From NCBI GenBank assembly GCA_017483185.1, contig JAFULM010000034.1, positions 1-33,103 on the forward strand: a stretch of DNA of 33,103 nucleotides. The letters are read 5' to 3'. How positions within the stretch are numbered: position 1 is the stretch's first letter; each line of letters starts with the position of its first letter. This stretch comes from Prevotella sp. (lineage in GTDB: Bacteria; Bacteroidota; Bacteroidia; Bacteroidales; Bacteroidaceae). Of this stretch, positions 1-33,103 are shown one piece after another. The notes under the pieces were generated by a model that was given only the letters and a program-made list of their open reading frames with translations, searched no databases and was not told where the DNA came from. The translations under genes and the position numbers were made by a program.

Positions 1-269
1 GGCCCCCTCTGACTCCCCCAAAGGGGGAGCTTGGGCTTCCCGTAAGGGCCCCGCGGGGTTGCAACGGGGCTGCTATTGCTCTCTGGCGGCGGCCCCGTTG
101 CAACATGACGGCGTGCTCGTTGCGATGCAATAAGGGCCCCGTTGCTCGACGAGACCCTCTTTCTGGTCCTTTTTCGGCAATCAAAAACTCGTCAACTTTT
201 TCAAAAATGAAGAGCCGCAGGGCCCTCCCGGCATCCCAAGCTCCTCCTTTCGATGGAGTCAGAGGGGCT
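1..269. repeat. Dispersed GC-rich repeat element with inverted ends (left-arm copy)
   Basis: Mirror image of 10691-10959. The ends are imperfect inverted repeats of about 35 bases sharing CCCCTCTGACTCC and GGAGCTTGGG. The interior contains GACGGCGTGCTCGTTGC and several CCCGTTGC boxes, also found at 25.8 kb and at the window end. No coding content is credible. The window starts exactly at its outer edge. Confidence 0.8.
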
Positions 270-299
270 TCTTGACATGCCGTAAGGGCCTTACGGGAC

Positions 300-344
300 A
301 AAAAAAGCCGCCGAAATCCCGATTTCCGGACATTTCGGCGGCTT
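300..344 (-). terminator. Rho-independent terminator of the polyferredoxin gene (left arm)
   Basis: Mirror of 10616-10660. Read on the minus strand, a 13-base stem AAGCCGCCGAAAT pairs across a 14-base loop and is followed by a run of T. It lies about 50 bases beyond the stop of the minus-strand gene ending at 394. Confidence 0.8.
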
Positions 345-393
345 CTGTTTTGTAAATATATATGACACGGCGAGGCAGGGCCGTGCCCTTCGC

Positions 394-1083
394 TTAATCC
401 TTTTTGCCGTTCAGCGACATTATCTTTATTGGACAGGCCGTGACACATTTGCCACATTTTATGCAGTCCGGATGGAGATAGCCCTCCTCCTGTCCGCGGC
501 TGTCGTAGGGTGTCAGTTGCATCGGACAGACGCGGGCACAGCTCTTGCACTTCATCTGGCATGTCGCGCTGACCTTTATCCGGCGGTAGTTTTCGGGCAG
601 CCGGCCGCTCCGCGGCGTCACCCACGATGACAGCGTGCCCATCGGACAGAACGAGCACCACGTGCGCGGGGCATAGATGAACGACAGCGTGACGCCGACG
701 ATGGTCGTCAGGAGAATGATGTTCCAGAAGACCTTGCCCATTGCCGACCAGTCGCCCCAGGCGAAATACATCTGTACGCCGAACATCGTGAAGATGAACA
801 TCACCATGAAAAGCCGGAAACCGAACGTCCGGACGAACGCCGGTATCGGTCTGTGGGGAGAGTAGCGTGAGAGCACGCGGTCGTAGAGGCTGCCACGCGG
901 ACACGCATTGCCGCACCACCAGCGGCCCCGGCGCACGGCAAACGCGACGGGAGCAATCATGCAGATGAGGGCCAGCCAGCCGATGATGGGGTAGAAGTAT
1001 CCCACGATGAGATAGACGATGAGAATCCAGTAGAGTGGCAGACCCTTGGTTTCGAGGTGACGGTGAAATTGTTTCTTTGCCAT
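394..1083 (-). CDS. NapH/NosR-type membrane 4Fe-4S polyferredoxin (left-arm copy)
   Basis: Identical in protein sequence to the gene at 9877-10566, where the full description is given. It is a 229-residue membrane protein with several hydrophobic segments, CxxxCP and CxxCP motifs beside them, and two C-terminal ferredoxin-like cysteine clusters, so it probably relays electrons at the inner membrane. In this arm it is the outermost gene, followed by its own terminator and the dispersed repeat that opens the window. Confidence 0.85.
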   Translation of the reverse strand: MAKKQFHRHLETKGLPLYWILIVYLIVGYFYPIIGWLALICMIAPVAFAVRRGRWWCGNACPRGSLYDRVLSRYSPHRPIPAFVRTFGFRLFMVMFIFTMFGVQMYFAWGDWSAMGKVFWNIILLTTIVGVTLSFIYAPRTWCSFCPMGTLSSWVTPRSGRLPENYRRIKVSATCQMKCKSCARVCPMQLTPYDSRGQEEGYLHPDCIKCGKCVTACPIKIMSLNGKKD

Positions 1084-1130
1084 ATTTCTTTTTATTGGTG
1101 TATATAAGTTTGGACCATTGCAGTTTGTCT

Positions 1131-1237
1131 ATACAACCAAAACGCAAAGGCCGCAAAGCCGCAAAGTCTTATCGGTATAGAACAGGCTATACGAACAGTG
1201 TCTTTGCGCCTTTGCGGCCTTTGCGTTTTGGTTGTAT
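1131..1237. repeat. Long inverted repeat built of GCAAAG units (left arm)
   Basis: Mirror of 9723-9829. Arms of about 36 bases pair: one starts ATACAACCAAAACGCAAAGG and the other ends CCTTTGCGTTTTGGTTGTAT, with a loop of roughly 35 bases. Inside the arms the heptamer-like unit CCGCAAAG recurs. A single-arm relative lies near 29117-29142. No protein-coding role is apparent. Confidence 0.8.
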
Positions 1238-1260
1238 GGACGGATATTGTTCACTTGCTT

Positions 1261-1323
1261 AAAAAAAGAAAGGGACATGGAGAAAGGAAAGATCCTGCGG
1301 TCTCCATACCTCCGTGTCCCTTT
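1261..1323 (-). terminator. Terminator after adk (left arm)
   Basis: Mirror of 9637-9699. On the minus strand AAAGGGACACGGAG pairs imperfectly with CTCCATGTCCCTTT and is followed by TCTTTTTTT, giving a standard intrinsic terminator about 40 bases after the adk stop. Confidence 0.75.
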
Positions 1324-1364
1324 TGTTGTATGTCTTACGGTCGCTTCTTGTGACCGTGACAGTC

Positions 1365-1937
1365 TCAGACGTTGTCGATCACGGCGGCGATGTCGCTGAA
1401 GATGCGGTCCAGCGCGCCGTGGCCGTCGATGTGGTGGTGGGTGCCGTCGGCCTTATACCAGTCGATGAGCGGCGCCGTCTGGTTGTGGTAGACGTCAAGG
1501 CGCTTTCTGATGGTCTCCTCGTTGTCGTCCGAGCGTCCGCTCTCCTTGCCGCGGTTGATGAGCCGCGTCATCAGCTCCTCCTCCGGAACGTCCAGCTCGA
1601 TCATGGCCGCAATCTTGTGGCCGCGCTTGGCGAGCATCGCCTTGAGGGCGTCAGCCTGGGGTATGGTGCGGGGGAAACCGTCGAAGATGACACCCTTGTG
1701 GTCCGGTCCGAAGCTGTCGTAGACGCCGGCGAGGATGTCTATCATCAGGTCGTCGGGGATGAGTTGGCCCTTGTCGATGAACGAAGCAGCCGTCTTTCCT
1801 AATTCCGTTCCTTTCTTGATCTCGCTGCGAAGCACGTCGCCGGTTGAGATGTGGCCGAGCCCGTAGTTTTTGATGATCAGTTCGCTTTGTGTCCCCTTTC
1901 CTGAACCGGGGGCACCGAATATCACAATATTCTTCAT
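1365..1937 (-). CDS. adk: Adenylate kinase (left-arm copy)
   Basis: Same 190-residue protein as 9023-9595, where motifs are listed. It interconverts ATP + AMP and 2 ADP in the cytoplasm. It follows hpt on the same strand (71-base gap) and ends before a terminator, so hpt-adk is probably one transcript. As this copy lies in the palindrome, it may not be a second gene in the organism. Confidence 0.9.
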   Translation of the reverse strand: MKNIVIFGAPGSGKGTQSELIIKNYGLGHISTGDVLRSEIKKGTELGKTAASFIDKGQLIPDDLMIDILAGVYDSFGPDHKGVIFDGFPRTIPQADALKAMLAKRGHKIAAMIELDVPEEELMTRLINRGKESGRSDDNEETIRKRLDVYHNQTAPLIDWYKADGTHHHIDGHGALDRIFSDIAAVIDNV

Positions 1938-2008
1938 TACTGTATGTCTGTTTTACCTTAAAAGTTCTATTGAAGAGTCTTTGTCTTTTGTCCGTCGAGC
2001 GCCGGCCG

Positions 2009-2545
2009 TCATTCTTTCAGCGTGTAGATGTCCCGCAGATTGCGGCCCTGCTGGTCGTAATCAAGTCCGTATCCGAGGATGAAGTCGTTGGGAATCTTGA
2101 ACGCGACATACTTGATGTCGAGCTGGGTCTTCAGCCGTTCCGGTTTGAGCAGCAACGTACAGATGCTCACCGACGCCGGATTTCTCGTGCCGAGGCTCTC
2201 GATCATGCGTTTCATGGTCAGTCCGCTTTCGACGATGTCCTCTACGATGATGACGTCGCGGTCGGTCAGGTCCTCGTTGATACCGAACACTTCTTTGATC
2301 TTTCCCGTCGATGTCGTTCCCTGATAGGACGCCAACTTGACGAAGGAAATCTCGCAGGGGATGGTCAACTCGCGCATGAGGTCGGCTGCAAAGACGAACG
2401 AGCCGTTGAGAACGGCAAGCAACAGCGGGTTGCGTCCCGCCATGTCGCGGTTTATCTCCTCCGCAACAGCTTTCACCCTCTGCTTGATCTCGGTCTCGGA
2501 AATGGATGTTTCAAACACTTTGTCCTTGATTTTGACTATGCTCAT
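2009..2545 (-). CDS. hpt: Hypoxanthine phosphoribosyltransferase (left-arm copy)
   Basis: Same 178-residue protein as 8415-8951. It is a purine-salvage enzyme that joins hypoxanthine or guanine to PRPP; the PRPP motif VIIVEDIVESGLT is intact. It is transcribed away from nnr from a shared 90-base intergenic region, and adk follows on the same strand. Confidence 0.9.
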   Translation of the reverse strand: MSIVKIKDKVFETSISETEIKQRVKAVAEEINRDMAGRNPLLLAVLNGSFVFAADLMRELTIPCEISFVKLASYQGTTSTGKIKEVFGINEDLTDRDVIIVEDIVESGLTMKRMIESLGTRNPASVSICTLLLKPERLKTQLDIKYVAFKIPNDFILGYGLDYDQQGRNLRDIYTLKE

Positions 2546-2570
2546 GGTACTAAAAACTTAATATTTGCGG

Positions 2571-2578
2571 CAAAATTA
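2571..2578 (-). promoter_or_regulatory. -7 element of the hpt promoter (left arm)
   Basis: On the minus strand this reads TAATTTTG, matching the Bacteroidetes -7 consensus TAnnTTTG, about 26 bases before the hpt start codon. I see no TTTG at the usual 19-21 base spacing upstream, so the -33 element is weak. Confidence 0.55.
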
Positions 2579-2614
2579 GTAAAAATCCGTCAAAGAATAG
2601 TCATTGAATAGTAT

Positions 2615-2630
2615 TAATTTTGTATTTTTG
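2615..2630 (+). promoter_or_regulatory. Tandem -7 elements directly before nnr (left arm)
   Basis: TAATTTTG (2615-2622) and TATTTTTG (2623-2630) both match TAnnTTTG. The second ends four bases before the nnr ATG at 2635. Use of either would give a transcript with a very short leader or none at all. Confidence 0.5.
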
Positions 2631-2634
2631 CCGT

Positions 2635-4149
2635 ATGAAGATTTTCACGAGCGCTCAGATACGTGAGCTTGACAAATATACCATAGAGCACGAACCGATC
2701 AAATCGGTCGAATTGATGGAGCGTGCGGCCAAGGCTATCACACGTGCCATCACGGACCGTTGGCACAATGATACGCCGATGGTGGTCTTTGCCGGTCCGG
2801 GCAATAACGGCGGCGACGCGCTTGCCGTGGCACGCCTGTTGGCCGAAGAGGGATATGCCGTGACGGCCTATCTCTTCAACATCTCCGGTCATCTTTCGGA
2901 TGACTGTGCGGCCAACAAGGCACGTCTCAAGGAGTGTCGCAGCCTGAAACAGCTGACCGAGGTGACGCAGGAGTTTGACCCGCCCCAGCTCACGGCCGAG
3001 ACTCTGGTTGTCGACGGACTCTTCGGTTCGGGGCTGAACAAGCCTCTTGCGGGCGGTTTCGCCTCGCTTGTCAAGTACATCAACGCCTCGCCCTGCCGCG
3101 TGGTGAGTATCGACATGCCCTCCGGACTGATGACGGAGGACAACACCTACAACATAAGGGCCAACATCATACGTGCCGATCTGACACTCACGCTTCAGCA
3201 CAAGAAACTCTCTTTCCTTTTCGCCGAAAACCAGTTGTTTGTCGGTGAACTCCGCGTCTTGGACATACGACTGAGCAAAGAGGGCACGGACAGCATCGAC
3301 GCACAATATCACATAGTGGAGGAGAGCGAGGTCCGCAATATGCTCCGTCCACGGCCGGAGTTCGCACACAAGGGCCAGATGGGCAGCGCGCTGCTCGTGG
3401 CCGGCAGCTACGGCATGGCGGGAGCCGCCGTGCTGGCAGCACGGGCTTGTCTGCGGGCCGGTGCGGGCAAGGTGACGCTCCATTCGCCGCGTTGCAACAA
3501 CATCATAACACAAATCTCCGTGCCCGAAGCCATCTTCCAAGCGGATGTCGACGAGGCCGTCTTTGCCGAGCCGGTGGATACGGAAGACTATGACGCACTG
3601 GGCATCGGACCGGGCCTCGGCATGACCGAGACAACGGCGATAGCCCTCATCGCGCAGCTTCGCAGGGCTCAGTGTCCCGTCGTGGCGGACGCCGACGCAA
3701 TAAATATCCTGGGCAACCATCGGGCGTGGATACAGCAGTTGCCCAAGGAAATCATCCTCACGCCCCATCCGAAGGAATACGACCGTCTCGACGGACATTC
3801 CGCCGACAGTTACGAACGGCTCTCGAAGGCACGCCATCTGGCCGAACAACTGCATGCGTACATCATCATCAAGGGACGTTACACGGCTTTGTGTCAACCC
3901 GACGGCCACGTGACGTTCAATCCGACAGGCAATCCCGGCATGGCCACGGCCGGCAGCGGAGATGTCCTGACGGGCATCATCACCGCCCTGTTGGCACGCG
4001 GATACGCCCGACGGGACGCTTGTGTGCTCGGTGTCTATATCCACGGACTCGCCGGCGACATAGCTGCCGGGCAGTTAGGACAGGAGAGTGTCACGGCGGG
4101 GGATATCGTGGCATGTCTTCCCAAGGCTTTCGCGAGACTGAGCGAGTGA
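2635..4149 (+). CDS. nnr: Bifunctional NAD(P)H-hydrate epimerase / ADP-dependent dehydratase (left-arm copy)
   Basis: Same protein as 6811-8325, where domains are given. It repairs damaged NADHX and NADPHX: the N-terminal half epimerises, the C-terminal half dehydrates at the cost of ADP. I chose ATG 2635 (504 aa) rather than the in-frame TTG at 2620, because the family starts with the MKIF-type segment and the TTG overlaps the -7 promoter elements. Three 22-bp tandem repeats start one base after the stop. Confidence 0.9.
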   Translation: MKIFTSAQIRELDKYTIEHEPIKSVELMERAAKAITRAITDRWHNDTPMVVFAGPGNNGGDALAVARLLAEEGYAVTAYLFNISGHLSDDCAANKARLKECRSLKQLTEVTQEFDPPQLTAETLVVDGLFGSGLNKPLAGGFASLVKYINASPCRVVSIDMPSGLMTEDNTYNIRANIIRADLTLTLQHKKLSFLFAENQLFVGELRVLDIRLSKEGTDSIDAQYHIVEESEVRNMLRPRPEFAHKGQMGSALLVAGSYGMAGAAVLAARACLRAGAGKVTLHSPRCNNIITQISVPEAIFQADVDEAVFAEPVDTEDYDALGIGPGLGMTETTAIALIAQLRRAQCPVVADADAINILGNHRAWIQQLPKEIILTPHPKEYDRLDGHSADSYERLSKARHLAEQLHAYIIIKGRYTALCQPDGHVTFNPTGNPGMATAGSGDVLTGIITALLARGYARRDACVLGVYIHGLAGDIAAGQLGQESVTAGDIVACLPKAFARLSE

Positions 4150-4150
4150 G

Positions 4151-4238
4151 CTCCCGGATGCATGAAGACTGTCTCCCGGGTGCATGAAGACTGTCTCCCG
4201 GGTGCATGATGACAGTCTCTCGGATGCAAGAGCGCATC
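4151..4238. repeat. 22-bp tandem repeat between nnr and the DUF4831 gene (left arm)
   Basis: Three consecutive 22-base units start at 4151, 4173 and 4195, sharing CTCCCGGxTGCATGA and ending in a CTGT/CAGT-like tail. A degenerate fourth starts at 4217. The first two differ by one base. No spacers separate the units, so this is not a CRISPR array. Confidence 0.9.
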
Positions 4239-4326
4239 CCGAACAATTCGTGAAAGCACGACGGAACTATATATATAAGGTAACGGCAGACAGGTAACAG
4301 AATAACAATATCTACATAAAGTCAAT

Positions 4327-5406
4327 ATGAAAACAATCCTTTTAGCGGGGATGTGCATGCTTGCCAGCATGGCGTCGGCCCAAACTCAGATAAGCAAGTA
4401 TCAGCCGGGAGTGACTCCCGAGGGTGCTGTCTACTTCCTTCCAAAGACGGCTTTGCGTGTTGTGGTGCAGGTGGAGAAGACCACCTATACGCCGGGCGAC
4501 TTTGCCAAATATGCCGAGAGGTATCTGCGGCTGATGGATGTGGCGCAGGAAGCGTCCGTGAGCTATCGTGTCAACAGCGTCACAATGACTCCGTTTGGCG
4601 TGGCGGACACTACAAAATGCTTCTCGGTGAGGTTTAATGCCAAAAACGCGACGGCCAACGTGCAACTTGCCGAGGACGGTGCGCTCATGGCAATCAACGC
4701 CACTGCCACAGCACCGGCGGAGCCGAAGGCGTTTGTGTCTGCGCCAAAACCGCGTCAGGTCAATCCGCGTCAGTTCATGAACGAGGAGATCTTGGCTGCC
4801 GGCAGTACGGCGAAGATGGCCGAGTTGACCGCTCTTGAGATATACGAGATACGCGACAGCAAGAATCAGCTTGTCCGCGGGCAGGCCGACTTTATGCCTA
4901 AGGACGGCGAACAGCTGCGCATCATGTTGGATCAGCTGTCCGCCCAGGACCAGGCGCTGACCAGTCTCTTTGCCGGAAAGACCGTTCGGGACACCACCGA
5001 GCATGTCTTTGTGTACTATCCGGACAGTGAGGTGAACCGTCAGGTGTTGTTCCGTCTGTCCGACAAACTCGGTGTCGTTGACGCAGACGACCTGTCCGGC
5101 GCACCATATTATATCAGCGTGACAGACTTGCACAGTGTCCCGGCGACAGTCCAGACCGGCGATGACAAGAAAAAGAAAAAGGTGCTGTCCGTCGAAGACG
5201 GCATCTATGTCAACGTCCCGGGCAAGATTCGTGTGGACATCACGCGCGGCAATGCTCCCGTGGGCAGCTATGAGGTGACGGCGGGACAGTTCGGACATAC
5301 CGAACTGCTCAGTGGCGAACTCTTCAATAAGCGCTTCACAACCCATCTGACGCTCAATCCTGTCACCGGAGGGGTGGCCCGATTGGAGGCGGAACAACCG
5401 AAATAA
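4327..5406 (+). CDS. DUF4831 family exported protein (left-arm copy)
   Basis: Same 359-residue protein as 5554-6633. It has a cleavable N-terminal signal peptide (probable cut after A18, ASA/QT) and no lipobox at the expected place, so it is probably periplasmic or surface-exposed. The function of the family is not known to me. It ends 31 bases before the central hairpin, so in this window the two copies converge tail to tail on it. Confidence 0.8.
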   Translation: MKTILLAGMCMLASMASAQTQISKYQPGVTPEGAVYFLPKTALRVVVQVEKTTYTPGDFAKYAERYLRLMDVAQEASVSYRVNSVTMTPFGVADTTKCFSVRFNAKNATANVQLAEDGALMAINATATAPAEPKAFVSAPKPRQVNPRQFMNEEILAAGSTAKMAELTALEIYEIRDSKNQLVRGQADFMPKDGEQLRIMLDQLSAQDQALTSLFAGKTVRDTTEHVFVYYPDSEVNRQVLFRLSDKLGVVDADDLSGAPYYISVTDLHSVPATVQTGDDKKKKKVLSVEDGIYVNVPGKIRVDITRGNAPVGSYEVTAGQFGHTELLSGELFNKRFTTHLTLNPVTGGVARLEAEQPK

Positions 5407-5436
5407 GCGAAGAGGCTATCGCTATCTGACTCCTAA

Positions 5437-5522
5437 AATCACAATCTCTATAAAAAGGCAAAGGAGTCCTGCAACCCGGCCGGGTTGCAGGACTCCTTTG
5501 CCTTTTTATAGAGATTGTGATT
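5437..5522. terminator. Central 86-bp perfect hairpin, probable bidirectional terminator
   Basis: This is a perfect self-complementary sequence of 43-base arms, centred on CCCGGCCGGG at 5475-5484 with no loop. The stem is GC-rich inside and ends in TTTTTAT on either strand, as expected of a rho-independent terminator. It lies 31 bases after the stop of the DUF4831 gene at 5406 and equally serves the mirrored gene. Natural terminators seldom have arms this long and perfect, so part of it may come from the event that created the palindrome. Confidence 0.8.
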
Positions 5523-5553
5523 ATTAGGAGTCAGATAGCGATAGCCTCTTCGC

Positions 5554-6633
5554 TTATTTCGGTTGTTCCGCCTCCAATCGGGCCACCCCTCCGGTGACAG
5601 GATTGAGCGTCAGATGGGTTGTGAAGCGCTTATTGAAGAGTTCGCCACTGAGCAGTTCGGTATGTCCGAACTGTCCCGCCGTCACCTCATAGCTGCCCAC
5701 GGGAGCATTGCCGCGCGTGATGTCCACACGAATCTTGCCCGGGACGTTGACATAGATGCCGTCTTCGACGGACAGCACCTTTTTCTTTTTCTTGTCATCG
5801 CCGGTCTGGACTGTCGCCGGGACACTGTGCAAGTCTGTCACGCTGATATAATATGGTGCGCCGGACAGGTCGTCTGCGTCAACGACACCGAGTTTGTCGG
5901 ACAGACGGAACAACACCTGACGGTTCACCTCACTGTCCGGATAGTACACAAAGACATGCTCGGTGGTGTCCCGAACGGTCTTTCCGGCAAAGAGACTGGT
6001 CAGCGCCTGGTCCTGGGCGGACAGCTGATCCAACATGATGCGCAGCTGTTCGCCGTCCTTAGGCATAAAGTCGGCCTGCCCGCGGACAAGCTGATTCTTG
6101 CTGTCGCGTATCTCGTATATCTCAAGAGCGGTCAACTCGGCCATCTTCGCCGTACTGCCGGCAGCCAAGATCTCCTCGTTCATGAACTGACGCGGATTGA
6201 CCTGACGCGGTTTTGGCGCAGACACAAACGCCTTCGGCTCCGCCGGTGCTGTGGCAGTGGCGTTGATTGCCATGAGCGCACCGTCCTCGGCAAGTTGCAC
6301 GTTGGCCGTCGCGTTTTTGGCATTAAACCTCACCGAGAAGCATTTTGTAGTGTCCGCCACGCCAAACGGAGTCATTGTGACGCTGTTGACACGATAGCTC
6401 ACGGACGCTTCCTGCGCCACATCCATCAGCCGCAGATACCTCTCGGCATATTTGGCAAAGTCGCCCGGCGTATAGGTGGTCTTCTCCACCTGCACCACAA
6501 CACGCAAAGCCGTCTTTGGAAGGAAGTAGACAGCACCCTCGGGAGTCACTCCCGGCTGATACTTGCTTATCTGAGTTTGGGCCGACGCCATGCTGGCAAG
6601 CATGCACATCCCCGCTAAAAGGATTGTTTTCAT
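5554..6633 (-). CDS. DUF4831 family exported protein
   Basis: A 359-residue protein that I recognise as a DUF4831 member, a family of uncharacterised Bacteroidetes proteins. Residues 1-18 form a typical signal peptide (basic KT, hydrophobic core, ASA cleavage site before Q19), which implies export to the periplasm. Cys10 lies inside the signal core after a Met, which does not fit a lipoprotein signal. The mature part is soluble, rich in Val, Thr and Ala, with a basic DDKKKKK stretch at about residue 280 and no catalytic motif I can name. It is transcribed in the same direction as nnr, 177 bases after it, but the gap holds tandem repeats and probably its own promoter. Function unknown. Confidence 0.8.
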   Translation of the reverse strand: MKTILLAGMCMLASMASAQTQISKYQPGVTPEGAVYFLPKTALRVVVQVEKTTYTPGDFAKYAERYLRLMDVAQEASVSYRVNSVTMTPFGVADTTKCFSVRFNAKNATANVQLAEDGALMAINATATAPAEPKAFVSAPKPRQVNPRQFMNEEILAAGSTAKMAELTALEIYEIRDSKNQLVRGQADFMPKDGEQLRIMLDQLSAQDQALTSLFAGKTVRDTTEHVFVYYPDSEVNRQVLFRLSDKLGVVDADDLSGAPYYISVTDLHSVPATVQTGDDKKKKKVLSVEDGIYVNVPGKIRVDITRGNAPVGSYEVTAGQFGHTELLSGELFNKRFTTHLTLNPVTGGVARLEAEQPK

Positions 6634-6721
6634 ATTGACTTTATGTAGATATTGTTATTCTGTTACCTGTCTGCCGTTACCTTATATATATAGTTCCGTC
6701 GTGCTTTCACGAATTGTTCGG

Positions 6722-6809
6722 GATGCGCTCTTGCATCCGAGAGACTGTCATCATGCACCCGGGAGACAGTCTTCATGCACCCGGGAGACAGTCTTCATGC
6801 ATCCGGGAG
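6722..6809. repeat. 22-bp tandem repeat (right arm)
   Basis: Mirror of 4151-4238: three 22-base units plus a degenerate fourth, in the 177-base gap between nnr and the DUF4831 gene. Each unit contains CCCGGx and xTGCAT, both locally palindromic. A role as transcript-end structure or protein-binding array is possible but not shown. Confidence 0.9.
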
Positions 6810-6810
6810 C

Positions 6811-8325
6811 TCACTCGCTCAGTCTCGCGAAAGCCTTGGGAAGACATGCCACGATATCCCCCGCCGTGACACTCTCCTGTCCTAACTGCCCGGCAGCTAT
6901 GTCGCCGGCGAGTCCGTGGATATAGACACCGAGCACACAAGCGTCCCGTCGGGCGTATCCGCGTGCCAACAGGGCGGTGATGATGCCCGTCAGGACATCT
7001 CCGCTGCCGGCCGTGGCCATGCCGGGATTGCCTGTCGGATTGAACGTCACGTGGCCGTCGGGTTGACACAAAGCCGTGTAACGTCCCTTGATGATGATGT
7101 ACGCATGCAGTTGTTCGGCCAGATGGCGTGCCTTCGAGAGCCGTTCGTAACTGTCGGCGGAATGTCCGTCGAGACGGTCGTATTCCTTCGGATGGGGCGT
7201 GAGGATGATTTCCTTGGGCAACTGCTGTATCCACGCCCGATGGTTGCCCAGGATATTTATTGCGTCGGCGTCCGCCACGACGGGACACTGAGCCCTGCGA
7301 AGCTGCGCGATGAGGGCTATCGCCGTTGTCTCGGTCATGCCGAGGCCCGGTCCGATGCCCAGTGCGTCATAGTCTTCCGTATCCACCGGCTCGGCAAAGA
7401 CGGCCTCGTCGACATCCGCTTGGAAGATGGCTTCGGGCACGGAGATTTGTGTTATGATGTTGTTGCAACGCGGCGAATGGAGCGTCACCTTGCCCGCACC
7501 GGCCCGCAGACAAGCCCGTGCTGCCAGCACGGCGGCTCCCGCCATGCCGTAGCTGCCGGCCACGAGCAGCGCGCTGCCCATCTGGCCCTTGTGTGCGAAC
7601 TCCGGCCGTGGACGGAGCATATTGCGGACCTCGCTCTCCTCCACTATGTGATATTGTGCGTCGATGCTGTCCGTGCCCTCTTTGCTCAGTCGTATGTCCA
7701 AGACGCGGAGTTCACCGACAAACAACTGGTTTTCGGCGAAAAGGAAAGAGAGTTTCTTGTGCTGAAGCGTGAGTGTCAGATCGGCACGTATGATGTTGGC
7801 CCTTATGTTGTAGGTGTTGTCCTCCGTCATCAGTCCGGAGGGCATGTCGATACTCACCACGCGGCAGGGCGAGGCGTTGATGTACTTGACAAGCGAGGCG
7901 AAACCGCCCGCAAGAGGCTTGTTCAGCCCCGAACCGAAGAGTCCGTCGACAACCAGAGTCTCGGCCGTGAGCTGGGGCGGGTCAAACTCCTGCGTCACCT
8001 CGGTCAGCTGTTTCAGGCTGCGACACTCCTTGAGACGTGCCTTGTTGGCCGCACAGTCATCCGAAAGATGACCGGAGATGTTGAAGAGATAGGCCGTCAC
8101 GGCATATCCCTCTTCGGCCAACAGGCGTGCCACGGCAAGCGCGTCGCCGCCGTTATTGCCCGGACCGGCAAAGACCACCATCGGCGTATCATTGTGCCAA
8201 CGGTCCGTGATGGCACGTGTGATAGCCTTGGCCGCACGCTCCATCAATTCGACCGATTTGATCGGTTCGTGCTCTATGGTATATTTGTCAAGCTCACGTA
8301 TCTGAGCGCTCGTGAAAATCTTCAT
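6811..8325 (-). CDS. nnr: Bifunctional NAD(P)H-hydrate epimerase / ADP-dependent NAD(P)H-hydrate dehydratase
   Basis: A 504-residue cytoplasmic metabolite-repair enzyme. The N-terminal YjeF_N (NnrE) domain, about residues 1-215, converts R- to S-NAD(P)HX and shows AGPGNNGGDALAVARLL near residue 55 and SIDMPSGL near 155. The C-terminal YjeF_C (NnrD) domain, about 230-500, removes the hydrate using ADP. Its family motifs are GIGPGLG, VVADADAIN, ILTPHPKE, IIIKG and the nucleotide-binding NPTGNPGMATAGSGDVLTG. Length is normal for the fused bacterial form. ATG at 8325 is preferred over TTG at 8340, which overlaps the promoter. The gene diverges from hpt. Confidence 0.93.
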   Translation of the reverse strand: MKIFTSAQIRELDKYTIEHEPIKSVELMERAAKAITRAITDRWHNDTPMVVFAGPGNNGGDALAVARLLAEEGYAVTAYLFNISGHLSDDCAANKARLKECRSLKQLTEVTQEFDPPQLTAETLVVDGLFGSGLNKPLAGGFASLVKYINASPCRVVSIDMPSGLMTEDNTYNIRANIIRADLTLTLQHKKLSFLFAENQLFVGELRVLDIRLSKEGTDSIDAQYHIVEESEVRNMLRPRPEFAHKGQMGSALLVAGSYGMAGAAVLAARACLRAGAGKVTLHSPRCNNIITQISVPEAIFQADVDEAVFAEPVDTEDYDALGIGPGLGMTETTAIALIAQLRRAQCPVVADADAINILGNHRAWIQQLPKEIILTPHPKEYDRLDGHSADSYERLSKARHLAEQLHAYIIIKGRYTALCQPDGHVTFNPTGNPGMATAGSGDVLTGIITALLARGYARRDACVLGVYIHGLAGDIAAGQLGQESVTAGDIVACLPKAFARLSE

Positions 8326-8337
8326 ACGGCAAAAATA

Positions 8338-8345
8338 CAAAATTA
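8338..8345 (-). promoter_or_regulatory. -7 element before nnr (right arm)
   Basis: TAATTTTG on the minus strand, with a second match TATTTTTG at 8330-8337 only four bases from the nnr ATG. Either would yield a nearly leaderless nnr message. Confidence 0.5.
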
Positions 8346-8381
8346 ATACTATTCAATGACTATTCTTTGACGGATTTTTAC

Positions 8382-8389
8382 TAATTTTG
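8382..8389 (+). promoter_or_regulatory. -7 element of the hpt promoter (right arm)
   Basis: TAATTTTG matches TAnnTTTG and lies 25 bases before the hpt ATG at 8415. The nearest TTTG upstream (8366-8369) is only 12 bases away, short of the usual spacing, so the -33 box is uncertain. Confidence 0.55.
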
Positions 8390-8414
8390 CCGCAAATATT
8401 AAGTTTTTAGTACC

Positions 8415-8951
8415 ATGAGCATAGTCAAAATCAAGGACAAAGTGTTTGAAACATCCATTTCCGAGACCGAGATCAAGCAGAGGGTGAAAGCTGTTGCGGA
8501 GGAGATAAACCGCGACATGGCGGGACGCAACCCGCTGTTGCTTGCCGTTCTCAACGGCTCGTTCGTCTTTGCAGCCGACCTCATGCGCGAGTTGACCATC
8601 CCCTGCGAGATTTCCTTCGTCAAGTTGGCGTCCTATCAGGGAACGACATCGACGGGAAAGATCAAAGAAGTGTTCGGTATCAACGAGGACCTGACCGACC
8701 GCGACGTCATCATCGTAGAGGACATCGTCGAAAGCGGACTGACCATGAAACGCATGATCGAGAGCCTCGGCACGAGAAATCCGGCGTCGGTGAGCATCTG
8801 TACGTTGCTGCTCAAACCGGAACGGCTGAAGACCCAGCTCGACATCAAGTATGTCGCGTTCAAGATTCCCAACGACTTCATCCTCGGATACGGACTTGAT
8901 TACGACCAGCAGGGCCGCAATCTGCGGGACATCTACACGCTGAAAGAATGA
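8415..8951 (+). CDS. hpt: Hypoxanthine phosphoribosyltransferase
   Basis: A 178-residue cytoplasmic purine-salvage enzyme making IMP (and usually GMP) from the free base and PRPP. The PRPP-binding motif VIIVEDIVESGLT is at residues 98-110, the pyrophosphate loop LNGSF at 46-50, the flexible loop SYQGTTSTG at 73-81 and the purine-binding segment KIPNDFILGYGLDYDQQGRN near 150-169. Length matches bacterial HPRT. It is 71 bases upstream of adk on the same strand with no terminator between, so the two nucleotide enzymes are probably co-transcribed. Confidence 0.95.
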   Translation: MSIVKIKDKVFETSISETEIKQRVKAVAEEINRDMAGRNPLLLAVLNGSFVFAADLMRELTIPCEISFVKLASYQGTTSTGKIKEVFGINEDLTDRDVIIVEDIVESGLTMKRMIESLGTRNPASVSICTLLLKPERLKTQLDIKYVAFKIPNDFILGYGLDYDQQGRNLRDIYTLKE

Positions 8952-9022
8952 CGGCCGGCGCTCGACGGACAAAAGACAAAGACTCTTCAATAGAACTTTT
9001 AAGGTAAAACAGACATACAGTA

Positions 9023-9595
9023 ATGAAGAATATTGTGATATTCGGTGCCCCCGGTTCAGGAAAGGGGACACAAAGCGAACTGATCATCAAAAACTACGGG
9101 CTCGGCCACATCTCAACCGGCGACGTGCTTCGCAGCGAGATCAAGAAAGGAACGGAATTAGGAAAGACGGCTGCTTCGTTCATCGACAAGGGCCAACTCA
9201 TCCCCGACGACCTGATGATAGACATCCTCGCCGGCGTCTACGACAGCTTCGGACCGGACCACAAGGGTGTCATCTTCGACGGTTTCCCCCGCACCATACC
9301 CCAGGCTGACGCCCTCAAGGCGATGCTCGCCAAGCGCGGCCACAAGATTGCGGCCATGATCGAGCTGGACGTTCCGGAGGAGGAGCTGATGACGCGGCTC
9401 ATCAACCGCGGCAAGGAGAGCGGACGCTCGGACGACAACGAGGAGACCATCAGAAAGCGCCTTGACGTCTACCACAACCAGACGGCGCCGCTCATCGACT
9501 GGTATAAGGCCGACGGCACCCACCACCACATCGACGGCCACGGCGCGCTGGACCGCATCTTCAGCGACATCGCCGCCGTGATCGACAACGTCTGA
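9023..9595 (+). CDS. adk: Adenylate kinase
   Basis: A 190-residue cytoplasmic enzyme balancing ATP, ADP and AMP. It shows the P-loop GAPGSGKGT (residues 8-16), the AMP-site STGD (31-34), DGFPRT (86-91) and the INRGKESGRSDDNEETIRKR region (127-146). The LID is the short form without zinc-binding cysteines, which explains the length below the 214 residues of E. coli Adk and is usual in Bacteroidetes. It lies downstream of hpt and ends before a clear terminator. In relatives obgE often follows here; in this window obgE is at 20748 on the other strand. Confidence 0.96.
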   Translation: MKNIVIFGAPGSGKGTQSELIIKNYGLGHISTGDVLRSEIKKGTELGKTAASFIDKGQLIPDDLMIDILAGVYDSFGPDHKGVIFDGFPRTIPQADALKAMLAKRGHKIAAMIELDVPEEELMTRLINRGKESGRSDDNEETIRKRLDVYHNQTAPLIDWYKADGTHHHIDGHGALDRIFSDIAAVIDNV

Positions 9596-9636
9596 GACTG
9601 TCACGGTCACAAGAAGCGACCGTAAGACATACAACA

Positions 9637-9699
9637 AAAGGGACACGGAGGTATGGAGACCGCAGGATCTTTCCTTTCTCCATGTCCCTTTCTTTTTTT
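9637..9699 (+). terminator. Rho-independent terminator after adk
   Basis: AAAGGGACACGGAG pairs with CTCCATGTCCCTTT (two mismatches) around a loop of about 27 bases, and TCTTTTTTT follows. This ends the hpt-adk transcript. Confidence 0.75.
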
Positions 9700-9722
9700 A
9701 AGCAAGTGAACAATATCCGTCC

Positions 9723-9829
9723 ATACAACCAAAACGCAAAGGCCGCAAAGGCGCAAAGACACTGTTCGTATAGCCTGTTCTATACCGATAAGACTTTGCG
9801 GCTTTGCGGCCTTTGCGTTTTGGTTGTAT
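9723..9829. repeat. Long inverted repeat built of GCAAAG units
   Basis: Two arms of about 36 bases, beginning ATACAACCAAAACGCAAAGG and ending in its complement, flank a loop of roughly 35 bases containing TATAGCCTGTTCTATA. It sits between adk and the polyferredoxin gene and could form a large cruciform or RNA hairpin. The GCAAAGgC unit also occurs at 29117-29142. Confidence 0.8.
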
Positions 9830-9876
9830 AGACAAACTGCAATGGTCCAAACTTATATACACCAATAAAAAGAAAT

Positions 9877-10566
9877 ATGGCAAAGAAACAATTTCACCGT
9901 CACCTCGAAACCAAGGGTCTGCCACTCTACTGGATTCTCATCGTCTATCTCATCGTGGGATACTTCTACCCCATCATCGGCTGGCTGGCCCTCATCTGCA
10001 TGATTGCTCCCGTCGCGTTTGCCGTGCGCCGGGGCCGCTGGTGGTGCGGCAATGCGTGTCCGCGTGGCAGCCTCTACGACCGCGTGCTCTCACGCTACTC
10101 TCCCCACAGACCGATACCGGCGTTCGTCCGGACGTTCGGTTTCCGGCTTTTCATGGTGATGTTCATCTTCACGATGTTCGGCGTACAGATGTATTTCGCC
10201 TGGGGCGACTGGTCGGCAATGGGCAAGGTCTTCTGGAACATCATTCTCCTGACGACCATCGTCGGCGTCACGCTGTCGTTCATCTATGCCCCGCGCACGT
10301 GGTGCTCGTTCTGTCCGATGGGCACGCTGTCATCGTGGGTGACGCCGCGGAGCGGCCGGCTGCCCGAAAACTACCGCCGGATAAAGGTCAGCGCGACATG
10401 CCAGATGAAGTGCAAGAGCTGTGCCCGCGTCTGTCCGATGCAACTGACACCCTACGACAGCCGCGGACAGGAGGAGGGCTATCTCCATCCGGACTGCATA
10501 AAATGTGGCAAATGTGTCACGGCCTGTCCAATAAAGATAATGTCGCTGAACGGCAAAAAGGATTAA
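9877..10566 (+). CDS. NapH/NosR-type membrane 4Fe-4S polyferredoxin
   Basis: A 229-residue inner-membrane protein. Hydrophobic segments lie at about residues 17-50, 88-108 and 117-137. Cysteine motifs follow them: C57xxxC61P, C143xxC146P, then two clusters in the soluble tail, C175xxxC179xxC182xxxC186P and C207xxCxxCxxxC217P. The second is a canonical 4Fe-4S ferredoxin motif; the first has an extra residue between its first two cysteines. This arrangement is that of the NapH/NosR/CcoG-like family, which passes electrons from quinol or ferredoxin to periplasmic or membrane reductases. No reductase partner is nearby, so the partner is unknown. It has its own terminator at 10616-10660. Confidence 0.85.
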   Translation: MAKKQFHRHLETKGLPLYWILIVYLIVGYFYPIIGWLALICMIAPVAFAVRRGRWWCGNACPRGSLYDRVLSRYSPHRPIPAFVRTFGFRLFMVMFIFTMFGVQMYFAWGDWSAMGKVFWNIILLTTIVGVTLSFIYAPRTWCSFCPMGTLSSWVTPRSGRLPENYRRIKVSATCQMKCKSCARVCPMQLTPYDSRGQEEGYLHPDCIKCGKCVTACPIKIMSLNGKKD

Positions 10567-10615
10567 GCGAAGGGCACGGCCCTGCCTCGCCGTGTCATAT
10601 ATATTTACAAAACAG

Positions 10616-10660
10616 AAGCCGCCGAAATGTCCGGAAATCGGGATTTCGGCGGCTTTTTTT
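10616..10660 (+). terminator. Rho-independent terminator of the polyferredoxin gene
   Basis: The perfect 13-base stem AAGCCGCCGAAAT / ATTTCGGCGGCTT is separated by a 14-base loop and followed by TTTTT, 50 bases after the stop codon. Confidence 0.85.
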
Positions 10661-10690
10661 GTCCCGTAAGGCCCTTACGGCATGTCAAGA

Positions 10691-10959
10691 AGCCCCTCTG
10701 ACTCCATCGAAAGGAGGAGCTTGGGATGCCGGGAGGGCCCTGCGGCTCTTCATTTTTGAAAAAGTTGACGAGTTTTTGATTGCCGAAAAAGGACCAGAAA
10801 GAGGGTCTCGTCGAGCAACGGGGCCCTTATTGCATCGCAACGAGCACGCCGTCATGTTGCAACGGGGCCGCCGCCAGAGAGCAATAGCAGCCCCGTTGCA
10901 ACCCCGCGGGGCCCTTACGGGAAGCCCAAGCTCCCCCTTTGGGGGAGTCAGAGGGGGCC
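10691..10959. repeat. MITE-like dispersed repeat with inverted ends
   Basis: About 269 bases bounded by imperfect inverted ends of about 35 bases (10691-10725 and 10925-10959), sharing CCCCTCTGACTCC and GGAGCTTGGG. The interior of about 190 bases is closely matched, in reverse orientation, by 32925-33103, including AGTTTTTGATT, the GAGCAACGGGGCC box and GAGCACGCCGTCATGTTGCA. It encodes no plausible protein. The outer end is exactly where the palindrome stops. The call 'MITE-like' rests on structure only; no target-site duplication was established. Confidence 0.7.
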
Positions 10960-10994
10960 GTATGTTTGTAAGTGACTGTCTGCCAGCAGTTTGC

Positions 10995-11098
10995 AAAAGC
11001 CATCGTTTTTCGCCCGAAAAAACCGCGCGATTTTGACCTTCGTGAGATTTGAAAATTTGGGAGCGTGGCCGAAAAATTTTGGAAAGTGCCCCTGAATT
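10995..11098. repeat. AT-rich dispersed repeat, inverted partner of 32742-32850
   Basis: This stretch contains GATTTTGACCTTCGTGAGAT followed by TTGAAAATTTGGGAGCGTGG. The reverse complement of 32742-32850 carries nearly the same text, with one or two changes (CATGAG, GCGAGG). In both places it is next to the GC-rich repeat, so the two parts form one composite repeat present in opposite orientations. Confidence 0.75.
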
Positions 11099-11172
11099 TT
11101 GCGGTAAAATTCAGAAAAAAGAAGACAAATGCGTGTATGGCCGCAACCATACACGCATAAAGATAAATCAAA

Positions 11173-11292
11173 GTAGAGTCGCGACCGCCTCCGTGCCACA
11201 TGGTTTATATGAAAAATCACCCATGTATATCACTCCATCGACCGTGTTGAACCGGTTGGCACCGTGGCGGTCGCGACGGGTCGCGACCCTAC
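11173..11292. repeat. REP-like inverted repeat, GTCGCGACC family, copy 1
   Basis: The left arm has AGTCGCGACCGCCTCCGTGC (11176-11195), and the right arm (11255-11292) ends GGCGGTCGCGACGGGTCGCG followed by ACCCTAC. It is the same family as 24382-24547 and 27605-27769. Its last bases form the TAG stop of the adjacent minus-strand DJ-1 gene, so the element abuts that gene's 3' end. Confidence 0.85.
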
Positions 11293-11843
11293 TATCGGAT
11301 ATAGCGCATGCCCGTGGCCACATTGTGGGCCGTCTGCTCGTCGGTGAGCATGGCCAACAGGCGGTAGGCGTAAGGGAACGTGGCGGCAGGACCTTCGCCG
11401 GTTGTGATATTGCCGTCGGTTGTGACAGGTTCGCCGGTATAGGTCGCACCGGTCATACGGTCCTCAAAACCGGGATAGCACGTCGCACGACGGCCTTCGA
11501 GCAGCCCGAGCGAACCGAGCACCATCGGGGCGGCACAGATTGCGGCGATATGACGGCCGGCGGCATTGTGGCGCACGAGCAGGTCGCGGAGTTCCTCACA
11601 CTCGTTCAGGTTTTCCGCTCCGGGCATACCGCCGGGCAACATCAGCAGGTCGGCATCCTCATAGTCGGACTCATCGAAGAACATGTCCGCCTTGACAATG
11701 ACGCCATGAGATGACTCTACGGCTTTCAGGCATGATATACTCACGGTCTTGACGTCAACTCCGCCGCGGCGGAGGATGTCCAAAGCGCCCAACGCCTCGA
11801 TGTCCTCGAAGCCGTTGGCAAGAAACAGATAAACTTTTGGCAT
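11292..11843 (-). CDS. DJ-1/PfpI (ThiJ/YajL-like) family protein
   Basis: A 183-residue cytoplasmic protein of the DJ-1/PfpI glutamine-amidotransferase-like fold. The nucleophile elbow AICAAP puts the reactive cysteine at Cys103, and GFEDIEA near the N-terminus supplies the conserved acidic partner Glu16. LMLPGGMPGAENL (67-79) and the GEGPAATFPYA segment (about 149-159) match the DJ-1/YajL subgroup rather than PfpI proteases. Family members act as oxidative-stress proteins, chaperones or deglycases; the exact activity here cannot be told. It follows pdxJ by 80 bases on the same strand, but a hairpin lies between. Confidence 0.88.
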   Translation of the reverse strand: MPKVYLFLANGFEDIEALGALDILRRGGVDVKTVSISCLKAVESSHGVIVKADMFFDESDYEDADLLMLPGGMPGAENLNECEELRDLLVRHNAAGRHIAAICAAPMVLGSLGLLEGRRATCYPGFEDRMTGATYTGEPVTTDGNITTGEGPAATFPYAYRLLAMLTDEQTAHNVATGMRYIR

Positions 11844-11859
11844 AGGTCTTATTATTTTG

Positions 11860-11910
11860 TTTGGGGAGTTAGAGAAGTTTGGGGAGCGATAACTCCTCTA
11901 ACTCCCCAAA
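11860..11910. repeat. Hairpin of GGGGAGTTAGAG repeats between pdxJ and the DJ-1 gene
   Basis: TTTGGGGAGTTAGAGAAGTT (11860-11879) pairs with 11891-11910 with one mismatch over 20 bases around an 11-base loop. It lacks a clear T tract on the minus strand after the stem. A related half-element, AAGGAGTTAGAGGAAGTTA, lies at about 20767-20785 upstream of obgE, so this is another dispersed repeat. Confidence 0.75.
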
Positions 11911-11923
11911 CTCCTTTAACTCC

Positions 11924-12640
11924 TTAATTACTTAACTCCTCCTTATACATTCTCACCGTCTCGCGCAAGCCCATGTATATGGCGTCGCAGATGAGGGCGT
12001 GGCCGATGCTCACCTCGTCCACCCAAGGGATGCAGCGATGGAAGTAGTGGAGATTTTGGAGACTGAGGTCGTGACCGGCGTTGAGTCCCAATCCCTGACG
12101 GCGGGCTTCTTCGGCGGCGGCGACGAACGGAGCGATGGCAGCCTCACGGTCGGCGGCATAGCCGGAAGCATAAGGCTCGGTGTAGAGTTCGACACGGTCG
12201 GCGCCACACTCGCGGGCTCCCGCCACCATCGCGGGATCGGCATCGACGAAGATGGACGTACGTATGCCCGCCTCGCGGAAACGGGCCACGGTGTCGGTCA
12301 GAAACGTGCGGTTGGCGACGGTGTCCCAACCGTGGTTGGACGTCAGTTGGTCGGCGGCATCGGGGACGAGAGTCACCTGTGTGGGACGGACCTCGAGGAC
12401 GAGGTCGATATAGGAGGGGATGGGATTGCCCTCGATGTTCAGTTCGGTGGTGATGTGGCTGCGGATGTCGCGCACGTCCTGATAGCGTATGTGGCGCTCG
12501 TCTGGACGCGGGTGGACGGTGATGCCCTCGGCACCGAACATCTCGCAGTCGAGAGCTGTCCGGAGCACGTCGGGATTGTTGGCGCCACGCGCATTGCGCA
12601 GAGTGGCTATCTTATTGATGTTTACGCTTAATTTGGTCAT
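11924..12640 (-). CDS. pdxJ: Pyridoxine 5'-phosphate synthase
   Basis: A 238-residue TIM-barrel enzyme of the DXP-dependent vitamin B6 pathway. It condenses 3-amino-2-oxopropyl phosphate with 1-deoxy-D-xylulose 5-phosphate to pyridoxine 5'-phosphate. Family motifs are [14 protein letters not shown] at residues 5-18 and [14 protein letters not shown] at about 39-52, which carry active-site Asn, His, Arg and Glu residues. [13 protein letters not shown] near 200 and VSIGHALI near 218 form the C-terminal phosphate region. Length agrees with E. coli PdxJ (243 aa). It is divergent from nadK, an arrangement I recall as common in Bacteroidales. Confidence 0.95.
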
Positions 12641-12689
12641 TTCTCCTTAATTATCGGTCTGTTTCTGTTATGTTCTCGTCAAAAATACG

Positions 12690-12697
12690 TAAATTTG
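12690..12697 (+). promoter_or_regulatory. -7 promoter element, probably of nadK
   Basis: TAAATTTG matches TAnnTTTG, about 150 bases before the nadK start. If used, it gives a long leader running through the pdxJ promoter on the other strand. Confidence 0.45.
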
Positions 12698-12780
12698 CAG
12701 ACATCATCACCTGCCGCGGCAACGCGACCGCTTCCGAAATGCACGGAGAGAACGGCACGGCAAGTGGTGGCTGCTGCGTG

Positions 12781-12788
12781 CAAAGGTA
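12781..12788 (-). promoter_or_regulatory. -7 promoter element, probably of pdxJ
   Basis: On the minus strand TACCTTTG matches TAnnTTTG and is followed by GCA, a common context in this phylum. It lies about 140 bases before the pdxJ start. Confidence 0.45.
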
Positions 12789-12849
12789 ATGAATGTTTAC
12801 CAAACAACGGCACACGCACGGCTAAAGATATATAAAAACATGGATTTTT

Positions 12850-13737
12850 ATGACATCACGAAAACTTGATTTCGCCATTTTCGGAAATACTTTTCAGACC
12901 AAAAAGTCAACCGCCATACGCGATGTGCTCGCCTCACTGGCCGCCCACGGAGCGGGAGTGGTCATCGACCGCGACTACCACGACTTTCTCGTCGGCGAGG
13001 GACTCATCGGCAAGGGACAGGCCACGGTGTTCGACGGCGACGCTTTCGAGGCAGACTTTGTCATCTCGATGGGCGGCGACGGTACGTTCCTGAAAGCCGC
13101 CGCCCGCGTAGGGACAAAAGACATACCCGTCATCGGAGTCAACATGGGACGCTTAGGCTTTTTGGCCGACGTCGGACCGAACGAATTTGACGAAACCATC
13201 GACGCGCTCTACCGCGGATGCTACACCATCGAAAACCGCGTTGTCATCAAGGTCGAAACCGACGGCGAGCCACTCGCGGGATGCGACTGCGCACTGAACG
13301 ACGTGGCCATACTGAAGCGGGACAACGCCTCGATGATCTCCATCCACACAAGCGTCAACGGCGAATATGTCACCACATTTCAGGCGGACGGGCTGGTAGT
13401 GAGCACGCCGACGGGCTCGACGGCCTACTCGCTGTCCAACGGCGGACCAATCATCGTCCCGGGAACACACGTGCTGGCCCTGACGGCTGTCGCACCACAC
13501 AGTCTGAACATCCGACCTATCGTCATCTCGGACGATTCGGAGATCACGCTGGCAGTGGAGAGCCGAAGCCACAACTTTCTCGTGGCCGTGGACGGACGGT
13601 CGGAAAAGTGCTGCGACGTGACGAGGCTGACGCTCCGCAAGGCACCATACAGCGCGAAAATCGTCAAGCGCAGCGGCACACGCTACTTCGACACGCTGCG
13701 ACACAAGATGATGTGGGGTAAGGATGCAAGACTTTAA
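12850..13737 (+). CDS. nadK: NAD kinase
   Basis: A 295-residue cytoplasmic kinase that phosphorylates NAD to NADP, the only route to NADP. The diagnostic GGDGT is in ISMGGDGTFLKAA at residues 72-84. LNDVAILK (about 148-155) and the TPTGSTAYSLSNGGPI loop (about 185-200), which binds NAD, are intact. Length is normal. The ATG at 12850 is used; the ATG at 12840 is out of frame. It is divergent from pdxJ and followed by a short low-complexity repeat and an ABC exporter on the same strand. nnr, which repairs NAD(P)H, is in the palindrome, so the window holds two NAD(P) genes. Confidence 0.96.
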   Translation: MTSRKLDFAIFGNTFQTKKSTAIRDVLASLAAHGAGVVIDRDYHDFLVGEGLIGKGQATVFDGDAFEADFVISMGGDGTFLKAAARVGTKDIPVIGVNMGRLGFLADVGPNEFDETIDALYRGCYTIENRVVIKVETDGEPLAGCDCALNDVAILKRDNASMISIHTSVNGEYVTTFQADGLVVSTPTGSTAYSLSNGGPIIVPGTHVLALTAVAPHSLNIRPIVISDDSEITLAVESRSHNFLVAVDGRSEKCCDVTRLTLRKAPYSAKIVKRSGTRYFDTLRHKMMWGKDARL

Positions 13738-13845
13738 AGACATTAAGGACCTTAAAGACCTTAAAAACCCCTAAAGCCCTTAAAGACCCTAAAGCCCTTA
13801 AAGACCCTAAAGCCCTTAAAGAGCCCCCAAAAACCCTTTTCAAAA
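13738..13845. repeat. Low-complexity tandem repeat between nadK and the ABC exporter gene
   Basis: The 18-base unit TTAAAGACCCTAAAGCCC is repeated about three times with degenerate relatives on both sides, using only ACCTTAAAG- and CCCTAAAG-like words. It fills almost the whole gap between the two plus-strand genes. It has no coding capacity and no terminator shape. Confidence 0.85.
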
Positions 13846-13850
13846 AGAAT

Positions 13851-15524
13851 ATGCTCCCAAGACTATTCCATAAGAAAGAAGAGAAATATCCAGCCACCAT
13901 CATCCTGCGATGGCTATGGCAGACGTCGCGAGGCAACAGACGTCAGGCTCTGCTCAACGTGCTCCTCGGGCTGGCTGACGTGGCCGTCAGTCTCGGTTCG
14001 GTGTGGGCCATACAGCGCGCGATAGACACTGCTGCCGGTACACGTCAAGGGTCACTGTGGATGGCGGTGGGCGTGATGGCTGCGCTGATAGCTTGCGAAT
14101 TTGCCATATCCATCGGACGGGTCTGGGTGAAAAACATTCTCGGCATCCGCGCACAAAACCGCATGCAATGGCGCATGATGGACCGACTGCTGTCGTCGGA
14201 GTGGCGGGGACGCGAGAAGTATCATAGCGGCGACATCGTCAACCGATTGGAGCAGGACACGACGACGGTGGTGACGTTTCTGACGGAGACGTTGCCGGGA
14301 GCACTCTCCGTGGTCACGATGTTCATCGGAGCGTTCCTCTATCTGATGAACATGGACACCGTGCTGGCCATCATCACGGTGGCCATTCTCCCGTTGTTCA
14401 TCATCCTAAGCCGTGTATATGTCGCACGAATGAGAAAGTTCACCCGCATGGTGCGCTCGTGTGACAGCCGCGTACAGAGCATTCTCCAGGAAACCGTGCA
14501 ACACCGCATGGTGGTCAAGACACTGGAGTGCGGCGGGAGCATGCTCGGACGACTCGATGACAGCCACACGGCGCTGAGGACGCACGTCCGCAAACGCACG
14601 GAATTTTCGGTCGTGTCCAATCTCATCCTCAACACAGGATTCTCGCTCGGCTATCTCGTGGCGTTCCTATGGAGCGCGATGCGGCTCTATCACCATACTA
14701 TCACGTTCGGAGCGATGACAGCTTTTCTGCAACTGGTCTACCGCATACAGGGGCCGGCCCGCGATCTCATGCGGTTGGCTCCGGCTTTCGTGGCGGTATT
14801 CACTGCGGCCGAGAGACTCATGGAGCTGGAAGACATGCCACAGGAGGAGCAGGGACGAAGGATAAGGCTGGCCGGCCCGTGCGGAGTGAGACTGACGGAC
14901 GTGAGCTACACTTACGACGGAGGCAGCAGACGGATTGTCGACCGGCTGACGTTCGACTTCCCGCCGGGCAGCTGCACCGCCATACTGGGTGAGACGGGAG
15001 CGGGCAAGACGACTCTCGTCCGGATCATTCTCGCGCTGATCAGACCGCAGAAGGGACGCGCCGAAATCTACGACGCATCCGGCGCCCACGACATTTCACC
15101 CCTGACACGGTGCAACTTCGTATATGTCCCGCAGGGCAACACGCTCCTCAGCGGAACAATACGCGACAATCTGCTGCTCGGGAACCCCAAAGCGACGGAC
15201 GATGATATGAGACGGGCGTTGCAGACGGCCTGCGCCGACTTTGTCTTCGACACGCCCGACGGACTCGACACGGTGACATCGGAGACCGGCGGCGGACTCA
15301 GCGAGGGTCAGGCCCAACGCATCGCCATCGCACGAGGATTGCTCAGGGACCGCGCCGTCATGCTGTTTGACGAGGCCACCAGCGCTCTCGATATGGAGAC
15401 GGAGAGACTTCTGCTGCACAACATCCTGAACACAAAGGACAAGACGGTCATCTTCATCACCCACCGTCCGGCCGTGGTGGACTATTGCGACCGCGTACTG
15501 AAAGTCGGGAAGGAGATGTCCTAA
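13851..15524 (+). CDS. ABC exporter, fused permease/ATPase (MsbA/MdlB type)
   Basis: A 557-residue half-transporter expected to act as a dimer in the inner membrane. The membrane domain (about residues 25-320) has several hydrophobic segments typical of a six-helix type I exporter. The ATPase domain follows: Walker A GETGAGKT at about 380, Q-loop VPQGN, signature LSEGQ at about 482, Walker B AVMLFDEATSALD at about 502, and the H-loop THRP at about 536. All catalytic residues are present. Substrate cannot be told from sequence; lipids, peptides or drugs are all possible. It is probably translated from the nadK transcript or a promoter inside the repeat. A terminator follows. Confidence 0.9.
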   Translation: MLPRLFHKKEEKYPATIILRWLWQTSRGNRRQALLNVLLGLADVAVSLGSVWAIQRAIDTAAGTRQGSLWMAVGVMAALIACEFAISIGRVWVKNILGIRAQNRMQWRMMDRLLSSEWRGREKYHSGDIVNRLEQDTTTVVTFLTETLPGALSVVTMFIGAFLYLMNMDTVLAIITVAILPLFIILSRVYVARMRKFTRMVRSCDSRVQSILQETVQHRMVVKTLECGGSMLGRLDDSHTALRTHVRKRTEFSVVSNLILNTGFSLGYLVAFLWSAMRLYHHTITFGAMTAFLQLVYRIQGPARDLMRLAPAFVAVFTAAERLMELEDMPQEEQGRRIRLAGPCGVRLTDVSYTYDGGSRRIVDRLTFDFPPGSCTAILGETGAGKTTLVRIILALIRPQKGRAEIYDASGAHDISPLTRCNFVYVPQGNTLLSGTIRDNLLLGNPKATDDDMRRALQTACADFVFDTPDGLDTVTSETGGGLSEGQAQRIAIARGLLRDRAVMLFDEATSALDMETERLLLHNILNTKDKTVIFITHRPAVVDYCDRVLKVGKEMS

Positions 15525-15557
15525 TGTCTGAAGAAAAAAGATTGGAGTTTGTTTTAT

Positions 15558-15600
15558 GTCCGGTCAGGGGTTCATTCATACCTGACCGGACTTGTTTTAT
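15558..15600 (+). terminator. Terminator between the ABC exporter and MutS-like genes
   Basis: A perfect 11-base stem GTCCGGTCAGG / CCTGACCGGAC with a 12-base loop, followed by TTGTTTTAT. It lies in the 72-base gap of two converging genes and may also act on the minus strand. Confidence 0.8.
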
Positions 15601-17516
15601 AAAGCCACATCGGCAAGTATTCCTTTCAGAAGATAAGTCGCATTCTGATTACGCGCCACGCCGGGCGTAATCTTATAGGTATATGTTATCTCGTCTGAAA
15701 GGCGTATTTCAAAGCAAAAGTTATGAAAACGGGCGGTTTCATCGACGTCAATGCCGTTCCTACGGTCTGCCATTCGAGACAGTTCGAGGTCGTGGGTGGC
15801 TATCACGCCGCTCACGGGAAGACGCGAAATGGACTCGAGGAACATCCTCGAACCGTTCAGTTTGTCCAACGAATTGGTGCCCTTGAGTATCTCGTCGAGG
15901 ATAATGAGGGTGCGACGGTGGCTGCGGCAATGGCCGATGAGTTGGCGGAGACGAAGCAATTCGGCATTGAAATAGCTGATGCCATGAGCCAGATCATCAC
16001 TCGTACGCATACTGGAGAACAGCGAGAATAGCGAGACGCGGAGACTGTCGGCAAACACCGGCATACCGTTCATGGCCAGAATGTAGTTCACACCGAGCGA
16101 ACGGAGGAACGTACTCTTTCCCGCCATGTTTGCACCGGTCACTATATAATAATGTGAGTCGGCAATCGTGAAGTCGTTGCGCACGGCCCACGCGCCAAGG
16201 AAAGGATGCCAAAGGCCGCGTGCTTCGTAAACAATCTCGATGGAATCGACGATTTCCGCACGGCCCGCCGCAGGTTCGTTATATCGGAATGTGGCCATCG
16301 AGACAAGCGCGTCGACCATGCTCACCTCGTCTATCCACTCTTCTATGCTGTCAATATAGTGTTTTTGCCATCGCCGGAAGCGTCTGACAAGGAACACGTC
16401 GCTGAGGAAAAGTGCGTCGAAGAATATCAGCCCGAGCACATTGCCGCGCCTGTCGAGACCGTCAAGGATACGCCGCAAATCGTCAAAAGCGTCGATGGAA
16501 TGGCGCAAATCAGTGGTTATGGTTTTCAGAAGAGAGGACGATGATATTGCAGTAAGGTCCGAATGACGTCCTATTGTCTCTACCAATTCGCCATAAGCAC
16601 GCATCTCTTTGTGAAGCCTACCGGCGGAAGAGGCAATCTTCTTCAGTGGTCCGGTGCTGAGCATAAGTGCCACGAAAAGATTTACAGTACCCCAAAGCAC
16701 GGGCAATCCCGATGGAATGGACGTAAAAAAGCAAAGAAGCAAAGTTGTGAAGAAGCCGGCAATCAAACCCCATGAGACGACAAGAGCAACGTTGGAATGG
16801 GCAAATCCGGGCATTTCCAACGTTTTTACAATGAGCAACGCCGACTTAACCGATGCGGTGTCAATCCGACGACGAACACCATTTGCGACAAATTCCGTGC
16901 GCAACTGCTCCATCCCGGCCAAGGCATCTACGGCTTCGCGCTGCCGTTCTATTGCCTCATGCTGCTGCTTCAAAGTATCAACAAGCTTCGCCTGAGCTTC
17001 ATCTGCATCGATGGAATCGCTACTTTTTGCATCTTCGCACTCATGAGGGAGTGTCGACAACATTGCCGCAAGGCGGTCACTGCCTCCCGACGTTACGGTT
17101 CGATTGATGCGATGATAGAGCGATTGTGAGCCGAAGATGTCCATATCGTAAGCAAACGGATGAGCAGGATCGGCATAATTGCGTCCATCATCAAATGCAG
17201 AAAAGTCTCCGGAGAGATACTTCAGTTCATTCTCATAGACGCTACACAAGTCTGTCAGACGGTCCACACGTTCGCAACCACGAACGTCCATACGTCTTGC
17301 GACGATATATCCAGCCGCCATGAACGTGCCGAAACACAGCCACAACCACCCGCCGTAAACGGTATAAGCCGCTACCGCAGCTATCGCGGCAATGAAAGTG
17401 GACAGTTCTGCGGCCACACACATACGGTTGCGACGCTTCAATCGGGATATATCGGACTTGAGAGAAGCGGCCCGACCACTATAAAACGCTTTGAGAGTGT
17501 TTTCACTTTGTTGCAT
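15597..17516 (-). CDS. Membrane-anchored MutS-like ATPase
   Basis: A 639-residue protein. The C-terminal third is a MutS domain V ATPase: Walker A TGANMAGKST near 460, the MutS-type SMRTSDDLAHGISYFNAEL segment, Walker B TLIILDEILKGTNS near 535, and an ATHDLELS motif. The N-terminal part is unlike MutS. Two hydrophobic segments lie at about 33-70 and two more at about 235-290, so it is probably membrane-bound. No mismatch-reading domain I or clamp is apparent, so classical mismatch repair is unlikely. This matches the 'MutS-related protein' family frequent in Bacteroidetes, whose function I do not know. It is transcribed toward the terminator at 15558. Confidence 0.8.
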   Translation of the reverse strand: MQQSENTLKAFYSGRAASLKSDISRLKRRNRMCVAAELSTFIAAIAAVAAYTVYGGWLWLCFGTFMAAGYIVARRMDVRGCERVDRLTDLCSVYENELKYLSGDFSAFDDGRNYADPAHPFAYDMDIFGSQSLYHRINRTVTSGGSDRLAAMLSTLPHECEDAKSSDSIDADEAQAKLVDTLKQQHEAIERQREAVDALAGMEQLRTEFVANGVRRRIDTASVKSALLIVKTLEMPGFAHSNVALVVSWGLIAGFFTTLLLCFFTSIPSGLPVLWGTVNLFVALMLSTGPLKKIASSAGRLHKEMRAYGELVETIGRHSDLTAISSSSLLKTITTDLRHSIDAFDDLRRILDGLDRRGNVLGLIFFDALFLSDVFLVRRFRRWQKHYIDSIEEWIDEVSMVDALVSMATFRYNEPAAGRAEIVDSIEIVYEARGLWHPFLGAWAVRNDFTIADSHYYIVTGANMAGKSTFLRSLGVNYILAMNGMPVFADSLRVSLFSLFSSMRTSDDLAHGISYFNAELLRLRQLIGHCRSHRRTLIILDEILKGTNSLDKLNGSRMFLESISRLPVSGVIATHDLELSRMADRRNGIDVDETARFHNFCFEIRLSDEITYTYKITPGVARNQNATYLLKGILADVAL

Positions 17517-17550
17517 ACACAGATATTACAGAAAGGGCAAAGGCCGTCTT

Positions 17551-17614
17551 TTTCCTTTGACCATGTAGTTATTTCCTTTGACCATGTAGTTATTTCCCCT
17601 TGGCCATGTAGTTC
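17551..17614. repeat. 21-bp tandem repeat across the 3' end of the M23 gene
   Basis: Three units, 17551-17571, 17572-17592 and 17593-17614, share CCATGTAGTT. The first two are identical at 21 bases; the third is 22 bases and contains an extra base in its CCCC run. On the minus strand the third unit encodes the last residues NYMAKGK and the stop of the gene ending at 17590. The other two lie just past it. Confidence 0.9.
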
Positions 17615-18738
17615 TTTTCCGATTTGATGGAAATACCTTTACCTGTCTTTGTGAATGTGACGAGGTCCATGCGAACGGCATGATTGGCATGATCGAACAA
17701 CTTTCCGGGGTCAAACTGCCGGCCGTTGATACGACATTCGAAATGCAGATGTTCCGTTGTGGCACGTCCGGTACGGCCTGTCAAGGCTATCACCTGACCC
17801 GCCTTGACATAATCTCCCACCTTGACGAGGTTCTTGGAGTTATGACTGTAAAGCGTCTCTATGCCGTTGGGATGCTTTATCACGATGCACTTTCCATAGC
17901 CACTATATACCTGCGACATCGTCACGACACCGTCAAAGGCCGCCACAATATTGTCATTGGGACGTGTCTTGAGGTCAACTCCGGTATGCCTGCGGCCTCC
18001 ACGGCTGCCGTATGGGCTTATGACCTTGGCTCCGGCAAGCGGATAGCACCACTCCCCGGAGTTGAGATTGGCCAGATTGAGCGAGAATTTACCTTTTCCT
18101 GCAAATGGATCTGCCTTGGCCGCTGCTATCGCCAGAGCCTTGACATCGCGCTCCTCACGCATCACACTGATGTCGACATGAAACCCGGACTTCCTGAATT
18201 GCAGGGTCTGTTGGAGCAGACGGTGGCTATTGAGACTCACGATGATTTCCGGATTGATGCGTCCGCCGTTGACCATGATGGCGAAAGTGCAATACACCAA
18301 TCCACCTTTGCCTCCCACAATGGCCACGGTCTGGCCCGCTTTCACACGGTCGCCGACTGCAACAAGATTCTGAGCGTTGTGTCCGTAGACCGTTTCGAGG
18401 CCGTTGTCATGGCGCACAACGACGACATTGCCAAGCGTCGGATGGTTCTTTGCTATACGGACGGTACCAGAAAACATAGATTTCACGGCGTCACCGCGTG
18501 TCGTGACAATCTCAAGATAGTCATCTTTGGCTTTCCGCGCCTTGCCAACCGGCAACGGGAAACAATAGTCGGAAACACCGTAACCGGCAAAATCGACTGA
18601 GAAAGCATCGGAACGGTCAAACAATCCGGGTGTCTCAATGTTTATCTTCTGCTTCTCAAGCAGCGTAAAGTCATCCTTGGCAGCAATGCCCATCGCCGCA
18701 AGGACGGCCACAAACAGCAAAAAATATCTCAGTCTCAT
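17590..18738 (-). CDS. M23 (LytM-like) endopeptidase family protein with two peptidase-like domains
   Basis: A 382-residue exported protein with a signal peptide (about 1-20). Two M23 domains are in tandem. The second (about 228-350) has the zinc ligands: H251 and D255 in HTGVD, and HLH in EHLHFE at 330-332, so it should cut peptidoglycan cross-links. The first (about 55-165) keeps the fold signature RHDNGLETVYGHN but has no HxxxD, and GLVYCTF replaces the HLHFE strand, so it looks inactive. It is 26 bases downstream of pgeF, likely in the obgE-pgeF-M23 operon. A cell-wall hydrolase or an activator of one are the main options. Confidence 0.88.
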   Translation of the reverse strand: MRLRYFLLFVAVLAAMGIAAKDDFTLLEKQKINIETPGLFDRSDAFSVDFAGYGVSDYCFPLPVGKARKAKDDYLEIVTTRGDAVKSMFSGTVRIAKNHPTLGNVVVVRHDNGLETVYGHNAQNLVAVGDRVKAGQTVAIVGGKGGLVYCTFAIMVNGGRINPEIIVSLNSHRLLQQTLQFRKSGFHVDISVMREERDVKALAIAAAKADPFAGKGKFSLNLANLNSGEWCYPLAGAKVISPYGSRGGRRHTGVDLKTRPNDNIVAAFDGVVTMSQVYSGYGKCIVIKHPNGIETLYSHNSKNLVKVGDYVKAGQVIALTGRTGRATTEHLHFECRINGRQFDPGKLFDHANHAVRMDLVTFTKTGKGISIKSEKNYMAKGK

Positions 18739-18764
18739 CGGTTCGTAATAATATAATGTATTCG

Positions 18765-19565
18765 TTATCGGTTGTCTTTTATCATGATTCCGCTGAATAT
18801 TCGCCCGGAAGAGACACCCAAACGGCGTGCCGAAAAGTATTCATCGGAATGAAAATAGGTACACACTCCCACTGTATTAATCGCATCGGAGCGCAGTCCT
18901 GAGTGTTCGAGTTGCATGCGGTTGCAAGTCCACAGATCAATGTGCCATTTGTCGTAACGACGACTTATTGCCTCCATATCAAATCCGGCATCGCGGAATG
19001 TGTCATAGACTTCATCGCCAACTTCAAACGCCTGCAGCGAAATACCGGGACCGATGATCGCACGCAGATATTCCGGATGAGTCCCGAAGCGATTCCGCAT
19101 TGCCAAGACAGCCCGTTCGACAATCCGTCCGACAGTTCCACGCCATCCCGCATGCACCGCACAGCAGACATGCCGGACCTCATCATAGAGCAGCACGGGG
19201 ATGCAATCGGCCGTCGACACTCCGACGCAGACGCCGGGTATGTCGGTCATCAATGCGTCTATACCCTCGAGAGCAGCGTCCCGTCGCGCTACGTCCGGCT
19301 CGGCAAGAAAGTCTTCCGAGACGTCAAACACGGCCGTGTCGTGCGTCTGATGCGGTATTATAAGCCTGTCGTCGGAAGCCAATCCGAGTTCTCCACAAAG
19401 CAGACGGCGATTTCGTTCCACCGCCGCGGGATCATCACCGCACCAGCGGTTGATATTGAAACCGCCATAACGGGCCACACTGTACCCACCGCGGCGCGTA
19501 GTGCTGAACGCCACCACATCCGGAGACAAGTCGTAATAGGTGAGCACGGGGCTATTCATCCCCAT
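18765..19565 (-). CDS. pgeF: Multicopper-oxidase-like (YfiH/DUF152) purine nucleoside phosphorylase family protein
   Basis: A 266-residue protein of the YfiH/PgeF family, once called polyphenol oxidase. E. coli YfiH has been linked to peptidoglycan fidelity, and related proteins act on purine nucleosides. The metal-site motifs are present: [16 protein letters not shown] (about residues 112-127) and [13 protein letters not shown] (about 133-145). The start is either 19565 or the ATG two codons later at 19559; both overlap the 3' end of obgE, implying translational coupling. The M23 gene follows by 26 bases, which fits a cell-wall link. Confidence 0.88.
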
Positions 19566-20748
19566 CCGCCTCCTCGTATTCGAAGTCTTCTATATCCTCG
19601 ATTTCAATATCGTCTTCGTCTACAAATTCGATGTCGTCTTCATCCAGATATTCGATTTCGGCGCCCTCTGCTTTCATTTCATCTGCAAATCGGCTCATGT
19701 CCTTGTCGCGATGGGCAATGTTTTCGCTGGTTATGATGCTCTGCAGCTTGTTGCTCTCACTGTTCAGTTCGCGCCATAACACGTCCTTCAGTTCGTCAAG
19801 TCCCATGCCGGCCACGGCCGAAATAAACACGACGGGCACGTCTTCAGGCAAAGTCTCACGCAACATCTCTATCAGTTCGGCGTCCAAGAGGTCGCATTTG
19901 GTCACCGCCAGCACCCGGTGCTTGTCCAGCATCTCGGGGTTGAAGTTGCTCAGTTCGTTGAGCAGTACCTCATATTCGCGTTTGATGTCATCCGTATCGC
20001 CGGGCACCATGAACAACAGGAGCGAGTTGCGTTCGATATGGCGCAGGAAGCGCAGTCCGAGACCGCGGCCCTCACTGGCGCCCTCGATGATACCGGGGAT
20101 GTCGGCCATCACAAACGACTGTCGGTCACGGTAGCCGACGATGCCCAACGAAGGCTCCAACGTGGTGAAAGGATAGTTGGCTATCTTCGGCCGGGCACTG
20201 GAGAGAGACGACAACAAGGTCGACTTGCCGGCATTGGGGAATCCCACCAGACCGACGTCGGCCAGCAATTTCAGTTCCAGTACGATGGTCATCTCCTGCA
20301 TCGGTTCGCCCGGCTGGGCGTAGCGAGGCGCCTGATTGGTGGCCGAACGGAACTGGAAGTTGCCCAATCCTCCGCGGCCGCCCTTGAGCAGCAACACCTC
20401 CTGACCATCGTAGGTCACGTCGCAGACATACTTTCCCGTCTCTGCGTTATACACGACCGTTCCGCACGGCACATCTATATATACATCCTTGCCGTTTGTT
20501 CCGTGGCATTTGTCACGTCCGCCGTTGCCACCATGTTCAGCTTTCACGTGACGTTCATATTTAAGATGGAGCAGTGTCCAGTAGTTATGGTTGCCACGCA
20601 GATAGACGCTACCGCCGTTACCACCGTCACCGCCGTCCGGTCCGCCGTTTGGGTTATACTTCACATGTCGCAAGTGCATTGATCCACGACCGCCCTTTCC
20701 CGAGCGGCAGTATATCTTGACATAATCTACGAAATTGGATTCAGGCAT
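19552..20748 (-). CDS. obgE: Obg family GTPase
   Basis: A 398-residue GTPase associated with the 50S ribosomal subunit and growth control. The glycine-rich Obg domain (1-160) contains [20 protein letters not shown], followed by GGDGGNGG. The G domain has G1 [11 protein letters not shown] near 167, G3 [16 protein letters not shown] near 215, and G4 TKCD near 285. The tail after about 345 is strongly acidic, rich in Asp and Glu, as in many Obg proteins of this phylum. It is the first gene of the obgE-pgeF-M23 group. Upstream is a repeat-bearing gap of 301 bases instead of adk. Confidence 0.96.
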
Positions 20749-21049
20749 TTTCTTTTTTAGGATTTAAAGGAGTTAGAGGAAGTTATCGCTCCCTGCGGTC
20801 GCTCAGGAGTTAAAGACAATACTCTTCTTTCATCAAACACTTTTCTTTGTATCAAGTATTCTTCTTTGCACTAATAGTATCCCAAGCCGACTTTTTACGT
20901 TATCTCTTAAACGGTTTTCATGCTGTGACGGACCTTCCAATCCACCACAGCATGAATATCCATAAGCCGTACTTATATATATAATAATGTGTAGGCGTCC
21001 TATGCGACAAACATTCGCTGCGTTCTCCTGACGGTCAGACGCCCCACTA
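20749..21049. other. 301-base gap between obgE and the M23-LysM gene
   Basis: It holds a half-copy of the GGAGTTAGAG repeat (about 20767-20785) close to the obgE start, and a perfect 11-base stem TTCATGCTGTG / CACAGCATGAA (20917-20927 and 20946-20956) with an 18-base loop but no T tract. No gene is credible. The hairpin lies after the M23-LysM stop and may end its transcript. Confidence 0.6.
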
Positions 21050-21988
21050 TCAGTTGTACTTCAATATCTGACCCGGCATCAGTCGCATCTTCTTTCCGAT
21101 GCGGTTGAGCTTGCAGAGAGCGTCGATGGTCGTACCGCGCTTACGCGCAATGCTCGACAGAGTCTCGCCGGACTTAACCTTGTGGAAACGGACGTTCTTG
21201 GCGTAGGTTGCAGCCGGAGCCGCCGTAGTCAGCTCGACGTCATCACCGTCACCTGAAGTATATTTGTTTCCGACACCGCGCAACTTGTTTGCCGCCACTG
21301 ACTCATGTTCGTATGAACTGCGACGGAACATATAGTAGTCATCCACGACATCCTGATTGCGGAAGTCAAACATCAACGCCGGATTGAGGGCCACACCGCA
21401 AAGGCGTGTTTCAAAGTGCAGATGCGAACCCGTACTGCGTCCCGTGTTGCCGCCCAGACCGATCGGCTCGCCTGCGCGGACTTCCTGATCTTCCGTCACA
21501 AGTTGCTTCGACATGTGTCCGTAGATTGTCTCGAGACCATTGTAGTGGCGGATGACAACATACTTGCCATATCCGCGGGCTTCATATCTCACGATGCGCA
21601 CCTTGCCGCTGAATGCAGCGCGGATGGTGTCACCGATGTACACCTTGACGTCCAGTCCCTTGTGCTGGCGTCCCCAGCGTGCGCCGAAGTTGGACGTGAT
21701 CACCCTGCTCTCCGTCGGCATGCAGAATCCGCGCAGGTCGATATTGAACGAATCCGGCAGCGCCGTGGCACGGTGAGCATATTTATTCTCCCACTCATCG
21801 TAGAGATCGGCGGCGGGCGAGTCAAACTGTTCTATCTGTATCAAGCGGCTGAGGGCCACGGAGTCCACCGCTTTCATCTTCTTGTCTATCGGAGCCTGAC
21901 GTGCCAAGAGGTCCTGTCCCGCAACCGGGAGCGATGCCAATGACACGAACGTCAATATTGCAAATGTTTTCAGTTTCTTAAATATCAT
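21050..21988 (-). CDS. M23 endopeptidase with C-terminal LysM domain
   Basis: A 312-residue exported cell-wall hydrolase. A signal peptide covers about 1-24 (cut near VAG/QD). The M23 domain (about 85-215) has intact zinc ligands: H109 and D113 in HKGLD, and HLHFE starting at H189. A LysM domain (about 266-312, VKSGETLSSIARKRGTTIDALCKLN without a break) binds N-acetylglucosamine chains, so the enzyme is held on peptidoglycan. Domain order M23 then LysM is less usual than LysM first. It has its own promoter at 22102 and is transcribed alone. Confidence 0.92.
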   Translation of the reverse strand: MIFKKLKTFAILTFVSLASLPVAGQDLLARQAPIDKKMKAVDSVALSRLIQIEQFDSPAADLYDEWENKYAHRATALPDSFNIDLRGFCMPTESRVITSNFGARWGRQHKGLDVKVYIGDTIRAAFSGKVRIVRYEARGYGKYVVIRHYNGLETIYGHMSKQLVTEDQEVRAGEPIGLGGNTGRSTGSHLHFETRLCGVALNPALMFDFRNQDVVDDYYMFRRSSYEHESVAANKLRGVGNKYTSGDGDDVELTTAAPAATYAKNVRFHKVKSGETLSSIARKRGTTIDALCKLNRIGKKMRLMPGQILKYN

Positions 21989-22101
21989 TACAATTAGGTT
22001 GTTTTAGTACAATGGCAAAAGCCATGCGTTATCGGTAGCGGTGCTCACAAATAATTACAATCCAATTATAATATGACGCGCCGTTTGTAATATGAACGTT
22101 G

Positions 22102-22109
22102 CAAAGATA
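22102..22109 (-). promoter_or_regulatory. -7 promoter element of the M23-LysM gene
   Basis: On the minus strand TATCTTTG is followed by GCAA, a very typical Bacteroidetes -7 box, about 115 bases before the start at 21988. The upstream side is AT-rich. I see no clear TTTG at the usual distance. Confidence 0.6.
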
Positions 22110-22170
22110 TAAAATATTTTATAAACAAGAGCTTCGTTAACACGTTTTATGTGTATTTTAACACTTCAAC

Positions 22171-24366
22171 CTATGATATGGCAGCCCAATTTATATCCGT
22201 TTTCTTTAATTCTCTTAACCTGTTCCACAGCACCGCATATTCAGCTTTGTTACACTCCGGGTCGGCTTCGATGATGCGTTGGGCCTCGTCGCGTGCCATC
22301 TGCACGAGCTGCCCGTCGCGCGCGATATCGGCTATCCTGAGGTCAAAGGCCATGCCGCTCTGCTGCGTTCCCTCGAGGTCGCCGGGTCCGCGTAGTTTCA
22401 GATCGGCCTCCGCGATGCGGAAACCGTCGTTCGTGTCGCACATGATGTCTATGCGCTTGCGTGTCTCCTCACTCAGCTGATAGGGCGTCACAAGGATACA
22501 GTACGACTGGTCGGCACCGCGCCCCACCCTGCCCCTCAACTGGTGGAGCTGTGAGAGTCCGAAGCGCTGGGCGTCGAGGATGACCATCACCGAGGCGTTG
22601 GGCACGTTGACGCCGACCTCTATCACTGTCGTGGCCACCAATATCTGCGTCTCGCCGCTCACGAAGCGCTGCATCTCCTCCTCCTTCTCAGCGGGCTTCA
22701 TGCGTCCGTGAACCTTGCTCATGCGAAATTCCGGAAATACCTGACGCAGCATCTCATATCCGTCTTCGAGATTTTTCAGGTCAATCTTCTCGCTCTCCTC
22801 TATCAGCGGAAAGACGATATAGACCTGCCGTCCCTGCCCTATCTGCCGGCGTATGCCGTCGTAGAGGCTCGGCATGCGGCTGTCGAAGACATGGCTTGTC
22901 ACGATGGGCTTGCGTCCGGGCGGCAACTCGTCGATGACGCTGACGTCAAGATCGCCGTAGAGGGTCATGGCGAGCGTGCGCGGGATGGGCGTCGCGGTCA
23001 TGACGAGCACGTGTGGCGGCTGTTCGCTCTTCGACCAGAGGCGTGCGCGCTGGGCCACCCCGAAGCGGTGTTGCTCATCGACGACGACCACTCCGAGCCG
23101 CGCAAATCGCACCGTGTCCTCGATGACAGCGTGTGTGCCCACAAGAATATTGACCTCGCCGGCAGCCAGAGCCTCCAGCACCTCCCGCCGGCGCTTGCCT
23201 TTGACGATGCCGGTGAGCAGTTCGACCCGGACCGGCATGTCGCCGAGAAACGCGCGGATGGTCTCCAGGTGCTGTTCGGCAAGTATTTCGGTAGGGGCCA
23301 TGATACAGGCCTGAAAACCGTTGTCCAGAGCGATGAGCATCGACAGCAGGGCCACGAGCGTCTTTCCCGAGCCGACGTCGCCTTGCAGCAGACGGTTCAT
23401 CTGCCGGCCCGAACACATGTCGGCACGTATCTCGCGCACGACGCGCTTTTGGGCTCCGGTCAGTTCGAAGGGCAGATGGTCGTGATAGAACGTATTGAAA
23501 CAGTCGCCTATCCGGCTGAAGACATATCCCCGGTATTTGCGGCGGTGGTCACTGGCATAGCGCACGATGTTGAGCTGGACGAAGAAGAGTTCCTCAAACT
23601 TCAGCCTCACCCGTGCCCGTTCCAGTTCGCGGGCGTTCTTCGGATAGTGTATCACGCGCAGGGCCTCGTCGCGTCCCATCAGATGCAGCCGTCCGGTCAT
23701 CTCGGGCGTCAGCGTCTCGGGCAGAGCGTCCTTCAACAGTCCGACGAGCGTCTTGGTCAGACGTTCCATCACGCGCGATGTGATGCCGCTCTTCTTCATC
23801 TTCTCCGTGGTGGAATAGTAAGGCTGGAGTCCCATCGACGACAGTTCGAGGCTGTCGGCGGGGTCCATGTCGGGATGGACGACATTGATACGTCCGTTAA
23901 AAACCGTCGGCCGGCCGAAGACGACATAGAGGTCGCCGACGCGGTAGGTCTTCTTCGCATATTGTCCGCCGTTGAACCACGTGAGGTCCATCACGCCTGT
24001 TCCGTCGGAGAAGTGGGCGACAACGCGCTCCTTGCGCGGTCCCATAGGGAATGTCTCGAAGCTGAGTATTCGGCCGCACACCTGCACGAAAGGCATTTCG
24101 CCGGTCAGTTCGCGCACGGCATACAGACGGCTGCGGTCCACATATTTATATGGAAAGGTCATGAGCAAATCCTCATACGTGGCGATGCCCAGTTCGGCGT
24201 CCAGCAGTTTCTTGCGCGACGGGCCGACACCGGGAAGGTATTGGAGGGAGGTGGTAAGCAGACCCGGCGGGCTCACCGGCCTCACCCCCTGCCCCTCCCC
24301 AAGAGGGAGGGGAGTAATATGCTGCAGAGTCGCTTGATTTGTTTCGGTATGGTCTTCTTTGTTCAT
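22171..24366 (-). CDS. recG: ATP-dependent DNA helicase RecG
   Basis: A 731-residue helicase that remodels stalled forks and branched DNA. The N-terminal wedge/OB region covers about 40-260. Helicase motifs follow: I GDVGSGKT, Ia APTEILAEQH, II VVDEQHRFG, III ATPIPRT, and VI QLRGRVGRG near 650, all intact. The true family N-terminus resembles TTSLQYLPGVGPSRKKLLD, which begins only near residue 38. The first ~37 residues, including PLPLGEGQGVRPVSPPG, are coded by a dispersed GC-rich repeat (about 24270-24325). A GTG inside that repeat is an alternative start. ispD lies upstream behind another repeat. Confidence 0.94.
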   Translation of the reverse strand: MNKEDHTETNQATLQHITPLPLGEGQGVRPVSPPGLLTTSLQYLPGVGPSRKKLLDAELGIATYEDLLMTFPYKYVDRSRLYAVRELTGEMPFVQVCGRILSFETFPMGPRKERVVAHFSDGTGVMDLTWFNGGQYAKKTYRVGDLYVVFGRPTVFNGRINVVHPDMDPADSLELSSMGLQPYYSTTEKMKKSGITSRVMERLTKTLVGLLKDALPETLTPEMTGRLHLMGRDEALRVIHYPKNARELERARVRLKFEELFFVQLNIVRYASDHRRKYRGYVFSRIGDCFNTFYHDHLPFELTGAQKRVVREIRADMCSGRQMNRLLQGDVGSGKTLVALLSMLIALDNGFQACIMAPTEILAEQHLETIRAFLGDMPVRVELLTGIVKGKRRREVLEALAAGEVNILVGTHAVIEDTVRFARLGVVVVDEQHRFGVAQRARLWSKSEQPPHVLVMTATPIPRTLAMTLYGDLDVSVIDELPPGRKPIVTSHVFDSRMPSLYDGIRRQIGQGRQVYIVFPLIEESEKIDLKNLEDGYEMLRQVFPEFRMSKVHGRMKPAEKEEEMQRFVSGETQILVATTVIEVGVNVPNASVMVILDAQRFGLSQLHQLRGRVGRGADQSYCILVTPYQLSEETRKRIDIMCDTNDGFRIAEADLKLRGPGDLEGTQQSGMAFDLRIADIARDGQLVQMARDEAQRIIEADPECNKAEYAVLWNRLRELKKTDINWAAIS
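24270..24325. repeat. GC-rich dispersed repeat read as the RecG N-terminus
   Basis: The stretch CCCCTCCCCAAGAGGGAGGG with flanking CACCCCCTGC belongs to the CCCTCCCCxxxGGGGAGGG family also seen at 25371-25382, 27001-27092 and 32888-32919. Here it lies inside the open frame of recG and encodes a Pro/Gly/Leu-rich leader. Confidence 0.8.
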
Positions 24367-24381
24367 GATACAATGTTATTC

Positions 24382-24547
24382 GTAGGGTCGCGACCCGTCG
24401 CGACCGCCTCGGTGCCAACGGATTTAACTTGTACGGTTGGGCGTATAATATGTTAGAGCTTTCGCCCTTCATCTCGCAGCCACCCTCCCATTGTGGAGGG
24501 CTGGGAGGGGCCGGTACCACGTGGCTCGGAGGCGGTCGCGACCCTAC
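24382..24547. repeat. REP-like inverted repeat, GTCGCGACC family, copy 2
   Basis: The left arm GTAGGGTCGCGACCCGTCGC (24382-24401) with GACCGCCTCGGTGCC after it pairs with the right arm ending GGCGGTCGCGACCCTAC at 24547. The loop carries a second, smaller repeat of the CCCTCCC...GGGAGGG type. It fills the ispD-recG gap and might separate their transcripts. Confidence 0.85.
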
Positions 24548-24560
24548 TTGTGGATGATTG

Positions 24561-25238
24561 TCATACCGTATGGAGAGTGGCTTCCGCCACCTTCAGGTCC
24601 CACGGTGTCGTGATCTTGATGTTCTCCCGGTTGCCCTCGACGAGCGTGACGGCATGCCCCAAGGCTTCGACGACCGATGCGTCGTCCGTGAAGGCGTCCG
24701 TATAATCCTGCTCGTAAGCCCGGCGGAGTAGCGCTATATCAAATGTCTGAGGCGTCTGGACGAGCCGATAGTCGCCGCGCGGCACGGTCCCGTCGGTCAC
24801 GTGACGCAACGTCTCGACCACGGGGACGACCGGCACGGCAGCTCCCGTGCGCCGGGCCTCATCATAACAGCGGCCTATGACTTCCGGCGAGGGAAACGGG
24901 CGGACGCCGTCATGCACACCGACCACTCCCACGGCGTCGGCCGGAATGAGCGACAGTCCGTTGCGCACGGAGTGAAACCGCGTCTCTCCGCCGTCGGCCA
25001 GCTGATAGTCGACGCCGAAATCATGGTCGGCGCACAGCTTCCGCCAATAGTCCTGCTGGTCTCGCGGCAACACGAGGACGATATGCAACGCCGACGAATA
25101 CTCCCTGAAACGTTCCATCGTACGCATCAGTACGGGCCGTCCGCCAATCGGCAGAAACTGTTTCGGTACGTCCGAACCCATGCGCAACCCGCGACCTCCG
25201 GCCACGATTATGACATAATCCGTATTGCTGTCCGTCAT
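24561..25238 (-). CDS. ispD: 2-C-methyl-D-erythritol 4-phosphate cytidylyltransferase
   Basis: A 225-residue enzyme of the MEP isoprenoid pathway; it couples CTP and MEP to form CDP-ME. The CTP-binding loop [19 protein letters not shown] (residues 13-31) has the family Arg and Lys. GVHDGVRPF near 106 and the [10 protein letters not shown] segment near 187, which hold the metal and substrate sites, are present. Length is normal for IspD. It begins after a repeat-rich gap and is followed by a REP-like element and recG on the same strand. Confidence 0.95.
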
Positions 25239-25322
25239 CTTCTCTCCTGTTTATATTAATTATGTGTATGCAAAGATAATGCAAAATTCCGACATTCGGA
25301 ATGATATTCGGATTAATATCCA

Positions 25323-25384
25323 CACGGCCCCACCCCGGGGCCCCACCCCGGGGCCCCACCCCGGCCCTCCCCAAGGGGAGGGTG
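25323..25384. repeat. GC-rich tandem repeat of a CCCCACCCCGGGG unit
   Basis: The 17-base unit GGCCCCACCCCGGGGCC-like is repeated in phase at about 25326, 25340 and 25354, and then runs into CCCTCCCCAAGGGGAGGG. The strands are very asymmetric (C-rich on plus), and each unit contains the palindrome CCCCGGGG. Confidence 0.85.
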
Positions 25385-25408
25385 CCTACGAGATGAATGG
25401 AGAATGTT

Positions 25409-25590
25409 CTAACATCTTCCATCTAACATCTACCATCTAACATCTACCATCTACCATCTAACATCTTCCATCTAACATCTACCATCTACCATCTAACATC
25501 TTCCATCTAACATCTACCATCTTCCATCTAACATCTAACATCTAACATCTTCCATCTAACATCTAACATCTTCCATCTCCCATCTTCCAT
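25409..25590. repeat. Satellite-like tandem array of ACATCT / CCATCT words
   Basis: About 180 bases are made of seven-to-nine-base words TAACATCT, TACCATCT and TTCCATCT in changing order. Longer period blocks (for example CATCTAACATCTACCATCTA) recur. The array has no interspersed unique spacers and no inverted symmetry. It is the purest low-complexity block in the window. Confidence 0.95.
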
Positions 25591-25758
25591 CCGCAAAGTG
25601 TTAAAAACTCGGAATTATCTTGACAAAAGGCTCACAAAATTCGCGTCATTCTGAAATCAGCGGCCCAAGGGGCAAAATTTGCGATTTTTGAGCGTTTTCA
25701 GTAAATCGTTGACACAATGCGAGTTACGCCGAGCGACAAAATCCAGGCGATTTTCGCG

Positions 25759-25873
25759 TCTTGCCGTAAGGGCCTTATTGCATCGCAACGGGGCCCTCGT
25801 TGCATCACAGCAGCGTGCCCGTTGCAAGCTGACGGCGTGCTCGTTGCAGACCAACGGGGCCCTTACGGCAAGA
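25759..25873. repeat. GC-rich dispersed repeat with 16-bp perfect inverted ends
   Basis: TCTTGCCGTAAGGGCC at 25759-25774 is the exact reverse complement of 25858-25873. Between them are CGTTGCA boxes and GACGGCGTGCTCGTTGCA, the same words as in 1-269 and 32925-33103. It appears to be a shorter member of that family. Confidence 0.85.
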
Positions 25874-26100
25874 CCGCCGGATTTTTTCTGTCGGAAAACG
25901 ACGTGCGAATGTTAAAATTACAGGAATATAACGGGATTTTCATAAGAATTTGAAGTGTTAAAAATTTGATATTTTCATGACGCCATTCCTTTATCGAACG
26001 CCGGACGGCACGGACTTTCTCGTGTCGTGACGGCATTTCCGTCAAGAACGAAAAGCGGAGCGAAAGCGGCATGCGGACAAATTTGTCACATACTTATCAC

Positions 26101-26129
26101 TTGGAAACCGATTTTTTTGCGTACTTTTG
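26101..26129 (+). promoter_or_regulatory. thyA promoter
   Basis: TACTTTTG at 26122-26129 matches TAnnTTTG. TTGG at 26101 lies 18 bases before it and could be the -33 box. A transcript would have a leader of roughly 70 bases before the thyA ATG at 26203. Confidence 0.55.
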
Positions 26130-26202
26130 TCCTCGCCTTGCGGGAGCGGACGGCGTGTCCTGCATGCGACTAAAACGACTATCAAACAAACATACTGACG
26201 AC

Positions 26203-26997
26203 ATGAAACAATATTTGGACCTGCTCGACCGCATCCTGACCGAGGGCACGCAGAAAGGCGACCGCACAGGCACGGGCACGATGAGCATATTCGGCCATCA
26301 GGCACGATATAATCTGGAAGACGGTTTTCCGCTGCTCACGACCAAGAAGCTGCACCTGAAGTCCATCATCCACGAACTGCTGTGGTTCCTCAGCGGCGAC
26401 ACCAACGTGCGGTATCTGCAGGACAACGGCGTGCGCATCTGGAACGAGTGGGCCGACGAGAACGGCGACCTCGGACCGGTCTACGGTCATCAGTGGCGCT
26501 CGTGGCCCGACTACAAAGGGGGGACCATCGACCAGATAGCCGCCGTGGTGGACCAGTTGAAGCACAACCCGGACTCGCGCCGCATGATAGTCAGCGCGTG
26601 GAATGTGGCCGAGGTCGACAACATGGCCCTGCCGCCGTGTCACACGATGTTCCAGTTTTATGTCGCCGATGGCCGTCTGAGCCTCCAGCTCTACCAGCGT
26701 TCGGCCGACACCTTCCTCGGTGTGCCGTTCAACATCGCGTCCTACGCACTCCTGCTCCAGATGATGGCGCAGGTCACGGGGCTGCGCGCGGGCGACTTCA
26801 TTCACACCACGGGCGACACCCACCTCTACCTCAACCATCTCGACCAGGCCCGTCTGCAGCTCACCCGTACGCCGCGACCGCTGCCGCGCATGGTCATCAA
26901 TCCCGATGTCCGCGACATCTTCTCCTTCCGCTATGACGATTTCCGGCTGGAGGGATATGACCCGTGGCCGCATATCAAGGCTGAGGTGTCGGTGTGA
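26203..26997 (+). CDS. thyA: Thymidylate synthase
   Basis: A 264-residue cytoplasmic enzyme, the same length as E. coli ThyA. It methylates dUMP to dTMP with methylene-tetrahydrofolate and releases dihydrofolate. The catalytic cysteine is in [13 protein letters not shown] (about residues 142-154). [11 protein letters not shown] near 21-31 binds phosphate, and [20 protein letters not shown] follows the cysteine. I took ATG 26203, because the upstream in-frame ATG at 26071 precedes the promoter and encodes an unrelated sequence. folA follows 101 bases later and recycles the dihydrofolate. Confidence 0.97.
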
Positions 26998-26999
26998 AG

Positions 27000-27092
27000 C
27001 CCCTCCGACTCCCCCAAGGGGAGTGTCTGATAACCCAATGAGCGCGTCACCTCGCAGGCACCCTCCCCTTGGGGAGGGCCGGGGTGGGGCCT
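27000..27092. repeat. GC-rich dispersed inverted repeat between thyA and folA
   Basis: CTCCCCCAAGGGGAG at about 27008-27022 and CCCTCCCCTTGGGGAGGG near 27061 are each hairpin-like and mutually complementary. The second runs on as CCGGGGTGGGGCC up to six bases before the folA ATG. It belongs to the CCCTCCCC/GGGGAGGG family. Confidence 0.8.
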
Positions 27093-27098
27093 TTTATC

Positions 27099-27584
27099 AT
27101 GATTATGACAATATCCATCATTGCCGCCGTGGCCCGCAACCGTGCCATCGGCCACGAAAACAAGCTGATCTATTGGCTTCCCAACGACCTGAAACGCTTC
27201 AAGTCGCTGACCACCGGTCACACCATCATCATGGGACGACGCACGTTTCTCTCACTGCCGAAAGGCGCGCTGCCCAACCGGCGCAATGTCGTCCTGAGCC
27301 GCACGGCCACTGACTTCCCCGGTTGCGAGGTCTTTGCGTCGCTCGACGAGGCGCTGGCCCACTGCCGCGAGGACGAAGACGTCTACATCATCGGCGGCGC
27401 GTCGGTCTATGCCGAGGCCATCGGCCGCGCCGACCGCCTCTGTCTGACCGAGGTGGACGACACTCCGTCCGAGGCCGACACGTTCTTCCCGCCGTATGAC
27501 GGGTGGCACGAGGTGGCACGCGAGGAACATCCCGTGGACGAACGCCATGCGTTCCGCTATGCGTTCGTAGACTACGAGCGGTGA
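27099..27584 (+). CDS. folA: Dihydrofolate reductase
   Basis: A 161-residue enzyme reducing dihydrofolate to tetrahydrofolate with NADPH. ISIIAAVARNRAIG near residues 5-18, WLPNDLKRFKSLT (about 27-39) with the substrate-binding Asp, the NADPH loop MGRRTF and IIGGASVYAEAI near 100 are all present. I chose ATG 27099; ATG 27105 is also possible. The longer frame from 27069 encodes repeat sequence and is rejected. It pairs with thyA. The start codon is directly behind a G-rich repeat, so translation does not rely on a clear Shine-Dalgarno site. Confidence 0.95.
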   Translation: MIMTISIIAAVARNRAIGHENKLIYWLPNDLKRFKSLTTGHTIIMGRRTFLSLPKGALPNRRNVVLSRTATDFPGCEVFASLDEALAHCREDEDVYIIGGASVYAEAIGRADRLCLTEVDDTPSEADTFFPPYDGWHEVAREEHPVDERHAFRYAFVDYER

Positions 27585-27604
27585 CAGTGCGTTTACTTGG
27601 GGAT

Positions 27605-27769
27605 ATTGCAGAACTCCCGCAAGTAGGGTCGCGATCCGTCGCGACCGCCTCCGAGCCACACAACCAATAGCCTGATTACCATACATATACGACAATCAGG
27701 TAAGTCAAATCATGTGGCTCGGAGGCGGTCGCGACGGGTCGCGACCCTACTTGTGGAAGTTCTGCAACA
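27605..27769. repeat. REP-like inverted repeat, GTCGCGACC family, copy 3, with T-run
   Basis: The arms extend about 55 bases. The left contains GTAGGGTCGCGATCCGTCGC and GCCTCCGAGCCACA. The right is its near complement, from TGTGGCTCGGAGGCGGTCGC on to GTTCTGCAAC. After the right arm comes CCTTTTTTACC, so it may serve as the terminator of thyA-folA. This is the best-preserved copy in the window. Confidence 0.85.
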
Positions 27770-27856
27770 TCCTTTTTTACCAAAAACGCCGGAGATATTT
27801 CATCCCCGACGTTCCCAGCGCATGTAATTTAATATCTATTCAGTCGTCGTCCGTCA

Positions 27857-27919
27857 GTTTTTGTGTTCTCATATATTGTTGTTTTTGTGTTCTCATATAT
27901 TGTTGTTTTTGTGTTCTTT
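27857..27919. repeat. 24-bp tandem repeat
   Basis: GTTTTTGTGTTCTCATATAT plus TGTT forms a 24-base unit, present at 27857-27880 and 27881-27904 without change, and partly at 27905-27919. It lies in the 367-base gap between folA and the small HTH gene, downstream of both. Confidence 0.9.
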
Positions 27920-27951
27920 CAGTCCGGTTGTTCTTGTGTTGTACTGACATC

Positions 27952-28158
27952 TCATTCCTCTTTATATTCCAATATGTCTCCCGGTTGGCAGTCTAAAGCG
28001 TGACAGATAGCTTCCAGAGTTGAGAAGCGCACGGCTTTGGCTTTTCCGGTCTTCAGGATGGAGAGGTTGGCCGGTGTCAGTTCGATGGTTGCGGCAAGCT
28101 CGCTGAGCGAAATCTTGCGCCGTGCCATCATCACGTCGAGATTTACTATTATAGGCAT
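27952..28158 (-). CDS. Small Cro/C1-type HTH regulator (YozG-like)
   Basis: A 68-residue DNA-binding protein that is almost entirely one helix-turn-helix domain: MMARRKISLSELAATIELT, ANLSILKTGKAKAVRFSTLE and AICHALDCQPGDILEY. It matches the small XRE regulators usually encoded next to DUF2975 proteins. It lies 31 bases downstream of the DUF2975 gene on the same strand, so the two are probably one operon. It probably represses its own operon or controls a membrane response; the targets are unknown. Confidence 0.88.
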   Translation of the reverse strand: MPIIVNLDVMMARRKISLSELAATIELTPANLSILKTGKAKAVRFSTLEAICHALDCQPGDILEYKEE

Positions 28159-28189
28159 AAGCTGATTCTTTTTGTGTTATACGTTTGTT

Positions 28190-28855
28190 TCAGACGGTCA
28201 GATCGAGCTCCTCCTGATGGCGCAGGCCCATTGCGAAGACCTCGGCGGAGATGAGACAGCAGAAGCCGATGACCATTGTGATGGTGTCGAACGAGTGGAA
28301 CCAGTCGATCATATAGCCGTCAAGAGCGACTACGGTCCACGCCTCGTAATTCTGAATCAGGCCCGAAATCCATGAAAGGGCAAAGGCCGAGAGCATCAGG
28401 GCGCCCATCTTGCGCAGGAGAGAGACGTTCTTCCACGTGAAGATCTCAATGCGGTTGATGTTGCGGACAAACTTGATGAAAAACCAGAACGTGACAATCC
28501 AAAGTACGGAGCAGATGGTTTCGAGAGTGATTTCGGTCGGATAGGTCCATGAAGGGGCTACGCTCTTGTCGACGTATGCGGCGCCCTGACTGAAGTCGAA
28601 AGTGATTTCCTTGCCTGTTTTCTCGTTGATGGTGGTCATCCGGGGGCTCACGATGTCGAGCGGAAGCATCTGGAGAGTTATCGGCCGCTCCGTCTCCAGC
28701 GCGTTCATGCGGCTGTCTATCTCCTCACTCGAGTGACGGTGCATGAGCGAATAGGCGTCGGAGAATGCGACGGAGATGTAGACGAGGTTGCAGACGATGT
28801 TGAAAACTACTAATGCTAACATTGTCACGGTGATGATGTTGAATCTCTTTTTCAT
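28190..28855 (-). CDS. DUF2975 family membrane protein
   Basis: A 221-residue inner-membrane protein with four hydrophobic segments, near residues 8-30, 107-128, 147-166 and 186-208, and an extracytoplasmic loop of about 75 residues after the first. This layout and its pairing with a small HTH gene fit DUF2975, a family without known biochemical role. A sensor or stress-related membrane partner for the HTH protein is my inference only. A strong promoter lies at 28949-28980. Confidence 0.8.
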   Translation of the reverse strand: MKKRFNIITVTMLALVVFNIVCNLVYISVAFSDAYSLMHRHSSEEIDSRMNALETERPITLQMLPLDIVSPRMTTINEKTGKEITFDFSQGAAYVDKSVAPSWTYPTEITLETICSVLWIVTFWFFIKFVRNINRIEIFTWKNVSLLRKMGALMLSAFALSWISGLIQNYEAWTVVALDGYMIDWFHSFDTITMVIGFCCLISAEVFAMGLRHQEELDLTV

Positions 28856-28948
28856 TGTTGTAAATGTTTATTGGTTGGTTAATATTGATTGTTTTGTTCT
28901 CACGTTTGTTATCGATTAATGATAAGTGATTATCGTTTTTCGATGTTG

Positions 28949-28980
28949 CAAAGATATGGTTATTATTTGAAACCACCAAA
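28949..28980 (-). promoter_or_regulatory. Consensus promoter of the DUF2975-HTH operon
   Basis: On the minus strand TTTG (28977-28980) is followed after exactly 20 bases by TATCTTTG (28949-28956). Both match the Bacteroidetes primary sigma-factor consensus. The leader to the ATG is about 90 bases. Confidence 0.75.
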
Positions 28981-29116
28981 CAAATCGACAAAAATTTATC
29001 GAAAAACAATAAAATAATATCGAAATAGCCGTATTACGGGTGTTTTTCTGGTTCGACACGGGGTTCTGACGATGATATAACGGGATGACGGACATAATAA
29101 AGTAGTGGTAATCCAA

Positions 29117-29210
29117 ACGCAAAGACGCAAAGGCGCAAAGGTTTAAATACTTAAAGAACACGAAAAAACACGGAGATACAGAGAATGAATATATCTCTGT
29201 GTCTCCGTGT
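29117..29210. repeat. GCAAAG half-repeat and adjacent hairpin
   Basis: AACGCAAAGACGCAAAGGCG (29117-29136) resembles one arm of the long inverted repeat at 9723-9829. Next to it, ACACGGAGATACAGAGA (29168-29184) pairs with 29194-29210 with one mismatch around a nine-base loop. The 433-base gap between the Lrp-type and DUF2975 genes otherwise shows only the promoter above. Confidence 0.75.
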
Positions 29211-29288
29211 CTCTGTATTCAAAATATCCGGCCGACAAGTCCTTAACCGTCTTACGTTCATTCCTTTCCGGCCGTCACGGCAGCTCCG

Positions 29289-29783
29289 TCATCCTGCCGT
29301 ATCCTCGTTTTCGCTGCTCAATATGTCCATTATCGGGAACTGGCGGTCGATGGCCGAGTTGAACGAAATGATAGTTTCGCTGCGTGCCAGGCCCAACGGC
29401 TGGAGCTTGTCGTGTATGATATTGAGCAAGTGATGGTTGTTGACAGCGTATATCTTGATGAACATGTCAAAGTCGCCGGTAGTGTAATGACATTCGACGA
29501 CCTCGGGAATGTTTTTCAGTTCTTCAACAACGGAGTCAAAATTCTCGGGGTTTTTCAGGTTCAGACCGATGTAGGCGCATGTCTCATAGCCTATCTTCTC
29601 GGGGTCGATGACATACTGCGAACCCTTCAGTATGCCGAGATTTGTCAACTTCTGTATCCTCTGATGGATGGCGGCACCGCTCACATTGCATGCACGGGCA
29701 ACCTCCAGAAACGGAATTCGTGCGTCCTCCGCAATCAGACGGAGGATTTGTTTGTCAAGTTTATCCAATCTTTGGTATGCCAT
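29289..29783 (-). CDS. Lrp/AsnC family transcriptional regulator
   Basis: A 164-residue regulator of the feast/famine family, usual length. The N-terminal winged HTH spans about residues 5-50 (LDKLDKQILRLIAEDARIPF, then VSGAAIHQRIQKL). The C-terminal RAM domain (about 68-150) binds small effectors, normally amino acids, and drives oligomerisation. The effector cannot be read from sequence. It is transcribed alone from a consensus promoter a short distance upstream. No amino-acid gene is near, so it may act globally. Confidence 0.93.
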   Translation of the reverse strand: MAYQRLDKLDKQILRLIAEDARIPFLEVARACNVSGAAIHQRIQKLTNLGILKGSQYVIDPEKIGYETCAYIGLNLKNPENFDSVVEELKNIPEVVECHYTTGDFDMFIKIYAVNNHHLLNIIHDKLQPLGLARSETIISFNSAIDRQFPIMDILSSENEDTAG

Positions 29784-29805
29784 TTCTTATTTTTCTTTTA
29801 TGGTG

Positions 29806-29837
29806 CAAAGATATAACAAAAATCCGATTTCTACAAA
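29806..29837 (-). promoter_or_regulatory. Consensus promoter of the Lrp-type regulator gene
   Basis: On the minus strand TTTG (29834-29837), a 20-base spacer, then TATCTTTG (29806-29813). The expected start of transcription is less than 20 bases before the ATG at 29783, leaving a very short leader. Confidence 0.78.
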
Positions 29838-29960
29838 GAGAATGTAAGTAAAATTGCTTATTGTCTGTCAGTTTATTAATAAAGCGGTTGCATAAGAATA
29901 ATAACGAGCATATCGTTTGGTTGCAAAAATGCCATTATATAATAATGTAATGGCTCTTGT

Positions 29961-30455
29961 CTATCTGCGCATGTCCTTCTGGTCTGCCGCATAGATGATG
30001 TTGAGGACGTCGGACCGGCGCAGTGCCTGCTTGACATCGTTGACCAGTCCCATCGGCGTGTGGCGGTCGGCCTTGATTATCACGCGCATGTTTCGGGCGT
30101 CTTCCGGTTTCATCCGCGCCCTCTCCTCGCTGACAATACGTCCGATGTCGTCCACCGTGACATAGCTTTCGTTGATCTGGATGACCATGCCGGCGGCCGC
30201 ATCGCATGTCGGCGGAACATCGGCTGACGCCACTCCGGTCGCAGGACGGCCGATATGGATGTACATCAGCCCCTGCTTGTTGGTCACACGCTCCAGCTGT
30301 CGGCTTTGCGGCATGCGGTGGTCTACTTTCAGCTGGTCCTGTCGCATGTTGGTGACGATCATGAAGAAGAAGAGCACGGTGAAGATGAGGTCCGGCAGGG
30401 ACGACGAGTTGATGCCCGGGATACGGCGGCGTCTGTTGCGCATGAACATGCTCAT
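29961..30455 (-). CDS. exbD: ExbD/TolR family biopolymer transport protein (second copy)
   Basis: A 164-residue protein with one membrane helix near residues 22-40 after a basic cytoplasmic start (RNRRRRIPG), and a periplasmic domain. SLPDLIFTVLFFFMIVT contains the conserved proton-path Asp (about 22). ExbD works with ExbB to drive TonB using the proton gradient. Its start overlaps the stop of the first exbD by four bases (ATGA), so translation is coupled. Last gene of the operon. Confidence 0.9.
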   Translation of the reverse strand: MSMFMRNRRRRIPGINSSSLPDLIFTVLFFFMIVTNMRQDQLKVDHRMPQSRQLERVTNKQGLMYIHIGRPATGVASADVPPTCDAAAGMVIQINESYVTVDDIGRIVSEERARMKPEDARNMRVIIKADRHTPMGLVNDVKQALRRSDVLNIIYAADQKDMRR

Positions 30456-31045
30456 AGACTACCTCCCTTCCCTTCCGGTTCCGTTTCGGACACGCGCTGC
30501 GGATAATGACGCATGACGGCACTTCGCTCATCGGGTGAACATTCGTCCAACGTATGGCCGAAACGGGCCACGGCCAACCGTCCGCGCAAGGTGTCGTATG
30601 CCGCCGTGATGGTCTGCTGGACATGGAAATAGGTGTCATAGTCGGCATCACGGCTCACCTCCAAGGCTATCACATGACGGTCCGTGACCGAACATCGGCC
30701 GAGCTTAGGTATGTTGACGATGTGTTTTTCGGGCAGTGACGGCGAGTCGGCGGCGTTGTCCACGAACGTCACGATGCGTTCGCGCAGTTCTGGCAACGTC
30801 ACCACTCGGTCTCCGCAGGTCAACCGTCCGTCGTCCCCGATGGCCACGCGGAGTATGTCGCGCTCCTTCACGACCAGTTCGGTCGGCTGCTGGTCCTGCG
30901 GTGGCGGAGGGAGACGTCGTGCCAATCCCTTGTCACTGTCGATGGACGTCGTGACGAGAAAGAAGACGAGCAGCATGAACGAGATGTCCGATGTGGCCAT
31001 CGTGTTCAGCTCCGGGATGCGGCGATGGTGGCGTTTCCTGAACAT
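30452..31045 (-). CDS. exbD: ExbD/TolR family biopolymer transport protein (first copy)
   Basis: A 197-residue ExbD with the single N-terminal helix (about 20-37; SDISFMLLVFFLVTTS holds the conserved Asp at 20), a proline-rich linker PPPP and a larger periplasmic domain than its neighbour. The two ExbD proteins are clearly different, so they may form mixed complexes with one ExbB. A three-base gap separates it from the membrane protein upstream. Confidence 0.92.
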   Translation of the reverse strand: MFRKRHHRRIPELNTMATSDISFMLLVFFLVTTSIDSDKGLARRLPPPPQDQQPTELVVKERDILRVAIGDDGRLTCGDRVVTLPELRERIVTFVDNAADSPSLPEKHIVNIPKLGRCSVTDRHVIALEVSRDADYDTYFHVQQTITAAYDTLRGRLAVARFGHTLDECSPDERSAVMRHYPQRVSETEPEGKGGSL

Positions 31046-31048
31046 AAG

Positions 31049-31600
31049 CTACGGTTTTGGGGGTGTTGCGGCGTTTCCGCTGCGGTCGTTCATCTTCCTG
31101 TTGAGTCCCGACATGCCGAACGCTACGGCCGCTATCGCCACGCCGATGAGCACGGCCGATGTGACGATGAACATGTCGGCGAGCCGCAACCATACGGCCG
31201 ACGAGAATGTTCGACCGTTGACCGACAGCGGCTCGGTGGAGCCGAAGGCGAACGACAGCGCCAGAGTCAGCACGAGCAGCGACGCCGTGCAGACGGCGAT
31301 ACGCCCGACCGGCACACCGGTGGATGTCACGGATGAGTAGGCCCGGCTCCGGAGTGTGTGGCAGACCGACACGGCCGTGGCGACAAGTGCCATTCCGCCA
31401 AGGACATAGATGAGCCAGATGACAGCGTCGGTGAACAGTGGCGCCGCAAACTGCGGGTTGTCCTCTAACGGCATTTCATAGCCGACGAGAAAGAACGCGG
31501 CGAAGATGGCGGCCGCGATGACTATCAGCGCCGTCCTCACCGCCGTGGATATGCGCAGGGCATCATGCCGGCGGCGGTCATTTTTCGGGCGTGCTGTCAT
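31049..31600 (-). CDS. Four-helix membrane protein in the exb operon
   Basis: A 183-residue protein with four hydrophobic segments (about 20-43, 58-80, 102-122 and 136-164) and charged ends. I do not recognise a named domain. Its start overlaps the end of exbB by 23 bases and exbD follows after three bases, so it is made together with them. A role as an accessory of the ExbB/ExbD motor is likely from position alone. Confidence 0.8.
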   Translation of the reverse strand: MTARPKNDRRRHDALRISTAVRTALIVIAAAIFAAFFLVGYEMPLEDNPQFAAPLFTDAVIWLIYVLGGMALVATAVSVCHTLRSRAYSSVTSTGVPVGRIAVCTASLLVLTLALSFAFGSTEPLSVNGRTFSSAVWLRLADMFIVTSAVLIGVAIAAVAFGMSGLNRKMNDRSGNAATPPKP

Positions 31601-32444
31601 CGTGGGTCAGTTTGTATTTCATGATCATGTCCATCAGCGAGATGGCCGATTCCTCCATCTGCGAGGTCAGATGCTCTATCTTCGAGAGGATGTAGTTGTA
31701 GAACAACTGCAACACGATGGCCACGATGATACCGAATATGGTCGTTATCAGGGCCACCTTCATGCCCGATGCCACGATGGTGGCGTTGATGTCGCCGGCC
31801 AGACGTATCTGATCGAAGGCCATCACCATGCCGATCACGGTACCGAGAAAGCCCAGTGACGGCGCGATGGAGATGAAGAGCGTTATCCACGAGCATCCGC
31901 GCTCGAGATTGGCCGACTGCACCGAACCGTAGGAAATGATCGAGCGCTCGATGTTTTCCATCGTGTCGCTGATGCGCAGCAGTCCCTGATAGCATATCGA
32001 GGCCACCGGTCCGCGCGTGTCTCGGCAGAGGTCCTTCGCCCCTTCGATGTCGCCGGCCTCCACGTGGCGGCTGATGTCCTCCATGAGCCGCTTGGCGTTG
32101 ATCTCGGACAGGGTCAGATATATGATGCGTTCGATACAGAAGGCCAGGCCGAGCACGAGCGCTACGGCCACAAGCGACATAAATCCCGCCGTACCTTCGA
32201 CAAACTTCGTCTTCAGCGTCCGGTGTATGCCGGTGCTTTCGGCCCCAGCCGCAGTCAAGTCTTCACCGTCCTCCTCCAACGCTTCTTCATATTCGCTGCC
32301 GGCAATGGAGTCCGTTGCGGCCGTCTCCACTGTATCCGCCACCGCCGCGGCCGCCGTCTCCGCCGACCTCACGTCCTGTGCCATTGCGACAGGGCCACCC
32401 GCCAGCAGGACACCGACAGCCAGCAATGCAATAGTCTTCTTCAT
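31578..32444 (-). CDS. exbB: ExbB/TolQ/MotA proton-channel family protein
   Basis: A 288-residue inner-membrane subunit of the TonB motor. An N-terminal signal-like segment (1-22, ending AMA/Q) and an acidic, Ala-rich spacer to about 70 precede the first channel helix (about 86-107). The conserved core follows: SIAPSLGFLGTVIGMVMAF (about 190-208) and the last helix (about 229-250). The threonine of GTVIGM lies in the expected proton path. It heads the exbB-membrane protein-exbD-exbD operon. No tonB gene is in the window, so the motor must pair with one elsewhere. Confidence 0.92.
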   Translation of the reverse strand: MKKTIALLAVGVLLAGGPVAMAQDVRSAETAAAAVADTVETAATDSIAGSEYEEALEEDGEDLTAAGAESTGIHRTLKTKFVEGTAGFMSLVAVALVLGLAFCIERIIYLTLSEINAKRLMEDISRHVEAGDIEGAKDLCRDTRGPVASICYQGLLRISDTMENIERSIISYGSVQSANLERGCSWITLFISIAPSLGFLGTVIGMVMAFDQIRLAGDINATIVASGMKVALITTIFGIIVAIVLQLFYNYILSKIEHLTSQMEESAISLMDMIMKYKLTHDDSTPEK

Positions 32445-32535
32445 CTTATTTCTTGCGTATATACGTTATTTCTCATCTGTCGCGGCCGCCGCGACCACTG
32501 TCTGCGGTCATGCGCCGGCCTTGCTTTTTCCGTTG

Positions 32536-32543
32536 CAAAGATA
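32536..32543 (-). promoter_or_regulatory. -7 promoter element of the exb operon
   Basis: On the minus strand TATCTTTG followed by GCAACGG, about 90 bases before the exbB ATG. I found no TTTG at the usual distance, so the -33 box is weak or different. Confidence 0.6.
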
Positions 32544-32741
32544 ACCTAAATATATGATATATCGCGCCTTTTACATGTTATTAACGTAAACGAACCGTCT
32601 GCCGCGGCCTGCGGAACAGCCTTTCTGAAAAGACAAGCCGCCCGTTCCGAAACGACATGCAGCACATTGGTCCGGGGTAAAGACAGCGGCTGACGAAAGC
32701 AAGACGGCGATGTGTAATAAAAAATCTGAATTTAAGGCCGT

Positions 32742-32850
32742 TTTTCAGGCCCACTTTTGAAAATATTTCGGCCTCGCTCCCAAATTTTCAAATCTCATGA
32801 AGGTCAAAATCGGGGCTGTTTTTTGATGGGAAAATCGCCGTTTTTGCAAC
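32742..32850. repeat. AT-rich dispersed repeat, inverted partner of 10995-11098
   Basis: The text CGCTCCCAAATTTTCAAATC followed by TCATGAAGGTCAAAATC is the complement of 11029-11063 apart from two bases. It marks the inner edge of the composite repeat at the window end. Confidence 0.75.
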
Positions 32851-32879
32851 ACATTCATTCTTAGCTATTTATGAATGGC

Positions 32880-33103
32880 GTCAGCTCTCCCTCCCCTTGG
32901 GGAGGGCCGGGGTGGGGCCCCGCGAGGCCCTTCCGGCCCTGCAACGGGGCTGCTATTGCATTGCAACGGCGGCCCCGTTGCAACATGACGGCGTGCTCGT
33001 TGCAACCCCGCGGGGGCCCCGTTGCTCGTCGAAACCCACTTTTTGGTCCAAAAACAACAATCAAAAACTCGCGAAGTTTTGCAAAATCAGAAAGCCGCGA
33101 GGC
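32880..33103. repeat. Composite GC-rich dispersed repeat at the window end
   Basis: It opens with CCCTCCCCTTGGGGAGGGCC and GGGGTGGGGCCCC, then repeats the interior of the 1-269 element in the same orientation (GCAACGGGGCTGCTATTGC, GACGGCGTGCTCGTTGCAAC, ATCAAAAACTCG). The window stops inside it. So both ends of the window fall in one repeat family, as expected of short-read contig breaks. Confidence 0.85.

Follow-up and report, generated by a model that had tools for sequence, protein, structure and literature searches.

The window analysed here, the whole stretch of 33,103 bp, is the entire contig C21 of a Prevotella sp. draft genome comprising 61 contigs and 2,472,748 bases, with a completeness of 74.72%. 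Its first eleven kilobases read as a palindrome in which five genes occur twice, and this raises the question of whether the genome really carries these genes in two copies or whether the second copy was made during assembly. The palindrome is almost certainly an assembly fold-back artefact formed at an ordinary bidirectional terminator hairpin, and not a real gene doubling.

An earlier note on this DNA had described an eleven-kilobase palindrome at 1–10959, and its existence is confirmed. Positions 1–5436 are the exact reverse complement of 5524–10959 (5436 of 5436 bases, no mismatches), an identity that cannot be explained by chance. The arms are separated by an 86-bp perfect palindrome (5437–5522) and, after it, one extra base, A, at 5523. 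This base is present on the right side only; the whole is palindromic bar one 1-nt indel at the hairpin edge. The pairing sum of 10960 given in the earlier note is valid for the arms, but the axis of the hairpin has a sum of 10959. Likewise, the 86-bp hairpin is there, but the claim that no spacer lies beyond it needs amending by the one base at 5523. The main elements of the palindrome are as follows:

1–5436, minus strand: left arm, the exact reverse complement of 5524–10959 and probably an artefactual inverted copy of it.
5436–5437, no strand: site of the one-base deletion, seen on comparing the left edge of the hairpin with its right edge; the only new sequence of the left arm.
5437–5522, no strand: 86-bp perfect palindrome, a hairpin resembling a bidirectional intrinsic terminator; the fold-back point.
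5524–10959, plus strand: right arm, probably the genuine single-copy locus, continuing into 10960–33103; the same order is found once in L060, a relative described below.

The five duplicated genes had been named correctly, as judged by Pfam and NCBIfam, and their mirror copies are identical. In the right arm they are:

5554–6633, minus strand: DUF4831 gene (PF16115, E 5.5e-123); mirror copy at 4327–5406, plus strand.
6811–8340, minus strand: nnr, NAD(P)H-hydrate dehydratase/epimerase (PF01256, PF03853; TIGR00196 and TIGR00197 above cut-off); mirror copy at 2620–4149, plus strand.
8415–8951, plus strand: hpt, hypoxanthine phosphoribosyltransferase (PF00156; TIGR01203 above cut-off); mirror copy at 2009–2545, minus strand.
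9023–9595, plus strand: adk, adenylate kinase (PF00406; NCBIfam NF001381); mirror copy at 1365–1937, minus strand.
9877–10566, plus strand: 4Fe-4S polyferredoxin-like gene (PF12801, PF12838; no NCBIfam model above cut-off); mirror copy at 394–1083, minus strand.

In the draft genome, DUF4831 is present only in the two arms of C21. Beyond the right arm, the contig continues with a DJ-1/PfpI-family gene, pdxJ, NAD kinase, an ABC transporter, a MutS-domain protein and others. A plus-strand frame at 6916–8346 was considered as nnr and rejected as a shadow of the real gene on the minus strand, which leaves the counts of DUF4831, adk and fba (the aldolase gene introduced below) unaffected; two further frames in the Pfam scan matched no family. 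Between adk and the 4Fe-4S gene there is another inverted repeat, imperfect and about 115 bp long (9719–9833, mirrored at 1127–1241); it is 81% identical to its own complement and has short matches on other contigs.

The 86-bp hairpin has an RNA folding energy of −74.4 kcal/mol against a mean of −18.4 for shuffled sequences (z −20.4), and a consensus scan finds it terminator-like on both strands. A G+C-rich stem is followed by T on both strands, with the fba stop at one edge and the DUF4831 stop at 5554. On these sequence features, the hairpin is predicted to be a bidirectional intrinsic terminator between convergent genes. No other gapless perfect palindrome of at least 60 bp was present in the window or in 915,135 bases of contig-end pieces, scanned for centres more than 60 nt from a piece's end. 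When the flank provided by another contig, C11, is included, the perfect palindrome extends to 92 bp (AAT + 86 bp + ATT). The length of this palindrome (86/92 bp) between the convergent fba and DUF4831 is unusual for a terminator.

Contig C11 was found in a search of the genome with positions 5380–5600: besides both arms, only its end matched (68096–68156 of 68,156). The shared segment is located in the window as follows:

5465–5525, minus strand: segment common to the terminal 61 nt of C11 (68096–68156), the last gene of which is fba.

These 61 nt comprise part of the hairpin and three bases on the DUF4831 side; the match to the left-arm side is 58 nt long. The last gene of C11, fba, encodes a class II fructose-bisphosphate aldolase (NF005481, above cut-off) and occurs in one copy in the draft genome. 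Its TAA stop runs into the hairpin, and C11 ends inside it. Since C11, with fba, terminates within the same hairpin, the natural locus appears to be fba > hairpin < DUF4831, two convergent genes with one terminator common to both. Another contig of the draft thus holds the apparent true flank and breaks off at this very junction.

The organisation of the locus in relatives agrees with this arrangement. A scan confirmed 135 relatives, and the best 80 of the 135 were retained as named loci. Among these 80, the closest is L060 (CAMVUM010000015.1, uncultured Prevotella sp.), with 84% identity in DUF4831 and 97% in fba. On one contig, and once each, L060 carries the genes for a MutS-like protein, ABC, nadK, pdxJ, DJ-1, the 4Fe-4S protein, adk, hpt, nnr, DUF4831 and fba. 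These are followed by a purH-like gene, mreB, mreC, mreD, pbp2, rodA and two more genes of C11. NCBIfam supports mreB, mreC, pbp2 and rodA; the match of the purH-like protein (197 aa) is confined to the N-terminal part of purH and stays below cut-off, and the gene between mreC and pbp2 is presumed to be mreD. In L061 the order is the same up to rodA, except that the 4Fe-4S protein has no match. In both relatives the right side of C21 and the end of C11 are collinear on one contig, single-copy genes running on into those of C11, and in both the gap between fba and DUF4831 holds a G+C-rich hairpin, followed by T, that is shorter than the one in C21.

All 80 named loci have a single DUF4831 in the stretch of DNA covered, and an exact inverted repeat longer than 150 bp was found in none of them. 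Convergent fba lies within 0.5 kb of DUF4831 in 16 of the 80, including the four closest of these best 80 of 135 (L060–L063). It is convergent at a distance of 1.6–9.1 kb in eight and in the opposite orientation in one; fba was not found in the downstream DNA covered in the remaining 55, seven of which have less than 1.5 kb of downstream DNA. In a separate set of 15 relative loci read at length, fba was convergent in five and not seen in ten; the two sets overlap, L048 (one of the five) being like L099 in length and match. The position of fba next to DUF4831 is not universal among more distant relatives. The earlier note had proposed, as a finding that would refute duplication, a reference strain with one copy and different sequence past the hairpin; this is provided only by relatives belonging to other species and not by the same strain. 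Its suggestion of an assembly or amplification fold-back at the terminator hairpin, for which it named a very recent real duplication as the alternative, is supported by the discovery of the C11/fba flank, by the single DUF4831 of the relatives and by the convergent fba of the closest ones.

The left arm adds almost nothing to the sequence of the genome. At k = 21, 29, 39, 59, 79, 99, 119 and 141, the k-mers of the window that are absent from the hairpin and everything rightwards of it, taken together with the end of C11, number k−1 and lie across the deletion only. Because only the deletion-spanning k-mers are new, the left arm carries no information of its own beyond one base. Among the 122 contig ends of the draft, 15 pairs have exactly 141 nt in common (13 branch-type, 2 join-type), and other pairs share 119, 128, 139, 140, 266 and other lengths. 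The exact 141-nt sharing suggests that short reads were assembled through de Bruijn graphs with k rising to 141 at most, the MEGAHIT default. Deriving k from the C11 overlap was rejected, as no single k fits both 61 nt on the DUF4831 side and 58 nt on the left arm. A fold-back occurs at one of the 122 contig ends, the left end of C21; none was flagged at the other 121, where arms longer than about 4 kb could escape. The contig-end pieces used were up to 8 kb long (12 kb for the 3′ end of C11 and both ends of C21), with some 3′ pieces down to 1 kb.

The outer edge of the left arm coincides with a repeat, the right-arm copy of which is located as follows:

10668–10959, no strand: dispersed repeat copy, its outer edge mirrored at contig base 1.

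This repeat is about 270 bp long, with inverted ends of about 34 nt; copies in the window are found at 1–292, 10668–10959 and 32940–33086, the last at the right end of C21. It occurs in at least 38 further places in the genome with 74–90% identity (40 of 240 candidates scored). Of the 122 contig ends, 18, the two of C21 included, have it in their final 300 nt, and a contig stopping at this repeat is therefore usual in this draft. A blastn comparison (E 1e-8) with the 80 named relative loci gave no match to the repeat, which looks like a lineage-specific expansion and may be MITE-like or REP-like. As had been noted earlier, the left arm ends in the repeat, whose outer edge falls on base 1, where the contig begins. 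Nothing precedes this base. The last 58 nt of another contig, C33 (L228, C33:27576–35576), are identical to window positions 1–58, and C33 was considered as the true left flank, but the overlap is wholly inside the dispersed repeat. Genes near the end of C33 are, judging by their translations, presumably phosphoglycerate-mutase-like and Sir2-like.

The following course of events would account for these observations. On the real chromosome, fba and DUF4831 would be convergent, with one long bidirectional terminator hairpin between them. A self-reverse-complementary sequence has the same neighbours at both ends in the assembly graph, and a path entering it from DUF4831 may leave back into DUF4831 rather than into fba. 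The assembler would then re-read the segment from DUF4831 to the repeat backwards and halt at the repeat edge, and fba would be left stranded at the end of C11. Fold-back chimeric reads formed at the hairpin during library preparation could be the source of both the link and the one-base deletion; alternatively, the deletion may be a minor strain variant. Several points do not sit easily with an artefact. A pure graph walk does not predict the one-base deletion, and a variant or a chimeric read is needed; a strictly bidirected de Bruijn graph should not repeat the same k-mers in one contig; and the match of C33 to positions 1–58 is possibly a join beyond the left arm.

The alternative is a real and very recent inverted duplication, in which replication or the repair of a break turned back on itself at the hairpin and doubled adk, hpt, nnr, DUF4831 and the 4Fe-4S gene. 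The identical arms are compatible with it, the natural 86-bp palindrome at the axis could offer a starting point for hairpin-primed template switching, the one-base deletion may be the scar of a junction and the end of C33 could be an outer flank. However, fba also joins the hairpin at the end of C11, and a duplication would require either a third arm at the hairpin or a break in the fba junction. The left arm also ends at the first base of the contig, in a repeat; the C33 match is wholly within that repeat, found at 18 of the 122 contig ends; and none of the 80 named relative loci has such an arrangement. This reading is very improbable and was rejected as the main one, given that this hairpin is also where C11 breaks off after fba and that the 80 named relative loci are single-copy. 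It is just as unlikely that in a minority of the sampled cells the 92-bp hairpin had primed a genuine inverted duplication by fold-back, with the deletion as its scar, present beside the ancestral fba–hairpin–DUF4831 order.

A fold-back artefact may also include molecules that were truly present in the library, formed by end-repair or PCR snap-back at the hairpin and followed by the assembler. This is a sub-case of the artefact and does not compete with it; its chances are somewhat short of even. The base missing at the edge of the hairpin resembles a molecular scar, and the consulted part of PMC10908179 reports chimeric reads that form at inverted repeats and palindromes in short-read libraries, together with artefactual indels. 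From sequence alone, however, such molecules, a graph error and a minor strain variant would look alike, and chimeric reads span one read length, so that building the 5.4-kb arm would still fall to the assembler.

Where a terminator hairpin is long and perfect, short-read assembly can turn a contig back along its own sequence, which produces false gene duplications and detaches the true neighbour. Claims on the gene dosage of adk, hpt and nnr in this genome should not rest on C21. A simple screen for such cases would look for identical arms with one arm at the contig end, as at base 1 of C21, and for another contig ending in the same hairpin.

In the literature consulted in part on fold-back or palindromic contigs (MEGAHIT, metagenome assemblies) and on library artefacts, no description of this exact case was found, and the part of PMC8116208 concerned contains nothing on inverted fold-backs. 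For metagenome-assembled genomes, the relevant part of PMC7111523 reports unsupported stretches, chimeras of two organisms, artificial concatenation of repeats and segments flipped between inverted repeats. C21 resembles these local assembly errors in that the assembler produced a sequence departing from the true locus, which then stayed in a draft genome; unlike any of the error types described there, it folds back at a terminator hairpin. The yeast copy-number variants treated in the available section of PMC10766183 rest on independent split reads, junctions seen in a single read being regarded as PCR artefacts. As in inverted amplification by template switching or fold-back repair, the inverted copies of C21 are joined at a short interrupted inverted repeat; unlike the yeast variants, C21 has an alternative true junction, found on C11. 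The part of PMC10908179 cited above deals with chimeric reads that library preparation creates at palindromes and inverted repeats; they concern human capture sequencing and the scale of single reads. C21 differs in having kilobase arms in an assembly, and is like these chimeras in that a natural palindrome is the point where the sequence passes into its own complement, with an indel that is probably artefactual.
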